A program made the position numbers and the translations under genes. Positions 1-64,000 of a stretch of DNA of 64,000 nucleotides are shown piece after piece. A model generated the notes under the pieces. The model searched no databases. It had not been told where the DNA came from and saw nothing but the letters and a program-made list of their open reading frames with translations. The stretch is from NCBI GenBank assembly GCA_015521775.1, contig WANN01000019.1, positions 1 through 64,000 of the forward strand. The letters are read 5' to 3'. Each line of letters starts with the position of its first letter. Position 1 is the stretch's first letter. Source of the stretch: Thermoproteaceae archaeon. Lineage in GTDB: Archaea; Thermoproteota; Thermoprotei; Thermoproteales; Thermoproteaceae.

Positions 1-431
1 ATTGTCCGATGTTCACTCCTTTCCCAGACGCGTTCAATAAGTTTATCTGTAAACTCCGCCAATGGCATTTTCAAAATATTCTCAAATTCTTGATATATTT
101 TCTCAAGCCCTGCCTCCGCTATCAGATTAAGGAAATAAGTATCGGTTACACCCAATTTAATGAGCATTTTCTTAGCATTCTCCGCATTACGCATATGTTC
201 CGTTGTTTTCATTTTGTAAAGTTCATACTTAACTGTATCGCCACTTTTCTTAGCATCTGCAGCAAGTTGTGCGTATCGATCAGCAGCAAACATATGTTTC
301 GTGAACTCTTTAGACCACTCACGTATACCCTGCCTAACCGTGTCCTGTAGTTCCTTGATGTTTTTATTCTTTTTCAAGATCCTATCCCATACTTTGTCCT
401 TCTGCTCCTTTTTACTCCCGAACAGGCCCAT
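1..431 (-). CDS. Unrecognised helical protein, cut by left window edge
   Basis: Read on the minus strand from an ATG at 431, 143 codons run without a stop off the left edge, so the C-terminus is missing. The protein begins MGLFGSKKEQKDKVWDR and is almost entirely predicted helix, rich in Lys, Glu and Gln, with no cysteine and no membrane segment. I do not recognise the family; the charged multi-helix layout loosely recalls ESCRT-III-like proteins but no motif proves it. A TATA-like stretch at 450-460 lies about 20 bases upstream, which fits a leaderless mRNA and appears to be shared with the divergent gene at 480. Codon use is much AT-richer than in genes after position 1500, which suggests a transferred segment. 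Confidence 0.7.
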   Translation of the reverse strand, partial: MGLFGSKKEQKDKVWDRILKKNKNIKELQDTVRQGIREWSKEFTKHMFAADRYAQLAADAKKSGDTVKYELYKMKTTEHMRNAENAKKMLIKLGVTDTYFLNLIAEAGLEKIYQEFENILKMPLAEFTDKLIERVWERSEHRT

Positions 432-446
432 GTTATGGGTGTGGCT

Positions 447-460
447 TTTATTTAAAAATA
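447..460. promoter_or_regulatory. Shared TATA region between divergent genes
   Basis: An A/T-only run of about 14 bases (core tttaaaaata) lies 20 bases before the ATG at 480 on the plus strand and, read backwards, about 19 bases before the ATG at 431 on the minus strand. Both distances match the leaderless spacing seen throughout the window, so one element probably serves both directions. Confidence 0.55.
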
Positions 461-479
461 TTGCTCATAATCATCCCCC

Positions 480-1031
480 ATGAATTTAAGATCTAAGCAT
501 TATAGGGAACAAGTATATGGGGATATGACATGTTATGAGAATAGAAGGGTTGCTAAGTTTGTTACTTGTTTAGGTAAACGTCCTTCAGACATCTATGAGT
601 GTCTAGCTGAATGTAGATCTTTCATAGAATCGGCATGGAACACTCTTAGTTGCGATTCGCCCTTTGCAGCATTTGCAGACCTATTCATATGTCCTCGATT
701 AGCTACATCGTTGGGCATGTATTGGTCCTCTAGGCATTGGCTGGGAAAGCTAATTGATCCCAAGTTTATTCAGCGGTGCCTTGATGTTAGGCTATCACAC
801 ATTCTTGACCTTATTGTGGCCGGACTTAAAAGGATGGCGTCCTGTTGGTCTGAAGGCGCGGTTATAGAGATCCTTTGTGGGTTAGACAACCTTAGTAAAT
901 TTGCATGTAGTGAGCCCTATATCTACATATTCCTCGGCAAAGACCTTCCATGTACCGCCGATTACGAAGTATTAAGGAGTGTAGCAAGAAGCGCAGCAGA
1001 AATATACTTAGGTATTGACGCTTGTAATTAA
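480..1031 (+). CDS. Cysteine-rich orphan protein in AT-rich island
   Basis: This is a 183-residue open frame starting at ATG 480, twenty bases after a TATA-like element, so the start is well placed. The protein has many cysteines (for example residues 18, 30, 41, 45, 58 and 71) in irregular spacing, mixed with helical stretches, and no clear signal peptide or membrane segment. No known family is recognised. The gene has the same AT-rich codon use as its divergent neighbour, and its last 24 bases overlap the 3' end of the convergent gene at 1008-1352. It is probably part of an integrated element; a role cannot be given. Confidence 0.65.
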   Translation: MNLRSKHYREQVYGDMTCYENRRVAKFVTCLGKRPSDIYECLAECRSFIESAWNTLSCDSPFAAFADLFICPRLATSLGMYWSSRHWLGKLIDPKFIQRCLDVRLSHILDLIVAGLKRMASCWSEGAVIEILCGLDNLSKFACSEPYIYIFLGKDLPCTADYEVLRSVARSAAEIYLGIDACN

Positions 1032-1352
1032 TTCACGCCAACGCTCGGCGCAGCGTTGCGCCACAAAGCTCCTAATATGGGGACAGAAAGCCTTGACGAT
1101 CCCCTCCAGCCTACTATCGCACAAGTCCGCTAATCTTAACCCTTTGGAACACTTGAATCGTGCCCCAAGTAACTGGCACAAACCCATATAAAGTATAATC
1201 CCCATAATTGTCATGGTAGTAATCAGAGCAAGAGTAGTCACCATCGATGTGAAGCCTCGCATCGTCTCCCAAGCAAGTACAACCATAGTAGCCAGTACCA
1301 GGGAGAACAACGCCTGAGGATGAACACTACAATTATTTTCTTCAACGTTCAT
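1008..1352 (-). CDS. Small two-helix membrane protein, unknown
   Basis: The 114-residue product has two hydrophobic stretches at about residues 14-30 and 36-58 with a short linker, then a soluble C-terminal half containing cysteines at about 65, 74, 86 and 97. It is likely a small inner-membrane protein with a cytoplasmic or external tail; the orientation is not clear. A TATA-like sequence at 1374-1386 lies roughly 24 bases before the ATG, which supports this start. The 3' end overlaps that of the convergent gene 480-1031 by 24 bases. It belongs to the AT-rich island and has no recognised relatives. Confidence 0.6.
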   Translation of the reverse strand: MNVEENNCSVHPQALFSLVLATMVVLAWETMRGFTSMVTTLALITTMTIMGIILYMGLCQLLGARFKCSKGLRLADLCDSRLEGIVKAFCPHIRSFVAQRCAERWRELITSVNT

Positions 1353-1422
1353 GTAGGTGATTGCACATTACACTGTTATAAATATTGCTACATGTTTTGA
1401 TATCTGTCTTATCAGAACGTTG

Positions 1423-1848
1423 ATGTGGCCCTCACATTGGCATGCCACCGCTCAGTATGACGTTAATAAGAATCCTACTACAGAGCAACATTGGACAGGC
1501 CACACGGCGAGGGTGGTCTCGCTTATGTTGAGGGAGGCGGGGGTTGAATGTGACGTGTGGGTCAACGTGACCCTGCCAGTGGACGGGTTCAGGGAGGTGG
1601 ACCTGTTCTGCCCGGACCCCCTAGTGGTGGGGGAGGTGACCGTGGCCTTGAGGACCGTCGAGGAGGCCGAGGGCGAGCTCGTCAAGTTGCAGGAGTCTGT
1701 GCGTGCGGCGGAGAGGTTCGTGGGTAGGCCAACGTACATGAAGGTACTCGCGGTGGAGTTCGCCCCTGGGCCCGTGGCCGAGTACCTGAGGGAGAAGGCC
1801 GACGAACTTGGGATACGCCTGATAATCGGCAGGGAGTACGAGGCTTGA
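1423..1848 (+). CDS. PD-(D/E)XK nuclease-like protein at island border
   Basis: From ATG 1423 the product is 141 residues. The core contains a helix (TARVVSLMLREAG), a strand pair, then VDLF followed by VGEVTVAL, which resembles the Asp-x(n)-Glu-x-Thr/Lys layout of the PD-(D/E)XK nuclease-like proteins common in Thermoproteales. After this comes an amphipathic helix with repeated Glu/Leu. The usual last Lys of the motif is replaced by Thr, so activity is uncertain. Base composition changes inside the gene: codons before about 1490 are AT-rich, later ones GC-rich, so the N-terminus may have been replaced when the left-hand island inserted. The start is the weakest part of this call. Confidence 0.5.
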   Translation: MWPSHWHATAQYDVNKNPTTEQHWTGHTARVVSLMLREAGVECDVWVNVTLPVDGFREVDLFCPDPLVVGEVTVALRTVEEAEGELVKLQESVRAAERFVGRPTYMKVLAVEFAPGPVAEYLREKADELGIRLIIGREYEA

Positions 1849-2035
1849 CTCCCGGGGGTCCCTAGAGGCCTGTCAGGGCGGGGAGCCTTTACGCGTCTGG
1901 CATCGGGAACGTCCATAGAGGGGTCGCCTATGTCTGCTTCCCGAACTACAGGCGGCAGCGCGTATGCGTCGTACGCGCGTTCAGTGTCCGCCGCGACGTG
2001 CCGGCACCCATAAAACCTTACTTCGGAATAGTGAC

Positions 2036-2782
2036 ATGCGCGTTGTTGTCACGAGCCCCCGGGCCATAAAGGCCTTCGAGGCGGCCCTGGGGAGGCTGGG
2101 CGCGGAGGTGCTGGGGGTGCCCCTGGTCTCCACGAGGCCCGTGCCCATGGACGTCGCGGGCTTCCTCGACGCCGCGAGGAAGTCCGACGTGGCTGTCTTT
2201 GTCTCGGGTATGGCAGCATACAGGCTGGCCGAGGAGGCCAGGGCCGCCGGCCTGGCCGTCGAGGTGGGGGAGGCGTTGAGGGGGCTGAAAATATATACTG
2301 TGGAGGGGGATAAGGGGGCTGTCATGGTGAGGAACGCCCTGGGGGTCGAGGCGGCACACGTCGACTCGTCCAGGGAATTGCCCCGGCTAGTGGACGGACC
2401 GTGCAGGGGGGCCGTGGTCGTGCACCACGGGGAGAGGGCCGTGGAGGTCGTCGAGACGCTCGTGGACCGCTGCGGCCACGTGTACGAGTTCTCGGCGTAT
2501 ATCGCGGAGAGGGCCCCCGACCACGTGGCCAGGCTGCTCGTGGACCCGGGCGGGGACATATACGTGTTCTTCAGCGCACTCGCGGTGAGGTACGCCTTTG
2601 AGGGTCCCATAGGGGAAGCGCTCAGGGAGAGGATGCGCAGCGCTGTGGCCGTGGCGGCCGGCCCGGCGGTGGCCGAGGCGTTGAGGGAGTGGGGCGTGGA
2701 GCCCATCGTGGCGCGGGACGGCAGGATTGGGCCTGTCATAGAGCTTGTGAGGGGCCTCCTCGAGGGACGGAACAGCTTATAA
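2036..2782 (+). CDS. hemD: Uroporphyrinogen-III synthase (HemD-like)
   Basis: The 248-residue product has the two-domain HemD layout: an N-terminal domain starting RVVVTSPRAIKAFEAAL, a linker, and a second domain with GAVVVHHGE and YVFFSALAVRYAF, ending with the typical PAVAEALREWGVEPIVA segment. HemD cyclises hydroxymethylbilane to uroporphyrinogen III for siroheme and heme. Family sequence conservation is low, so the call rests on the overall pattern. The start at 2036 was chosen over an upstream ATG because a TATA-like aaaacctta lies about 20 bases before it. The stop codon TAA lies within the promoter of the next gene. No other porphyrin genes are adjacent, but the radical SAM gene at 13502 could act in the same route. 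Confidence 0.72.
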   Translation: MRVVVTSPRAIKAFEAALGRLGAEVLGVPLVSTRPVPMDVAGFLDAARKSDVAVFVSGMAAYRLAEEARAAGLAVEVGEALRGLKIYTVEGDKGAVMVRNALGVEAAHVDSSRELPRLVDGPCRGAVVVHHGERAVEVVETLVDRCGHVYEFSAYIAERAPDHVARLLVDPGGDIYVFFSALAVRYAFEGPIGEALRERMRSAVAVAAGPAVAEALREWGVEPIVARDGRIGPVIELVRGLLEGRNSL

Positions 2783-2804
2783 GTGTCCGCCCGGTTTAGC
2801 CTTC

Positions 2805-4172
2805 ATGGACAGGCTGCAGGGCATATTGTCCAGGTACGCCGTATCCACCACATACGAGAAGCTCCCCGGCGAGGTAGTCAGGGAGGTCAAGAGGAGGATA
2901 ATCGACTCGGTGGGGGTGGCCCTCGCCGCCTTCACGGCAGAGCCCGTCAAGATCGCCCGGGGCCTCGCCGGGGAGTTCGGGGGGGCCCTGACGGCCAGGA
3001 TGATGGGGACGCGGGCCAGGTCCTCCGTAGACTGGGCCACCTTCGTCAACGGCCTCATGATAAGGTACCATGACTTCAACGACACTTATCTGGGCAGGGA
3101 GCCCCTCCACCCCAGCGACCTAATCGCAGCGGCCGTAGCGGTCGGAGACGCCGTGGGGGCCGACGGGAAGTCCCTCATAGCTGCCATAGCGGTCGGCTAC
3201 GAGGCCGGGGTCAACCTGTGCGACGCAGCCTCGCTCAGGGCCAGGGGCTGGGACCACGTGAACTACCTGGGCATAGGCTCGGTCCTCGCCGCAGCGAGGC
3301 TGCTGGGACTTGACGAGGGGCGTACGGGACACGCCCTCGCCATATACGCTGTGCCCCACGCCGCCATGAGGCAGACCCGAGTGGGGGAGCTGAGCCACTG
3401 GAAGGGGGCCGCCGCGGCCAACGCGTCGCGCAACGCGGTCTTCGCGGCCCTACTGGCTGCCCGGGGCTTCACTGGCCCCGACAAGCCCTTCGAGGGGGAA
3501 ATGGGCATGATTAGGCAGATGCTTGGGGGCGAGTTCGACTATGGGCCCCTAGAGAGGATGGAGAAGGGGGAGGCGCCGAGGAGGATACTGGACACCTACA
3601 TCAAGCCGCGCCCCGTGGAGTACCACGCCCAGACCGCGGTAGAGGCGGCCATAGGTCTGAGGGGCGAGCTGCCCAGCTTGGACGAGGTTGAGGAGATACG
3701 CGTGCTGACGCATAGGGCGGCCTACGAGATAATAGTGAAGGACCCCGAGAAGTGGGACCCCAAAACCAAGGAGACGGCGGACCACTCCCTGCCCTGGCTG
3801 GTCGCCGCCGCTCTCGTGCACGGCGACGTGTGGCTGGACAGCTACACGCCCGAGAGGGTAAGGGACCCCCGCGTCCTGGGGCTCCTCAGGCGCATGAGGG
3901 TCGAGGTGGACCCGGACATAGATAGGCTGTACCCGGAGGCCGCCGCCAACGAGGTCGCTATAAGGCTGAGGGACGGGCGGGTCCTCAGGAGGCGCGTGGA
4001 CTATGCCCGGGGCCACCCGAGGAACCCCATGACCGACGGGGAGGTGGAGGCCAAGTTCAGGAGGCTCACGGCCGGCCTGCTGACCGAGGAACAGCAGGAG
4101 GCGTTCCTGAAGGGCGTATGGGAACTGGAAAAAGTGGGCCTAGGAGAGGTCCTCGACGCTATAGTGGTCTAA
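2805..4172 (+). CDS. MmgE/PrpD family dehydratase
   Basis: This 455-residue protein matches the MmgE/PrpD family (2-methylcitrate dehydratase, cis-aconitate decarboxylase and relatives) along its full length: the N-terminal helical part has RIIDSVGVALAAF, then FVNGLMIRYHDFNDTY and HPSDLIAAAVAVG, both hallmark segments, and the C-terminal domain carries KPRPVEYHAQTAVEAA and the GHPRNPMTD motif. The exact substrate cannot be read from sequence; a 2-methylcitrate or related hydroxy-tricarboxylate is typical. A TATA-like gcttataag overlaps the stop of hemD, about 20 bases before the ATG. Its last bases overlap the 3' end of the convergent PEP synthase by 4. Confidence 0.85.
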   Translation: MDRLQGILSRYAVSTTYEKLPGEVVREVKRRIIDSVGVALAAFTAEPVKIARGLAGEFGGALTARMMGTRARSSVDWATFVNGLMIRYHDFNDTYLGREPLHPSDLIAAAVAVGDAVGADGKSLIAAIAVGYEAGVNLCDAASLRARGWDHVNYLGIGSVLAAARLLGLDEGRTGHALAIYAVPHAAMRQTRVGELSHWKGAAAANASRNAVFAALLAARGFTGPDKPFEGEMGMIRQMLGGEFDYGPLERMEKGEAPRRILDTYIKPRPVEYHAQTAVEAAIGLRGELPSLDEVEEIRVLTHRAAYEIIVKDPEKWDPKTKETADHSLPWLVAAALVHGDVWLDSYTPERVRDPRVLGLLRRMRVEVDPDIDRLYPEAAANEVAIRLRDGRVLRRRVDYARGHPRNPMTDGEVEAKFRRLTAGLLTEEQQEAFLKGVWELEKVGLGEVLDAIVV

Positions 4173-6586
4173 TAGGTAAGCGAGCCGAACACCCTGGACA
4201 GCTCCTCCCTGAACTCCTCCTCCTCGGTCCTCCGGTACAGGTAGTTGCGGACCTCCTCGAGCCGCTCCAACATTATCTTCCGCTCTATCGACGCCACGAA
4301 GAGGCGGGTCTGTATCACGGCGTCTGGGTTCACGCTGATGCTGTCTATGCCTGCCCTCACCAGGAACTCCGCTATCTCGGGGTACACGGACGGGGACTGG
4401 CCGCAGATGGACACCTTCTTGCCCCTACGGTGGGCCTGCTTAATGATGTTGTGCATGGCCCTGAGGACCGCGGGCTCCCTCTCGTCGAAGTACCTCGGGT
4501 CCTCCCTAACCAGGAGCTCGTTGTCCCTGTCGGCGCCCAGCACGAGCTGTGTCAGGTCGTTGGAGCCTATGGAGAAGCCGTCGACGTACTTTGCGAACTC
4601 CTCGACGAGCAGAGCTATGCTCGGCACCTCGGCCATGGCCCACAGCTTGAAGTCGCGTCCCCTGTATATTCCCTCCTCCTCCAGCAGGGCGTTTATGCGC
4701 TCCATTTCCCAGGGGGCCCTCACGAAGGGCACCATCACGTGGACGTTCTTCAGGCCGAGATCCTCACGAGCCTTCCTAATGGCCCTGAGCTCCAGCCTAA
4801 ACGCCCTCTCGTACCTAGGCGATATGTAGCGGGAAGCCCCCCTCCACCCGAGCATCGGGTTCCTCTCCTCCGGCTCGTACCTGTCGCCCCCCCTCAACTG
4901 CCTGTACTCGTTGGACTTGAAGTCGCTGAGCCTCACTATGACGGGGCGGGGCCATATGGCGCTGGCCACGTGGGCTATCCCCTCGGCCAGCCTATCGACG
5001 AACTTCTCGGGGGCCCCCACATCGACGAGGTGCAGGGGATGCTCCCCGACGTAGGAGGCTATGATGAACTCTATCCTCATGAGGCCGATCCCGTCGAAGG
5101 GCAGGTCCTTGTACTCGTCTATCTTGTCCGGTATCCCAAGGTTCATGTAGATCTTGGTGGCTGTGGGGACAGCCCTATACACGTGCAGTATGATTTCCCT
5201 CGGGGCGGCGGCCGGCGCCTCCTCCCTCCTCTCCGCTGCCTCTACCCGGCCCTCGTAGACCACCCCCCTGCCCCCGTCCACGGTGTATACCTCGCCGTCC
5301 TTCATGACCTGCGTGGCGTTACCTGTACCAACCACGGCGGGCACCCCGAGCTCCCTGCTGACAATGGCCGCGTGGCTAGTCATGCCGCCCTCGTCGGTCA
5401 CTATGGCGGCGGCCAGCTTCATGTAGGGTACCCAGTCGGGGTCCGTCATCCTGGTCACAAGTATGTCGCCCTTCTGCATCTTGGCCTTGGCCTCGTCCAC
5501 CGTTAGGCAGATCCTGGCACGGCCAGACGCGACGCCGGGACTGGCAGGCACGCCCCTCATCACCACGCTGCCCCGCACCTCCGCCCCCTGGGCGGCCCCA
5601 CCACGCCGGGACCACACCGTCTCGGGCCTCGCCTGCACAATGTAGATGTTGTGGGGGCGTGGAGCGTCCTCGTCCACGGCGAACTCTATGTCGAGCGGAT
5701 GCCCGTAGTGCCTTTCAAGGGCTATGCCGTGCTTGGCCAGGGCTACGACCTCGTCGTCGCTTAGGCTCGGCGCCGACGCCTTTTCCGGGGGGAGCTCCAC
5801 CTCCCTGGTGAGGCCCCCCTCGTCCCTAACCACGGCCATCCTCTTCACGTTGATCCCCCTCTCCAGTATCTTCATGTCGCTCTTCGACACCACGAAGCGG
5901 TCCGGGGTCACTATCCCCCTCACGATGCCCTCGCCCAGCCCCCACACGGACTCTACCACCACCACGTCCCTATGGCCTGTGACTGGGTGCAGGGTGAACA
6001 TGACGCCGCTTGACCTAGAGTTGACCATTTTCTGTACGACGACCGCCATGGAGGACTTCTCGTGGGGGATCCCCATTGAGTCCCGGTACATGATGGCCCG
6101 GCCCGTGAAGAGGCTGGACCACACCTTCTTCACGTACATGACCACGTTCTCGGCGCCCCTCACGTTGAGGTACGTGTCCTGCTGCCCCGCGAACGACGCC
6201 TCGGGTATGTCCTCGGCGGTGGCCGAGGACCTGACTGCCACTGCGGGGCTGGAGAGGCCGAGCTTACCGCCCAGCTCCATATACGCCTTCACGATCTCCT
6301 CCTCCACCTCGCGCGGCATGGGGGCCTCCTCGACTAGGGCCCTCACCTTCCTTGACGCCTCCTCGTACTCCTCCGGGGACCCCTGTCTTATAGTACTTTC
6401 AATTATTTCCCTTATCTTGCCATAGAGGCCGTTGGTCTCCATGTGCCGTTTGAAGGCCGTGGAGAGGACCACGAATCCGGGCGGCACCGGCACTATCCCC
6501 GCGATCTCGCCCAGGTTTGCGCCCTTTCCGCCGGCAAGCTCCACGTCGCCCTTGCCCAACTCGTCGAGCCAGCGCACGTAGGGCAT
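4169..6586 (-). CDS. ppsA: Phosphoenolpyruvate synthase
   Basis: The 805-residue enzyme makes PEP from pyruvate and ATP, giving AMP and phosphate, for gluconeogenesis. The N-terminal ATP-grasp part has GGKGANLGEI and VRSSATAEDIPEASFAGQQ; the central swivelling domain has the phosphohistidine motif GGMTSHAAIVSRELG; the C-terminal barrel has the PEP-site segments GIGLMRIEF, SIGSNDLTQL and VSICGQSPS with the catalytic Cys. All key residues are visible and the length is normal. The start at 6586 is preferred over an ATG at 6634 because the TATA-like ataaatatt near 6605-6616 would otherwise lie inside the gene. With pyruvate kinase at 23955 the window holds both directions of the PEP/pyruvate step. 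Confidence 0.95.
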   Translation of the reverse strand: MPYVRWLDELGKGDVELAGGKGANLGEIAGIVPVPPGFVVLSTAFKRHMETNGLYGKIREIIESTIRQGSPEEYEEASRKVRALVEEAPMPREVEEEIVKAYMELGGKLGLSSPAVAVRSSATAEDIPEASFAGQQDTYLNVRGAENVVMYVKKVWSSLFTGRAIMYRDSMGIPHEKSSMAVVVQKMVNSRSSGVMFTLHPVTGHRDVVVVESVWGLGEGIVRGIVTPDRFVVSKSDMKILERGINVKRMAVVRDEGGLTREVELPPEKASAPSLSDDEVVALAKHGIALERHYGHPLDIEFAVDEDAPRPHNIYIVQARPETVWSRRGGAAQGAEVRGSVVMRGVPASPGVASGRARICLTVDEAKAKMQKGDILVTRMTDPDWVPYMKLAAAIVTDEGGMTSHAAIVSRELGVPAVVGTGNATQVMKDGEVYTVDGGRGVVYEGRVEAAERREEAPAAAPREIILHVYRAVPTATKIYMNLGIPDKIDEYKDLPFDGIGLMRIEFIIASYVGEHPLHLVDVGAPEKFVDRLAEGIAHVASAIWPRPVIVRLSDFKSNEYRQLRGGDRYEPEERNPMLGWRGASRYISPRYERAFRLELRAIRKAREDLGLKNVHVMVPFVRAPWEMERINALLEEEGIYRGRDFKLWAMAEVPSIALLVEEFAKYVDGFSIGSNDLTQLVLGADRDNELLVREDPRYFDEREPAVLRAMHNIIKQAHRRGKKVSICGQSPSVYPEIAEFLVRAGIDSISVNPDAVIQTRLFVASIERKIMLERLEEVRNYLYRRTEEEEFREELSRVFGSLTY

Positions 6587-6667
6587 ATTGGGGAGGGTGT
6601 GCCGGGTAAAATATTTATCCCATATACATAACACTATATATTTATAGTATAAATATATAGTCGGTTG

Positions 6668-6961
6668 TTAGCCGCGCCGCGCGGCCGCCACCTCGCCGAG
6701 GAGGCGGGCTAGGTCCCCCAGCCCCATCCTTTCCAGGCGAAGAACCAGGAGGTACTTCACATCGCCGCCGTCTATGACGAGGACAGGCCTTTCCCCCATC
6801 CGCGCCAAGAACTCCTCAACGTTCATGCCCCTGTACTTGATGGGGAGGACCACCCTCCCCCCGACCGCCTTGGCCAGCGCAATGACGTTGCACATACACA
6901 CGACCTCGGCCACTACATCCCTCACGAAGCGGTCCGCGTCGGCCACCCGCACCACCTCCAT
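6668..6961 (-). CDS. Small conserved-type protein, unknown
   Basis: From ATG 6961 the product is 97 residues, soluble, alternating helix and strand, with two adjacent cysteines (VVCMCN) near residue 21 and the segment RPVLVIDGGDVKYLLVLRLERMG. The fold looks like a small alpha/beta domain; no family is recognised. The start was chosen because a TATA-like attttatta at 6981-6990 lies about 20 bases upstream, whereas the open frame continues 81 codons further. The gene is divergent from the alcohol-dehydrogenase-family gene at 7028, with only 66 bases between them. Confidence 0.6.
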   Translation of the reverse strand: MEVVRVADADRFVRDVVAEVVCMCNVIALAKAVGGRVVLPIKYRGMNVEEFLARMGERPVLVIDGGDVKYLLVLRLERMGLGDLARLLGEVAAARRG

Positions 6962-7027
6962 GCAGGTCTGACGTGGACCAGTAATAAAATGTGCGAAAAC
7001 GTTATTTTGACGCCACAAGTAGGTGCC

Positions 7028-8017
7028 ATGAGGGCGTACGTACTGCGCTCGCCCGGACAGCCCTACGAGAAGGCCGACGTGGACGTCCCTAGGCCCGGCC
7101 CAGGGAGGGCCCTCGTGAGGGTCAGGGCGGCGGCCGTATGTTACAGGGACTACCTGGCGTGGCAGGGCTGGCAAAGGGTGAGGGCGCCGATAGTGCCGGG
7201 CCACGAGTTCGCGGGGGACGTAGTGGAGGTTGGGGAGGGCGTGGAGGGCCTAGTCCCAGGCGACAGGGTGGCGGGCCTCGTGTACGAGTACTGCGGCGAG
7301 TGCGAGCAGTGTAGGGCAGGGAAGCCGTACCTCTGCAGGAGCCGTAGGGTGTTCGGGGAGGACCTCGACGGCGCGTTCGCCGAATACGTCTCCGTGGATG
7401 TAAAGTCCCTCGTAAGGCTGCCGCCCGGCGTAGGATACGAGGCGGCGTCCTTCGCGGCGTGCGTCGTGGCCACCGTGGTAAGGGGACTCGAGAAGGCAGG
7501 CGTGTCGCCGGGCTCCGCCGTGCTCGTGACGGGGGCCAGCGGGGGCATAGGGATACACGCGCTCCAGGTGGCGCGGGCCTACGGGGCCAGGGCCATTGCC
7601 GTGACCAGGCCGGGAAAGGAGCAGCACGTGTCCAGGTACGCCGACGTCACCGTCACGACGCCTGAGTTCTCCGAGGAAGTGAGGAAGATGGGTGGGGCCG
7701 ACATAGTGGTGGAGAGCGTGGGCAGGCCCACCATAGGCCAGTCCATACGGTCCCTCAAGTGGGGAGGGAGGCTGGTCCTCATAGGCAACGTGGACCCAGC
7801 TTCCACTGAAATGCAGCTGGGCCTCCTCATACTCCGCGAGATAGACTTGCTGCCGGCCATACACGCGGGGCCCCGGGACCTGGAGAAGGCGCTGCGCCTG
7901 GTGGCCGAGGGCAAGGTCCAGCCGGTATACACGACGCACAGCTTCGAGGAGGTGCCGGGCCTGGTGGAGGCTATGCCTAGGGGCGGCCACGTCGGGAGAC
8001 GCGTCGTTGTGCCCTAA
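7028..8017 (+). CDS. Zinc-type medium-chain dehydrogenase/reductase (possible acryloyl-CoA reductase)
   Basis: The 329-residue product is a full-length member of the medium-chain alcohol dehydrogenase family. The GroES-like half has AVCYRDYLAW, GHEFAGDVVEVGEGVEG and a structural zinc site CGECEQCRAGKPYLC; the Rossmann half has VLVTGASGGIGIHALQVARA for NAD(P) binding. The pattern MRAYVLRSPGQPYE with this zinc site resembles archaeal acryloyl-CoA reductases of the 3-hydroxypropionate route, but quinone reductase or alcohol dehydrogenase activity cannot be excluded. ATG 7028 is chosen rather than an earlier ATG at 6989 because the latter would add residues outside the family start. The last 4 bases overlap the convergent gene at 8014. 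Confidence 0.82.
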   Translation: MRAYVLRSPGQPYEKADVDVPRPGPGRALVRVRAAAVCYRDYLAWQGWQRVRAPIVPGHEFAGDVVEVGEGVEGLVPGDRVAGLVYEYCGECEQCRAGKPYLCRSRRVFGEDLDGAFAEYVSVDVKSLVRLPPGVGYEAASFAACVVATVVRGLEKAGVSPGSAVLVTGASGGIGIHALQVARAYGARAIAVTRPGKEQHVSRYADVTVTTPEFSEEVRKMGGADIVVESVGRPTIGQSIRSLKWGGRLVLIGNVDPASTEMQLGLLILREIDLLPAIHAGPRDLEKALRLVAEGKVQPVYTTHSFEEVPGLVEAMPRGGHVGRRVVVP

Positions 8018-8352
8018 ACCCCAACCCACTCGAGCACGTCCCTCGCGACGCCCCACGGCAGACCCCTCAACGTTTCCTCCCGCGCCGAGCCCGCGTACAC
8101 GGACACGACGTGTCGCCGGGCCTCCCACACCCCCTCCACTGGGCCGAACAGCCTCACGTGGGCCGAGCGCGGGGCCCTTTCCGGGGCGAGGAAGTGCACG
8201 AGGTAGCGGGGGCACCGCGCCATGGCGATGAGGAGGGGGGCACGTGGAGGCGCACCGCGCCATATCGCGCGGCCCTCCTCGTCGTACACAACTGCGTATG
8301 CCTCCCTCTCCCTGTTGGTGAACGTGAGGCGCGGTATCCTAGCCCTGCACAT
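8014..8352 (-). CDS. Small unknown protein coupled to MIP18-like gene
   Basis: The 112-residue product is Arg- and Ala-rich, without membrane segments, and begins MCRARIPRLTFTNRERE. Strand-rich stretches such as AYAVVYDEEGRAIWRG and YLVHFLAP suggest a compact beta-rich domain. No family is recognised. Its ATG lies 14 bases inside the end of the upstream gene 8339-8749, so the two are probably translated from one mRNA, and its function may relate to that gene. Its stop overlaps the 3' end of the convergent reductase gene. Confidence 0.6.
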   Translation of the reverse strand: MCRARIPRLTFTNREREAYAVVYDEEGRAIWRGAPPRAPLLIAMARCPRYLVHFLAPERAPRSAHVRLFGPVEGVWEARRHVVSVYAGSAREETLRGLPWGVARDVLEWVGV

Positions 8353-8749
8353 GGACCCTCACCCTGGAATCCATCGCCGTGCCCACGCGGCCCACCTGCT
8401 CAGCTACCCCGAAGCGCTTGGCCACCTCCGAAAGTATCTGGCGCACCCTGTCCCTCACGTGGGGCGCCATCCTCTCCGGGGTCCACGGCGGGTCGAGGGA
8501 CAGCCTCACGTCCACGTCGGCCACACAGGGAATGGAGCCGAGCTCCTGGTAGACCCTCCACATGTTGAGGGTGGGCACTGCGCACAGGGCGCATAGGGGT
8601 GCCACCACGCCGAGCGCGACAGTCAGTCTCCCACCCTCGAACCTCACGTCGTAGACCAGCCCAAGGTCCAGCAGGCTTACCCCCATGTCCTCGATGCCGC
8701 CCAACACGCCGTATGCCGCCCTTACCACGTCCTCCCCACTGCATTCCAT
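8339..8749 (-). CDS. MIP18/DUF59 family protein
   Basis: The 136-residue product has the MIP18 (DUF59) core: LGGIEDMGVSLLDLGLVYDV followed by a strand and the cysteine-containing segment APLCALCAVPT at about residues 50-60. Family members (SufT, PaaD, CIA2) take part in iron-sulfur cluster assembly or in metal-enzyme maturation. The C-terminal 50 residues are extra relative to minimal members. The TATA-like ttaataac at 8772-8780 precedes the ATG by about 23 bases. It forms a two-gene unit with 8014-8352. Confidence 0.7.
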   Translation of the reverse strand: MECSGEDVVRAAYGVLGGIEDMGVSLLDLGLVYDVRFEGGRLTVALGVVAPLCALCAVPTLNMWRVYQELGSIPCVADVDVRLSLDPPWTPERMAPHVRDRVRQILSEVAKRFGVAEQVGRVGTAMDSRVRVHVQG

Positions 8750-8861
8750 GGGTGTTGGTCCCCCAAAAGTTATTAATCTATTTCACAATTAGTTCTTAAA
8801 TTAAGTAAATGGTCTTATTAATACATAATTAATTTATCAATCTTATGTAAGGTCCATAATT

Positions 8862-9971
8862 ATGTTCAAGCAACGTTTTTACCGTGGACTCAGCGACTTG
8901 GACATGTACAAGGACGCATTTGTGTTGGACGTGGTTGCACACCCATTCAACTTCCACGAGAACAACTATAAGCGGGGCAAGCTGTCCAAAATGTTCGTGG
9001 ACAACCTGTACACGTTCCACCGGATCTCACCGCCGGACCAGGTACTTTCCCCCGCGGAATACTACAGGAACTGGGACCTCGACAGCTTCGCGAGGACGAT
9101 CTTCCTCGAGTCGTCCGTGGACCTCGCCGTAGCGCATCCGCTGCCTCTAGACGACTTCTTCCACGATGGTCTGGCCGATGTGAAGAGGTGCTGTGAGGCG
9201 GCCAGGAAGTATCCGGGCAGGTTCATCGCGTGGGGCACGGTGAACCCTCTGCTGGGGGACAGGGCCATAGAACAGTTGGAGTGGCAGGTCAAGGAGTGCG
9301 GCGTGAAGGCAATAAAGCTGTACCAGACGCGGTACGACTACGGCAAGCCCCTCCTGTGGCGCGCCGACGACGACAAGGTGGCGTACCCTATATACGAGGC
9401 CGCGAAGGAGCTTGGGGTACGCGTCGTAGCGTTCCACAAGGGCTTCGCCTTCTCGGTCCAGCCGGTCGAACACACCGCGCTTCTGACGGACGTGGAGGCG
9501 CCCCTGTCCTCGTTCCCGGAGCTCAACTTCGTCGTGTTCCACGTGGGGTTCCTAACCGTCGACGAGGTCGTGTGGATGATGTATAGGTACGAGAACCTGT
9601 GGGTCTCCATTGCCGGGTCGATAAACTTCGGCTACATCGCGCCCGAGTGGTTCGGCCACGTGCTGGGCAAGGTGGGCTTCTTCTCGGGCGGCTACGACAG
9701 GGTCATCTGGGGGTCCGAGTTCACGATATTCCACCCCGAGTACCAGGTCAGGTGGTTCATGGATTCATATCAAATACCCGAGAACCTGGTCAAGGGGTAC
9801 GGCTACCCACAGCTCACCGAGGAGGACAAGAAGAAGATACTTGGGCTCAACGCGGCCAGGCTGATGGGCATAAATGTCGATGAGGCCTTGGCCAAGGTGA
9901 GGAACGACGAGTTCGAGTCCAGGAGGTCCAGCGGCCTCCTCAGGCCCTGGAGCGTGATTAGGGGGTCCTAA
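8862..9971 (+). CDS. Amidohydrolase-2 family metal-dependent hydrolase
   Basis: The 369-residue protein fits the amidohydrolase-2 (TIM-barrel) family that includes decarboxylases and hydrolases such as ACMSD. Diagnostic segments are VAHPFNFH near the N-terminus (an altered HxH site), VKAIKLYQTRYDYG on a core strand, VVAFHKGFAFS and NFVVFHVGF carrying later metal-ligand histidines, and VIWGSEFTIFHPEY near the end where the last acidic ligand is expected. The substrate is not known. An AT-rich gap with a TATA-like tttatcaatc lies about 20 bases before the ATG. The gene stands alone, with mevalonate kinase following after its own promoter. Confidence 0.75.
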   Translation: MFKQRFYRGLSDLDMYKDAFVLDVVAHPFNFHENNYKRGKLSKMFVDNLYTFHRISPPDQVLSPAEYYRNWDLDSFARTIFLESSVDLAVAHPLPLDDFFHDGLADVKRCCEAARKYPGRFIAWGTVNPLLGDRAIEQLEWQVKECGVKAIKLYQTRYDYGKPLLWRADDDKVAYPIYEAAKELGVRVVAFHKGFAFSVQPVEHTALLTDVEAPLSSFPELNFVVFHVGFLTVDEVVWMMYRYENLWVSIAGSINFGYIAPEWFGHVLGKVGFFSGGYDRVIWGSEFTIFHPEYQVRWFMDSYQIPENLVKGYGYPQLTEEDKKKILGLNAARLMGINVDEALAKVRNDEFESRRSSGLLRPWSVIRGS

Positions 9972-10005
9972 ACCCCATAAATACCCCCCTTTTTCACTAT
10001 CCCTG

Positions 10006-10980
10006 ATGGGGACGCCGGTGTACGCGTTTGCCCCCGGCGTGGTGAAGCTGTTCGGGGAGCACGCCGTCGTGTATGGGAGGCCGGCGCTGGCCGCCGCGGT
10101 GAGTCTAGGCATACATGTAGAGGCCTCAAGGCACCCTGGCGACCACGTGGAGATAGTCCCCTCGGGGACGCATGCCGAGATAGGCAGGGTGCTCCTCAGG
10201 GAGGGGTCCATGGCCGCCGAGCCGGATGCGCCGTCTTTGAGGGCCGCGTTCAGGTACGTGGCCCATGCGGTGGAAGTCGCGTCAAGGGAGTTCGGGGTCA
10301 GGGGCGGGGTGAGGCTGGCCATACGCAGCGACCTGCCCCAGGGAGTGGGCCTCGCCACCTCGGCCGCCGTCACTGCGGCTACCCTGCTGGCACTGCTCGG
10401 CGTTGCGGGACATGAGCCGTCGAGGGAGGAGTTGGCCCGCCTCACGTACAGGGTCGAGCGGGAGGTGCAGGGCATTGCGAGCCCCATGGACTCCACGGTC
10501 ACGTGTATGGGCGGGACGATACTCATAGAGCCCTCCGGCTGGACCAGGGCACGCGTCGGCGACATGAGGCTGGTCCTCGCCATTGTCCCCCGCACCGCGA
10601 CCACCGGCGACCTTGTGCGCCGTGTGAGGGGGCTCCTCGAGGCGCATGGGGACGCCGTTGAGAGGGTCCTCGACGCCATAGGCGCAATAGTCAGGGAGGC
10701 CGTGCGTAGGGTAGAGGAGGGGGATCTAGAGGGCGTGGGCAGACTCATGTACATGAACCACTGGCTGCTCTCTGCCCTCGGCGTGGGGGACGGGAGGGCC
10801 GACGCACTTGTGCGTAGCCTCGGGGAGGCAGCCTATGGGGCCAAGATAAGCGGTGCTGGTGGGGGTGGAACCGTGGTGATACTGCCGAGGGACGTGGGCG
10901 CCGTTATGGCCATCGCAAGGGCGTTGGGGTTCAACGCGGTGGAGGTGGACGTGGACCTACAAGGGGCCCGCCTCATGTAG
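10006..10980 (+). CDS. mvk: Mevalonate kinase
   Basis: The 324-residue GHMP-fold kinase phosphorylates mevalonate in the archaeal isoprenoid lipid route. It shows the three GHMP motifs: APGVVKLFGEHAVVYGRPAL at the N-terminus, the ATP loop DLPQGVGLATSAAVTAA at about residue 105, and the C-terminal KISGAGGGGTVVIL at about residue 285. The segment GIASPMDSTVTCMGG is typical of mevalonate kinase rather than other GHMP members. Length is normal. TATA-like cataaatac lies about 22 bases before the ATG. The 3' end overlaps the convergent phosphatase gene by 8 bases. The product supplies precursors used by the GGPP synthase at 60376. Confidence 0.93.
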   Translation: MGTPVYAFAPGVVKLFGEHAVVYGRPALAAAVSLGIHVEASRHPGDHVEIVPSGTHAEIGRVLLREGSMAAEPDAPSLRAAFRYVAHAVEVASREFGVRGGVRLAIRSDLPQGVGLATSAAVTAATLLALLGVAGHEPSREELARLTYRVEREVQGIASPMDSTVTCMGGTILIEPSGWTRARVGDMRLVLAIVPRTATTGDLVRRVRGLLEAHGDAVERVLDAIGAIVREAVRRVEEGDLEGVGRLMYMNHWLLSALGVGDGRADALVRSLGEAAYGAKISGAGGGGTVVILPRDVGAVMAIARALGFNAVEVDVDLQGARLM

Positions 10981-11743
10981 GTCCGCACACGGTCCCCACG
11001 AACTGTTCCCCGCCCACTATGGCCGAGGTCCTCGCGTCCCTGTCCAGGGGGATCTCCCTGAGGGGAGCGCAACGGCCGTCCACGGCCCTGGCCCCGACAG
11101 CACTGGCCACCAGCTGGGCCGCCGCTATGTCCACTGGGCGGAGTCTCCCCCTCACATCTATGAAGCCTATCCCCCTGCCCAGCGCGGCCAGCAGCATCTC
11201 GTAGCTGGCCGATCCCAGGCTCCTCACCTTGCAGCCCAACCTACGGCACAGCTCGGCCACCCTCACGGCTATGTTAGGGTCGCCGTCTATCTGGGCGTAC
11301 ACGACGTTGGCATGGGTCCGCGGGGCGCCGTCATTGGTGTGGAGCCTCCCGCCCTCCACTAGGTAGTACCTGAGCGACGGCACGTCTAGGAGCACGCCGC
11401 CCTCCACGTCCCCAAGGGTGCCCGTTATAGGCCTCCCGATGCCCACCGATATGGTGAATATGGGTATGCCGGCCACGTAGTTGGTGGACCCGTCGAGGGG
11501 ATCCACCACGAACAGGTGTTCGCCCCTCCCCCTCACCAGCCTCCCGCTCTCCTCGCCTATGAACACGAAGCTGTCGGTCAGCCCCTCCACGACCTCCAGT
11601 ATCCTCCTCTCCACATACGCGTCGATGGTCCTAGTCACGTCGCCGGGCGTCGTCCCCACCACCTCGGTGCCCCACCCGGCGTCGAACTTGTCCCTGAGGT
11701 CCCTGGCTATCTCCATGAGGCCCGAGAGGACCGACCAGATCAC
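10973..11743 (-). CDS. Inositol monophosphatase / fructose-1,6-bisphosphatase family
   Basis: The 256-residue protein belongs to the lithium-sensitive phosphatase family. The metal site is visible as FIGEES, then VVDPLDGSTNYVAG, and the C-terminal RLRPVDIAAAQLVASAVGA where the last Asp ligand is expected. In archaea such proteins often act on both inositol 1-phosphate and fructose 1,6-bisphosphate. The start is GTG at 11743, supported by a TATA-like gctaatatg at 11762-11773 on the opposite strand about 20 bases upstream. It converges with mvk, overlapping by 8 bases. Confidence 0.88.
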   Translation of the reverse strand: MIWSVLSGLMEIARDLRDKFDAGWGTEVVGTTPGDVTRTIDAYVERRILEVVEGLTDSFVFIGEESGRLVRGRGEHLFVVDPLDGSTNYVAGIPIFTISVGIGRPITGTLGDVEGGVLLDVPSLRYYLVEGGRLHTNDGAPRTHANVVYAQIDGDPNIAVRVAELCRRLGCKVRSLGSASYEMLLAALGRGIGFIDVRGRLRPVDIAAAQLVASAVGARAVDGRCAPLREIPLDRDARTSAIVGGEQFVGTVCGPT

Positions 11744-11831
11744 GGCCGGTATCAGAAAGGCCCGCTAATATGCGTTGCCCATCGTCTCCCCAACGGCAAC
11801 CACGCATATAAATCCTAGCCGCTTGGCTGCC

Positions 11832-12311
11832 GTGGAGGGACTGCCCAAGCCCTGGTTGGACCTGGCACGTTATAGGGAGGTGAGGCTCAGGGAGGCCAGG
11901 TACGAGGCCGAGCTGGCCAGCGAGTTCCTCAAAAATGGCCTTGTGAGGAACGCCGCAGGGAAGGCTTTCCAGGCGTGGAAGGCGCTCGTGGCTGCGTGTG
12001 CTACGCGCAGAGTCGAGGAGCTAAAGGCGGCCTTCCCAGGCACCAAGAGGCTGAGGGGGTCCAGGAGGAGGGTCGAGAGAGCCATGTGGGTGTTGGCCAT
12101 AATGCCTACGTCCACCCTAAAGGTTGTGGCCCAGATAATTGGGGGCGAGGTGGACCTATTCACGGACAAGGCCCTCTGGGTACACGAATACCAGTACAAT
12201 GGGCCCGACCCCCAGGGAATCCTCAGCCCGTACCCAGACGATGGCGCGGCGGCTAGGGATGTAGCTAGGCTCATCGAGGCGGTGGACAGGATGGCGCCCG
12301 CATGTGGTTAA
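11832..12311 (+). CDS. PaREP1 family protein
   Basis: From GTG 11832 the product is 159 residues. It resembles the PaREP1 family, an archaeal-repeat family found mainly in Pyrobaculum and relatives: ARYEAELASEFLKNGLVRN, then AAGKAFQAWKALVAACA, followed by a basic stretch and a C-terminal helix pair. The fold is thought to be HEPN-like, a group that includes RNases and toxin components, but the Rx4-6H active motif is not obvious here. The GTG was chosen because the TATA-like catataaatc lies about 20 bases upstream; an earlier ATG at 11775 would put that TATA inside the gene. No partner antitoxin is seen. Confidence 0.7.
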   Translation: MEGLPKPWLDLARYREVRLREARYEAELASEFLKNGLVRNAAGKAFQAWKALVAACATRRVEELKAAFPGTKRLRGSRRRVERAMWVLAIMPTSTLKVVAQIIGGEVDLFTDKALWVHEYQYNGPDPQGILSPYPDDGAAARDVARLIEAVDRMAPACG

Positions 12312-12390
12312 GGCTCGTGGGTTAGACGGATGGAAGCGAAATTGTTCAGGTGCCTTCATGAGGACTCGGCTTAGGTCCCCTACGAAGCCA

Positions 12391-12738
12391 TTACTTGGTC
12401 TCGTCCTCGAAGTCGAAGGCGAGGACGCCCCATTCTTTGGTCCTCACCTTTAGCTCTACCCTGTGCCTGCCCGGGGCCAGCGTGCGGCCCCTCACGAATA
12501 TCTCGGCCTCGTCCCTCACCCTGAACGTGAGTGTGCCGCTGCCTAGCTCCCCTGCCCCGATGGTCCTTCCGCCGCTCCTCACCTCGAAGTCCCCTGCTGG
12601 TTCCCCGTCCACGGATATCTCCATTCCCAGCACTGTGGCCGGGGCCAGGTTGTTCCTAAGCCTGAACGCGAGTCCCCCCTCGACGTTGGTAAGCGAGCCC
12701 TGGACGTAGAGCTGCCTCAACACCGATGGCGGGATCAT
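12391..12738 (-). CDS. DUF6379-like small beta protein
   Basis: From ATG 12738 the product is 115 residues, beginning MIPPSVLRQLYVQGSL, then GLAFRLRNNLAPATVLGME and, near the end, LAPGRHRVELKVRTKEWG. This layout matches my memory of the DUF6379 family, related to small beta subunits of C-glycoside deglycosidases; that assignment is from recall only. It is all-beta in appearance, without membrane segments. The TATA-like cataaatac at 12759-12767, read on the minus strand, is about 21 bases upstream and overlaps the region just before the Sir2 start, so the divergent promoters interlock. Confidence 0.55.
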   Translation of the reverse strand: MIPPSVLRQLYVQGSLTNVEGGLAFRLRNNLAPATVLGMEISVDGEPAGDFEVRSGGRTIGAGELGSGTLTFRVRDEAEIFVRGRTLAPGRHRVELKVRTKEWGVLAFDFEDETK

Positions 12739-12774
12739 GGGCAAAGTTATTAGGCCGTATTTATGGGTTTCTCC

Positions 12775-13518
12775 ATGGACCCACTGGAGGCGCTCGCCAA
12801 GGCCCTAGCGCGCTCCGACTGCAACGTCGCCCTGACCGGGGCCGGCATATCCACGCCCAGCGGTATACCCGACTTCAGGGGACCCGGCGGACTGTGGAGC
12901 AGGGTGGACCCGGACAAGTTCGACATATCGTATTTTAGGAGGCGCCCAGACGAGGTGTGGGGCCTATTCGTGGAGCACTTCATCCCCCTACTGGACGCAA
13001 AGCCCAACCCTGCCCACGTGGCTCTGGCCCAGCTCGAGGAGATGGGAAGGCTCTGCGCGGTCATAACCCAGAACATAGACGGACTGCACCAGGCCGCCGG
13101 CAGCCGTAACGTGGTGGAGCTGCACGGCAACATGCGCTACGCCAGGTGCCCCCTCTGCGGGGAGTACTACGACATGAGGGAAACAGCATCGCGGTTCGAC
13201 GGCAGTGCCCCACGCTGCCCGCGCTGCGGGTCGGTCCTCAAGCCCGACGTGGTGTTCTTCGGCGAGGAGCTGCCGGCTGACGCCTTTAGGTTGGCATTGG
13301 AATATGCCGAGAACGCCAGGGTCTTCATAGTGGTGGGCTCGTCCCTCTACGTGGCCCCGGCCAACCAGCTGCCCCTCGTGGCCAAGCGTAACGGGGCCCT
13401 ACTCGCCATAATCAACATGGGCCCCACAGAGTACGACCACGAGGCCGACCTGCTCATCAGGGCGCGCGTTGAGGAGGCGCTGCCGCGCCTCGTGGGATTG
13501 GTCAGGGCGCTCTCCTAG
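12775..13518 (+). CDS. cobB: Sir2-family NAD-dependent protein deacylase
   Basis: The 247-residue sirtuin removes acyl groups from lysines using NAD; in crenarchaea a known target is the chromatin protein Alba. Motifs: GAGIS at residues 22-26, [17 protein letters not shown] at 98-105, catalytic His117 in ELHGNM, a zinc site with Cys 125, 128, 148 and 151, and VVGSSLYV for the nicotinamide-ribose pocket. Length is normal. ATG 12775 is preferred to 12763 because ttattagg at 12747-12754 lies about 20 bases upstream. The 3' end overlaps the convergent radical SAM gene by 17 bases. Confidence 0.93.
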
Positions 13519-14677
13519 GCCAGCGCCCGGCAATGGAATGGACGTCGAGGGGGCATAGGGGATCGTCCCCGTACATGTCGCCTGCCAGGTAATACGCTCT
13601 GGCCCTGTCGCCTCCCTTGCACTGCCTCTTGAAGGGGCACGCCGAGCACTTGGGCCCCCTGAGGTACCTCTCCGTGTTCACGAACATGTCGAGCGCCGGG
13701 TTGTCAGGCGACAGCACTTCGCTGAGCGGTCTAGACTTCACGTTGCCCAACCTAACGAAGTCCACGAACTGGCAGGGATACACGTCCCCGTTGGGATAGA
13801 TGGAGACTATCTTCCTGCCGCAGCTCCCCATGGACTCAACGAGGGCCATGTACTCCCAGAACTCGTCCGGGCTGCGCGAGACCTTGTCGGCTATGTATAT
13901 ACCGTCGAACGGGGCCAGCGTGGTCTCGATCTCGAGCCTCCCCGCCAACTTCCTCGCGTATTCCAGCACCTTGTCCATCAACGTCGCATACGTAGACGGC
14001 GTGTACCACCAGTCCCTCCCCATGCCGCGGGCCCTTCCAGCCGCCGACAGGTGGTACAGGGTAACCCTCCGCACGCCCAGCCTGACTGCCAGCCCCATGT
14101 AGGCGTCCAGGTCCTCCACGTTCTTCGCCGTTACGGTGAAGCGAAGGCCAACGTCGAGGCCGGCGTCCACCGCGTTGCGTATCCCCCTGATGGCCCCCTC
14201 GAAGGCGCCTGTCCTCCCCCTGAACTCGTCGTGCCACTTGGGGTCGGGACTGTCCAGGCTCACGCCCACATACGCGAAGCCGATGTCGGCGAGCCTCCGC
14301 GCGGTCCCCCTGTCTATAAGCGTGCCGTTGGTGGAAAGCACAAGCTTTATCCCCTTGGAGGCCGCGTACTCCGACACCTGGAAGAAGTCCCCACGCATGA
14401 GGGGCTCGCCCCCAGTCATGAGTATTAGGGGCACGCCTACCCTCGCCATCTGGTCGACTAGGTCGAGGGCCTCATCGGTCCCCATCCCCCAGCTGCCCCA
14501 TGGGCCGGCCTCGATGTAGCAGTGCCTACAGTGAAGGTTGCACCTGGCCGTGATATTCCAGGCCACTATGGGCCTGAACACGTCGCTGAAGTCGCCTACG
14601 TGACCCCTGCCAAAGCGGCCCCTGATCTTGAAGGAGACCGTGCCCAGGCCGCTGGCCATCACGCTGACCGGTATCAC
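13502..14677 (-). CDS. Radical SAM / SPASM protein, AhbC-AhbD-NirJ-like
   Basis: The 391-residue enzyme has the radical SAM cluster motif CNLHCRHC (Cys 46, 50, 53), the glycine-rich TGGEPL, and a C-terminal SPASM domain with Cys in GSCGRK, YPCQF, CSACPFKRQCKGG and DPLCP for auxiliary iron-sulfur clusters. The ending CKGGDRARAYYLAGDMYGDD resembles the GGCRARAY tail of AhbC, AhbD and NirJ, which act in siroheme-dependent heme or heme d1 synthesis; a peptide-modifying role is the alternative. The start is GTG 14677, about 22 bases after a TATA-like ggtttatg read on the minus strand. hemD at 2036 may supply the same pathway. Confidence 0.75.
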   Translation of the reverse strand: MIPVSVMASGLGTVSFKIRGRFGRGHVGDFSDVFRPIVAWNITARCNLHCRHCYIEAGPWGSWGMGTDEALDLVDQMARVGVPLILMTGGEPLMRGDFFQVSEYAASKGIKLVLSTNGTLIDRGTARRLADIGFAYVGVSLDSPDPKWHDEFRGRTGAFEGAIRGIRNAVDAGLDVGLRFTVTAKNVEDLDAYMGLAVRLGVRRVTLYHLSAAGRARGMGRDWWYTPSTYATLMDKVLEYARKLAGRLEIETTLAPFDGIYIADKVSRSPDEFWEYMALVESMGSCGRKIVSIYPNGDVYPCQFVDFVRLGNVKSRPLSEVLSPDNPALDMFVNTERYLRGPKCSACPFKRQCKGGDRARAYYLAGDMYGDDPLCPLDVHSIAGRWPRRAP

Positions 14678-14710
14678 ACTGGTATGCTGCTACCGGGACA
14701 TAAACCTTGC

Positions 14711-16987
14711 CTACACTATTCCCCCTTCGCTGGGGACCGGCTCCACCTGTAGGGGGGCCGCACGCAGCTTGAGGACCATGCCCAGAACCACCCTGGCGTT
14801 CCTCCTGGACAGGTACTTGTTGTTGTTGCCGCAGTACACGCTGAAGACGCACTTGGGGCACCCGTCGGCGCAGTCGCAGGAGGACACTATGTTGTGGGCC
14901 ACCTCGACAACGCGGGGGAAGTTTGCCAGGACGAGCCTCGCCGTCCCGCTCCCCCCGACATGCGAGTCGTATATGACTATGTGGCCGCTTGGGAACGAGA
15001 CGCCGCCGAGGTCGGTCTTGGATGCGCCGACCACTATCTCGGCGGCCGTGATGAGGACGTGCTCCGCGGCGTGGTACGCCTTGGCCCTCTCCCAGAAGTC
15101 CACCTCGTCCCTACCGCTGAACCTGTGCGCCGGCATCCTCAACACTATGCCCTTTGTCCTGAACTCGTAGGAGAGGGGCTCGTCAAGCGTGTACTCGCCA
15201 ATGGTCTCCTCGGTGGTCATCCGCTTGAGGGCATAGCCGTACACGGTCCTCCTTATCCTCAGCTTACCGTAGATGTATGGGACCCCCATCACCGCGCCCT
15301 CCTCGAGGACCTCCTCCACGTGGGGCTCCATGTCCTCCAGGGCCTGGGTGTACAGATCGCCGACCTCGGCCCGCCTCACCACGGCCTCCATCCTCTCGAT
15401 GTCGAGCGACACGGCGACGTACGTCCTGCCGCCGTGGAGGTATATGGCGTTGGGATGTAGCTCGATGAGGGCCAGGGGGAGTTCCCTGTGGCCTATGACG
15501 TTGCCGTCCACATCCCTGATCCTCACCACTTGCCCAACGCCCCGCAGGTTCATGGCCCTCAGCTCCTCCCTCCCCCTCCTCGTTATTCCTAGATATGTGC
15601 CCCTGTACTCGAGGAGGCCGCCGGCCAGTAGGTCCTCGGCTATCCTGGACTCGAATGGGGAGAGCTCGTCCGGCCTTATGGGCATGTCCATGGCCATGGC
15701 CAGCACATGCACGCGGGTCACATCCTCGTTCTCCCTCTCCAGGCCGACGGGCTCGGGCCTCCTCTCGAGGAACTCCCTGGGGTAATTCCTGTAATATGAG
15801 CCTATCGGGTCGTTGCCGAGTATCTGCACCGCGTAGGCCGTCTGGCCCCTCCGCCCCATCCTCCCCACGCGCTGTAGGTACCGGGAGAAGGTGGGCGGTA
15901 TGGATGTATTGACCACGACGTCGACGTCTCCGACGTCTATTCCCAGTTCAAGGGTAGGCGTGGCTATCACCACATCGATCTCGCCCCTCCTGAACATGCG
16001 TTCCACTCTGACCCTCTCCTCGGCGCTGAGGCCCGCCCTGTGGACCGCCGCATGCCTATCGTAGCCCCCCATGCGCAGCGCGCGGTAGACGAGCTCGGAG
16101 AGCCTGTGGCTGTCCGTGAACACTATGCATTTCTTGCCCCACTCTATGCAGGTCCTCGCTATGTTGGCCGCCTCCACGAACTTGGACCTGTAGAGGGGCC
16201 TCACGAGTATGTGATAGGTATGGCCGCGCCTTCCCGTCGGCCCCTCCACGACCTCCACCGAGTCGACGCCGAATATGGACCGGGCGAACTCCTCGGGGTT
16301 GCCTATGGTGGCCGATGTCCCCACGAAGGTGGGCCTCCTGACGAACCTGCGCAGCCGCCTCAACAGCATGTACATGTGCGACCCTAGGACCCCCCCATAG
16401 TGGTGGAAGTCGTCCAGAACCACGTACCTAACGTTCCTCAGGAGCTGCCTGAACCTATAGACGTGCATGAGCGACTGGTTCACCATGTCGGGGTTGCTGA
16501 CCAGTACGTGGGGCGGGTGCTGGTATAGGAGCCTCCTCTCCGGGGACGGCGTATCGCCGTCGTACACCATGACCCTTACTCCGAGGGGGTCCGCAAGCCT
16601 CCGCAGCCTCTCCACCTGGTCCCTGGCAAGCGCCTTGGTGGGGTACACCACGAGGGCCACGGGCCCCTTTTCCCCGAGGGAGGCCTCAAGTATGGGGACC
16701 GCAAACGCCTCAGTCTTGCCGAAACCTGTCCCGGCCACTATAACGGTGTGTCTCCCTTCCCTTATAGCGCGTATCGCCCTCGCCTGAAACTCGTAAAGTT
16801 TCCCTATCCCGTTCCTCCGCAGGGCCTCGGCCACCCCAGCCGGGGCGCCGGCAGACGCCACGTCCACCGCCGGCTCAACATGCACGGGCCGTTCGACTTC
16901 CACCAGCACGACCTCCCTATGGTCGTCCGACAGGACGGCCTTGACAAACTCGTCGTCCAATCTCACGCCAAATCCCTGCAACGGCAT
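14711..16987 (-). CDS. Superfamily 2 helicase with DUF1998 domain (MrfA/YprA type)
   Basis: The 758-residue protein has a Q-like segment, Walker A AGTGFGKTEAF, PTKALARDQ, a Walker B written DDFH rather than DEAH/DEVH, SAT (GTSATIGNP), and motif VI QRVGRMGRRGQ. The C-terminal DUF1998-type region carries four clustered cysteines in CDCADGCPKCVFSVYCG, a metal site known from the DNA-repair helicase MrfA. It probably unwinds DNA during repair. ATG 16987 directly abuts the stop of the small gene 16988-17125, which suggests coupled translation; a TATA-like gatataaa overlapping this point could also give a leaderless start at GTG 16966, so the start is open. Confidence 0.88.
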   Translation of the reverse strand: MPLQGFGVRLDDEFVKAVLSDDHREVVLVEVERPVHVEPAVDVASAGAPAGVAEALRRNGIGKLYEFQARAIRAIREGRHTVIVAGTGFGKTEAFAVPILEASLGEKGPVALVVYPTKALARDQVERLRRLADPLGVRVMVYDGDTPSPERRLLYQHPPHVLVSNPDMVNQSLMHVYRFRQLLRNVRYVVLDDFHHYGGVLGSHMYMLLRRLRRFVRRPTFVGTSATIGNPEEFARSIFGVDSVEVVEGPTGRRGHTYHILVRPLYRSKFVEAANIARTCIEWGKKCIVFTDSHRLSELVYRALRMGGYDRHAAVHRAGLSAEERVRVERMFRRGEIDVVIATPTLELGIDVGDVDVVVNTSIPPTFSRYLQRVGRMGRRGQTAYAVQILGNDPIGSYYRNYPREFLERRPEPVGLERENEDVTRVHVLAMAMDMPIRPDELSPFESRIAEDLLAGGLLEYRGTYLGITRRGREELRAMNLRGVGQVVRIRDVDGNVIGHRELPLALIELHPNAIYLHGGRTYVAVSLDIERMEAVVRRAEVGDLYTQALEDMEPHVEEVLEEGAVMGVPYIYGKLRIRRTVYGYALKRMTTEETIGEYTLDEPLSYEFRTKGIVLRMPAHRFSGRDEVDFWERAKAYHAAEHVLITAAEIVVGASKTDLGGVSFPSGHIVIYDSHVGGSGTARLVLANFPRVVEVAHNIVSSCDCADGCPKCVFSVYCGNNNKYLSRRNARVVLGMVLKLRAAPLQVEPVPSEGGIV

Positions 16988-17125
16988 TTATATCGTCTTC
17001 GCGGACGCCTCACACGGGCTACCCCTCCACAAGTCCGTTAACCACCCGCGGCCCTCGAGATCTTCCCGGGCGCCTCTTGGGAGCGGCATAGGGACCCCAT
17101 TCACGTACTTGTAGGGGCGTCTCAT
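16988..17125 (-). CDS. Very small basic protein (45 residues), unknown
   Basis: A 45-codon frame starts at ATG 17125, whose last bases form the ATGA overlap with the stop of the upstream gene 17122-17919, and ends one base before the helicase ATG. This stop-start continuity on both sides is the main evidence that it is translated. The product begins MRRPYKYVNGVPMPLPRGARE and is basic, with one cysteine near the end. No family is recognised. It would be part of a three-gene unit with the zinc-ribbon protein and the DUF1998 helicase. Confidence 0.5.
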   Translation of the reverse strand: MRRPYKYVNGVPMPLPRGAREDLEGRGWLTDLWRGSPCEASAKTI

Positions 17126-17919
17126 ACGGCCTTCAGGACTATGCCCTTGGCCAGGTCCATGCGGGAGATGTGGCTGAGGAACACGTGCTTGTATTCCATG
17201 GGGGTTCTCGGCCGCCTGGGCCTGAGAAGCGGCACCAGCCTAGAGTTGCAGTTGGGGCACCGCTGGGGCCTAGATGACAGGTAGACGTAGTCCACCTGGC
17301 ACCTACGGCACCTAGCTACATCCACGTCCACGTCCAGCTCGACCAGATCCACATCTCCGACCATCCTCTCTACGACCACCCCGTCCACCTCCCCCACGTA
17401 TCTCCCCGCCGTCTCCAGGTCCGCATATGTGAAGACCTCGACGGCCCTACCCAACCGGGGGATGCACAGCCTTATGTCCCTGCCGCTGTTGGCCCTTAGA
17501 ACGATCCCGAAGGCCCCGCTCGGCACCGCCCCGCACCTATCGGCGATGAAAAGGGTGGGCCTGCCCCCGCCGCTGGGCCCCGTGCGGATCGCGTTCAAGT
17601 AGTCTGGGGCCTCCTCGCCTTCCCCCACAATGAGCCCGTCTAGGCCCCCTGCGGCCGCGGCCAGAAGCTCGTCCCTCGAGGTGAAGAGCGTCGACGGGGC
17701 AAACACCTTCCTGAACCTGGCCTTTAGGAGGCCCACGTTGGTCGCAACTCTGATGGTCCTCGCCAACGCCTCGAGCGCGCCTGCCCCGAGGCGGGGCCCC
17801 CTGTATATTACGTCGCCCACAGTCAAGGGGGTGCCGTCGTACGGCGCCTCGCCGGGCAACAGCCAGGACCCCGCGAACACGGCCACGTCCCACCGCCCCG
17901 CATATTGGACAGAATACAT
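17122..17919 (-). CDS. Unknown protein with C-terminal zinc ribbon
   Basis: The 265-residue product has a mixed alpha/beta N-terminal part beginning MYSVQYAGRWDVAVFAGSW, a glycine-rich middle with GLDGLIVGEGEEAPD, and a C-terminal zinc ribbon built from CRRCQVDYVYL and RCPNCNSRL (Cys near 210, 213, 227 and 230). The ribbon suggests nucleic acid or protein binding. I recognise no family. The TATA-like cacataaag at 17936-17946 precedes the ATG by about 20 bases. It is followed by the 45-codon gene and the helicase, hinting at a shared DNA-processing role. Confidence 0.65.
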   Translation of the reverse strand: MYSVQYAGRWDVAVFAGSWLLPGEAPYDGTPLTVGDVIYRGPRLGAGALEALARTIRVATNVGLLKARFRKVFAPSTLFTSRDELLAAAAGGLDGLIVGEGEEAPDYLNAIRTGPSGGGRPTLFIADRCGAVPSGAFGIVLRANSGRDIRLCIPRLGRAVEVFTYADLETAGRYVGEVDGVVVERMVGDVDLVELDVDVDVARCRRCQVDYVYLSSRPQRCPNCNSRLVPLLRPRRPRTPMEYKHVFLSHISRMDLAKGIVLKAV

Positions 17920-17994
17920 GGCCGTTCCGCTGGGGGCCTTTATGTGCGTTGCGCGTGGTCATTAACCTTATTAATGCATGTACAGTTTGGCTCG

Positions 17995-19149
17995 ATGTCG
18001 TCGCGACCGCCCAACGGCGTGTACGAGGTCAGGGACCTGGCCGAGCTGCGCGCGTTCGTGAACATACTGAGGAGGTTCAGGGGTTACGCTACGACGCTGA
18101 TAACCATATACGTCAATGGGGAGCGGCCCATACCCGACGTGGTGAACTTCGTTAGGCAGGAATGGGCGACCTCGGGCAACATCAAGGACAAGACCACGCG
18201 GAGCCATGTCCAGGACGCGTTGGAGCGTATTGCGAACCAGATAAAGGGCGAGGCGAAGGCCCCGCCCAACGGCATGGCCGTATTCGCCGGCTTCCACATG
18301 CACAGCCCCGGCAACTACGAGTGGGTCTTCTACATAGTCATACCCCCGAGACCCATAAACACCTTCAAGTACATATGCGACACGCAGTTCCACACAGAGA
18401 TACTTGAGGACATGCTAACGGCCACGAACATGTACGGCATAGTGGTCATAGAGAGGGGGGAGGCCGTAATCGCGCTGTTGAAGGGCTCCCAGTGGGAGGT
18501 GGTCAAGACCGTTCAGTTCTTCGTGCCTGGCAAGCACCACGCCGGGGGCCAATCCGCCAACCGCTTCAAGAGGCAGACCGAGCACCTGGCCGAGACCTTC
18601 TACAAGCTTGTGGGCGAGGAGGCCAACAACGTCTTCCTCCAGGTCCCCATAAAGGGCATAATCGTCGCGGGGCCCGGCCCCACCAAGGAGGACTTCCTGG
18701 AAATGGGCGTGCTCGACTACAGGCTCAGGGACAAGGTCATAGCCGTCGTGCCGGCCTGCTGTGCCAACGAGTACGGCGTTATGGAGGCCATAAGGAACGC
18801 CGAGGACCACATCAAGGACAGCGAGTACGTGAGGGCCAAGAAGCTCATGGACCTGCTTATGCACCACCTAGTCAAGAAGAGCGACTACGTCGTCTACGGC
18901 AAGGAGAGGGTGCTGAAGGCCGTGGAGAGCGGCATTGCGGACGTGGTCCTGGTCAGCGAGGGCGTCGGCGAGGAGGAGATCGTGGGCCTCGTGCTCATGG
19001 CGAGGGGCCGCGACCTGAGGCTAGAGGTCATACCCAGGGCCGTCGAGGAGTCCAAGATGCTCATGGACACGTTTGGGGGGTACGCGGCCATCCTGAAGGC
19101 CCCCTCATGGGTGGTGGAGGCCGCAGGCGAGGGGCCGGTCAGCGGTTAG
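17995..19149 (+). CDS. prf1: Peptide chain release factor aRF1
   Basis: The 384-residue aRF1/eRF1 reads all three stop codons and releases the finished protein. Domain 1 carries the stop-recognition loop as NIKDK at residues 62-66 in place of the more common NIKS; domain 2 has the catalytic GGQ at 184-186 in HHAGGQSANRF; domain 3 has the usual mini-domain for aRF3/ABCE1 contact. Length is normal for archaea. ATG 17995 is preferred to an in-frame start 30 codons earlier because cttattaatg lies about 20 bases upstream. The 3' end overlaps the convergent pheS by 11 bases. Confidence 0.95.
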   Translation: MSSRPPNGVYEVRDLAELRAFVNILRRFRGYATTLITIYVNGERPIPDVVNFVRQEWATSGNIKDKTTRSHVQDALERIANQIKGEAKAPPNGMAVFAGFHMHSPGNYEWVFYIVIPPRPINTFKYICDTQFHTEILEDMLTATNMYGIVVIERGEAVIALLKGSQWEVVKTVQFFVPGKHHAGGQSANRFKRQTEHLAETFYKLVGEEANNVFLQVPIKGIIVAGPGPTKEDFLEMGVLDYRLRDKVIAVVPACCANEYGVMEAIRNAEDHIKDSEYVRAKKLMDLLMHHLVKKSDYVVYGKERVLKAVESGIADVVLVSEGVGEEEIVGLVLMARGRDLRLEVIPRAVEESKMLMDTFGGYAAILKAPSWVVEAAGEGPVSG

Positions 19150-20686
19150 CGCCCCTGGGCAACAGCGCCCTTGCCATGACGCCGTGGAGGCGCCTTATCT
19201 CGCCGATGCTGTGCGTGAACAGGTCCCTAATGTCGTCTAGGCCCAGCAACAGCATAGCAATCCTGTCCACGCCCCAGCCAAAGGCGAGCACCTTGCTGTC
19301 GCGTATGCCCATGGGCATGACCACCTCAGGCCTGAATATGCCAGCCCCACCGAACTCGACCCAGCCCAGGCGGGGGTGGTACGCGTAGCTCTCGACGCTG
19401 GGGCTCGTGAAGGGGAAGTACGCCGGCTTGAACATGACCCTCTCCATGCCGAGCCTCCTCGCTATGGTTTCGAGCACGCCGAGCATGTTCCTGAAGGTGA
19501 GGTCCCTGCCGACCACTATTCCGTCCATTTGATGGAACTCGACCATGTGCCTCGGGTCTATCTTCTCCGGCCTGAACACCTTGCCTATCGTGAAGACCCT
19601 GTATTCCCCGTCCCCCCTCTCGTATAGGGTCCTCACAGTGACGGCGGTCGTCTGGGTGCGCAGTATCGGCCTCCTTGCCCTCTCCTCGGACCACGCGTAT
19701 CCCCACCCCACGCTGCCGGTAACCCAGCCATTTTCGTGGGTCTCCCTGACCCTGGCCATTACGTCGCCAGGTATGTCGGGCGGCTCGCCCAGGGGCACGT
19801 CCACGAAGAACGTGTCGTGTATTTCCCGGGCCGGGTGGTCCTGGGCCTGGAAAAGCGCGTCGAAGTTCCAGAACTCCACCTCGACGAGGGGGCCCCGCAC
19901 CTCCTCGAACCCCAGCCCCACCATGGCCTCCCTGATGTAGTCCAGGAACTCGTAGAAGAAGTGCGGCGTCGCCACGTCCAGGGTGGGGTACTCCATCTTC
20001 AGGTCGAACGGTTTGAGCCTCTTGCCGCGCCACGTGCCGTCCCTGATCATCTGCGATGTAAGGGCTGTGACGACCCCCGCCACGGCCGCCACTTCGCCGA
20101 TGCGAGGCACGTGGACCCGTCCCTCCCTGGCCAACGCGTCCAGCTGGTCCTCCGACAGCGCGGACCTGATACATATGACCGTGCGCTCGACCCTCTTGAC
20201 GAGTCCCCTCTTGACAAACTCCTGGAGTATGGCGGGAGGGGCGCTGTCCGGCCTGGCCAGGAACCTCTGCCTTTCCTCGGCAGCCCTGACGGCGGACTCG
20301 TACGTGCCCGCGTCTACCCGGATAATGCCGCGATGGGGGCGGAGGCCCAGCCTGGCCAGGTTAGCGAGCACCACCTCTGCCCCTTCCCTAAAGGCACGCC
20401 TAATGGAGTCGACCTCCGCTGTGCACTCGCCGCCGATGCACGTGAAGAGCCTCAGCGCGCGCAGCTCCGGCAGCCCCTCGGAAACATAGCGGTTACCCTC
20501 CTCGGTAAGCACGTACGTCGTGTGCGTAGCGCGCTCTACGTCGACGAGCCCCTTGGCGTTGAGGTCCATGACCCTCCGCATGAGGCTTGCCTCGCTGGTG
20601 CCCAGCGCTGCTGCCAACGAGTCGAGGCACGTGCGCTGAATAGCGCTCCTCAGTATTTCCAGGTCCTCCGCTGCGACCAGTATCAC
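19139..20686 (-). CDS. pheS: Phenylalanyl-tRNA synthetase alpha subunit
   Basis: The 515-residue protein charges tRNA-Phe together with PheT, which is not in this window. An N-terminal winged-helix region (LEILRSAIQ... VDVERATHTTYVLTEEG) is followed by the class II core: motif 2 region FWNFDALFQAQDHPAREIHD, then HMVEFHQMDGIVVGRD and motif 3 near FGWGVDRIAMLLLG. The length fits archaeal PheS. The start is GTG 20686. The MoaD-like gene ends 22 bases upstream, and the TATA-like ttaataac at 20705-20712 overlaps that gene's end, so pheS may be both co-transcribed and separately transcribed. Confidence 0.94.
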   Translation of the reverse strand: MILVAAEDLEILRSAIQRTCLDSLAAALGTSEASLMRRVMDLNAKGLVDVERATHTTYVLTEEGNRYVSEGLPELRALRLFTCIGGECTAEVDSIRRAFREGAEVVLANLARLGLRPHRGIIRVDAGTYESAVRAAEERQRFLARPDSAPPAILQEFVKRGLVKRVERTVICIRSALSEDQLDALAREGRVHVPRIGEVAAVAGVVTALTSQMIRDGTWRGKRLKPFDLKMEYPTLDVATPHFFYEFLDYIREAMVGLGFEEVRGPLVEVEFWNFDALFQAQDHPAREIHDTFFVDVPLGEPPDIPGDVMARVRETHENGWVTGSVGWGYAWSEERARRPILRTQTTAVTVRTLYERGDGEYRVFTIGKVFRPEKIDPRHMVEFHQMDGIVVGRDLTFRNMLGVLETIARRLGMERVMFKPAYFPFTSPSVESYAYHPRLGWVEFGGAGIFRPEVVMPMGIRDSKVLAFGWGVDRIAMLLLGLDDIRDLFTHSIGEIRRLHGVMARALLPRGANR

Positions 20687-20707
20687 GCGGGTGTTGGAAC
20701 CCTGTTA

Positions 20708-20992
20708 TTAATCTGTTCCGCCGCCCGCCGGCGGCATTATGGCCACCTCGTCGCCCTCGCGCACCCTGGTCTCGAGCCCGTTCAGCCAGTCGATGGACCT
20801 ACCGTTGACGAGCACTATTATGTCGTCTGCCAGGGCGCCGCCCCTGAATATCCTGCTGCCGAGGCCCGGGTGCCTCTCAGAGAGCAGGGCCAGGAGCTCG
20901 CGCAACGTGGTCTCGCCCCCAACGTCCACATGCTCCACGAGCTGGCCCGTGATCTCCGATATGGAGGCAATGTACTTGACTTTGATGGGCAT
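20708..20992 (-). CDS. MoaD/ThiS/SAMP-like ubiquitin-fold sulfur carrier with extended tail
   Basis: The 94-residue beta-grasp protein starts MPIKVKYIASISEITG and has the late segment VREGDEVAIMPPAGGG. In MoaD, ThiS and archaeal SAMPs the protein ends in Gly-Gly, which E1 adenylates for thiocarboxylate or isopeptide formation. Here three glycines are followed by Thr-Asp, so the tail either needs trimming or the protein does not work by the usual route. It shares a promoter region with glmS and lies just upstream of pheS. A second carrier with an exposed tail is at 62512. Confidence 0.85.
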   Translation of the reverse strand: MPIKVKYIASISEITGQLVEHVDVGGETTLRELLALLSERHPGLGSRIFRGGALADDIIVLVNGRSIDWLNGLETRVREGDEVAIMPPAGGGTD

Positions 20993-21009
20993 GGATCAGT
21001 TTTGGATAT

Positions 21010-21021
21010 CTATTTATTAGG
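21010..21021. promoter_or_regulatory. Near-palindromic TATA shared by moaD-like gene and glmS
   Basis: The sequence ctatttattag reads almost the same on both strands. It ends about 18 bases before the glmS GTG at 21038 and, on the other strand, about 19 bases before the MoaD-like ATG at 20992. The whole spacer is 45 bases, so both genes must use this element or overlapping ones. Confidence 0.65.
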
Positions 21022-21037
21022 GTTGCAGTGTCTACCC

Positions 21038-22861
21038 GTGTGTGGGATATTCGGCATAGCGTACAGGACGGAGGCGCCCTTGGCGTTGGGCCCAGTCCTG
21101 CGCAGGGCGCTGGAGAGGCTCGAGTATAGGGGCTACGACTCGGTGGGCGTCGCCGTCATGACAAGCGCCAACAGCGAGTCTGTGCAGGTGTACAAGGACG
21201 TGGGCAAGGTAAGCGAGGTCGTGGGGAAGTACTCAATTGACTCGCTGAGGGGCGTCGCGGGAGTAGCTCACACCAGGTGGGCCACACATGGAAGGCCCAG
21301 CAAGGAAAACGCGCATCCACATGTGGACTGCACGGGCGCGGTGGCCGTGGTTCATAACGGGATCATACAGAACTACGCGGAGCTGAGGGAGAGGCTGGCC
21401 GCGGCCGGCCACACGTTCAGGAGCGAGACAGATACCGAGGTGATACCCCACCTCATAGAGGAGTACATGAAGGCCCTGCCCCCCTGGGAGGCTTTCAGGG
21501 AGGCCATAGGCCAACTGCGCGGGGCGTTCGCAATAGTGGCCCTGATCGCATCGGAACCCCACACACTGTACTTCGCCAGGAGGCTTTCTCCCCTCGTCGT
21601 AGGCGTCGCAGAGGAAAGCGCGGTGGTGGCCAGCGACCTGCCCACAGTGCTCGACCACACGCGCCGCGTCATAGTGCTGCACGACGACGAGTACGGCTAC
21701 ACGGCGCCCGGAGAGGTCCACGTGGAGAGGGGCGGCGCGCCGGTGGATCTGGCCAGCCGGGTAGTCGAGATCTCGTGGACCGCAGACATGGCGAGCAAGG
21801 AGGGCTACCCCCACTACATGTTGAAGGAGATACACGAGCAGCCCATGGCCCTCGCGGGCACGCTCAGCGGGCTGGACTGGGACACCCTCAGAGCCGCCGC
21901 CGAGGCGCTCCACAACGCCCGCCACGTCTACATAGTCGCCGCTGGGACCTCGCTGCACGCGGGCCACGTCATGGCCCTCGGGCTGGCCAGGCTGGGCGTC
22001 AAGGCCACGCCGATCGTCGCGTCCGAGGTGCACAGCGTCGTGGGGGCGGTAGGCGAGGGGGATCTGGGCGTGGCGATCTCCCAGTCGGGCGAAACCATAG
22101 ACACCCTGGTGGCCGTACGCGCGTTGCGCGGTGCCGGGGCCCGCGTGATGGCCATAACCAACGTCGTTGGGAGCAGCGTGGCAAGGGAAAGCGACATAGT
22201 CATATACACGAGGGCGGGGCCCGAGGTCGCGGTCGCCGCGACGAAGACTTTCACCACCCAGGTGCTGGTGGTGAACGCGCTGCTCCACGCCTTGGCGGAG
22301 GCTGTGGGCAACGGCGACATCGCGCATGTGGGTGACAACATGCAGAGAGTCCCTCACATGGTGAGCCGCGTGTTGCAGCTCACTGAGGGGCCCATCAGGG
22401 AACTCTCCAGGGCGGTGGCCGGGAGGGCCTCCGCATATTACCTGGGCAGGGGGCTGGGCCTACCCGTGGCCATGGAGGGGGCGCTCAAGTTAAAGGAGGT
22501 CGCGTACATACATGCCGAGGCCTACCCAGCCGGGGAGAGCAAGCATGGGCCCATCGCGCTTGTGGCCGACGGTTTCCCCGTGATCTTCGTGTTCCTCGAC
22601 CGGGAAGTAGAGAAGGCGCTGATGGGCAACGTCATGGAGATGAGGGCCAGGGACGCAACCACCATAGGCCTCATTCCCCCCGGGGCCAGCCACCTGGCCG
22701 AGCTGTTCGACAGCTATGTCGAGGTGCCCTACCTCGACCCCTACAACAACGTGATACTTTACGTGGTCCCCCTGCAGCTCTTGGCGTACTACGCCGCTGT
22801 CCATAGGGGGTACGACCCGGACAAGCCAAGGAACCTCGCAAAGACCGTCACGGTGGAATGA
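21038..22861 (+). CDS. glmS: Glutamine--fructose-6-phosphate aminotransferase
   Basis: The 607-residue enzyme makes glucosamine 6-phosphate from fructose 6-phosphate and glutamine. The start is GTG 21038, giving Met-Cys-Gly-Ile-Phe-Gly so that Cys2 becomes the N-terminal nucleophile of the glutaminase domain; HTRWATHGRPS, VHNGIIQNY and GFxSETDTE-type GHTFRSETDTEV follow. Two SIS sugar-isomerase domains are seen (YIVAAGTSLHAG, ISQSGETIDTLVA; YYLGRGLGLPVAMEGALKLKE), and the end NLAKTVTVE is typical. An open frame extends far upstream but is only lack of stops. Its stop overlaps the next start (ATGA), giving a coupled glmS-nucleotidyltransferase-pyk unit. Confidence 0.97.
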   Translation: MCGIFGIAYRTEAPLALGPVLRRALERLEYRGYDSVGVAVMTSANSESVQVYKDVGKVSEVVGKYSIDSLRGVAGVAHTRWATHGRPSKENAHPHVDCTGAVAVVHNGIIQNYAELRERLAAAGHTFRSETDTEVIPHLIEEYMKALPPWEAFREAIGQLRGAFAIVALIASEPHTLYFARRLSPLVVGVAEESAVVASDLPTVLDHTRRVIVLHDDEYGYTAPGEVHVERGGAPVDLASRVVEISWTADMASKEGYPHYMLKEIHEQPMALAGTLSGLDWDTLRAAAEALHNARHVYIVAAGTSLHAGHVMALGLARLGVKATPIVASEVHSVVGAVGEGDLGVAISQSGETIDTLVAVRALRGAGARVMAITNVVGSSVARESDIVIYTRAGPEVAVAATKTFTTQVLVVNALLHALAEAVGNGDIAHVGDNMQRVPHMVSRVLQLTEGPIRELSRAVAGRASAYYLGRGLGLPVAMEGALKLKEVAYIHAEAYPAGESKHGPIALVADGFPVIFVFLDREVEKALMGNVMEMRARDATTIGLIPPGASHLAELFDSYVEVPYLDPYNNVILYVVPLQLLAYYAAVHRGYDPDKPRNLAKTVTVE

Positions 22862-23958
22862 GGGTACTTCCAGTAGTGCTGGCGGGGGGGTACTCGGATA
22901 AGGTGGCCCCCCTGAACAACGAAAAGGCCATGCTGCGCGTGGCGGGGAGACGGGTCTTCGAGTACCAGCTCCACAACGTGCTCTCCACGTTCGGCAGGGC
23001 GGTACTGGTCACCAATAGGCCTGTGGAGACGCGCGACGGCGTGGTGAACATAGTCCAGAAGCGGCAAGGCATAGAGGGCGCCGTCCTCGCCGGGCTCGAA
23101 CATGTGGGGGACCACACACACGTGCTCGTAGTGTTCAGCGACATAATCACCGCAGGCAACCCCTACCCGATGCTCGTCGAGCGCGCCATAGCGAGCAACG
23201 CCGACGGGTCCATCCTCGTTGCTCCCCTGGGGAGCTCTGAGACCTACAGCACGGTGGCCATGGACGAGGTGGGGAAGGCCGTAAGCATAGGCGCGGGAGC
23301 GTCCACAATGGTCTTCCTGGGCGCCGCACTGCTGCCCATAACAGCCGCGCAGAGGGTGGAAGAGGAGCGGTTCATGTCCATAATAGGGGGCATGGCGTCG
23401 AGCGGAAGGCTGGCCGCCGCCATATACCCAGACGACTGGGTCGAGGTAGAGTACCCATGGGACCTGCTGTCGGCGGCCGAAATGGTGCTGGGCAGGATGG
23501 ACGGCGCCGTAGTGGACAGGAGGGCCGCTATCAGCCCAACCGCGGTAATAGAGGGGCCCGTGTACGTGGGCCCCAACGCCACCATAGACCACTACGCCGT
23601 GGTCAAGGGCCCAGCGTACATTGGGGAGGGGGCGTTCGTGGGGGCACACGCATTCGTAAGGAACTACGCGGATTTGGAGCGCGGCGCGTTCATAGCAGGA
23701 GCAGTCGAAGTAACGCACAGCCTAATCGACGAGGGGGCCACCGTGGGCAGGGGCAGCTACGTGTCGTACAGCGTAGTGGGCGAGGGGGCCGTGTTGGAGC
23801 CGGGAACCGTGACCAAGAGCATGCCCGCAGAGAGGAGGGAGAGGCTTAGGCCCATATACGTGGGCCGCAGGCGCGTGTACAAGCTCGGCGCAATAATTGG
23901 GCCGTCCTACAGGGTCCCAGCGGGGACCGTGCTGAGCCCGGGCGCCACGCTGAGATGA
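22858..23958 (+). CDS. GlmU-like nucleotidyltransferase/left-handed beta-helix protein with altered signature
   Basis: The 366-residue product has a nucleotidyltransferase-like N-terminal domain and a C-terminal hexapeptide-repeat region (from about residue 220: PTAVIEGPVYVGPNATIDHY and onward). Archaeal GlmU-type proteins make UDP-GlcNAc from glucosamine 1-phosphate. The usual GGxGTRLxPLT...KP loop is replaced by GGYSDKVAPLNNEKAML, losing the Thr-Arg pair, so the uridylyltransferase step may be weak or lost while the acetyltransferase half remains. It overlaps glmS by the ATGA junction and pyk in the same way. The intact relative is at 57802. Confidence 0.75.
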   Translation: MRVLPVVLAGGYSDKVAPLNNEKAMLRVAGRRVFEYQLHNVLSTFGRAVLVTNRPVETRDGVVNIVQKRQGIEGAVLAGLEHVGDHTHVLVVFSDIITAGNPYPMLVERAIASNADGSILVAPLGSSETYSTVAMDEVGKAVSIGAGASTMVFLGAALLPITAAQRVEEERFMSIIGGMASSGRLAAAIYPDDWVEVEYPWDLLSAAEMVLGRMDGAVVDRRAAISPTAVIEGPVYVGPNATIDHYAVVKGPAYIGEGAFVGAHAFVRNYADLERGAFIAGAVEVTHSLIDEGATVGRGSYVSYSVVGEGAVLEPGTVTKSMPAERRERLRPIYVGRRRVYKLGAIIGPSYRVPAGTVLSPGATLR

Positions 23959-25343
23959 GGCGGACCAAGATCATAGCGTCCCTCGGCCCCTCGCTAAGCG
24001 ACGCGGGGACCCTCAGGAGGGTGCTCCCACTCGTCGACGGACTGAGGATAAACTTTTCCCATGGGTCCCCCGAGCAGTGGGCCCTCTGGGCCAGGGCAGT
24101 GAGGGGGCTGGGCGGGGAGACCGGGCACGACGTTCCCCTGATTGGGGACCTGCGCGGGCCGAGCGTCCGCACCTCGCCGACCACCGGGCGCATCGCGGTG
24201 AGGAGGGGCGACGGGGTCTGCTTTTCGCTGGAGGGGGACGGATGCGTGGGCGTCCCCTACTACGAGTTCTTCGAGGTTTTGGAGCCGGGCGACGTCGTGA
24301 TCACGGACGACGGGCGCCTTGCCATGACCGTTAAAAGCGTTGAGCGGCGGCGCGCCGTCCTCGCCGCGGCTACGGACGGAGAGATAGGGCCGAACAAGGC
24401 GCTGGTGGTCAAGGGAAAGGAATACCCGTTCGAGGTACCCACGGAGAAGGACATGGCCGACCTGAGGTTCGCGGTGGAGCACGGCCTGGACGCGGTGGCC
24501 GTGAGCTACGTGAGGACGCGACATGACGTGGACGCATATAGGAGGTTCGCGGTGGAGGTGGGGTTCACGGGCCTCCTCATGACCAAGATCGAGACCGCAA
24601 GCTCTGTGGGCAACATGGCCGACATAATAGGCGCCTCCGACTACGTGGTCGTGGCCCGCGGCGACCTGGGCCTACACGTGGGACTGGAACAGGTGCCGAG
24701 GGTGCAACGTACAATAGTAGGGCAGGCCATAAGGAGCGGCGTCCCCGTAGCCGTGGCCACCCAGATATTCGAGTCCATGATGAGGTCCCCAGTCCCCACC
24801 AGGGCGGAGGTCACGGACGTGTACATGGCGGTCATGGAGGGAGTGGACGCGCTGATGTTGACAGGGGAGACGGCGGCGGGCGCCTACCCCGTGGAGGCAG
24901 TGGAGTGGCTGGACAGGGTTGTGACCGAGGCGGAGAAGGTAGCCGTGCGCATCCCGGGGGCCGAGGAGTCCCGGGACATCAGGGACCTGTTCGTGAGGGG
25001 CCTGGTACAGCTTGCCGAGAACATCGGCGCCAAGATCCTCGTCTACACGGTGTCTGGAACCACCGGGAGGAGGATAGCCAAGTTCAGGCCGGCCAGCCCC
25101 ACATACGTGGCCACGCCAGACCCAAGGACCGCGCGCATGCTTAGGGTGTACTGGTCGCTTAGGCCCATGGTGATACAGGCCGGCGACAGGAGGGAGGGGA
25201 TGAGGAGGCTCCTCGACGTCGCGAGGCGCGCGGGACACGTGGCTGAGGGGGACATTGCGGTCCTCACATATGGTCTGCAGCGAGAGGAGCGGCACATAGT
25301 TGAAATAATCAATATTAGGGGGGACAGACAGCAACCACGGTGA
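23955..25343 (+). CDS. pyk: Pyruvate kinase
   Basis: The 462-residue enzyme converts PEP and ADP to pyruvate and ATP. The N-terminus RRTKIIASLGPS, INFSHG, the metal/substrate motif MTKIETA, ARGDLGLHVGLEQVP, QIFESMM and MEGVDALMLTGETAAGAYP are all present, followed by the C-terminal allosteric-type domain (ILVYTVSGTTGRRIAKFRP). Length is normal. ATG 23955 overlaps the upstream stop by 4 bases. The stop codon lies inside a candidate box C/D RNA at 25340. Its counterpart PEP synthase is at 4169. Confidence 0.96.
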   Translation: MRRTKIIASLGPSLSDAGTLRRVLPLVDGLRINFSHGSPEQWALWARAVRGLGGETGHDVPLIGDLRGPSVRTSPTTGRIAVRRGDGVCFSLEGDGCVGVPYYEFFEVLEPGDVVITDDGRLAMTVKSVERRRAVLAAATDGEIGPNKALVVKGKEYPFEVPTEKDMADLRFAVEHGLDAVAVSYVRTRHDVDAYRRFAVEVGFTGLLMTKIETASSVGNMADIIGASDYVVVARGDLGLHVGLEQVPRVQRTIVGQAIRSGVPVAVATQIFESMMRSPVPTRAEVTDVYMAVMEGVDALMLTGETAAGAYPVEAVEWLDRVVTEAEKVAVRIPGAEESRDIRDLFVRGLVQLAENIGAKILVYTVSGTTGRRIAKFRPASPTYVATPDPRTARMLRVYWSLRPMVIQAGDRREGMRRLLDVARRAGHVAEGDIAVLTYGLQREERHIVEIINIRGDRQQPR

Positions 25344-25393
25344 TGAGGATTCCTTTAAGGGGTACAGGTGCCCTGTTCACCCCTTCCTGAAGC
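25340..25393 (+). ncRNA. Candidate box C/D guide RNA overlapping pyk stop
   Basis: A perfect C box gtgatga at 25340-25346 overlaps the pyk TGA stop, and a perfect D box ctga lies at 25387-25390, 40 bases later, close to the usual archaeal spacing. A TATA-like aatatta at 25311-25317, inside pyk, ends about 22 bases before the C box, the same spacing as promoters for leaderless genes here. The internal D' and C' boxes are weak (C' could be gtgccct at 25368). The rRNA target was not identified. Confidence 0.42.
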
Positions 25394-25444
25394 AAGCCGC
25401 GTTGGACATGGCAACAACTATTAATGTTCCGCCCCTCTTCAACG

Positions 25445-27232
25445 ATGCCCAAGATATGTGTGGTCAAGCTCCATAGGGGTGGGTCCATAGACTGCATCGA
25501 GTTTTCCGGTGCTCCCGGATTATTTGGAGGCAGGGCCCTGGGGATGGCGCTCCTCGCCAGGACGGCCAGCTGGCCCCAGCCAGTAGTTGCATTTGTCTCG
25601 TCCGGGCTAGTGGCCAGCGGGTTCCCCATGGCCAACAGGCTGGCCGCCTGTTTCAAGTCGCCGCTGACGGGCACAGTTGCCTGGGCCTTCACAGGCGGCT
25701 ACGCGGCTGCCAGCCTCAGGAGGGCCGGCGTGGACGCCCTCGTCGTGGTGGGCAAGTCCAGGGAGCCTGTGTACGTTAGGGTGGGCAACGGTTCCGTGGA
25801 GGTGCTGGACGCGGGCTGGCTGTGGGGCCTAGGCACGTTCGAGGCCGTGCGTAGGCTGAGGCACAGGCACGGCGACTGTAGGGTCCTCGCCATAGGGCCA
25901 GCCGGGGAACGCGGAGTCAAGGCGGCCAACATTGTGAACGACATGGGGAGGGCCAGCGGCGTTAGGCACGGCCTAGGCGCCGTCCTCGGGGAAGCCATGG
26001 TCAAGGCTGTGGTTATCGGCGAGGGGACCGGCAGGGTGGAGCCCGCCGACAAGTCCAGGTTCGTGGAGGCCGTGAGGACCGCAAACCTGCTTATCAGGGA
26101 GTCGAAGCTGCTGAACAGGGAGACCGGGCTACTGGCCGTCTACGGGACGCCAATAGCCGTAGACGCCTTGGGCCCGGCGGGCGCGGTGCCCGCGAGAAAC
26201 TACAGGGAAACCCTTGTCTCTGGCTTCGAGGCCGTGGGCGGCCGCGCCATGTACGGGACGATACTGATGGCCAGACTGACGTGCCATGCGTGCCAGGTCG
26301 CGTGTAGGAGGGACACGGCGTCCGCGGGCAGGTTCAGCTTCAGGGTCGAGGGGCCGGACTACGCCCAGGTATCGTCCCTAGGCACCAACAACCTTGTCCT
26401 CGACCTTGAGGCCATAGCCTACCTGAACTACCTATCCTACGACCTGGGCATCGACCCCATAGAGGCCGGTAACCTGGCCGCAATGGCCGCCGAGGCCAGG
26501 GAACACGGCATGTTGCCGGAGGGCCCACAGTGGGGAAACGCACACGACGTGGCCAGGTTCATAGCCGATGTGGCCGGGGCCAAGGGGATTGGGGACGTGT
26601 TCGCCGAGGGGGCCCTCAGGGCCGCCGAGGTGCTCGGGGCCAGGTGGCTTGCAGTTGAGGTGAAGGGAATAACTATACAGAACGCTGATCCTAGGGCCGA
26701 GCCAGCATGGGGCCTCATAAACGCGGTAGAGAACTTTGGGGGCGCGGCGCACATATGGGTCTACGGCCCCATAGTGAGGGCATTCGGCGCACTTGGAGTT
26801 GGGCAGTACATAAGGGACTTCGGCGATCCAAGCGACGCGGCACGTGGGGTGGCCAGGAGACAGGTCGAGGTCGCGGGGCTCGACGCGGCGCAGGTCTGCG
26901 CTTTCTCGACGTACGCCATGGACATGGGCCTCGTCGAGAGGGCCGCGTCGGCCCTGGCAGGGACCCCCATTGACCTGGCGGAGGTGGGCAGGACAACTGT
27001 GGCCCTGGAACGGACGTTGAACGAGGGCCTCGGCGTGACCCCGTCGAGCGATCGCCTCCCGAGGAGGTTCGCCGAGGAGCCCCTGCCGACGGGCCCCCAC
27101 GGCGGGTCCACGTGCGATGTGGGGCCGATGGTCGAGGCCTACTACGAGGCCATGGGCTGGCCGGGGGGCTGGATCCCAAGGGGGGTCAAGTCCAGCATAG
27201 AGTCGATTGTGAGGGAAGCCGTGGCGTTATAG
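25445..27232 (+). CDS. aor: Aldehyde ferredoxin oxidoreductase (tungstopterin family)
   Basis: The 595-residue protein is a full-length member of the AOR family, which oxidises aldehydes to acids with ferredoxin as acceptor using a tungsten bis-pterin and one [4Fe-4S] cluster. Seen are the domain 1 segment GGRALGMALLARTA, IGPAGERGVKAANIVNDMG, the cluster ligands CHACQVACRRD at about residues 281-288 with the distal Cys in AAQVCAFSTYAMD, and pterin-binding VKGITIQNADPRA. The exact aldehyde is not known. ATG 25445 is chosen because ctattaatg lies 20 bases upstream. A 6-base overlap joins its end to the convergent CBS gene. Confidence 0.9.
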   Translation: MPKICVVKLHRGGSIDCIEFSGAPGLFGGRALGMALLARTASWPQPVVAFVSSGLVASGFPMANRLAACFKSPLTGTVAWAFTGGYAAASLRRAGVDALVVVGKSREPVYVRVGNGSVEVLDAGWLWGLGTFEAVRRLRHRHGDCRVLAIGPAGERGVKAANIVNDMGRASGVRHGLGAVLGEAMVKAVVIGEGTGRVEPADKSRFVEAVRTANLLIRESKLLNRETGLLAVYGTPIAVDALGPAGAVPARNYRETLVSGFEAVGGRAMYGTILMARLTCHACQVACRRDTASAGRFSFRVEGPDYAQVSSLGTNNLVLDLEAIAYLNYLSYDLGIDPIEAGNLAAMAAEAREHGMLPEGPQWGNAHDVARFIADVAGAKGIGDVFAEGALRAAEVLGARWLAVEVKGITIQNADPRAEPAWGLINAVENFGGAAHIWVYGPIVRAFGALGVGQYIRDFGDPSDAARGVARRQVEVAGLDAAQVCAFSTYAMDMGLVERAASALAGTPIDLAEVGRTTVALERTLNEGLGVTPSSDRLPRRFAEEPLPTGPHGGSTCDVGPMVEAYYEAMGWPGGWIPRGVKSSIESIVREAVAL

Positions 27233-27658
27233 CTGCGCGAAGAGGCCGATGAGGGAGGCGCCCACGTCTATGACGTTCCTGGCCGAGACCATGCCCAGGG
27301 GCCGGCCCTCGCCGTCGACGACGGGCACGTGCCTAATATTGAAGTCCCTCATCTTGCCCACCACGACGTCTATCCCGTCCTCCGGCCTCACAGTGATCAC
27401 GTTCCGGGACATCACGTCCTCAACGCGGCCCCCGACGCATGGGATCCCCCTGGAGAGGGCGGTCACGAGGTCCCTCTCAGTCACTATGCCGATGACCCGG
27501 CCTTCGCCGTCCACAACTATGAGGCTCCCAATACCACCCTCAACCATTAGCCGGGCCGCGTCCAAAAGCGTGTGGCCCGGCCCAACCGTGACGGGGGGCG
27601 CGCTCATTATGTCCGACGCCCTGACGCTGGACCCCCTGCCGTACCTCTTGAACAGCAT
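27227..27658 (-). CDS. Two-CBS-domain protein
   Basis: From ATG 27658 the product is 143 residues and consists of a CBS pair: the first repeat is ASDIMSAPPVTVGPGHTLLDAARLMVEGGIGSL-type, the second VEDVMSRNVITVRPEDGIDVV, each ending in a GxVTERD or GMVSARN turn. Such modules bind adenosine nucleotides and regulate partner proteins. There is no additional domain; the short basic N-terminus LFKRYGRG may only anchor it. An in-frame start 27 codons earlier is rejected because the TATA-like cttaag at 27683-27689 would then lie within the gene. Confidence 0.85.
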   Translation of the reverse strand: MLFKRYGRGSSVRASDIMSAPPVTVGPGHTLLDAARLMVEGGIGSLIVVDGEGRVIGIVTERDLVTALSRGIPCVGGRVEDVMSRNVITVRPEDGIDVVVGKMRDFNIRHVPVVDGEGRPLGMVSARNVIDVGASLIGLFAQL

Positions 27659-27818
27659 GTAGAGCCAATGCCAAAAGACCCACTTAAGCGTTACCTCGCC
27701 CCGCCAGTCGCGCGGGCCCGCACCTCCCCGTAGGGCCACAAGGGGAGGCCCGAACAGGTGGGCCCCTCACGGAGGCCGGCGGACTTCACAATTTTTAACT
27801 GGGCCCCAACCATCCACA

Positions 27819-28766
27819 ATGGCCCTAAGGGTCGAGGACCTGGTGCTGTACTTCAACACTACCCGCGGCGTTGTGAAGGCCGTGGACGGCGTGTCGTTCG
27901 AGGTGGGGCGCGGCGAGACGCTGGCCATAGTGGGCGAGTCCGGGTCGGGCAAGTCCTCGACCGCGTTCGCACTCATGAGGCTGCTTCCGCGGAACACGTA
28001 CAGGTATGGGGGACGCATATGGATAGACGGGGAGGAGGTCTCGGCCCTGCCAGACGAGGAGTTCAGGCGGAGGATACGGTGGCGCAAGATCTCCATGGTG
28101 TTCCAGGCGGCCATGAACGCGTTGAACCCGGTTAAGAAGGTGGGGGAACAGATCGCCGAGCCGCTTGTGGTCCACCTGGGCGTTGGGAGGGAGGAGGCCC
28201 TGCGCGCCGCGGAGGAGGCGCTCAGGGACGTGGGTCTGACGCCGGAGGTTGCCCAGAGGTACCCCTTCGAGCTGTCGGGCGGCATGAAGCAGAGGGTCGT
28301 GATCGCCATGGCCCTAGTCACGAAGCCCACGATAGTGATACTCGACGAACCGACCTCGGCTCTGGACGTGATCACCCAGGCCAACATAATGAACCTCCTC
28401 AAGAGGCTCAAGAGGGAGCACGGCCTCTCATACATCTTCATAACGCACGACATAGCCCTTGCGTCGGAGCTGGCCGACAAGATAGGCGTCATGTACGCTG
28501 GGCAGCTGATCGAGGTGGCGCCCGCAGAGGAGTTCTTCGGGAGGCCGCTTCACCCCTACTCGCGCATGCTCATAAACGCCATCCCTACGCTTAGGTCGGA
28601 CAAGGCGCTCGGCTTCATACCGGGCGACGTGCCGAGCCTCATCGACGTACCTGCAGGCTGCAGGTTCCACCCCAGGTGCCCCTTCGCGCTCAGCGTCTGT
28701 AAGCGGGAACAGCCGCGCCGCATTAGGAGGGACGGGCACCACGTCTCGTGCTGGCTATACGACTAA
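27819..28766 (+). CDS. Oligopeptide/dipeptide ABC transporter ATP-binding protein (OppD/DppD type)
   Basis: The 315-residue ATPase has Walker A GESGSGKSSTA, Q-loop VFQAAMNALNP, signature ELSGGMKQRV, Walker B IVILDEPTSALD, and the H-loop ITHDIAL. The C-terminal extension with cysteines in GCRFHPRCPFALSVC is the oligopeptide_HPY tail found in OppD/DppD, where it binds a [4Fe-4S] cluster. The permeases, second ATPase and binding protein are not adjacent, so it is either an orphan or works with genes elsewhere. aatttttaac about 20 bases before ATG supports the start. Confidence 0.92.
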   Translation: MALRVEDLVLYFNTTRGVVKAVDGVSFEVGRGETLAIVGESGSGKSSTAFALMRLLPRNTYRYGGRIWIDGEEVSALPDEEFRRRIRWRKISMVFQAAMNALNPVKKVGEQIAEPLVVHLGVGREEALRAAEEALRDVGLTPEVAQRYPFELSGGMKQRVVIAMALVTKPTIVILDEPTSALDVITQANIMNLLKRLKREHGLSYIFITHDIALASELADKIGVMYAGQLIEVAPAEEFFGRPLHPYSRMLINAIPTLRSDKALGFIPGDVPSLIDVPAGCRFHPRCPFALSVCKREQPRRIRRDGHHVSCWLYD

Positions 28767-28821
28767 ACACGCCTGGCGTGGAGCCGCGCGGATCCCAAGG
28801 AGTCCCCAGCGCCGCGGCGCC

Positions 28822-29646
28822 ATGGAGGGCGTAATAGCAGCTTACATGGCCTCCCTCCTCTACGGGCTAGCAATCGCCGTCTACGGCCCAGCCACACGCA
28901 GGAACAGCGTGTTCGCCATGAACGCGCTGTTCTCGCTGTTCGGCCTTGCCAGCGGCTTCGCGCTCGCCCAGGTAAGGGGCGAGGAGTTGAGCGGCGCGGC
29001 GGCCTACGCGGCGCTGGCTTCCATACTAGGCGGGTACGTTGGGGGCACCATGTACCTCCTGTCGATAAGGGCCAGCGGCCCCACAGTGGCGTCTACAGCT
29101 GCCAACACGTACATACTCTTCACGCCGCTCGTCCACTGCGCCTTTTTCGGGGGGATATGCATAGGCGCCCAGGACTACTTGGCGATAGGCGCCGTGTTCG
29201 CCGGCCTGTCGCTGCTGAGCTGGGACGGGGGGAGGCGCACCCTGGCGGGGCCGCTGCTGGCTCTGGGCGCGGCCACGGCATGGTCCTTCTCTGCGAACCT
29301 CCTCGAGCTGGGCGCGAAGGACCTCGGGGCGGGGTACACCCTCATGGTGCGGAGCGCGGTGCTAGGCCCGCTGTCCCTAGTGACGTGGGCGGCCACGGGC
29401 CGCCGCCCCCTGGTCGACGTAAGGCGAGTGGCGTTGGGCGGCCTCCTCGACAACGGCATCTCCCTATACCTCTACATACTCGCCATGGAGCTTGCCGACG
29501 TGGTGACGGCCACGCTGCTCATTTCCCTGTACCCCATACACACGCTGGCCTTCAGCATGGCCATAAACAGGGAGAGGCTCCCCACAAGGAAATACGTTGG
29601 GGTCGCCCTATCAATAATGGGCACATTGATATACATATATTTCTGA
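28822..29646 (+). CDS. EamA/DMT-family membrane transporter
   Basis: The 274-residue product has about ten hydrophobic segments arranged as two five-helix repeats, as in the drug/metabolite transporter family; both repeats end with small conserved helices (YLAIGAVFAGLSLLSW and YVGVALSIMGTLIYIYF). Family members export or import small metabolites; the substrate is unknown here. No clear TATA lies 20 bases upstream; the gene begins 55 bases after the ABC ATPase and could be read through from it. Confidence 0.82.
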   Translation: MEGVIAAYMASLLYGLAIAVYGPATRRNSVFAMNALFSLFGLASGFALAQVRGEELSGAAAYAALASILGGYVGGTMYLLSIRASGPTVASTAANTYILFTPLVHCAFFGGICIGAQDYLAIGAVFAGLSLLSWDGGRRTLAGPLLALGAATAWSFSANLLELGAKDLGAGYTLMVRSAVLGPLSLVTWAATGRRPLVDVRRVALGGLLDNGISLYLYILAMELADVVTATLLISLYPIHTLAFSMAINRERLPTRKYVGVALSIMGTLIYIYF

Positions 29647-29662
29647 CTAAAAATATTGAAAT

Positions 29663-29824
29663 CTAGTACTCGTCCTCGAGGCCCTTACCTATACAGTCCT
29701 CGACGCACTTCCTGAACGCCTCGCCGACCACGTCCTTGAACTCGCCGTGACACCTCTCTATGCATGCGACTTCCTCCTCGAGGCCCACCTCGTCCTCCAC
29801 CTCTTCGTCCTCGAACTGAGGCAT
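29663..29824 (-). CDS. 53-residue acidic protein with twin CX3C motif
   Basis: From ATG 29824 the product has 53 residues, very acidic at the start (PQFEDEEVEDEVGLEEE) and containing CIERC (Cys 21, 25) and CVEDC (Cys 40, 44) separated by 14 residues, all on predicted helix. This twin CX3C spacing is that of disulfide-linked helical hairpins such as the small TIM chaperones, or of a metal site; homology is not claimed. The TATA-like catttaaag at 29842-29850 lies about 20 bases upstream, supporting this short start. The gene is divergent from the RNA kinase gene at 29904. Confidence 0.62.
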   Translation of the reverse strand: MPQFEDEEVEDEVGLEEEVACIERCHGEFKDVVGEAFRKCVEDCIGKGLEDEY

Positions 29825-29903
29825 GGTCCTCTGCGGGGCCGCCTTTAAATGCATTAGGTCCACCGCCACCAAAAACCGCAAAAAGGGCTGCCCATGGACA
29901 TGT

Positions 29904-31019
29904 GTGCTAAGGGTACATGTGCCGCCGTCCACGACGCTCATAGTGGAGGGGCCTTCCCGCGTACGGCTGGTCGAGGGGACGTGCACCGCCTTTGGGGCGC
30001 TAATAGGGGACGTGGCCGTCGAGCCCTACATTTCCCTGCCCGTTACCTCGGGGACGGGGTGCGTGCTGGAGGTGGACGGGGGCGTCGTTCGGGCAGTCCC
30101 CGGCACGACCATTCCGGGGACGTGGAACTCAGTTCCCCTGAAGGGGACGGTGCTTGTAGTGGGGCCTACCGACAGCGGCAAAACAGGGCTGGCCACCTAC
30201 ACGCTCAACAGGGCCGTCCAGCGGGGCCTCCACGTGTGCGTGGTCGACGCAGACATCGGGCAGAGCGACATAGGGCCCCCGGGCACAGTGGCGTACGCGT
30301 GCAGCGCGGCGCCCGTGCCGCTGCTCAGCTACATGTCCATGGACGACGGGCACTTCGTGGGCTCGACAACGCCTAACGGCCATGAGGACGCGGTGGTGGC
30401 CGGCATTACGCGTACGGTGAGGCGCGCCTCGGCCCGCTACCCCCACCTGACCATAGTCAACATGCCGGGATGGGTAACCGACAGGGGTATAAGGTTCGTC
30501 AGGTCCGTCATAGACGCGGTCGAGCCCGACGCGGTGGTCGTGGTGGGAAGGAAGCCCGTGTTCAAGGGGTCCCTCCACGTGGAGAGGCCCCCCCATGTCA
30601 GGTCCAGGACCCGCGAGGAGAGGGCCGCGATCAGGCGCGCCAGGTATTCCAGGTACTTGGCCGGTGTGCGGCGGGTCACCGTAGACATCGAGGCGCTGAG
30701 GGGAAGGCCCATTTTCGAGTGTCCACGTAGGCGCGAGGACGGGCTCATAGACTGCGGCACGGCCATCTACGAGGTGTACAGGGGAAGGGAATACGTGAGG
30801 GAGGGGGACATGGTCAGGGTTCCCATAGGCCACCTCCACGGCCTCTTCGTGGGCCTGTACAGGGGCGGCCGCCTGGTGGGCTTCGGCAGACTCGTCAGCA
30901 TCGACGTAGAGGGCGGCCGAGTCCAGCTGGACGTCACAGCAGGCGACTTCGACGTGGCCGTGGCTGGGGTCATAAGGCTGGGCGAGGGCCTGGAGGAGCT
31001 GGAGCCTTTGAGGGCGTGA
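29904..31019 (+). CDS. Clp1/Grc3-family polynucleotide 5'-kinase
   Basis: The product (371 residues from GTG 29904) belongs to the archaeal Clp1/Grc3 RNA kinase family, which phosphorylates 5'-hydroxyl ends of RNA or DNA in RNA processing. An N-terminal beta domain precedes the P-loop VVGPTDSGKTGLAT, then VVDADIGQSDIGPPG (lid/metal segment) and a C-terminal beta domain with YEVYRGREYVREGDMVRVPIGHLHGLFVGLY. The start is uncertain: an in-frame GTG lies at 29823 upstream, but it overlaps the divergent 53-residue gene; 29904 gives an N-terminus typical of the family. Such a kinase could act on RNA ends made by tRNA splicing. Confidence 0.82.
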   Translation: MLRVHVPPSTTLIVEGPSRVRLVEGTCTAFGALIGDVAVEPYISLPVTSGTGCVLEVDGGVVRAVPGTTIPGTWNSVPLKGTVLVVGPTDSGKTGLATYTLNRAVQRGLHVCVVDADIGQSDIGPPGTVAYACSAAPVPLLSYMSMDDGHFVGSTTPNGHEDAVVAGITRTVRRASARYPHLTIVNMPGWVTDRGIRFVRSVIDAVEPDAVVVVGRKPVFKGSLHVERPPHVRSRTREERAAIRRARYSRYLAGVRRVTVDIEALRGRPIFECPRRREDGLIDCGTAIYEVYRGREYVREGDMVRVPIGHLHGLFVGLYRGGRLVGFGRLVSIDVEGGRVQLDVTAGDFDVAVAGVIRLGEGLEELEPLRA

Positions 31020-31020
31020 C

Positions 31021-32187
31021 TCACCCGCGCTCCTCTATGGGCACGTACTTCAGGTCGTGTGGCCCAACATAGCATGCGCGCGGCCTGAAGATCCTGTTGT
31101 TCCTCCTGTACTCGACTATGTGCGCGGCCCACCCAACTACCCTCGAGGCGGCGAATATGGGCGTGAAGTACTGCTCGGGTATGCCGAGGTAATGCCAAAA
31201 TATGCCGCTCCAGAAGTCTATGTTGGGGTAGAGCCTCCGCGACGCGTAGTACTCGTGGCCCAATATGTACCTTTCAAGCGCCTCGGCCACGCCGTATATG
31301 CCCTCGGGGTCCCCGTACTTCTCCACGTATTGGCGCGTGAACGCCTTGTATATCTTGGCGCGGGGATCATAGGCCTTGTACACCCTGTGCCCTACGCCCA
31401 TTATGCGCCTGCCCGTCCTCAACGCGTCCTCAACGTACTGGGGGACCCGTTCGGGGCTGCCGATCTCCCTGTGCTGCCTAAGCGCCGCCTCGTTGGCGCC
31501 GCCGTGCAGGGGCCCCTTAAGGGCCGCAAGCGCCGCGGCAATGGCCGAGTACATGTCCGTCAAGGTGGATGCCGCCACTAGCCCGGTGAACGTCGACGCC
31601 GGGATCTCGTGATCTGCGTGCAGCACAAGGTACAGGTCCATGCCGCGCGTCTCGAGCGGCGCCGGCTCCCTGCCCAGCATCATGTACACGAGGTTGGCGG
31701 AGTGCCCAAGGTCCTTCCTGGGCCTCACAATGTCGAGCCCCCTGGACATGCGCAGGTGGTAGGCTATGGCCGTGGGGAGCTTCGAGGCTATCCTTATGGC
31801 CTTCCTAATATCGGACTGCTCGTCGGTCCTGTTGGCCTCCGGGTCCAGCGAGCCCAAGACGTTGACGACCGCGGGTAGGACGAACATTGGATGGGCCCTC
31901 GACATTATCCTAATGAGCTCCACCGCCTCGCCGGGGAGCTCCCTCTCCTCGGCCATTTCATCTGCGAGCTGCCTCAGCTCGGCCCTCGTGGGCAGCCTGC
32001 CGTAAAGTAGCAGGTATACGACCTCCTCGTAGGTGGCCCTCTCAGCTATGTCCTCGATGCGGTAGCCCCTGTACCACAGGACGCCCCTCTCCCCATCTAT
32101 GTCCGATATCTCGGTGGTCTTCACAAGGACGTCTTCCAGGCCGTGGACGATGGGCCCGCACGGCGACTCTATGACCTTATGGGACAT
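31021..32187 (-). CDS. gltA: Citrate synthase
   Basis: The 388-residue enzyme condenses acetyl-CoA and oxaloacetate. The catalytic residues are in GPLHGGAN, MGVGHRVYK and PNIDFWSG (His, His and Asp). The N-terminus LEDVLVKTTEISDIDGERGVLWYRGY is typical of archaeal and Gram-positive-type citrate or methylcitrate synthases, so use of propionyl-CoA is possible; the MmgE/PrpD gene at 2805 would fit a methylcitrate route but is not adjacent. ATG 32187 is preferred to 32196 because gatataagg ends about 20 bases before it. It abuts the RNA kinase gene tail to tail. Confidence 0.95.
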   Translation of the reverse strand: MSHKVIESPCGPIVHGLEDVLVKTTEISDIDGERGVLWYRGYRIEDIAERATYEEVVYLLLYGRLPTRAELRQLADEMAEERELPGEAVELIRIMSRAHPMFVLPAVVNVLGSLDPEANRTDEQSDIRKAIRIASKLPTAIAYHLRMSRGLDIVRPRKDLGHSANLVYMMLGREPAPLETRGMDLYLVLHADHEIPASTFTGLVAASTLTDMYSAIAAALAALKGPLHGGANEAALRQHREIGSPERVPQYVEDALRTGRRIMGVGHRVYKAYDPRAKIYKAFTRQYVEKYGDPEGIYGVAEALERYILGHEYYASRRLYPNIDFWSGIFWHYLGIPEQYFTPIFAASRVVGWAAHIVEYRRNNRIFRPRACYVGPHDLKYVPIEERG

Positions 32188-32317
32188 GCAACGCATTGTG
32201 TGGCCGCCTTATATCATATGTTTTGCTGGTTATCGAAAGGATTTTTGTCTATTTCCGCAACGTGGTATTACCCAATGGCGAACGTTTCAAATATATATCT
32301 TGTGAGCCGCGTGATAC

Positions 32318-32647
32318 ATGGATAATATGCTTGTATTTCTATTCCCGTTGATGTCGGGCGTCCTAGTGGGCCTTGCGGCAAAGCGTTCCCGCGGGGGGGC
32401 TGCGACGTTCATCGCCGTTACCGGCATCACGATGGTGTTGGTTCCCCTGGCACTGGTCAGCGCCGGGGACACCCTGTACGGGCTCTCGCTCATAGCCAAC
32501 GCGTACATCAACACGCTGGCTATGCACTGGGAAAAGGCCCTAATATTCGCCGCGGCCTTCACCTCGGTCCTACTTGTGCCGCGTTCCGCAAGGAGGAGGG
32601 ATCGGAGGAGGGGGACCGGCAGCACCATAGTGATAAGGCTGGAGTAA
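32318..32647 (+). CDS. Small three-helix membrane protein, unknown
   Basis: The 109-residue product has three hydrophobic stretches (about residues 4-20, 28-47 and 70-87) followed by a very basic tail with SARRRDRRRG. No signal cleavage site is obvious. The basic tail should stay in the cytoplasm. The family is not recognised. A TATA-like aaatatatatc lies 20 bases before the ATG. It directly precedes the aromatic amino acid operon, but that operon has its own TATA overlapping this gene's end. Confidence 0.65.
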   Translation: MDNMLVFLFPLMSGVLVGLAAKRSRGGAATFIAVTGITMVLVPLALVSAGDTLYGLSLIANAYINTLAMHWEKALIFAAAFTSVLLVPRSARRRDRRRGTGSTIVIRLE

Positions 32648-32675
32648 AGATTTATGGGTGGCCGACCATCTATCA

Positions 32676-33554
32676 GTGCTCCCGCTTGCGCTGTCGCTGC
32701 CAGGCGCCGTGGACGAGGTGCCCGACTGGATACAGATAATAGAGGTGAGGTACGACCTTGGGGGGGCCCAGACAATCGACCTGTTAAAGCGCTACGCTGA
32801 CAGGAGGACCATATTCACGGTGCGCCTCTCCAGCGAGGGGGGCAGGTGGGCCGAGGACGAGGGAAGGCTGGAGCTGTACCTCGAGGCCATCAGGGCCGGC
32901 GCTTGGGCAGTCGACGTGGAGATAGGGTCGCGCATATTCGGCGATGTGCTAAGGGCTGCACGTAGGGAGGGAGTAAAGGTCATAGCCTCGTACCACAACG
33001 TCGAGGCGACTCCCCACCTCGACGACCTGGTGGCAGTGGCCCAGAAGGGGTACGCGCTGGGCGCCGACATGGTCAAGGTCGTGACCATGGCCGGCGAGAT
33101 TGGGGACAACGTCACACTACTCTCGCTTCCCAGCGCGCTGGGCCGCCCCGCCATATCCTTCGCCATGGGCCAAAGAGGCGTAATTTCCAGGGTGTTCTGC
33201 CCGTTCTTCGGCTCCCCCTTCACCTACGCCGCAGCGTCGGCCCCCACAGCCCCGGGACAGCTGCACTACAAGCACGTCATACTCATGTGGAGGCTCTTCG
33301 GCCTCCTCGGACCGCCCGGCACGGTCGAGGAGTACAGGGCCCTAATAGACTCCGTCGACTACTCCATTATAAGCCTCCTCGAGCAGAGGCTAGGCCTCTG
33401 CCGCGAGCTCGGCGAACTCAAACGAGGCCTCGGGCTGCCCGTCGAGGACCAGCGTAGGGAGATGGAGGTGCTGAGGAGGGCCGGCCGCTTCGAACACATA
33501 TACAGGTGGGTAGTGGAAATGTGTAGGGGGGAGCAGAGGCATGGACGTGTATAG
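32676..33554 (+). CDS. aroD: Type I 3-dehydroquinate dehydratase fused to chorismate mutase
   Basis: The 292-residue protein joins two enzymes of aromatic amino acid synthesis. The N-terminal type I dehydroquinase has IIEVRYDLGG, FTVRLSSEGG, the catalytic His in SYHN and Schiff-base Lys in ADMVKVVTMA, with SFAMGQRGVISRVF near its end. The last 80 residues (VEEYRALIDSVDYSIISLLEQRL and onward) form an AroQ-type chorismate mutase helix bundle. The two catalyse non-consecutive steps, so the fusion links early and late pathway. GTG 32676 is preferred to GTG 32658 because agatttatgg ends about 20 bases upstream. The 3' end overlaps the aminotransferase start by 14 bases. Confidence 0.9.
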   Translation: MLPLALSLPGAVDEVPDWIQIIEVRYDLGGAQTIDLLKRYADRRTIFTVRLSSEGGRWAEDEGRLELYLEAIRAGAWAVDVEIGSRIFGDVLRAARREGVKVIASYHNVEATPHLDDLVAVAQKGYALGADMVKVVTMAGEIGDNVTLLSLPSALGRPAISFAMGQRGVISRVFCPFFGSPFTYAAASAPTAPGQLHYKHVILMWRLFGLLGPPGTVEEYRALIDSVDYSIISLLEQRLGLCRELGELKRGLGLPVEDQRREMEVLRRAGRFEHIYRWVVEMCRGEQRHGRV

Positions 33555-34548
33555 CTACTTCGAGCTGGTGGAGAGGCTGGCGCCCCCAGTGAGGCTAGAC
33601 GTGGGACAACCCGACGTCCCACCGCCGGAGGAGCTCCTCGAGGAACTGAGGAGGCTCCTCCGCTTCCCCTACGGCCCCTCACAGGGCCTCGAGGAGCTCA
33701 GGGAGAGGATAGCAGCCATGTGGAAAGTGGACCCGTATGAGGTCGCCGTAACCGTGGGCGCCAAGCAGGGCCTAGCGGCACTGCTCCACGCTTTCAGACA
33801 TGCGCCCGTAAAGCTGTACTCCCCGTACTACCCGGGGTACATGGGGATAGCAAGGGTATTCGGGGTCCCCCTGGACATACGCGTCACGTCCATGGAGGAC
33901 ATGTGGGAGCCCGTACCCTCCGGCCCGGGGACCTACATAGTGAACTACCCCAACAACCCCACCGGCATAGTCCCGAGCCGCGAGAGGTTCAGGGCCATAG
34001 TAGAGGAGGCGCGTTTCGTCATAAGCGACGAGGTGTACAGGTGGGTCGCGTTCGAGGAGGCGCCAAGCGCGCTGGACTACGGCGGCCTCGAGAAGGTGGC
34101 CGTGGTGGACAGCTTTTCCAAGGCGCTCTCGATACCCGGGCTGCGGCTGGGCTACGTTGTGTCGAGCCGGGACGTCATAAGGAGGGTAAGGGAATTCGTC
34201 GCTGCCACCTCCACCTCGCCGCCCACGGGCCCCCAACTCGCCGTCGCCAGGTCCTTCGACGTGCTGGAGAGGCGGCGGGCCGAACTTTCACGCGTCTACT
34301 CTGAGAGGGCCGCGGCGTTTCTGAGCAAGCTCAGACTGCCGTGCGTGAGGCCCATGGGGACATTCTACGTGTTTCCCAGGGTGGGATGTAGCGGCCTTGC
34401 GTTCGCGGAGCGCCTCCTGTCGAGGGGGATATCGGTTTTCCCCGGCACGTTCTTCGGCGCCGAGGACCACATAAGGGTTTCGTTGGTGCAGCCGCTCGAC
34501 GTGCTCCTCAAGGCGGCCGACGTGATCAACTCGACGCCATGCGCGTAG
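33541..34548 (+). CDS. Class I/II aminotransferase (aromatic or aspartate/prephenate type)
   Basis: The 335-residue PLP enzyme has NYPNNPTG (a hallmark of family I), ISDEVYRW, the PLP-binding Lys in SFSKALSIPGLRLGY, and a terminal Arg in HIRVSL for the carboxylate. It lies between a dehydroquinase/chorismate mutase and prephenate dehydrogenase, so it most likely transaminates phenylpyruvate, hydroxyphenylpyruvate or prephenate. It is somewhat short for the family, mainly in loops. It overlaps the genes on both sides (14 and 10 bases). Confidence 0.88.
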   Translation: MDVYSYFELVERLAPPVRLDVGQPDVPPPEELLEELRRLLRFPYGPSQGLEELRERIAAMWKVDPYEVAVTVGAKQGLAALLHAFRHAPVKLYSPYYPGYMGIARVFGVPLDIRVTSMEDMWEPVPSGPGTYIVNYPNNPTGIVPSRERFRAIVEEARFVISDEVYRWVAFEEAPSALDYGGLEKVAVVDSFSKALSIPGLRLGYVVSSRDVIRRVREFVAATSTSPPTGPQLAVARSFDVLERRRAELSRVYSERAAAFLSKLRLPCVRPMGTFYVFPRVGCSGLAFAERLLSRGISVFPGTFFGAEDHIRVSLVQPLDVLLKAADVINSTPCA

Positions 34549-35285
34549 GGATCGTCGGGGGCGGCCGCATGGGCAGGTGGTTCAGGGATGTGCTCCTCGG
34601 CGCCCACGAAGTGGCGATACACGACGTTGATCCCGCCAGGTCGGAGGTGGGCATGGAGGCGCTGGCACGGTGGGCCGACGTGATAATGGTGGCTACGCCC
34701 CTTGCGGAGACAAGGAGGGCGCTGGCACGTCTGAGCCGCGTGGTGAGCGGCGGGAGGACCGTCTTCGACATAGCCACGTTCAAGGACGACATTTGGGACG
34801 CATACTACGCGTTCCCCCCCGACGTGAGCGTGGCCACGGCCCACCCCATGTTCGGTCCCGGGGCCCGCACCATCGCGGGCAGGCGCGTCGTGGTCATGGA
34901 GATACCCGGGCGGTGCTGCGTGGAGCCGGTGGAGTCCTTCTTCAGGGGGCTAGGCGCAGCTGTGTCGAGGGGAGACGTGAGGGAGCACGACGCATACGTG
35001 GCGTTGACCATAGGGCTGCCCCACGTCGTTGGGGCAGCCCTCCGGAGGCTCTTGAAGGGGCTCGACCCGGGGAAGGTGGAGCTCTACGCGGGGACGAGCT
35101 TCAGGTGGATGTACCTTTACGCAATGGCCATGGGCGGCGACTGGCGCCTCTACTGCGACAGGCCCGACGTGGCGGACGTGGCCCAGAGGTTCACGGGCCT
35201 CCTCCTGTCCTGCGAGGATCCCGGGCCAGCCCCCGACGAGTACTACGAGCTGTTTTATAAGGCCCTCGAGTTCATCGGGTACTGA
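34539..35285 (+). CDS. tyrA: Prephenate dehydrogenase
   Basis: The 248-residue NAD(P)-dependent enzyme oxidatively decarboxylates prephenate to hydroxyphenylpyruvate for tyrosine. The N-terminal Rossmann motif is VGIVGGGRMGRWF; ADVIMVATPL and the hallmark AHPMFGPG with the active His follow, and the C-terminal helical dimer domain has HDAYVALTIGLPHVVG. It is a minimal form without fused mutase, whose function is supplied by the fusion protein upstream. It overlaps the aminotransferase by 10 bases and the next start by one base (TGATG). Confidence 0.92.
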   Translation: MRVGIVGGGRMGRWFRDVLLGAHEVAIHDVDPARSEVGMEALARWADVIMVATPLAETRRALARLSRVVSGGRTVFDIATFKDDIWDAYYAFPPDVSVATAHPMFGPGARTIAGRRVVVMEIPGRCCVEPVESFFRGLGAAVSRGDVREHDAYVALTIGLPHVVGAALRRLLKGLDPGKVELYAGTSFRWMYLYAMAMGGDWRLYCDRPDVADVAQRFTGLLLSCEDPGPAPDEYYELFYKALEFIGY

Positions 35286-36076
35286 TGCTCCAGTTCGCAG
35301 TCATAGGGGGAAACGTGAGGGCGAGGTCGGCCAGCCCCCACATGCATATGGCCGCAATAATGAGGCTGGGCATCGACGCGGTATATTCGGCGTACGACGT
35401 GGAGGAGCCCCAGCTGGTCTGGTTCCTCGAGTTCGCCCGTAGGAACCTGGACGGCTTCAACGTGACCATACCGCTCAAGGAGGCGGTGAAGGCCAGGGTT
35501 GACGCGCTGGCGCCCGAGGCGGCGGGGTCCGGCGCCGTTAACACGGTGGCTGTCCGCGGGGGACGCCTCGTCGGGCACAACACGGACGTGCTGGCCCTCC
35601 TCAAGCTGGCCGGCGACGCCTTGTCGGGACGCAGGGTGCTCGTGCTGGGGGCCGGCGGCGCCGCGAGGGCGGCCATATACGCGGCCAGGGAAAGCGGGGC
35701 ATCCGCCATATATGTGGCCAACAGGAGCCCAGAAAGGGCGGCCAGACTGGCCGGCGAGTTCGGGGCCAGGGCCGTGCCGTGGGGCAGCACGCCCCCCGAC
35801 GTCGAGGTGGTGATCAACGCGACCCCGGTCCACGACAGGGCCGTTGTGGATCTGCGGGCGGCCAGGCACTACATAGAGTTCGTCTATAATCCTCCGGAAA
35901 CCGCCATGCTGAGGCTGGCGAGGGAGCTGGGACTGGGCGCGGTGGACGGGATATCCATACTTGTGGAGCAGGGCGCCGAGGCGTTCAGGATCTGGACCGG
36001 CGTGGAGCCGGACCGGGACGCCATGAGGGCCGCGGTGCTCCGGTTCCTCGGCCGGGGGGCTGGGGATTCACCTTAA
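35285..36076 (+). CDS. aroE: Shikimate dehydrogenase
   Basis: The 263-residue enzyme reduces 3-dehydroshikimate with NADPH. The substrate loop SASPHMH, catalytic Lys in NVTIPLKEAV, Asp in HNTDV, the nucleotide loop VLGAGGAARAAIYA and VANRSPERA are visible. Its reaction follows that of the dehydroquinase in this operon. The remaining pathway genes (DAHP synthase, aroB-type, shikimate kinase, EPSP synthase, chorismate synthase, PheA) are not in the window. The start codon shares one base with the tyrA stop, showing coupling. Confidence 0.94.
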   Translation: MLQFAVIGGNVRARSASPHMHMAAIMRLGIDAVYSAYDVEEPQLVWFLEFARRNLDGFNVTIPLKEAVKARVDALAPEAAGSGAVNTVAVRGGRLVGHNTDVLALLKLAGDALSGRRVLVLGAGGAARAAIYAARESGASAIYVANRSPERAARLAGEFGARAVPWGSTPPDVEVVINATPVHDRAVVDLRAARHYIEFVYNPPETAMLRLARELGLGAVDGISILVEQGAEAFRIWTGVEPDRDAMRAAVLRFLGRGAGDSP

Positions 36077-36099
36077 ATATGGTGCCCAGGGTGGGGGTC

Positions 36100-37161
36100 A
36101 TGAGGCTGACGCGCTTCTGCGTCCGCGGGTTCAAGGGGGTCGACGGGTGCGTTGGGCTGGACGGCGCCCTCCTGGTGCTTGGCCCCCCCATGAGCGGCAA
36201 GACGAGCCTACTGGAGGCCCTGGCGCTGTTCATGCAGAGCAAGGGGGAGGAGTGGATACTCATAGAGGGGCAACACGTGATCTTCCACGAGCCCGAGGAC
36301 ATACATAGGAACGGCGACCTGTCCCAGCCGATCACATTCCTCCTCGAGTTTTCCGGGGGGCCCCTGGGAAGCGTGACGTACGAGTACACGTTCACCACTA
36401 AGGACGCCTGGGTGGAGCAGAGGCTCGCCGCGGGCGGGGAAACCCTGTTTGCACTCGTGAAGAGGGGGCCCAAGGGGGTCCTCGTGGAGCCCCGGGAAGT
36501 TGCGGGCGCCGAGACGTGTACGTCGCCCCACATGGTCCTCAACGAGGACGTCCTCATAACGTGCAGCGACGTGGAGTCGGGCAGCCTCAGGGCGGCAAGG
36601 GAGGTGCTGTTCAGGGCACGGACGTCGCTGAGGGACGCGTTCTACTTCGTCAACGACCGGAGGCACTGCGCATGGAAGAGGAGCTTCGAGACGCATGTGG
36701 ACCTGATGCCCCGCACAGGCGTGGGCTCCGAGGGACAGTACACGCTGCACCAGCTGTCCCGCGTGGCGTCCGACCCCAGGTACGTCAGGTACTGGGAGGA
36801 GTTGGGCGCTGTGCTGGACGCCGTGGGCATACGTAAGGTGGGGGTCAGCCTCGTGGAGTCGGGAAGGATCGGCGGCTACATATACGTGGGCGGCAAGGCG
36901 TCCTCGATATATCACGGCGGCCTCTTCGTCAGGGCGGTCCTCCCCGTAGTGGTCCAGACCGTGCTCGCCAACGAGGGCTCCATAGTGGCCATTGACGACC
37001 TGGACCTCGGCCTCACCGAGGAGCTCGCCGAGAGGCTGTTGGCCCCCATACTGCGCATAGCCGGGGCCAAGTCCCTGTCCCTGGTGGCCACCACGCGCGC
37101 CGCGTGGCTAGCCGACGTGGCTAGGAGGCTGGGATTCACCGTGGTGAACCTCGGACAATGA
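36100..37161 (+). CDS. AAA/SMC-like ATPase, unknown role
   Basis: From ATG 36100 the product is 353 residues. It begins MRLTRFCVRGFKGVDG, a typical RecF/SMC/OLD-type start, then Walker A GPPMSGKTSL, and near the end Walker B with VAIDDLDLGL and ATTRAAWL as sensor region. The middle is a long strand-rich insertion without coiled coil. Such ATPases often act in DNA repair or defence, sometimes with a nuclease partner; none is adjacent. The start was chosen because ccttaaatatgg, about 20 bases upstream, would otherwise lie inside the gene. Confidence 0.75.
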   Translation: MRLTRFCVRGFKGVDGCVGLDGALLVLGPPMSGKTSLLEALALFMQSKGEEWILIEGQHVIFHEPEDIHRNGDLSQPITFLLEFSGGPLGSVTYEYTFTTKDAWVEQRLAAGGETLFALVKRGPKGVLVEPREVAGAETCTSPHMVLNEDVLITCSDVESGSLRAAREVLFRARTSLRDAFYFVNDRRHCAWKRSFETHVDLMPRTGVGSEGQYTLHQLSRVASDPRYVRYWEELGAVLDAVGIRKVGVSLVESGRIGGYIYVGGKASSIYHGGLFVRAVLPVVVQTVLANEGSIVAIDDLDLGLTEELAERLLAPILRIAGAKSLSLVATTRAAWLADVARRLGFTVVNLGQ

Positions 37162-37199
37162 GGCGGGCCGTACGGAAAGGGGTCTATTTGGACGCCCGA

Positions 37200-38330
37200 C
37201 TAGCGTGGGGCGGCCCCCCTCGAGTAGCCCCAAACGTGCTCGTCGTATAGGGCCTCCGACATGACCTTGCGGATTAGGTACGCCATTACTATGAACATGA
37301 ACGTGTTGACTATTATGCCCGCAGTGGGCGCCTTCATGAGGCCGAAAGCCACGGACACGCCGTTCCAGACCCCATGTACGGCCATGGCCACCAGGTAGGC
37401 GGGGGCCAACATGGCCGGGCTGCCGCGTATGCCGTGCACCTTCAGGTAGCCGATCCACCACCCTATTATGCCCGTCGTGAACGCGTGCATGATTGCGGAC
37501 AGGCTCCTAATCACGAATATGTCTATGGTGGCGCCGTAGGACATCTGGAGGAGGCCTCCCCTAATTATGTACAGTATGTTCTCCATGAAGGCGAAGCCGA
37601 GCCCCGCGGCGGCCCCATACACGAAGCCGTCCATATGGTTGTTGAATTCCGAGGAGAACCTGCTCCTGAACGCCAGCCAGACCACTATAAGCGACTTGAA
37701 TATCTCCTCGAATATGGGCGCGCTGATGACCACGGCGGCCACTTGGCCGAACTGGAGCCCGACGGCCGTGTTTATCTCGGCTGGTACTATGCTGAGCACG
37801 GCCCCCCCTGCGAACGCCAGGAAGACGAGCTTGGGCGGCTCCGGCTCGAACCTGTCGGACAAATATATCCAGGCCATGTACGCCGCTATGGGTATGGCCG
37901 CGAGCACCATGGCCGTAAGGAACATGGCGCCGAGGTTGCCGACCCGTATCTGCATGCTCAGCCCCATGTAGTACAGGCCCAGGACTGCCAGCAGCATTAT
38001 GGCCAGAAGCGCCGTGTAGGTCACGTCCGCCGTGCCCTGGGAGGGGGGCCGGGCATAGACCACGTTGCTCCGGGGACGGTACACGGGGGGCCTCCTCCTG
38101 AAGATCATGGAGGCAAGCATGCGCGCGTTCTCAACTATCGAGGGGCCGGGCACGGGGGCCTCGGCCCCCAGGTCGCCGGGCTGGGGCCTCGCCGCCGCGG
38201 CGTCGAGGATCCTTTGGATGCCCGTCGCCATGGGCTGGACGCGCGTGGTGGGGTGCTGGGCCAGCGGTTGGCCGCAGCTGGGGCAGAACCTGGCCTCCCC
38301 GGCCTCGTACCCACAGTTTGGGCAGCGCAT
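37200..38330 (-). CDS. PrsW-like membrane protease with N-terminal zinc ribbon
   Basis: The 376-residue protein begins with a zinc ribbon (CPNCG ... CPSCG at residues 3-19), a Pro-rich linker, then about eight membrane helices. The membrane part carries EEIFKS (residues near 210), FMENILY and HAFTTG, the conserved Glu and His motifs of the PrsW/CAAX-protease-like family, which cleave within membranes. Bacterial PrsW acts on an anti-sigma factor; archaeal targets are unknown. The zinc ribbon may recruit a substrate. The TATA-like gcatatacg at 38348-38358 lies about 20 bases before the ATG. Confidence 0.85.
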   Translation of the reverse strand: MRCPNCGYEAGEARFCPSCGQPLAQHPTTRVQPMATGIQRILDAAAARPQPGDLGAEAPVPGPSIVENARMLASMIFRRRPPVYRPRSNVVYARPPSQGTADVTYTALLAIMLLAVLGLYYMGLSMQIRVGNLGAMFLTAMVLAAIPIAAYMAWIYLSDRFEPEPPKLVFLAFAGGAVLSIVPAEINTAVGLQFGQVAAVVISAPIFEEIFKSLIVVWLAFRSRFSSEFNNHMDGFVYGAAAGLGFAFMENILYIIRGGLLQMSYGATIDIFVIRSLSAIMHAFTTGIIGWWIGYLKVHGIRGSPAMLAPAYLVAMAVHGVWNGVSVAFGLMKAPTAGIIVNTFMFIVMAYLIRKVMSEALYDEHVWGYSRGAAPR

Positions 38331-38422
38331 GGGTATGCTGGGCAGGGACGTATATGCGTATTTGGTTAAACATGGCAGGTCAAACCCCCACGATGAATAT
38401 ATGTACTCAGGGCCGCTTCCCC

Positions 38423-39334
38423 ATGGGGCTGAGACTAGTAAAGAGGCCGGTGACCATACGCATGGCTGTTGAGGGGAACATGGTGGAGGTCCACGTGGAG
38501 GAGAGGTTGGACCCGGTTACAGGCACGTGGAGCAGGGTGGGCCCGCATAGGGCGGCCCGCGAGACTTGGGGCCAGCGCGAGGCGCAGGGGACCGGTAGGG
38601 CTGCGTGCCCCTTCTGCTCCCCCACGCTGTACAGGGCCACCCCCCTCCCACAGATATTCGTTGGGGGCTCGGCCGCTGTGCCCAACAGGTACCCGTTCGC
38701 CAGGGCGCACTACGTGGTGGTCCCCAGGACGTCGGCACACGTGACCGACCTGTCCCAGCTGGACCTGGACGACGTGGTCAACGCCTTCGAGGCCGCGCGC
38801 AGGGTTGGGGGGAAGTACCTCTACGTAAACATGAACCTTGGCCCGCATGCCGGGGCCTCCCAGCCGCACGTGCACCTCCAGGTATTCGCGTCGGAGAGAC
38901 CCACCAACGCCCATAGGGCCATGATACTGCGCGGGAGGGCGTTCAGGGAGAGGACCGGCGTGGACATCCTGAGGGCCCTCCTCGACCTGGAGCTTGAGGT
39001 TGGGGAGAGGTACCTGGGACGTTTCGGCGACGCCGAGTGGACCGCGGCCTTTGCGCCCGTGGCCAACGGGGAGGTCATTGGGGTTGTGGAGGGGCCCAAC
39101 TACGTGGAGGGGGTCTGGCGCGTGCTCAGGGCGCTCTCCTCCGCCTATCCTGGGCACGGCATCAACATGGCCGTGTTCCCGCCCCACAGGCACCTTTCCG
39201 GGCACGTCAGGGCGGTCCTGCGGCTCCCAACGCACACGAGCGACGTGGGCTTCATGGAGCTGCTCCACAGGGAGCCCGTAATAGTGGTCAACCCGGAGCT
39301 GCACGCGGGGCTGTTGAGGCGGTACCTGGCCTGA
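38423..39334 (+). CDS. GalT/HIT-fold nucleotidyltransferase-like protein
   Basis: From ATG 38423 the product is 303 residues. It has CPFC (zinc ligands) near residue 62 and, at about residue 153, GASQPHVHLQVF, the active-site motif of the galactose-1-phosphate uridylyltransferase branch of the HIT superfamily, with HVH in place of the usual HPH. A late segment FPPHRHLSGH may be a second metal or substrate site. It probably transfers a nucleotidyl group between sugar phosphates or hydrolyses a nucleotide; the substrate is not defined. The TATA-like aatatatg is about 20 bases upstream of this start. Confidence 0.78.
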   Translation: MGLRLVKRPVTIRMAVEGNMVEVHVEERLDPVTGTWSRVGPHRAARETWGQREAQGTGRAACPFCSPTLYRATPLPQIFVGGSAAVPNRYPFARAHYVVVPRTSAHVTDLSQLDLDDVVNAFEAARRVGGKYLYVNMNLGPHAGASQPHVHLQVFASERPTNAHRAMILRGRAFRERTGVDILRALLDLELEVGERYLGRFGDAEWTAAFAPVANGEVIGVVEGPNYVEGVWRVLRALSSAYPGHGINMAVFPPHRHLSGHVRAVLRLPTHTSDVGFMELLHREPVIVVNPELHAGLLRRYLA

Positions 39335-39856
39335 CTACGCGTCGCGCGTGCACCGGTATTCCACCCGTGCCAGGGCTGCCCACGCGGCAGTGGCCAGGCG
39401 TCGCAGGACGGCCATGGCCTGTTCAACCCGCTCGGCCTCCCTGCCCTCCCCAGCCCCCAAGATGTAGTCGGCCAACATGTCGGCCTTGACGTCCCCGAGC
39501 CTTGATAGGAGGGCCACGGACTTCTCGGCAACCTCCAGCATCCTCCTGCGCGCCTCGACGCACTTGTCGCCGCGCAGAGCCGAGGCCTCCGCGTCCTCCA
39601 CGTCCCGCCTAATCCGCGCAGCGAGCAACTCGACGAACTTGACCGCGTCGGCGCCCTCCAACTCCACTGTTTCGGCGTCCCCCGTAGCCCGCTCCGCGAT
39701 GAGCCTCATCAGGGCCGCGTCGGCGCCCTCCTGGGGCCGTCCCCCGGGGCCGTACTCCGCCACGCCTAGCGTGGCCACCTTGACCCCCCATAGCCTGATC
39801 TCCCTGGGGCCGTCCCTCGCCTCGCCGTCCCCCCTGAACCTACGGAACAGCCTCAT
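39335..39856 (-). CDS. Unknown helical protein
   Basis: From ATG 39856 the product is 173 residues, starting MRLFRRFRGDGEARDG and then mainly long amphipathic helices rich in Ala, Glu and Arg (for example VKFVELLAARIRRDVEDAE and ARRRMLEVAEKSVALLSRL). There is no membrane segment and no recognised motif. It converges with the GalT-like gene, with stops directly adjacent, and is divergent from the uracil-DNA glycosylase gene. The TATA-like run of T at 39870-39880 is near the expected distance. Confidence 0.6.
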   Translation of the reverse strand: MRLFRRFRGDGEARDGPREIRLWGVKVATLGVAEYGPGGRPQEGADAALMRLIAERATGDAETVELEGADAVKFVELLAARIRRDVEDAEASALRGDKCVEARRRMLEVAEKSVALLSRLGDVKADMLADYILGAGEGREAERVEQAMAVLRRLATAAWAALARVEYRCTRDA

Positions 39857-39924
39857 GGTGCGGATGGTGGGCCGGTAAAAAGGGCTAACGGCAATGAACA
39901 TATATCACCATGGCAGCCATATCG

Positions 39925-40524
39925 ATGGGGAAGAGGGAGGAGATGGACGTCCTTGAGAGGCTCATATCCAGCTGTAGGAAGTGCCCCCTGCACATGTCCA
40001 GGAGGAGGGCGGTGCCGGGAGAGGGCAGCCTGGAGGCGCGCGTCATGCTGGTCGGGGAGGCCCCAGGGGAAAGGGAGGACGAGGAGGGGAGGCCATTCGT
40101 GGGGCAGGCGGGCAGGCTCCTCAACGAGGTTCTAAGCGGCCTCGGCGTGAGTAGGGGGGAGGTCTACATCACCAACGTGGTCAAGTGCAGACCGCCGAAC
40201 AACAGGGACCCAGAGGACGCCGAGGTGGAGGCATGTAGGCCCTACCTGGAGAAACAGATACAGATAGTCGCGCCCCGGGTGGTGGTGGCCCTTGGAAGGC
40301 ACAGCGCGAGGCTCCTCCTCGGGTACGGAGGGGTCAGGTTCAGGGGGATAATGCAGGTTAGGGGGAGGGCGTACCGCGTGCGGATAGGCGGCGTGGACGT
40401 GGATGTGGTGCCCACCATACATCCCGCGGCCGCCCTCTACAATCCCCGTAACAGGCCGCTCCTCGTGGAGGACCTCAGGAGGGCGCTGGGCAGGAGGGGC
40501 ACAGACATCACAGACTTCCTCTGA
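39925..40524 (+). CDS. udg: Family 4 uracil-DNA glycosylase
   Basis: The 199-residue enzyme removes uracil from DNA, a common lesion at high temperature. It shows the family 4 pattern: four cysteines (17, 20, 88, 104) that bind a [4Fe-4S] cluster, motif GEAPGEREDEEGRPFVGQAG at 45-64, TNVVKCRPPNNRDP, and the C-terminal PTIHPAA with the catalytic-loop His. Length is normal. ATG 39925 is chosen over 39910 because acatatatc ends about 20 bases before it. The 3' end overlaps the convergent glycosyltransferase by 17 bases. Confidence 0.95.
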   Translation: MGKREEMDVLERLISSCRKCPLHMSRRRAVPGEGSLEARVMLVGEAPGEREDEEGRPFVGQAGRLLNEVLSGLGVSRGEVYITNVVKCRPPNNRDPEDAEVEACRPYLEKQIQIVAPRVVVALGRHSARLLLGYGGVRFRGIMQVRGRAYRVRIGGVDVDVVPTIHPAAALYNPRNRPLLVEDLRRALGRRGTDITDFL

Positions 40525-41755
40525 CCAGCCTATAGTAGCCCCTCAACGCGGGGAGGGACAGGACGAGGGCCATTAGGCCCGTCGGCGGACCAGCAGCGAT
40601 CGCGTATGCTATGAGCGCCGTGAGGGCCGCCGCATATGCGTGCTCCACCGCCATGTTGCCCGCGGCCCGCGCCGAGCCCTTGGGGGTCGGAACCCACCTG
40701 TAGGGCAGGCCCAGCAGGCCCATGGCAAGGCTCGCCGCTATACGCGGCGCGGCCAACGCATACGCCTGGTTAATCGTGTTGGCCGAGTAGAGGCACTTCG
40801 GGAAGCGGCCCGCCCTACGGCAGAAGGAGTACGTATACGCGGCGCTCGTCCCCAGGAGAACCGCAAGCGCCCCTATGACGTGGGGGCCGGGCAGAGGCGC
40901 CGCCAACGCCACGTACGCGTACGCGGCCAACAGCGCCGCGTAGGGAAAGTACTGTGACAGGTACAGCAGTATCGCCGCCTTGGCCCTGAGGGGCCTTTCG
41001 GAGGCCAGCACCTGGAGGGCCCTCTTCCGCAGGAGCTCCCCAGTCCCGTAGGCCCACCGGGTCTGCTGCAGGACGAAGGACCAGTAGTCCGGGGGGGCCT
41101 CCAGGGATACCTGGCACCTGTCGTCGAACCTCATCCTTCGCCCCCTCAGGAACATGACTATGCCGAGGTCCACGTCCTCCAGGATGCTGAGGGGCCACCC
41201 GCCAACCGATACAAGCGCGTCCCTCCTGACCGCGGTGCCGGACCCCAGCACTGGGGCCCAGCCGACCGCCGAATGGAGCGCGCCGAGGAACTCCATGTAG
41301 TACCTATAGCCCATGTCCTGGGCCGCGGCCAGGGGAGAGGCGCCGCGGTTCCTGACGGTCCACGCGGGCACCACGTAGTCGTACTCCGGGCAGATGCACC
41401 TGGACATGTCGCCGGTCAGCTCCGCGTCAGCGTCCAGCACGACCAGGTAGTCCCCGTCAAGGTGGGGAAGCGCGTCGTTGAGCGCGCCGGCCTTGTAGCC
41501 CCAGGGCTCCGCGCGACGCACGGCCAGCCTCCCGCGCCGCACTGCGCCGGGCCCATCGACGACAAGCACCGCGTCATCCGCATGGGGATTGGCGAGGGCA
41601 AGCCCCACGTCGCTACCCCTGGCAGGTATAACTATCGTCGCAGCGGCCCGACCACCCCCACAGTCCGCGCGCACGCGCCGGGAGCGGGCCACGACCCATA
41701 GGTGGAAGATGGCCGGAAGCGACAGAAGTAGGGACAGGAGTATGAGGATGCTCAT
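40508..41755 (-). CDS. Family 2 glycosyltransferase, membrane-bound (cellulose-synthase-like)
   Basis: The 415-residue protein has one N-terminal membrane helix, a GT-A catalytic domain, then about four to five C-terminal helices. Catalytic signatures are VIPARG, VLDADAE (DxD), SILEDVDLG (ED) and QQTRWAYG (QxxRW), which together define processive or poly-isoprenyl-linked GT2 enzymes. It may build a surface polysaccharide or glycolipid. It overlaps the upstream HTH-phosphoribosyltransferase gene by 4 bases, so the two are co-transcribed. Confidence 0.88.
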   Translation of the reverse strand: MSILILLSLLLSLPAIFHLWVVARSRRVRADCGGGRAAATIVIPARGSDVGLALANPHADDAVLVVDGPGAVRRGRLAVRRAEPWGYKAGALNDALPHLDGDYLVVLDADAELTGDMSRCICPEYDYVVPAWTVRNRGASPLAAAQDMGYRYYMEFLGALHSAVGWAPVLGSGTAVRRDALVSVGGWPLSILEDVDLGIVMFLRGRRMRFDDRCQVSLEAPPDYWSFVLQQTRWAYGTGELLRKRALQVLASERPLRAKAAILLYLSQYFPYAALLAAYAYVALAAPLPGPHVIGALAVLLGTSAAYTYSFCRRAGRFPKCLYSANTINQAYALAAPRIAASLAMGLLGLPYRWVPTPKGSARAAGNMAVEHAYAAALTALIAYAIAAGPPTGLMALVLSLPALRGYYRLVRGSL

Positions 41756-42453
41756 AGGCGTAGCACCACGTCCACGGGGAACCCGACGTCCGGCGGGTCG
41801 ATCAAAGATATGAGCACCGAGGAGCCCACCACCGACGCGCCGGCCGACCTGACGAGGCGGGCCAGTGCGCCCAGGGTCTTACCGGTCCTAACAATGTCGT
41901 CTATTATCAGCACCCTGTCGTCGTCCCTCAGCGAATCCGCGCTCACGTAGAGCGTGACCAGGCGGGGCGGATTCCCGCCGATATAGCTCTCCTCGAAGTA
42001 CTTGTGGGGCCACGGCTCCCTGTGCTGCTTGGCGACCACCAGCGGCACCTCGAGCCTCATGGCCGCGGCGACGGCCAGGGGCACGCCGTCCACCGCCGCC
42101 GTGAGTACGCGCGTGACGTCCGCATCGCCGAACGTCATGCCCACGTGCACCGAGTACAGGGACAGCACCTCCGGCCTGTTGACAAGCTCGTTCAGGTTTA
42201 TGTACCCGTCCACGACCCTGACTATGCTCCTAAGCGCAGTGGCCACGCCCAGCTCGCCCATGAGCTTGCCGAGCATCGCCTCGGCGGTCTGCACCGAGGG
42301 CAATATGTCCCCAGTGACATACCTCGAGAGGACGCTTTCCGGCAGCCCAAGCATCTTGGACAGCTCCCTGTAGGGCAGGCCCATCAACCTCTTGAAGGAC
42401 TTAAGCGCAGCCACCGCGTCCAACTGCCTACGCACCCTGTCTATCCTCTCCAT
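41752..42453 (-). CDS. HTH domain plus phosphoribosyltransferase regulator (GfcR/PyrE-like)
   Basis: The 233-residue protein joins an N-terminal helix-turn-helix (about residues 15-55, LMGLPYRELSKMLGLPESVLSRY) to a type I phosphoribosyltransferase domain with the PRPP loop VLIIDDIVRTGKTL at about residue 180. Archaeal proteins of this design include GfcR, a regulator of sugar metabolism, and purine- or pyrimidine-responsive repressors. The ligand would be PRPP or a nucleotide. It begins the operon with the glycosyltransferase. The TATA-like run aaattaaaaatac at 42471-42484 lies about 20 bases upstream and can also serve the RNA candidate at 42503. Confidence 0.85.
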   Translation of the reverse strand: MERIDRVRRQLDAVAALKSFKRLMGLPYRELSKMLGLPESVLSRYVTGDILPSVQTAEAMLGKLMGELGVATALRSIVRVVDGYINLNELVNRPEVLSLYSVHVGMTFGDADVTRVLTAAVDGVPLAVAAAMRLEVPLVVAKQHREPWPHKYFEESYIGGNPPRLVTLYVSADSLRDDDRVLIIDDIVRTGKTLGALARLVRSAGASVVGSSVLISLIDPPDVGFPVDVVLRL

Positions 42454-42502
42454 ACCGTGGAGACCCCATCAAATTAAAAATACAAGCGTCCACCAGAGGG
42501 CG

Positions 42503-42553
42503 GTGGGGACAGCCCGGTAAAGCTGACAGTGATGAATTATCTCCGGTCCGACA
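42503..42553 (+). ncRNA. Candidate box C/D guide RNA
   Basis: The layout is C gtgggga (42503-42509, two changes from consensus), 13-base guide, D' ctga (42523-42526), 2-base spacer, perfect C' gtgatga (42529-42535), 12-base guide, D ccga (42548-42551). The total of 49 bases equals that of the stronger candidate at 44213. A TATA-like aaattaaaaatac ends about 20 bases before. The internal D'/C' pair is better than the terminal C and D, which is unusual. Target not established. Confidence 0.4.
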
Positions 42554-42632
42554 CGCCACCGCATGGACCATTTTGGGCAAGCTACGTACACCTTTTTAGG
42601 AAATACCTTAAAACACCCATAGTCAGATCCCT

Positions 42633-42788
42633 ATGACATACAAGGTAATTATGCGATCATATGATTATGACATTCAATATATAAATTGTGGTATTACAGA
42701 TAAAAATATAGAAAATATTGCAATTTATACTCGTGTATTAAGCTACCACAATCCCGATGTTAAATGTACACAATATATGCTGTATTAG
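42633..42788 (+). CDS. 51-residue protein in AT-rich island
   Basis: A 51-codon frame starts at ATG 42633, about 20 bases after a TATA-like accttaaaac, and stops at 42788, two bases before the next start. The product begins MTYKVIMRSYDYDIQYINCG and looks like a small alpha/beta fold with tyrosines and two cysteines. It has no recognised family. Promoter spacing and the tight junction with the next gene are the evidence for expression. Codon use is AT-rich like the next two genes. Confidence 0.55.
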   Translation: MTYKVIMRSYDYDIQYINCGITDKNIENIAIYTRVLSYHNPDVKCTQYMLY

Positions 42789-42790
42789 CG

Positions 42791-43192
42791 ATGCCGATTG
42801 TGCTGCATAGAAAGAAACGTCGCAACACGACAAGCCCCTTCGAGCACGTAGAGCAGGAAGTCCGGGACGTGGTTTTACGGGCAAAGGAATTGTTGAGGGA
42901 TGGGAATGTGGGGTTGGCTAGGGAAATTGTTCGGAGGATAGCAGAGCGGTATCCCCTCATAGCGTTGGACGTGTTCGAGGAGGAGGCGAAGAAGGCTAGG
43001 GCGGATGGAAGAGAGGATGAGTGGGCCTTCTGGGTGGAGGCCATGGGGGCTGCCCTCTCAGTGACCGAAATAGCCCCCTTCCCACCGCCCCAAGACTGGT
43101 TCGAGGACGAGAAGACCATTGCCCTGGGCATAGCCATAGGGAAAATAGTGCGGCAAGGAAGAAGATTCGTCCTGAAAAAAGCAGCGCAGTAA
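42791..43192 (+). CDS. Unknown helical protein in AT-rich island
   Basis: From ATG 42791 the product is 133 residues. After a basic start (MPIVLHRKKRRN) it is mainly helical: EQEVRDVVLRAKELLRDG, LAREIVRRIAERYPLIALDVF and onward, resembling TPR-like helix pairs, with a Pro-rich linker and a basic C-terminal helix. No motif is recognised. The start two bases after the previous stop suggests translational coupling; a TATA-like gttaaatg at 42759-42767 could also give a leaderless mRNA. Composition rises towards GC in the middle of the gene. Confidence 0.6.
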   Translation: MPIVLHRKKRRNTTSPFEHVEQEVRDVVLRAKELLRDGNVGLAREIVRRIAERYPLIALDVFEEEAKKARADGREDEWAFWVEAMGAALSVTEIAPFPPPQDWFEDEKTIALGIAIGKIVRQGRRFVLKKAAQ

Positions 43193-43207
43193 TAATACAT
43201 ACCAATA

Positions 43208-51377: not shown

Positions 51378-52160
51378 ATGTACAGCGCATGGATACTGTC
51401 CATAGGCAACGAGCTCCTTATAGGCAGGGTAGTCAACACCAACGCCGCATGGCTCGCCCGCAGGCTGACCGTGTTGGGGTACAGGGTCATGCGCATAGTG
51501 GCCGTGCCCGACGTGCCTGAGGAAATAGCCGAGGTGGTCAGGGCCTCCCTCGGGAGGGGCGTGAGGGCGCTCATATCGACGGGGGGGCTAGGCCCGACTC
51601 CGGACGACATAACCGCGGAGGCCCTGGCGCTGGCCCTCGGCAGGAGGCTGAGGCTGGATGTGGAGGCCTACGAAATGGTCAGGTCGAAGTACAGTGAGGG
51701 TGGGTACGCCATGACGCCTGAGAGGGAGAAAATGGCGTGGCTGCCCGAGGGGTCGAGGCCCCTGCCAAACCCCATCGGCACGGCCCCCGGAATATTCGTG
51801 GAGGTTGGGGAGACCCTCCTGTTCGCGCTTCCCGGCGTGCCGCGGGAGATGGAGGCCATGTACGAGGGACATGTGGAGCCCATCCTCAGGGCCAGGGGCC
51901 CCAACCTGCACTTCGCCGAGCGTTCCCTAAGGGTGGTCGGCGTTCCGGAGGCCGACCTTTCTAGGCTGATAAGGGAAGCCATGCGCATGAGCGACAAGGT
52001 GTACGTCAAGAGCCATCCCAGGGGACACGAGGTGAGGGGACCTGTAGTCGAGGTGCACATCTACGCGAGCGCCGAGAGGCGCGAGGACGCAGAGGACGCC
52101 GTGGCCAGGGTGGAGGGGTTCCTCAGGGACTCGCTGGGGGGACACGTGGAGGGCGCGTAG
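51378..52160 (+). CDS. CinA/MoaB-like molybdopterin-binding-domain protein
   Basis: The 260-residue product has the MoCF/CinA N-terminal domain: SIGNELLIGRVVNTNAAWLA, then ISTGGLGPTPDDIT, the conserved motif of the family, and ANPxGxAPG-type NPIGTAPGIFVEVGETLLFALPGVPREME. It lacks the C-terminal nicotinamide-nucleotide amidase domain of bacterial CinA, as is common in archaea, and could be an ADP-ribose or nucleotide pyrophosphatase. ATG 51378 lies 20 bases after the shared TATA. Confidence 0.87.
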   Translation: MYSAWILSIGNELLIGRVVNTNAAWLARRLTVLGYRVMRIVAVPDVPEEIAEVVRASLGRGVRALISTGGLGPTPDDITAEALALALGRRLRLDVEAYEMVRSKYSEGGYAMTPEREKMAWLPEGSRPLPNPIGTAPGIFVEVGETLLFALPGVPREMEAMYEGHVEPILRARGPNLHFAERSLRVVGVPEADLSRLIREAMRMSDKVYVKSHPRGHEVRGPVVEVHIYASAERREDAEDAVARVEGFLRDSLGGHVEGA

Positions 52161-52221
52161 CCGCACTGGGCCGCCATACGCCCGGCAGCCAACGGTTTTA
52201 ATGTTGTGGCCCGGCACGCGT

Positions 52222-52896
52222 ATGGAGGTGGTCGTACCTTTGACACGGGCCGACTTGCCCATAGGCACGTTGACCGACGTGGTGGTGAATATGCGGGAGA
52301 ACGCCTTCACCGTGGTGGGGCGCGACGAGAGGGGGGAGTACGCTGAGTACACGTTCCTATGGGAGTCGGAACACGTGTTGGGGCCAATACTGCACGTGAT
52401 ACTGAGCGTGCTCGACGTGTTGGACGAGGCCCTAGCCAAGGCGGCCGCCCTGCTCGGCGTGGAGTACATGGGGGGAGGCGGGGAAAACATACCGGCCAGG
52501 CTAAGGTCCCACTTCGCCGGCGTGGACGCGGTGGGGTCTGCGTGGGGCAGGCACCTGGACTCCCTTAGGTTGGGCACTTTCAGGGTTTCGGCCAGGGTCG
52601 CCACGCTGTACGTGCCCTACATGGGGCACGCCGCCACGCTAAACTATATCGTGTTCCCCATCGTGGACGCGGAGGTAGAGGCGGAAAGCAAGTCGAGAAA
52701 TGTCGTCAGCGGCAGCGTGTACGTGAGGAGCGGCGAAGCGGCCATGTTGAGGGTGGGCATAAAGACGCTGGGCGGCATGTACCTACTGGCCCAGTCGTCC
52801 CCACACCTGTCCCCGGTGCTTCCCACCGTTGCCAACCTGCTGGAGCGGCTGGTCGAGGACGTGAAAAGCGCAGTCGGCCTGCGTCCCCAAATATAA
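52222..52896 (+). CDS. Unknown protein upstream of polB
   Basis: From ATG 52222 the product is 224 residues. It has a strand-rich start (MEVVVPLTRADLPIGTLTDVVV), a helical middle with HVILSVLDVLDEALAKAAALLG, then long amphipathic strands. A hydrophobic stretch at LNYIVFPIVDAEVE is too polar for a membrane helix. No family is recognised. The start is 20 bases after ggttttaatg. The gene precedes DNA polymerase B by 21 bases, but polB has its own TATA within this gene's end. Confidence 0.6.
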   Translation: MEVVVPLTRADLPIGTLTDVVVNMRENAFTVVGRDERGEYAEYTFLWESEHVLGPILHVILSVLDVLDEALAKAAALLGVEYMGGGGENIPARLRSHFAGVDAVGSAWGRHLDSLRLGTFRVSARVATLYVPYMGHAATLNYIVFPIVDAEVEAESKSRNVVSGSVYVRSGEAAMLRVGIKTLGGMYLLAQSSPHLSPVLPTVANLLERLVEDVKSAVGLRPQI

Positions 52897-52917
52897 ATAC
52901 CTGGACAGGGAGTGCAC

Positions 52918-55248
52918 ATGGGGCTTGAGTTTTGGCTCCTCGACATAACGTACACGGTTGTACGCGACTCGCCGGAGGTGGTCATGTACGGCATAACGAG
53001 GAGCGGTGAGAGGGTGACTGTGACAGACGGCTCGTTCAGGCCCTACTTCTACGTGTTGGGCGAGGTGGACCCATCGGCGGCTCAAAGGGCCCTCTCCAAG
53101 GCGGCCCCTATAGAGGGCGTCGAGGCGGTGGAGAGGAGGTACTTCGGCCGTCCGACCCGCGCGCTCCGGGTAGTCGCAAGGCGGCCACCGGACGTCAGGG
53201 AGCTCAGGGAGGTTGCGAGGTCCCTTCCCGGGGCCGTGGACGTGCTGGAGGCGGACATTAGGTTCTACATGAGGTACATGATCGACACCGGCGTGCTTCC
53301 CTCCGCCTGGAACATGGTCGAGGTGGACGAGGGGGGGAGGGCCAGGGCCCCTCCCACGCCCCTAGGCGATTATAGGATACCGCGCGACCTGAGGGTGATG
53401 GCGTTCGACATAGAGGTGTACAATCCCAGGGGGAGCCCGGACCCCTCGCAGGACCCAATTGTGGCCATTGCCGTGGCCACCAACGCGGGGCACCGGGAGG
53501 TGTTCGCCGCGGACGGCAAGAGGGACAGAGACGCCATCAGGCGGTTCGTGGAGTTCGTGAAGTCCTTTGACCCTGACGTGGTGCTCGGCTACAACTCCAA
53601 CGGCTTCGACTGGCCGTACCTCACCGAGAGGGCGCGGAAGCTCGGCGTGAGGCTGGACGTGTCGAGGTCCGGGACGCCCCCGGAGCAGAGCGTGTATGGC
53701 CACTGGTCCATAGTGGGTAGGGCCAACTTCGACGTGTTCAACGTGGTGGACGAGATGCCGGAGATAAAGGTGAAGACCCTGGACAGGGTAGCCGAGTATT
53801 TCGGCGTCATGCGCAGGGATGAAAGGACCATGGTGCCCCCCCACAAGATACATGAGTACTGGGACGACCCCTCTAGGCGCGAGGTCCTGATAAGGTACGC
53901 TATGGACGACGCGGTCTCCACGCTCCTCCTGGGGGAAAAGATGCTGCCGTTCGCGGTCCAGCTCTCGGCCGTCACGGGGCTCCCCCTGGACCAGGTCTTC
54001 GCGGCGAGCGTCGGCGCGAGGGTCGAGTGGCTGCTCATGAGGTACGCATACGCGTTGGGCGAGCTTGCCCCCAACCGCGAGGAGAGGCCCTACGAGTCGT
54101 ACAAGGGCGCCATGGTGCTGGAGCCCAGGCCCGGCATACACCTCAACGTGGCGGTCCTCGACTTCACGAGCATGTACCCCAACCTCATGATAAAGTACAA
54201 CATTTCGCCGGACACGTACCTCGAGCCTTGGGAGGACGCAGAGGACGCCCACGTGGCCCCAGAGGTCGGCCACAGGTTCAGGAAGACGCCGCAGGGCTTC
54301 TTTCCCCGGGTGCTCACATCGCTGATAGAGCTCCGTAGGGAGGCCAGGGAGGCGCTGAGGTCCCTCGACCCCCACGGCACGGAGTACCTGCTGCTGGACG
54401 AGCGCCAACGCGCGCTCAAGCTGATGGCCAACGCCATGTACGGGTACTCCGGGTGGATAGGCGCACGCTGGTACAAGCGGGAGGTTGCGGAGACCGTGAC
54501 CGCCTACGCCCGCAGGACCATGACCGACGTGATAAGGTTCGCCCAGTCCATTGGGCTGGAGGTGATATACGGCGACACGGACAGCCTCTTCGTACGCAAC
54601 GTGCCCGATAAGGTGGATTCCCTCGTGAGATACGTGGAGGAGAGCCACGGCATAGAGATAAAGCTTGAGAAGATCTATAGGAGGGTGCTCTTCACAGAGG
54701 CCAAGAAGAGGTACGCTGGGCTCCTCGAGGACGGGAGGATAGACATTGTGGGGTTCGAGGTCGTTAGGGGGGACTGGTGCGAGCTGGCCAAGGAGGTCCA
54801 GCTCAGGGTGATAGAAATAATACTGGGCTCCGACAGCCCCAGCGAGGCGGCGGAGAAGGTGGCCAGGTACGTGAAGGATGTTATAGACGGCCTCAAGAAG
54901 GGGCGCATCCAGCTTGACGACCTGATAATATGGAAGACCCTCGACAAGGACCCGCGCGAGTACAGGGTGCTCACGCCCCACCTACACGCCGCTAACCTGC
55001 TGAGGAGGGCCGGCTACAGGGTTGGCCGGGGCACCATGGTCGGGTACGTCATAGTGAAGGGGGGCGAAAAGGTGACGTACAGGGCAAAGCCGTACATACT
55101 TGTGCAGAGCCTCGACGAGGTCGACGTGGACTACTACGTGGAGAGGCAGATAGTCCCCGCTGCCCTGAGGATAGCAGCCATAATAGGGGTAACAGAGGCG
55201 GACCTCAAGGGCCCGGGAACCCGTAGGAGCCTCCTCGACTACCTCTAG
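52918..55248 (+). CDS. polB: Family-B DNA polymerase
   Basis: The 776-residue replicative-type polymerase has a complete 3'-5' exonuclease: Exo I FDIEVYNP at 163-170, Exo II LGYNSNGFDWPYL, Exo III YAMDDAVST. The polymerase motifs are A DFTSMYPNLMIKYNI, B LKLMANAMYGYSG and C YGDTDSLF. The thumb region VLFTEAKKRYAGLL is typical. Length matches archaeal PolB enzymes without inteins. ATG 52918 is preferred to 52912 because aaatataaatacc ends about 20 bases before it. The 3' end overlaps dnaG by 4 bases tail to tail. Confidence 0.97.
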   Translation: MGLEFWLLDITYTVVRDSPEVVMYGITRSGERVTVTDGSFRPYFYVLGEVDPSAAQRALSKAAPIEGVEAVERRYFGRPTRALRVVARRPPDVRELREVARSLPGAVDVLEADIRFYMRYMIDTGVLPSAWNMVEVDEGGRARAPPTPLGDYRIPRDLRVMAFDIEVYNPRGSPDPSQDPIVAIAVATNAGHREVFAADGKRDRDAIRRFVEFVKSFDPDVVLGYNSNGFDWPYLTERARKLGVRLDVSRSGTPPEQSVYGHWSIVGRANFDVFNVVDEMPEIKVKTLDRVAEYFGVMRRDERTMVPPHKIHEYWDDPSRREVLIRYAMDDAVSTLLLGEKMLPFAVQLSAVTGLPLDQVFAASVGARVEWLLMRYAYALGELAPNREERPYESYKGAMVLEPRPGIHLNVAVLDFTSMYPNLMIKYNISPDTYLEPWEDAEDAHVAPEVGHRFRKTPQGFFPRVLTSLIELRREAREALRSLDPHGTEYLLLDERQRALKLMANAMYGYSGWIGARWYKREVAETVTAYARRTMTDVIRFAQSIGLEVIYGDTDSLFVRNVPDKVDSLVRYVEESHGIEIKLEKIYRRVLFTEAKKRYAGLLEDGRIDIVGFEVVRGDWCELAKEVQLRVIEIILGSDSPSEAAEKVARYVKDVIDGLKKGRIQLDDLIIWKTLDKDPREYRVLTPHLHAANLLRRAGYRVGRGTMVGYVIVKGGEKVTYRAKPYILVQSLDEVDVDYYVERQIVPAALRIAAIIGVTEADLKGPGTRRSLLDYL

Positions 55249-56450
55249 CCGTGGGCCACCTGCTCGAACGTGGCTATTTCCAGGTCCTCGGGCAGCTTGG
55301 TCAGCGGGCCCACACGCGCGGCGATTATCTTCTTTATCCCCTTACCGGCGGACAGCTCAACTATCCTCTGGGTCACTATGCCGTCCATCAGTATGGCGTG
55401 CGCCCTCTCAATCTTCTGCAACATGTCCGGGAGGTCGCGGACGGGTACCCTTGCCATTTCTCTCCACTCCTCATCGTAGAGGACTGCCTCGAGGGTCCCC
55501 CTGAGCTCGTCGATAGATTTGGCCACCTCTGCGGGCACCGACGCTGATTGGGGGGTCTGCACCTCGACCACCACGCCCTCCTCGTGCCTAGTCTCGGCGG
55601 CCTCCTTGGAATCCCTCTTTTGCTGGGCCAGGTACTCGTTGACGGAAACCTTGTTCTTGAGGGCCTTGTTTATTTCCTTGCCCGTAAGCTGCTCGACCTC
55701 CTTGCCCGGCGGGGCCTTCGCGATATAGTCCACGTGGGCGACCTTCAACAGCTCGCTCAGCACCATTTCCCCTCCCCTGTCGCCGTCCACGAAGGCTATG
55801 GTGGTCTTCCTCTTGCTTAGCTCGATCACGGTCTTAGGTACGCCCTTGCTTATACCCTCAAGCGCTATCACGTTGCGGAACCCGTGCTTCACCAGGTTCA
55901 CCACGTCGGCCCTCCCCTCAACGATTATCACGGTGTCGGCCTTGTCCACCTCGGGGCCCGCCGGAAGCCTCTCAGGCCCGTACTCGATAATCTCCTTTTC
56001 GGCCACCTCCTCCTTGAGCTGCTCCAGTATTTCCTTGGTGTCGGGGAGGACCTCCTGCTCTATCAGCTTGACCAGTTGACGTGCCCTCTCCAACACGCGC
56101 TTCCTCTTCTCCTCCCTAAGGTCCCTGATCTCGAGCACCGAAAGCTTAGCAGGGTACGGGCCAACCCTCTCAACGGCCTCCAGCATGGCCGCCACAAGCG
56201 CCGTCTCGTAGCGGTCCAGGTTCGAGGGCACGTATATCTTGGCGATGGTCCTCTCGTCCTTCTTGACTATATCAACCTCTATCCTGCCTATCCTCCCAGT
56301 GAGCTGCAGGTCCCTTAGGTCCATCTCCCTCCCAAGTATGCCCTCTGTTTGGCTGAAGAGCGCGCCGACTATGTCAGACCTGTCGGCGTTCCCCCCAATC
56401 TCTATCTGCGCCACTATCATGTACTTGGCGGCCAGCGTTATGGCTCCCAT
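55245..56450 (-). CDS. dnaG: DnaG-type primase
   Basis: The 401-residue archaeal DnaG has a central Toprim domain with VIIVEGRADVVNLVKHGF (catalytic Glu) and IAFVDGDRGG (DxD), an N-terminal domain with GREMDLRDLQLTGRIGRIEVD, and a C-terminal extension of coiled type. Archaeal DnaG is linked both to primer synthesis and to the RNA-degrading exosome, where it acts as an adapter. The start at ATG 56450 lies about 20 bases after cttaatag, within the end of the HIT gene, with which it may also be co-transcribed. Confidence 0.94.
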   Translation of the reverse strand: MGAITLAAKYMIVAQIEIGGNADRSDIVGALFSQTEGILGREMDLRDLQLTGRIGRIEVDIVKKDERTIAKIYVPSNLDRYETALVAAMLEAVERVGPYPAKLSVLEIRDLREEKRKRVLERARQLVKLIEQEVLPDTKEILEQLKEEVAEKEIIEYGPERLPAGPEVDKADTVIIVEGRADVVNLVKHGFRNVIALEGISKGVPKTVIELSKRKTTIAFVDGDRGGEMVLSELLKVAHVDYIAKAPPGKEVEQLTGKEINKALKNKVSVNEYLAQQKRDSKEAAETRHEEGVVVEVQTPQSASVPAEVAKSIDELRGTLEAVLYDEEWREMARVPVRDLPDMLQKIERAHAILMDGIVTQRIVELSAGKGIKKIIAARVGPLTKLPEDLEIATFEQVAHG

Positions 56451-56474
56451 GCGTCCAGTTGGCTTAAATATCTA

Positions 56475-56984
56475 TTAAGTTTTATCCGTAAAGTTAGGGG
56501 TTTCCGGCTCCCCACAGAGGTCGCCGGCCGAGCGGCGGAGGGCGCCAACCACCCTACGCATGTCCTCCATGAGCGCCCCATCGTCGTAGCCTTCCAGGGG
56601 GAGCTCGTTGCACCACCTGGGTATCACGTGTATGTGCACGTGGTCCTCAAGGCCGGCGCCGGCGGCACGCCCCATGTTCACGCCTATGCTATAGTAATGG
56701 GGCCTGAGGACTGCGTCGACTGCCCGCAAGACGCATTGCAACGTCCTGTAAAGGTCCACCGCCTCCTCTACGGACAGTTCCTCGATGTTGCCCACGTGGG
56801 CCCGGGGCGCGATCAGCACGTGGCCCCTCGTGTATGGGTACCTGTTGGCTATCACGACGCTGTGGTCGGTGCTGTAGATGAGCATGTCCCTGTCCTCACC
56901 CACGGGGTCGCATATGAAGCAACGCCCTTTACCAGCCGACTCCAATATGTATCTATATCTCCAGGGAGCAAAAACTATTTTCAT
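56475..56984 (-). CDS. HIT-family nucleotide hydrolase
   Basis: The 169-residue protein has the zinc ligands CFIC near the N-terminus, YPYTRGHVLIAPRAHV, and the histidine triad DHVHIHVIPRW near residue 115. It probably hydrolyses dinucleoside polyphosphates or AMP-lysine-like adducts. ATG 56984 is chosen rather than 57008 since the T-rich ctttttattg at 57007-57016 sits about 23 bases upstream. The gene lies 24 bases before dnaG in the same direction. Confidence 0.9.
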   Translation of the reverse strand: MKIVFAPWRYRYILESAGKGRCFICDPVGEDRDMLIYSTDHSVVIANRYPYTRGHVLIAPRAHVGNIEELSVEEAVDLYRTLQCVLRAVDAVLRPHYYSIGVNMGRAAGAGLEDHVHIHVIPRWCNELPLEGYDDGALMEDMRRVVGALRRSAGDLCGEPETPNFTDKT

Positions 56985-57061
56985 AGTATTCGCCTCCCAG
57001 GGCGACAATAAAAAGGTTAGCTTCGGGACTAAGGTTTTTATTGCCTCGAAACCGGCATACC

Positions 57062-57805
57062 GTGTTCACGAGGACGTATAGGACGCCAGTAACGCTGGTG
57101 CTGGGACGGGATGGGCAGTCTCTCGGCATATTGGTATTTGGCGATGCACAGCCCCGCCTGGAAAAGGTTGATATGTCTGCCGATTTGGCGGAGCTGTACA
57201 TAAGCGGCAGCCACATATACGGCCATGCCGCAGTATCCTCGTTTGGGACGTCCACTGTGAAGGCGGCCGGCGTAAGGGGCAGCAGGGCCTACTTCCTAGG
57301 ACCGGGCTCCGGGGCAAGGCTCGCGCCCCTGCCCAGCGTCGAGCCGACGGTGAGGGGCATCAAGGCCAGGGAGTTCGGCCAATGGGCGAACGCGTGGAAC
57401 TCGGTGCTGTTCCTCGGAGAAATTGGGAGGGACGTGGTCATAGTGGGCCCCACAAGGGCGGGGGAACTACTGCACCTCAACATCGGCGTCAGTAGGCCGG
57501 ACACGCTCCGCATGTTAGAGAAGGCCCTGGGCCGCCTAAACGCCATAGCCGGGAGACATGGGGGAGACGTAAGCGTCGGCTGTCCATGTCGCCTCGCCAC
57601 CATGCCGGTGGAGCTCATGGCGCTGCTAGACTCAAGGTACATAATGGTGAAACTCCACATAAACGACCTGTCCGAAAGGGCGCATGCCAGGGGCGTCGTG
57701 ATACTCGGCGAAGGCGGAAAGGTCAGGTACAGGGCGGATATCCATGGGGAGGAAGCCCTCGTAGATGCGCTTGACAAGGCCGAGGAAGCCCTGGCGCTAC
57801 AATGA
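57062..57805 (+). CDS. Unknown protein coupled to sugar nucleotidyltransferase
   Basis: From GTG 57062 the product is 247 residues: strand-rich with glycine turns (VTLVLGRDGQSLGILVFGDAQP, HIYGHAAVSSFG), a CPC at about residue 178 and a C-terminal helix. It is not recognised. It overlaps the downstream nucleotidyltransferase by 4 bases, which suggests a linked function, perhaps in sugar metabolism. The GTG lies about 20 bases after ggtttttattg. It diverges from the HIT gene across about 77 bases. Confidence 0.62.
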   Translation: MFTRTYRTPVTLVLGRDGQSLGILVFGDAQPRLEKVDMSADLAELYISGSHIYGHAAVSSFGTSTVKAAGVRGSRAYFLGPGSGARLAPLPSVEPTVRGIKAREFGQWANAWNSVLFLGEIGRDVVIVGPTRAGELLHLNIGVSRPDTLRMLEKALGRLNAIAGRHGGDVSVGCPCRLATMPVELMALLDSRYIMVKLHINDLSERAHARGVVILGEGGKVRYRADIHGEEALVDALDKAEEALALQ

Positions 57806-58887
57806 TGGCCATAATACTGGCCGGCGGCTTCGCCACGCGCCTCAGGCCGCTGAGCTACACCAGGCCCAAGGCCCTTTTCCCCGTGTTGGGCAGGCCCATA
57901 CTAAGCTGGAACGTGGAGATGTTGCGGGCCGGGGGAGCGAGGAGCATAGTCGTGTCCACTAGGTACCTTTCGGGGCACGTTAAGCAGTATGTGGCTGCCC
58001 ATTGGAGCGACGTGAACGTGCTAGAGGAGGAGCAGCCGTTAGGTGACGGCGGGCCCATATGGTACGTACATGAAAGGTTGGGTATAGGCGGCACGTTTTC
58101 GGTCGTCTATGGGGACGTGTACAGCGATGTGGACCTAAAGGACGTGGTGTCGTTCCACGAGAAGAGGGGGGGAGTGGCCACCCTAGTGGTGACGCCGGTG
58201 GAGAGGGAGCTGCTGGGAAGGTACGGCGTGGTCTTCACGCAGGACGAGAGGATAACAGGGTTCGTGGAGAAACCCCATACATATCCCGGCAGCAACCTGG
58301 TCAACGCAGGCATCTACGTATTTGCCCGCGACATCGTGGACCACTTTAGGCCTAGGAGCAATGGACAGGCCAGGATAAGCAGGGACGTGATACCGGAGCT
58401 GATCAAGCGGTACGACGTGTACGCATATGTCCACAGGGGGCTGTGGTTCGACATAGGGAGCCCCGAGGACTACATCAAGGCCAATTTCGCCGCGTTGCAG
58501 AGGTGGTGCAGCGAGCCCTGCATAGACGGCGATCCCGCCGAGGGAGAGGTCAGGGGCCCCGTATATATAGGCGCGGGGACACGGCTGGGGAGGGGGAGCG
58601 TGGTCGGGCCCAACACGGTCATCCTGGACGGCGTCAGGGTGGGCGAGGGGGCCCGCGTGGTCTCCTCGGTGGTCTTTCCAAGCGCCATCATAGGCGCGGG
58701 CTCGTACGTGAGGGGGGCCATCATCGGGGAGGGGGCCGCGCTCGGCCGCTGGTGCCGGGTCGAGGAGGGGGCCGTGATAGCGGACGGCGTCTACGTGGCC
58801 AACGAGGTCAGGGTGGGCAAGGGGGCCAGGATAGGGCCGTACCGGGAGGTCTCTGAGGACGCCGCAGACGGCGCCACCCTGCTCTAG
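57802..58887 (+). CDS. Sugar-phosphate nucleotidylyltransferase with hexapeptide repeats
   Basis: The 361-residue enzyme has the intact signature IILAGGFATRLRPLSYTRPKALFPVLG, that is GGxxTRLRPLT...KP, then YGDVYSDVDL (Asp metal site), GFVEKPHTYPG and LWFDIGSPEDY. The C-terminal 120 residues form a left-handed beta-helix (repeats such as VYIGAGTRLGRGSVVGPNTV). It makes an activated sugar, most likely GDP-mannose or UDP/dTDP-sugar; the base cannot be decided. The start could be ATG 57802 or 57805; the former overlaps the previous stop as ATGATG. Confidence 0.9.
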   Translation: MMAIILAGGFATRLRPLSYTRPKALFPVLGRPILSWNVEMLRAGGARSIVVSTRYLSGHVKQYVAAHWSDVNVLEEEQPLGDGGPIWYVHERLGIGGTFSVVYGDVYSDVDLKDVVSFHEKRGGVATLVVTPVERELLGRYGVVFTQDERITGFVEKPHTYPGSNLVNAGIYVFARDIVDHFRPRSNGQARISRDVIPELIKRYDVYAYVHRGLWFDIGSPEDYIKANFAALQRWCSEPCIDGDPAEGEVRGPVYIGAGTRLGRGSVVGPNTVILDGVRVGEGARVVSSVVFPSAIIGAGSYVRGAIIGEGAALGRWCRVEEGAVIADGVYVANEVRVGKGARIGPYREVSEDAADGATLL

Positions 58888-58890
58888 GCC

Positions 58891-59190
58891 CTACCCATGT
58901 CCAGGGGAGGCGGGCCTCTGCGCGCGCCTTTTGGCCTCTATCTCCTCCATCCTCTTCCTGTTAAGTGACAGGTGAAAGGCGAGCTCCCGTATGTTGTACC
59001 TAGCTGCTATTTCCTCGCCCCTTTCCAGGAACTTCCTCGCCGCTTTGAGGTCCCCCCGCGCCACGAGTTCCTGCAGGGTATAAACAATGCACTCCACAAG
59101 CCTCTCCTTGAACTCAAGCGCCTTGTACGTGTTCCCCTCCCTCTCCATCTTCAGCATGAGGTCCTCCCACTTGCCGCACGGTCTGGGCAT
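58891..59190 (-). CDS. Small helical protein, unknown
   Basis: From ATG 59190 the product is 99 residues, begins MPRPCGKWEDLMLKMERE and is made of helix pairs (YKALEFKERLVECIVYTLQEL, DLKAARKFLERGEEIAARYN), resembling TPR-type repeats. It ends in a basic tail. No family is recognised. The TATA-like cttaaataagc at 59208-59218 lies about 20 bases upstream, which excludes the much longer open frame above it. It is convergent with the nucleotidyltransferase, 3 bases apart. Confidence 0.62.
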   Translation of the reverse strand: MPRPCGKWEDLMLKMEREGNTYKALEFKERLVECIVYTLQELVARGDLKAARKFLERGEEIAARYNIRELAFHLSLNRKRMEEIEAKRRAQRPASPGHG

Positions 59191-59435
59191 AGGGTAGGGG
59201 CTTGACCGCTTATTTAAGGTTGACGCTGGGCGACGGGACGGAAGGATGCAGCGAGGACCGACCCAAGCGGGCATGGCCCCATCGCCACCTCTTCGCGGTG
59301 CGGGAAACGGGGGTCGACGGCTGTGGGGCTTCTCCGGTTCCCCATTCGCCGTCCCTGCCTCTCCACGCGTAAAATGCTGAGGGGAGCACGGCAAGGGCGG
59401 GGAGAATATATAAAAGGGGCCTCTTGTGAACCCCC

Positions 59436-59741
59436 ATGCACAGGGATCAGGTCGTTGGGGCTCTCCTGATCCTAGTCGCCGTTGTGGGGATAGTGATATA
59501 CACGTGGCTCATATTCTTCTCGGCGTGGTCCCTCCTGGTACTGCAGCTCACGGCGTTTATAGCCGTGGCGGTGGTCCTGGGAATCATAGGGTGGGTGGGG
59601 TACGCACTGGCGACGACCCCGCCCCCGAAGCCCATAGAGGAGATTGAGAAGGAGGTTCAGAAGGCCCTCGAGGAGATAGAGAAGCAGGTGTCCTCTGAGG
59701 AGCAGCCTAGCGGTGAGCAGCGCCGGGAGGGCTCAACTTAG
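59436..59741 (+). CDS. Small two-helix membrane protein with coiled-coil tail
   Basis: The 101-residue product has two hydrophobic helices (about residues 7-29 and 35-58) and a charged C-terminal helix, PIEEIEKEVQKALEEIEKQV, likely forming a coiled coil in the cytoplasm. It may be an anchor or assembly factor; no family is recognised. It starts 20 bases after a strong TATA, aatatataaaag. The last 35 bases overlap the end of the convergent gene 59707-60018. Confidence 0.68.
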   Translation: MHRDQVVGALLILVAVVGIVIYTWLIFFSAWSLLVLQLTAFIAVAVVLGIIGWVGYALATTPPPKPIEEIEKEVQKALEEIEKQVSSEEQPSGEQRREGST

Positions 59742-60018
59742 CCGCGGTTCCATACGCCACAACCACCACCTTGACTCCCCTGCGCAGTATCCTGTGGTAG
59801 GACACGTCGATCTTCAGGTCGTAGACCACGTCTGCGCCAATGGCGTCCGCGTTGTCGTCAAGCCTTTCAAGCGCAGCGTCGATTAGGGCCTCAAGCTCCT
59901 CTTCCTCGACGTCGGGCGCGTCCAACTCGATCGTGGCGCTTGCTACCCCATACGTCACGCCGAGCACGCTAAGGGAAGCTTCGGGGGGCCTCCCGCTGTG
60001 GATCACTACCCTGCCCAT
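59707..60018 (-). CDS. YbjQ/UPF0145-like small protein
   Basis: The 103-residue product contains a helix rich in Glu and Leu, then GADVVYDLKIDVSY and VKVVVVAYGTAAKL, close to the last strands of the YbjQ (UPF0145) fold, which forms oligomeric rings of unknown function. The N-terminal half differs from typical members, so the match is partial. The promoter-like cgttttaac at 60040-60052 (minus strand) precedes the ATG by about 22 bases. Overlaps the convergent membrane gene by 35 bases. Confidence 0.6.
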   Translation of the reverse strand: MGRVVIHSGRPPEASLSVLGVTYGVASATIELDAPDVEEEELEALIDAALERLDDNADAIGADVVYDLKIDVSYHRILRRGVKVVVVAYGTAAKLSPPGAAHR

Positions 60019-60098
60019 GTACCGTGGGACCGGCGGCGTTTTAACATTTACTTAGTTCGGGAGGAAAAGCATTAATATATGGAGTTACAGCCGTACAC

Positions 60099-60287
60099 AT
60101 GCCTGAGGGAATCAAGATGAAGGTCTTGGAATTCTTGCAGCGCAACAAGGGGAACGAGTACGCTGTTGAGGACATAGCCGAGGCCCTAAAAGTGGAGAAG
60201 GTGTCGGTCCTTAAGGCCCAGCTGACGAGACTGATCAAGGAGGGGAAGGTGGAGAAGACGCCTGAGGGAAAGTACAGGGCCAAGTAG
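60099..60287 (+). CDS. Small winged-helix DNA-binding protein
   Basis: The 62-residue product is a single winged helix: MKVLEFLQRNKGNEYAVEDI, ALKVEKVSVLKAQLTRLIK (recognition helix), then the wing EGKVEKTPEGKYRAK. It is of a size typical for crenarchaeal chromatin or transcription regulators. The ATG lies 20 bases after a TATA-like attaatatatgg. It precedes the GGPP synthase gene, which has a separate TATA, so a regulatory link is only possible. Confidence 0.78.
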   Translation: MPEGIKMKVLEFLQRNKGNEYAVEDIAEALKVEKVSVLKAQLTRLIKEGKVEKTPEGKYRAK

Positions 60288-60375
60288 GCGGCTTTTGGCA
60301 GGGCAAGCGCCGCGGCTGCTATCGGACACACGGGCCACACCATAAATACTTATATTTTCGCTTTGGCTCCCCTCT

Positions 60376-61227
60376 GTGTTAGGTCTGCCCAGCACCGTGG
60401 ACGAGGCGATGGCCCTTGTGAGGACCGAGCTGGACTTGGTCGGCAGGGACGTCGAGCTCCCCGAGCTGAGGCGTGCCGTGAGACACTACATAGAGAACCA
60501 CGGCAAACTGGTGAGGCCTATGATGGCGTTGTTGACCGCGTACGTCATCAAAGAGGACCTCCCCCTCAAAAGGGAGCTCGTGTACGGCGCCACATCTATA
60601 GAGCTCATGCACATAGTGTCGCTGTTGCAGGACGACATAGTGGACGGACACATGTATAGGCGTGGGCAGCTCACCCCGCGCATGAGCCATGGGGACAAGC
60701 TGGCCATGCTGGCCAGCGACTTCCTAATAGCGGAGGCAGTGAGGTACTCGGCGCTGACGCACAGTCTCGACGTGGTGCTCTTCCTCAGCGACGTAGCGAG
60801 GAAGCTTGCGCTGGGGGAGGCCATGGACGTGACGCGCGTGGAGGACGAGGAGTGGTACATGAAGGCCATAGAGCTTAAGACTGCGTCGCTTATAGAGGCG
60901 TCCGTGGTGCTCCCCACGTTCTTCGTCGACGTGGATGCCGGAACAGTCGGCTGGCTTAGGAAGCTGGGCCAGTCGCTGGGCAAGCTGTACCAGTTGAGGG
61001 ACGACTATAGCGACGCGCTGGGGGCCCCCGAAGGTCACGATCTGACCGAGGGAGAGCTTAGGTCCAGCAAGTGGGCGCTCAGGGCCGAACGGGCCGCGGT
61101 GCTCGCCGTGGCCACCGACATCGAGGAGGCCCTTGGCGCGCTGTACACGGCGTTTGGCGAGAGGGCGGGACACCTGCGCGACCTTTGTAACGTACTACTT
61201 AGGGATATACCGAATTTGTCTGTTTAA
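60376..61227 (+). CDS. Geranylgeranyl-type polyprenyl diphosphate synthase
   Basis: The 283-residue trans-prenyltransferase builds C15-C25 prenyl chains for archaeal lipids. The first Asp-rich motif DDIVD is at residues 86-90 (LLQDDIVDGHM), the basic GKLVRPMMAL precedes it, and the second motif appears as YQLRDDYSDALG near residue 215. The residue five before the first motif (Ser83/Leu84 region) controls product length. The start is GTG 60376, 20 bases after cttatatttt. Together with mevalonate kinase at 10006 it belongs to membrane lipid synthesis. Confidence 0.93.
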   Translation: MLGLPSTVDEAMALVRTELDLVGRDVELPELRRAVRHYIENHGKLVRPMMALLTAYVIKEDLPLKRELVYGATSIELMHIVSLLQDDIVDGHMYRRGQLTPRMSHGDKLAMLASDFLIAEAVRYSALTHSLDVVLFLSDVARKLALGEAMDVTRVEDEEWYMKAIELKTASLIEASVVLPTFFVDVDAGTVGWLRKLGQSLGKLYQLRDDYSDALGAPEGHDLTEGELRSSKWALRAERAAVLAVATDIEEALGALYTAFGERAGHLRDLCNVLLRDIPNLSV

Positions 61228-61254
61228 CCTATTTATCTCCGCGCGCCGCAGTAC

Positions 61255-61755
61255 ATGGAGGGCCACTTCCCAGAAGAGCTCTACAGGAACCTCTTCAGGG
61301 CCCCCGACAAGGAAGGGTCAATAGTGTCCGTCCGCGTCCACAGGTCTGTGAAGGACATCCTTGCAGAGATGGCCCGTAGAGAGGGGCTGGAGGGGGTGTC
61401 GGAGCTGGTCCGCTACCTCATAGCCGGCTACATACTAGGCCATTACAAGATCGCCAAACCAGAGCCCAAGATGTTGGTGAGCCCCATTTACCTCACGATT
61501 AGCGTTGAGAGGGGCAGGAAGGGCGCCGTGAGCGAGGAGAAGGCTGAGGAGGTGGGCATGGTGATTAAGGAGGCCACGCGCTTCCTGGCCAACGTGAAGA
61601 GAGGCGAAGTGATAGTGAGGGGCAACGACTACGCAAGGCGCCTGTACAGGAGGGTGGGCAAGGCCATTAGGATGGCCAGGGAGCTAGGCCTCGAGGACCA
61701 GTACATGGAGCTGCTGAGGATAAAGGCCCAGCTCTCAAGCCTGGTCGAGCTGTAG
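61255..61755 (+). CDS. RHH-like N-terminal domain protein
   Basis: The 166-residue product has an N-terminal ribbon-helix-helix-like segment, VSVRVHRSVKDILAEMARREGLEGV-type (about residues 23-50), followed by a long helical region with basic patches (YARRLYRRVGKAIRMARELG). This design suggests a DNA-binding regulator or antitoxin-like protein; no toxin partner is adjacent. The start is 20 bases after cctatttatc. The 3' end overlaps the convergent rhodanese gene by 21 bases. Confidence 0.65.
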   Translation: MEGHFPEELYRNLFRAPDKEGSIVSVRVHRSVKDILAEMARREGLEGVSELVRYLIAGYILGHYKIAKPEPKMLVSPIYLTISVERGRKGAVSEEKAEEVGMVIKEATRFLANVKRGEVIVRGNDYARRLYRRVGKAIRMARELGLEDQYMELLRIKAQLSSLVEL

Positions 61756-62448
61756 CGGGCCGCCCCTGAAACACACAGCGCCGCATAAACCCCCATCGAG
61801 GAGCCGCGCAGAGTACCCAAAATGGCGCAGGACCACGTAAACCACGGCCGACTTGTATCCCTGGCCGCAGAACAGGTGGTACGTCTTGTCGCGGGGGAGC
61901 TTAGGGTCTACGGGCACTATGCCATCCCTGGACAGGAACGCGGTGTAGGGGAGGTGCACGTCCCTCCTCACGAGGCCGTCAAGGGGGCCGTCCCTGGCGT
62001 CCACGAGCACCGCATCACGCCCCTCCACGTCGTCCACGTACACGCCACCCGTGGGGTTACAGGCGAAGCCGCCTCCCCTGGCGGCGCGCAGACCTCTGAG
62101 GGCCCGCAGCGACGCGAAGCGGCGCAGTACGTAGACCTCACTGTGGCCGCAGTGCTCCAATGTGGCCGCCACCCTGGCCGCAGCCGACCCGTCGTACATG
62201 CCGTACACCACGACGGGTCTGTCCAGTCCAATCCCGGACAAGTTCCTGGTCAACGCCTCAGCACCGAGCGTCCGGCCGGTCATGGGGTCCGCCACCATGG
62301 GCAGCGTCACGTTGACGGCGCCCTCTGGGTGACCGCCGGCATAGAGCTCCCTGGGCCTCGCGTCGACCAGATAGACAGGGCCCAACTCAAGCAGCTCGTC
62401 CTCGCCTATGAGCCTCACATGCGGCCAATGGCGCCTGGTTAAAAGCAT
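61735..62448 (-). CDS. Two-domain rhodanese-like sulfurtransferase
   Basis: From ATG 62448 the product is 237 residues with two rhodanese domains. The N-terminal domain has VYLVDARPRELYAGGHPEGAVN and its active loop is VYGMYDGSAA, without Cys (inactive). The C-terminal domain has VLVDARDGPLDG and the active loop FCGQGYKSAV with the persulfide Cys at about residue 198. It moves sulfane sulfur from thiosulfate or a Cys persulfide to an acceptor. It is divergent from the ubiquitin-like sulfur carrier at 62512, its probable acceptor partner. The spacing from the TATA to ATG is 27-30 bases; GTG 62451 is an alternative start. Confidence 0.88.
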   Translation of the reverse strand: MLLTRRHWPHVRLIGEDELLELGPVYLVDARPRELYAGGHPEGAVNVTLPMVADPMTGRTLGAEALTRNLSGIGLDRPVVVYGMYDGSAAARVAATLEHCGHSEVYVLRRFASLRALRGLRAARGGGFACNPTGGVYVDDVEGRDAVLVDARDGPLDGLVRRDVHLPYTAFLSRDGIVPVDPKLPRDKTYHLFCGQGYKSAVVYVVLRHFGYSARLLDGGLCGAVCFRGGPLQLDQA

Positions 62449-62477
62449 CACAAATAATGAAATTTTTTCCGATATGG

Positions 62478-62491
62478 CAATATATTTAACG
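62478..62491. promoter_or_regulatory. TATA region between rhodanese and sulfur carrier genes
   Basis: The sequence caatatatttaac lies 22 bases before the carrier ATG at 62512 and, on the opposite strand, about 27-30 bases before the rhodanese start. The spacer holds no second convincing TATA for the minus strand except a weak T-run, so co-regulation of both genes from this element is likely. Confidence 0.5.
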
Positions 62492-62511
62492 ATAATTTTG
62501 TAAAACGTAGC

Positions 62512-62766
62512 ATGAGGATACACGTAAGGTATCTGGGCATCCACGCCGAGATAGCCGGAATATCGGACGAGGAAGTGGAGCTCCAAGGGGGGAACAAGTT
62601 GGGGGACCTCGTGAAGCACATACTGGAGAAGTATCCCAATATGGCCGGGCTACTCGACGGCACCCAGACAGCCGTACTGAAAAACGGGATGGCGGTGGAC
62701 GACATGGGGGAGGCTCTGGAAGAGGGAGACGAGGTCGTGTTCATGCCGGCGGCCGGCGGAGGCTGA
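62512..62766 (+). CDS. MoaD/SAMP/Urm1-like ubiquitin-fold sulfur carrier
   Basis: The 84-residue beta-grasp protein starts MRIHVRYLGIHAEIAG and ends EGDEVVFMPAAGGG with an exposed glycine tail ready for adenylation by an E1-like enzyme and conversion to a thiocarboxylate. Such proteins feed sulfur to molybdopterin, to thiolation of wobble uridine in tRNA, or modify proteins (sampylation). The neighbours, a rhodanese on one side and tRNA-Lys(UUU) on the other, fit the tRNA thiolation role. No E1 gene is in the window. Confidence 0.9.
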   Translation: MRIHVRYLGIHAEIAGISDEEVELQGGNKLGDLVKHILEKYPNMAGLLDGTQTAVLKNGMAVDDMGEALEEGDEVVFMPAAGGG

Positions 62767-62817
62767 TACCCGCTCCGCCGAACAGCAAAATTTTAATTGT
62801 GGGGCGGCACCTCAATT

Positions 62818-63004
62818 GGGCCCGTAGCTCAGCCTGGTCAGAGCGGCGGGCTTTTAGGGGCCAGGGGCGGCGCAAAGCGAGGAACTTCATTGTTCCGTGA
62901 CCGAGGAGTCCCCACAAAACTTTTAATTTGTCCCAGCAATGAGGGCTTGCCCCTGGCCCAAAGAAACCCGTAGGACGTGGGTTCGAATCCCACCGGGCCC
63001 GCCA
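62818..63004 (+). tRNA. tRNA-Lys(UUU) with 109-base intron carrying an internal promoter
   Basis: Exon 1 is 62818-62856: acceptor gggcccg, D-arm gctc...gagc, stem gcggg, loop c tttt a (anticodon UUU). Exon 2 is 62966-63004: a, cccgt, T-arm gtggg ttcgaat cccac, cgggccc, g, CCA encoded. The intron, 62857-62965, sits at position 37/38 and its ends form a perfect 11-pair stem (62858-62868 with 62949-62959). The gene's TATA, aaaattttaatt at 62787-62798, is nearly repeated inside the intron as aaaacttttaattt at 62916-62929, about 20 bases before the 3' stem strand. A small hairpin ggaac/gttcc lies at 62881-62896. Confidence 0.92.
62914..62930 (+). promoter_or_regulatory. TATA-like element inside the tRNA-Lys intron
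   Basis: The stretch acaaaacttttaatttg copies the promoter upstream of the same tRNA (gcaaaattttaattgtg at 62785-62801) with few changes. Using the spacing of the real promoter (about 18-20 bases from its end to the tRNA), transcription would start near 62949, exactly at the first base of the intron's 3' stem strand. Confidence 0.5.
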
Positions 63005-63038
63005 GTCCCGGCAATGTTAGTGGGGGTGCCTTAGAAAG

Positions 63039-63845
63039 CTAGTCTTTCGAAATCCTGAGCTTGAACATGGTCTCCATGTGGCGTTCAAAGGTCCCGGCCT
63101 CCAACGAGCAGTGGATGCCGCATTCCTTTGGCGTCCCCCTCTCCCACCACCACCTGCCTTTCCTGAGCTCTTCGGCTGTTATGTTGCCCGTGGCGACGAA
63201 GGTGGGGCGTGTGCATGGGGCGCACCCGATGCTGGTGTAGCCCTGGTCGTAGAGCCTGCAGTATGGGAGTCCCCTTTCCCTCACGTAGTTGGCCACGTCC
63301 TCGAACGTCCAGTCGCATATGGGGGCCAGCTTCAGTATGCCGAAGTTGTCGTGGTCTATCTGCACCTTCCTTGTGATGGCCCTGGTCGGGAACTGGTCCC
63401 GGCGCAGGCCGGTTATCCACGCGTCAAGGCCGCTGAGCACCCTCTTGAGGACGTCCACCTTACGCACCCTGCAACACAGCAGACGGTACTGGGGACCCCC
63501 ATAGAACAGGTTGGGGCCGTAGAGCCTCACCATCTCCTCCACCTTGGCGTTGTCGGGGTAGTAGACCTCCAAGTCCACCCTGTAGCGACGCCTAACCTCC
63601 TCCACCAGCTCATATATCTCCTCGGGCAGGCGCCCAGTGTCTATCATGAAGGCCCTCACCCTGCCCGGGGCCACCCTATGCATGATATCCAGAAGCACTA
63701 CGTCCTCCATCTGGCCGCTGAAGGCCAGCGCGACGTTGGGGTAGAACGTTTCCACGGCCCACCTCAACAGCTCCTCAGCGGGCTCCACCTCGAATTTCAG
63801 GGAGAGCTCCTCCACCTCTATGTCCGTCCATTCCCTCCTAGGCAT
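63039..63845 (-). CDS. cysH: APS/PAPS reductase family (CysH type, iron-sulfur)
   Basis: The 268-residue enzyme has the adenylyl-sulfate binding loop AFSGQMEDVVLLD, VRAFMIDTGRLPEE, and the [4Fe-4S] cysteines CC at 124-125 and C208, C211, which mark APS reductases; the C-terminal catalytic Cys is in KECGIHC (242). The reaction gives sulfite from APS with thioredoxin-like donors. GLRRDQFPTRA is the expected arginine loop. Assimilation of sulfate is implied, though sat or kinase genes are not seen; the partial gene at the right edge cannot be judged. The TATA-like cttaaac at 63867-63873 precedes the ATG by about 21 bases. Confidence 0.92.
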   Translation of the reverse strand: MPRREWTDIEVEELSLKFEVEPAEELLRWAVETFYPNVALAFSGQMEDVVLLDIMHRVAPGRVRAFMIDTGRLPEEIYELVEEVRRRYRVDLEVYYPDNAKVEEMVRLYGPNLFYGGPQYRLLCCRVRKVDVLKRVLSGLDAWITGLRRDQFPTRAITRKVQIDHDNFGILKLAPICDWTFEDVANYVRERGLPYCRLYDQGYTSIGCAPCTRPTFVATGNITAEELRKGRWWWERGTPKECGIHCSLEAGTFERHMETMFKLRISKD

Positions 63846-63952
63846 GTACTGTCAGCCCCCACACATGTTTAAGTCAAGCCAAACAGGAAATCTTTTCCGT
63901 GAATTTTTTGCATGGGCAGTAGCACGTTAAACCAGGCTCCTTCATGGGGTTC

Positions 63953-64000
63953 ATGGGAACGGCGGAGCTGACGCCGGGAGGAAAGCTGCTCTTGGGCTAC
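63953..64000 (+). CDS. Start of a gene cut by the right window edge
   Basis: Sixteen codons are visible from ATG 63953 (MGTAELTPGGKLLLGY). A TATA-like cacgttaaacc ends about 20 bases upstream, the usual spacing, so a real leaderless gene is likely. An in-frame ATG at 63944 is the alternative. The fragment is too short for a function. It diverges from the CysH-type gene. Confidence 0.45.
   Translation, partial: MGTAELTPGGKLLLGY

What the first reader, a model, noticed from the sequence alone, without database searches (positions are those of the whole stretch)
62818..63004. tRNA-Lys gene that looks like a split tRNA in the making: the intron holds its own promoter
The 109-base intron contains a near copy of the promoter that drives the whole gene. 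From it a second RNA would start at about 62949, that is with the 11-base strand gcccctggccc followed by the 3' exon. Its perfect complement is the first part of the intron, right after the 5' exon. So two separate transcripts would carry matching strands and could pair and be joined by the splicing endonuclease, just as known trans-split archaeal tRNAs are. This would be a tandem, still contiguous form of a split tRNA, a proposed but rarely seen intermediate.
Basis: partly seen in the sequence, partly recalled or inferred. Interest (0 to 1): 0.85.

Follow-up and report, generated by a model that had tools for sequence, protein, structure and literature searches.

The report
Adjacent two-promoter split tRNA-Lys gene
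In an uncultured hot-spring archaeon, the gene for the lysine tRNA seems to be written as two neighbouring half-genes, each with its own start signal, whose RNAs would pair and be joined; this arrangement was previously described only for an aspartate tRNA of Aeropyrum pernix, so it is an independent second case of how a whole tRNA gene can become a split one.

Summary
A tRNA-Lys(UUU) gene (62818-63001, CCA to 63004) has a 109-nt insert at 37/38 with a canonical bulge-helix-bulge and a perfect 11-bp G+C-rich stem. All other tRNA introns seen here are far shorter. A promoter matrix trained on the genome's 17 other tRNA genes scores an internal site (62912-62927) at 18.1, equal to the gene's own promoter; these are the only two plus-strand sites at that level in 64 kb. 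The internal site lies 37 nt before the 3' leader strand (35-41 nt in the 17 genes); none of 5000 shuffles placed such a site there. The sister species keeps the element, while the 32 nt before it diverge at about the neutral rate. No C/D box was found, and the next gene is convergent. Ordinary long introns (mostly tRNA-Trp) lack such a site. Best reading: an independently arisen, same-strand adjacent split tRNA, apparently the first of this layout outside Aeropyrum in the literature I could search. Transcription was not testable; cis-splicing of a full-length precursor remains possible.

The parts
62783..62798 (+). Promoter (BRE+TATA, CAGCAAAATTTTAATT) of the tRNA-Lys gene / 5' half, starting 35 nt before the first tRNA base
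   Evidence: 18.1 bits with a matrix trained on 17 other tRNA promoters
62818..62856 (+). 5' exon of tRNA-Lys(UUU), positions 1-37; anticodon TTT at 62853-62855
   Evidence: Rfam RF00005 match; coordinates checked
62857..62965 (+). 109-nt intervening sequence at position 37/38
   Evidence: other tRNA introns of the genome are far shorter
62851..62857 (+). BHB, 5' side: central helix strand CUUU 62851-62854, bulge UA|G with cut after 62856
   Evidence: sequence; fold and cofold pair these bases
62858..62868 (+). 5' leader strand GGGCCAGGGGC, perfect complement of 62949-62959
62869..62900 (+). Linker, evolving at about the neutral rate; probable region where the 5' half transcript ends (inferred)
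   Evidence: 5 of 32 positions differ from the sister species
62912..62927 (+). Internal promoter (BRE+TATA, CCACAAAACTTTTAAT), 37 nt before the 3' leader strand
   Evidence: 18.1 bits, only plus-strand peer in 64 kb is the gene's own promoter; unchanged in sister species
62949..62959 (+). 3' leader strand GCCCCTGGCCC; 62949 is the predicted start of the 3' half transcript
62960..62966 (+). BHB, 3' side: central helix strand AAAG 62960-62963, bulge AA|A with cut after 62965
   Evidence: sequence; folds
62966..63004 (+). 3' exon of tRNA-Lys, positions 38-73, plus encoded CCA

Best explanation
A same-strand, adjacent split tRNA-Lys(UUU) gene. The outer promoter makes a 5' half (exon 1-37 plus the GGGCCAGGGGC trailer). 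The promoter inside the former intron makes a 3' half that starts at about 62949 with GCCCCTGGCCC followed by exon 38-73. The two RNAs pair through the 11-bp stem and form a bulge-helix-bulge. The heteromeric splicing endonuclease cuts both sides and RtcB joins 37 to 38. The form arose from a short canonical intron of the kind its relatives carry, by expansion of the hairpin loop and gain of a promoter in it. Shown: gene, BHB, stem, promoter-like element, its spacing, its presence in two species, splicing-enzyme genes in the genus. Inferred: transcription start at 62949, ending of the 5' half before 3' half sequence, trans-splicing as a main route, and the evolutionary path. A minority of read-through precursor may be cis-spliced.
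For: Promoter matrix: internal site 18.1 bits, equal to the gene's own promoter and above 13 of 17 leave-one-out tRNA promoters; spacing 37 against 35-41; 0 of 5000 shuffles match at that spacing. Length: the other tRNA introns in the genome are far shorter; relatives in the family have no canonical Lys intron or one of roughly 20-25 nt. Conservation: sister species keeps promoter and both strands (0 of 12, 1 of 48 and 0 of 17 changes) while the linker has 5 of 32. The halves pair in cofold with a gain of -28.2 kcal/mol. Positive control: A. pernix tRNA-Asp gives an internal site with the same 37-nt spacing to the 3' leader, and its separate halves are experimentally shown (PMC3218864). Negative control: tRNA-Trp and other single-gene long introns in the Thermoproteota survey score at most 9.3 bits, while spacers between true tandem tRNA genes with a promoter score 12.3-18.8. 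No C/D box and no other Rfam RNA above its curated cut-off. The downstream gene is convergent. The endonuclease beta subunit is here, the alpha subunit in the sister, RtcB in both. One tRNA-Lys(UUU) copy found.
Against: No RNA data. The same BHB allows ordinary cis-splicing of one 184-nt precursor. Only two closely related species carry it, and nearby flanks are also slow-evolving (3 of 110), against which the promoter block is not unusually conserved. No clear terminator follows the 5' leader. In the sister a 3-nt AAG insertion near the 3' splice site makes its BHB less canonical.
Confidence: 0.72

Rival explanations
1. An ordinary cis-spliced tRNA-Lys with an unusually long intron; the TATA-like box is a chance AT-rich stretch or a weak, inconsequential promoter.
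For: A canonical BHB is present in cis. The flanks are slow-evolving, so conservation alone is weak evidence. Thermoproteales tRNAs carry many introns (PMC8450103).
Against: Promoter strength and spacing both match tRNA promoters, with 0 of 5000 shuffles. Genuine cis long introns in the survey lack such a site. Chan et al. report that among archaeal introns over 100 nt outside tRNA-Trp, the only case known to them was the split A. pernix tRNA-Asp.
Confidence: 0.15
2. Dual mode: the internal promoter fires, but most mature tRNA comes from cis-splicing of the long precursor; the 3' half is a by-product or adjusts supply.
For: The gene is contiguous, no strong terminator follows the 5' leader, and the stem works in cis as well as in trans. 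A. pernix makes a trace of the 199-nt read-through RNA (PMC3218864).
Against: In A. pernix the full-length precursor was too rare for a northern blot; selection to keep a by-product promoter would be unexplained.
Confidence: 0.1
3. The long insert is kept because it encodes another small RNA, such as a C/D box guide as in tRNA-Trp introns, or an H/ACA guide.
For: Long tRNA introns usually carry a C/D box RNA: most long inserts in the survey are tRNA-Trp.
Against: No CTGA D box and no C box within one mismatch in the insert; no Rfam small-RNA family above its curated cut-off. The only candidate hairpin and its flank change in the sister, with a 2-nt deletion.
Confidence: 0.03

Closest known systems
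Aeropyrum pernix tRNA-Asp(GUC), adjacent trans-split tRNA (Chan, Cozen and Lowe 2011, PMC3218864)
   Same: Both halves on one strand, contiguous; split at 37/38; 121- against 109-nt insert; internal BRE/TATA resembling the gene's own promoter and 37 nt before the 3' leader; G+C-rich leader stem; canonical BHB; no C/D box; kept in a congener.
   Different: Different isotype (Lys against Asp), different order (Thermoproteales against Desulfurococcales), unrelated insert sequence, 11-bp against 14-bp stem; here no transcript evidence.
Dispersed split tRNAs of Nanoarchaeum equitans, Caldivirga maquilingensis and Staphylothermus tRNA-Lys(CUU)
   Same: Two transcripts with complementary leaders, BHB, splicing endonuclease (PMC3218864, PMC4390854).
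   Different: Their halves lie apart in the genome (Staphylothermus about 4.5 kb); the N. equitans and Staphylothermus tRNA-Lys(CUU) split is at 30/31 and in another isoacceptor.
Canonical short introns of tRNA-Lys in Thermoproteales
   Same: Same position 37/38, BHB, G+C-rich intron stem.
   Different: Short hairpin introns with no room for a promoter.
tRNA-Trp introns carrying C/D box RNA
   Same: Long insert at the canonical site.
   Different: They carry a guide RNA and no promoter-like element; here the reverse.

Membership tests
Archaeal trans-split tRNA, adjacent same-strand type | Bulge-helix-bulge at the junction | tested here: met
   CUUU/AAAG with UA|G and AA|A bulges
Archaeal trans-split tRNA, adjacent same-strand type | Complementary G+C-rich leader strands next to both exons | tested here: met
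   Perfect 11-bp stem, -26.7 kcal/mol as a duplex
Archaeal trans-split tRNA, adjacent same-strand type | A tRNA-type promoter at the right distance before each half | tested here: met
   18.1 bits at both sites, 35 and 37 nt; same procedure works on A. pernix
Archaeal trans-split tRNA, adjacent same-strand type | No other intact gene for the same tRNA | tested here: inconclusive
   One match to the UUU pattern in this genome and one in the sister, but the assembly is 81% complete and the pattern misses genes with non-canonical introns
Archaeal trans-split tRNA, adjacent same-strand type | Heteromeric splicing endonuclease and RtcB ligase present | tested here: met
   Beta subunit here, alpha subunit found only in the sister, RtcB in both
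Archaeal trans-split tRNA, adjacent same-strand type | Two separate half transcripts in the cell, joined in trans | not testable with these tools
   No RNA data available
Cis-spliced tRNA intron | BHB in one continuous transcript | tested here: met
   Precursor folds so in cis
Cis-spliced tRNA intron | Single promoter, none inside the intron | tested here: not met
   Internal promoter-like site, absent from cis long introns surveyed
tRNA intron with embedded C/D box RNA | Boxes C and D | tested here: not met
   No CTGA; best C-box match has 2 mismatches

The most novel reading that the evidence does not exclude
A living transition state: the locus is read both as one cis-spliced precursor and as two trans-spliced halves, having become split in place by intron-loop expansion and promoter gain, without the genome rearrangement or mobile-element insertion usually invoked; its ratio of routes could be measured directly and might be regulated.
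Probability: 0.3. Interest if true: 0.8.

Novelty: new member of a known kind. Interest (0 to 1): 0.62.

Why it matters
Whether split tRNA genes are relics or late inventions is debated (PMC3218864, PMC4390854). A. pernix tRNA-Asp was the lone same-strand adjacent case. A second, independent case in another order and isotype, with relatives that carry only a short hairpin intron at the same site, makes the step from intron to split gene visible: the loop grows, a promoter appears inside it, and the intron stem becomes the pairing leaders. It also gives a simple search rule (long non-Trp insert plus internal tRNA-type promoter about 37 nt before the 3' leader) that separated split from cis cases cleanly in the survey made here.

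Tried and rejected
C/D or H/ACA guide RNA in the insert: no boxes, no Rfam family above cut-off. Origin of the 80-nt interior from elsewhere: apart from the sister's own copy, nothing but short, weak matches in this genome and 43 relatives. Duplication of the upstream promoter region: similarity is limited to the BRE/TATA element, so promoter gain seems likelier. Promoter serving a downstream gene: the next gene (PAPS reductase, 63039-63845) is convergent. Assembly artefact: rejected, the same structure is in a second, separately assembled genome. More relatives: a scan of the GTDB contigs for tRNA-Lys with 85-115-nt inserts found only the sister record (the scan may leave out the window's own genome). 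Synteny test: the only close PAPS reductase homologue outside the genus (70%, L184) has no recognisable tRNA beside it, so whether a rearrangement accompanied the change could not be decided. ARAGORN missed the gene. An early alignment used wrongly oriented locus ends and was discarded in favour.

Full report
What is there. The window end carries a tRNA-Lys(UUU) gene: 5' exon 62818-62856, insert 62857-62965 (109 nt) at the canonical position 37/38, 3' exon 62966-63001, encoded CCA to 63004. Bases 62858-62868 and 62949-62959 are perfect reverse complements. Together with CUUU (62851-62854) and AAAG (62960-62963), and the bulges UA|G and AA|A, they make a textbook bulge-helix-bulge (read from the sequence; the MFE fold agrees). 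The other tRNA genes found in this genome have far shorter inserts, and tRNA-Lys genes of other genera in the family have no canonical intron or one of roughly 20-25 nt with the same kind of stem. So in this genus the hairpin loop has been replaced by about 80 nt.

The promoter claim. I trained a 16-base matrix on the 50 bases upstream of the 17 other tRNA genes found in the genome, leaving the Lys gene out. It scores the Lys gene's own promoter (62783) at 18.1 bits and the internal site (62912) at 18.1 bits. Leave-one-out scores of the 17 training genes run from 10.2 to 23.4, and 18.1 exceeds 13 of them. On the plus strand of the 64-kb window no other site reaches that score; on the minus strand one does. 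The motif starts 37 nt before the 3' leader strand; in the 17 genes it starts 35-41 nt before the tRNA. In 5000 dinucleotide-preserving shuffles of the insert's interior, two reached the score anywhere and none at the right spacing. A 14-base core pattern has a single exact match in the 1.40-Mb genome, at this place.

Conservation. One congener is held: G001, whose contig is JALWZH010000136.1, titled 'Thermoproteales archaeon isolate T2_metabat1_scaf2bin.089'. It keeps both exons, both leader strands and the promoter. Divergence is 21% at fourfold sites in the neighbouring reading frames as I picked them mechanically, 16.5% in the upstream non-coding stretch, 5 of 32 in the linker 62869-62900, 1 of 48 in the promoter block 62901-62948, and 0 in the leader strands. 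Linker against promoter plus 3' strand gives Fisher p = 0.014. A caution: nearby flanks are slow too (3 of 110), so the conservation is suggestive and not decisive, and some of the frames used for the fourfold estimate were long frames on the strand opposite to the likely gene. The sister has three extra bases (AAG) before its 3' splice site, which makes its BHB less canonical.

A known precedent, and a positive control. Chan, Cozen and Lowe (PMC3218864) found that the 121-nt 'intron' of Aeropyrum pernix tRNA-Asp(GUC) contains a promoter on the same strand, and showed by RT-PCR and northern blot that the tRNA is made from two adjacent half transcripts; the 199-nt read-through RNA was visible only by RT-PCR. 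I recovered what is evidently this gene (G178:C1:372086; their Table 1 gives 372080 for the tRNA start) and a congener (G327) with a pattern search. The same matrix procedure, trained on that genome's tRNA genes, finds the internal promoter 37 nt before its 3' leader, the same distance as that gene's own promoter before the tRNA. Between the two Aeropyrum genomes the linker is scrambled while promoter and 3' leader are kept, the same pattern as here.

A negative control. A survey of 398 Thermoproteota genomes for tRNA-like stretches with inserts of roughly this length returned mostly tRNA-Trp genes, whose long introns carry C/D RNA (established for archaeal tRNA-Trp; not retested for each). 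Of the stretches I could read in full, single-gene long introns have a best internal score of 9.3 or less; the Aeropyrum pair has 15.1; spacers between true tandem tRNA genes with a promoter have 12.3 to 18.8. The window's site at 18.1 falls with the genuine promoters. The matrix comes from this genome's composition, so cross-genome scores are approximate.

Other readings. A guide RNA in the insert is unsupported. A promoter for another gene is unlikely, since the downstream PAPS reductase gene is convergent and the upstream ThiS-family gene ends before the tRNA promoter. The splicing machinery is available in the genus: endonuclease beta subunit in this genome (best match the Pyrobaculum protein PAE0789, 2zyz), alpha subunit in the sister (not found here, assembly 81% complete), RtcB in both.

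Mechanism. Most likely two short RNAs are made, one from each promoter; they pair by the 11-bp stem (cofold gain -28.2 kcal/mol), form the BHB, are cut by the endonuclease and joined by RtcB. The start at 62949, the end of the 5' half and the trans route are inferences; cis-splicing of a continuous precursor is structurally just as possible and may contribute.

Verdict. The claim that such a form is only proposed needs correcting: it is a second, independent instance of the A. pernix type, apparently the first of this layout in Thermoproteales and the first for tRNA-Lys(UUU), within the open-access literature I could search. Novelty: new member of a known kind.

Noticed in passing
L126 (G327:C1:375665-375840): A congener of Aeropyrum pernix carries the same adjacent split tRNA-Asp with the internal promoter and 3' leader kept and the linker scrambled, evolutionary support for the published case.
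   Followed up: yes
L002/L059, before the 3' exon of the sister gene: The sister species has a 3-nt AAG insertion at the intron's 3' end, giving AAAGAAGAA|A; the central BHB helix must use GAAG with a G-U pair or leave a larger bulge.
   Followed up: partly
G000:C33:11959-12171 (L147): A 96-aa open frame matching the Pyrobaculum splicing endonuclease beta subunit PAE0789 (E 1.5e-20) yet below the Pfam tRNA_int_endo cut-off.
   Followed up: partly
L132 and L133 (G108:C19, G129:C24): tRNA genes with an insert in the D-loop that begins ATTTAAATACTGGA and ends TCCAGTATTTAAA (or a near form), a long inverted repeat with AT-rich ends inside a tRNA, in two genomes of one genus.
   Followed up: no
62512-62766 and 63039-63845: The tRNA-Lys gene lies between a ThiS-family protein ending in GGG and a convergent PAPS reductase that is nearly absent from related genera (one 70% relative, L184).
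   Followed up: partly
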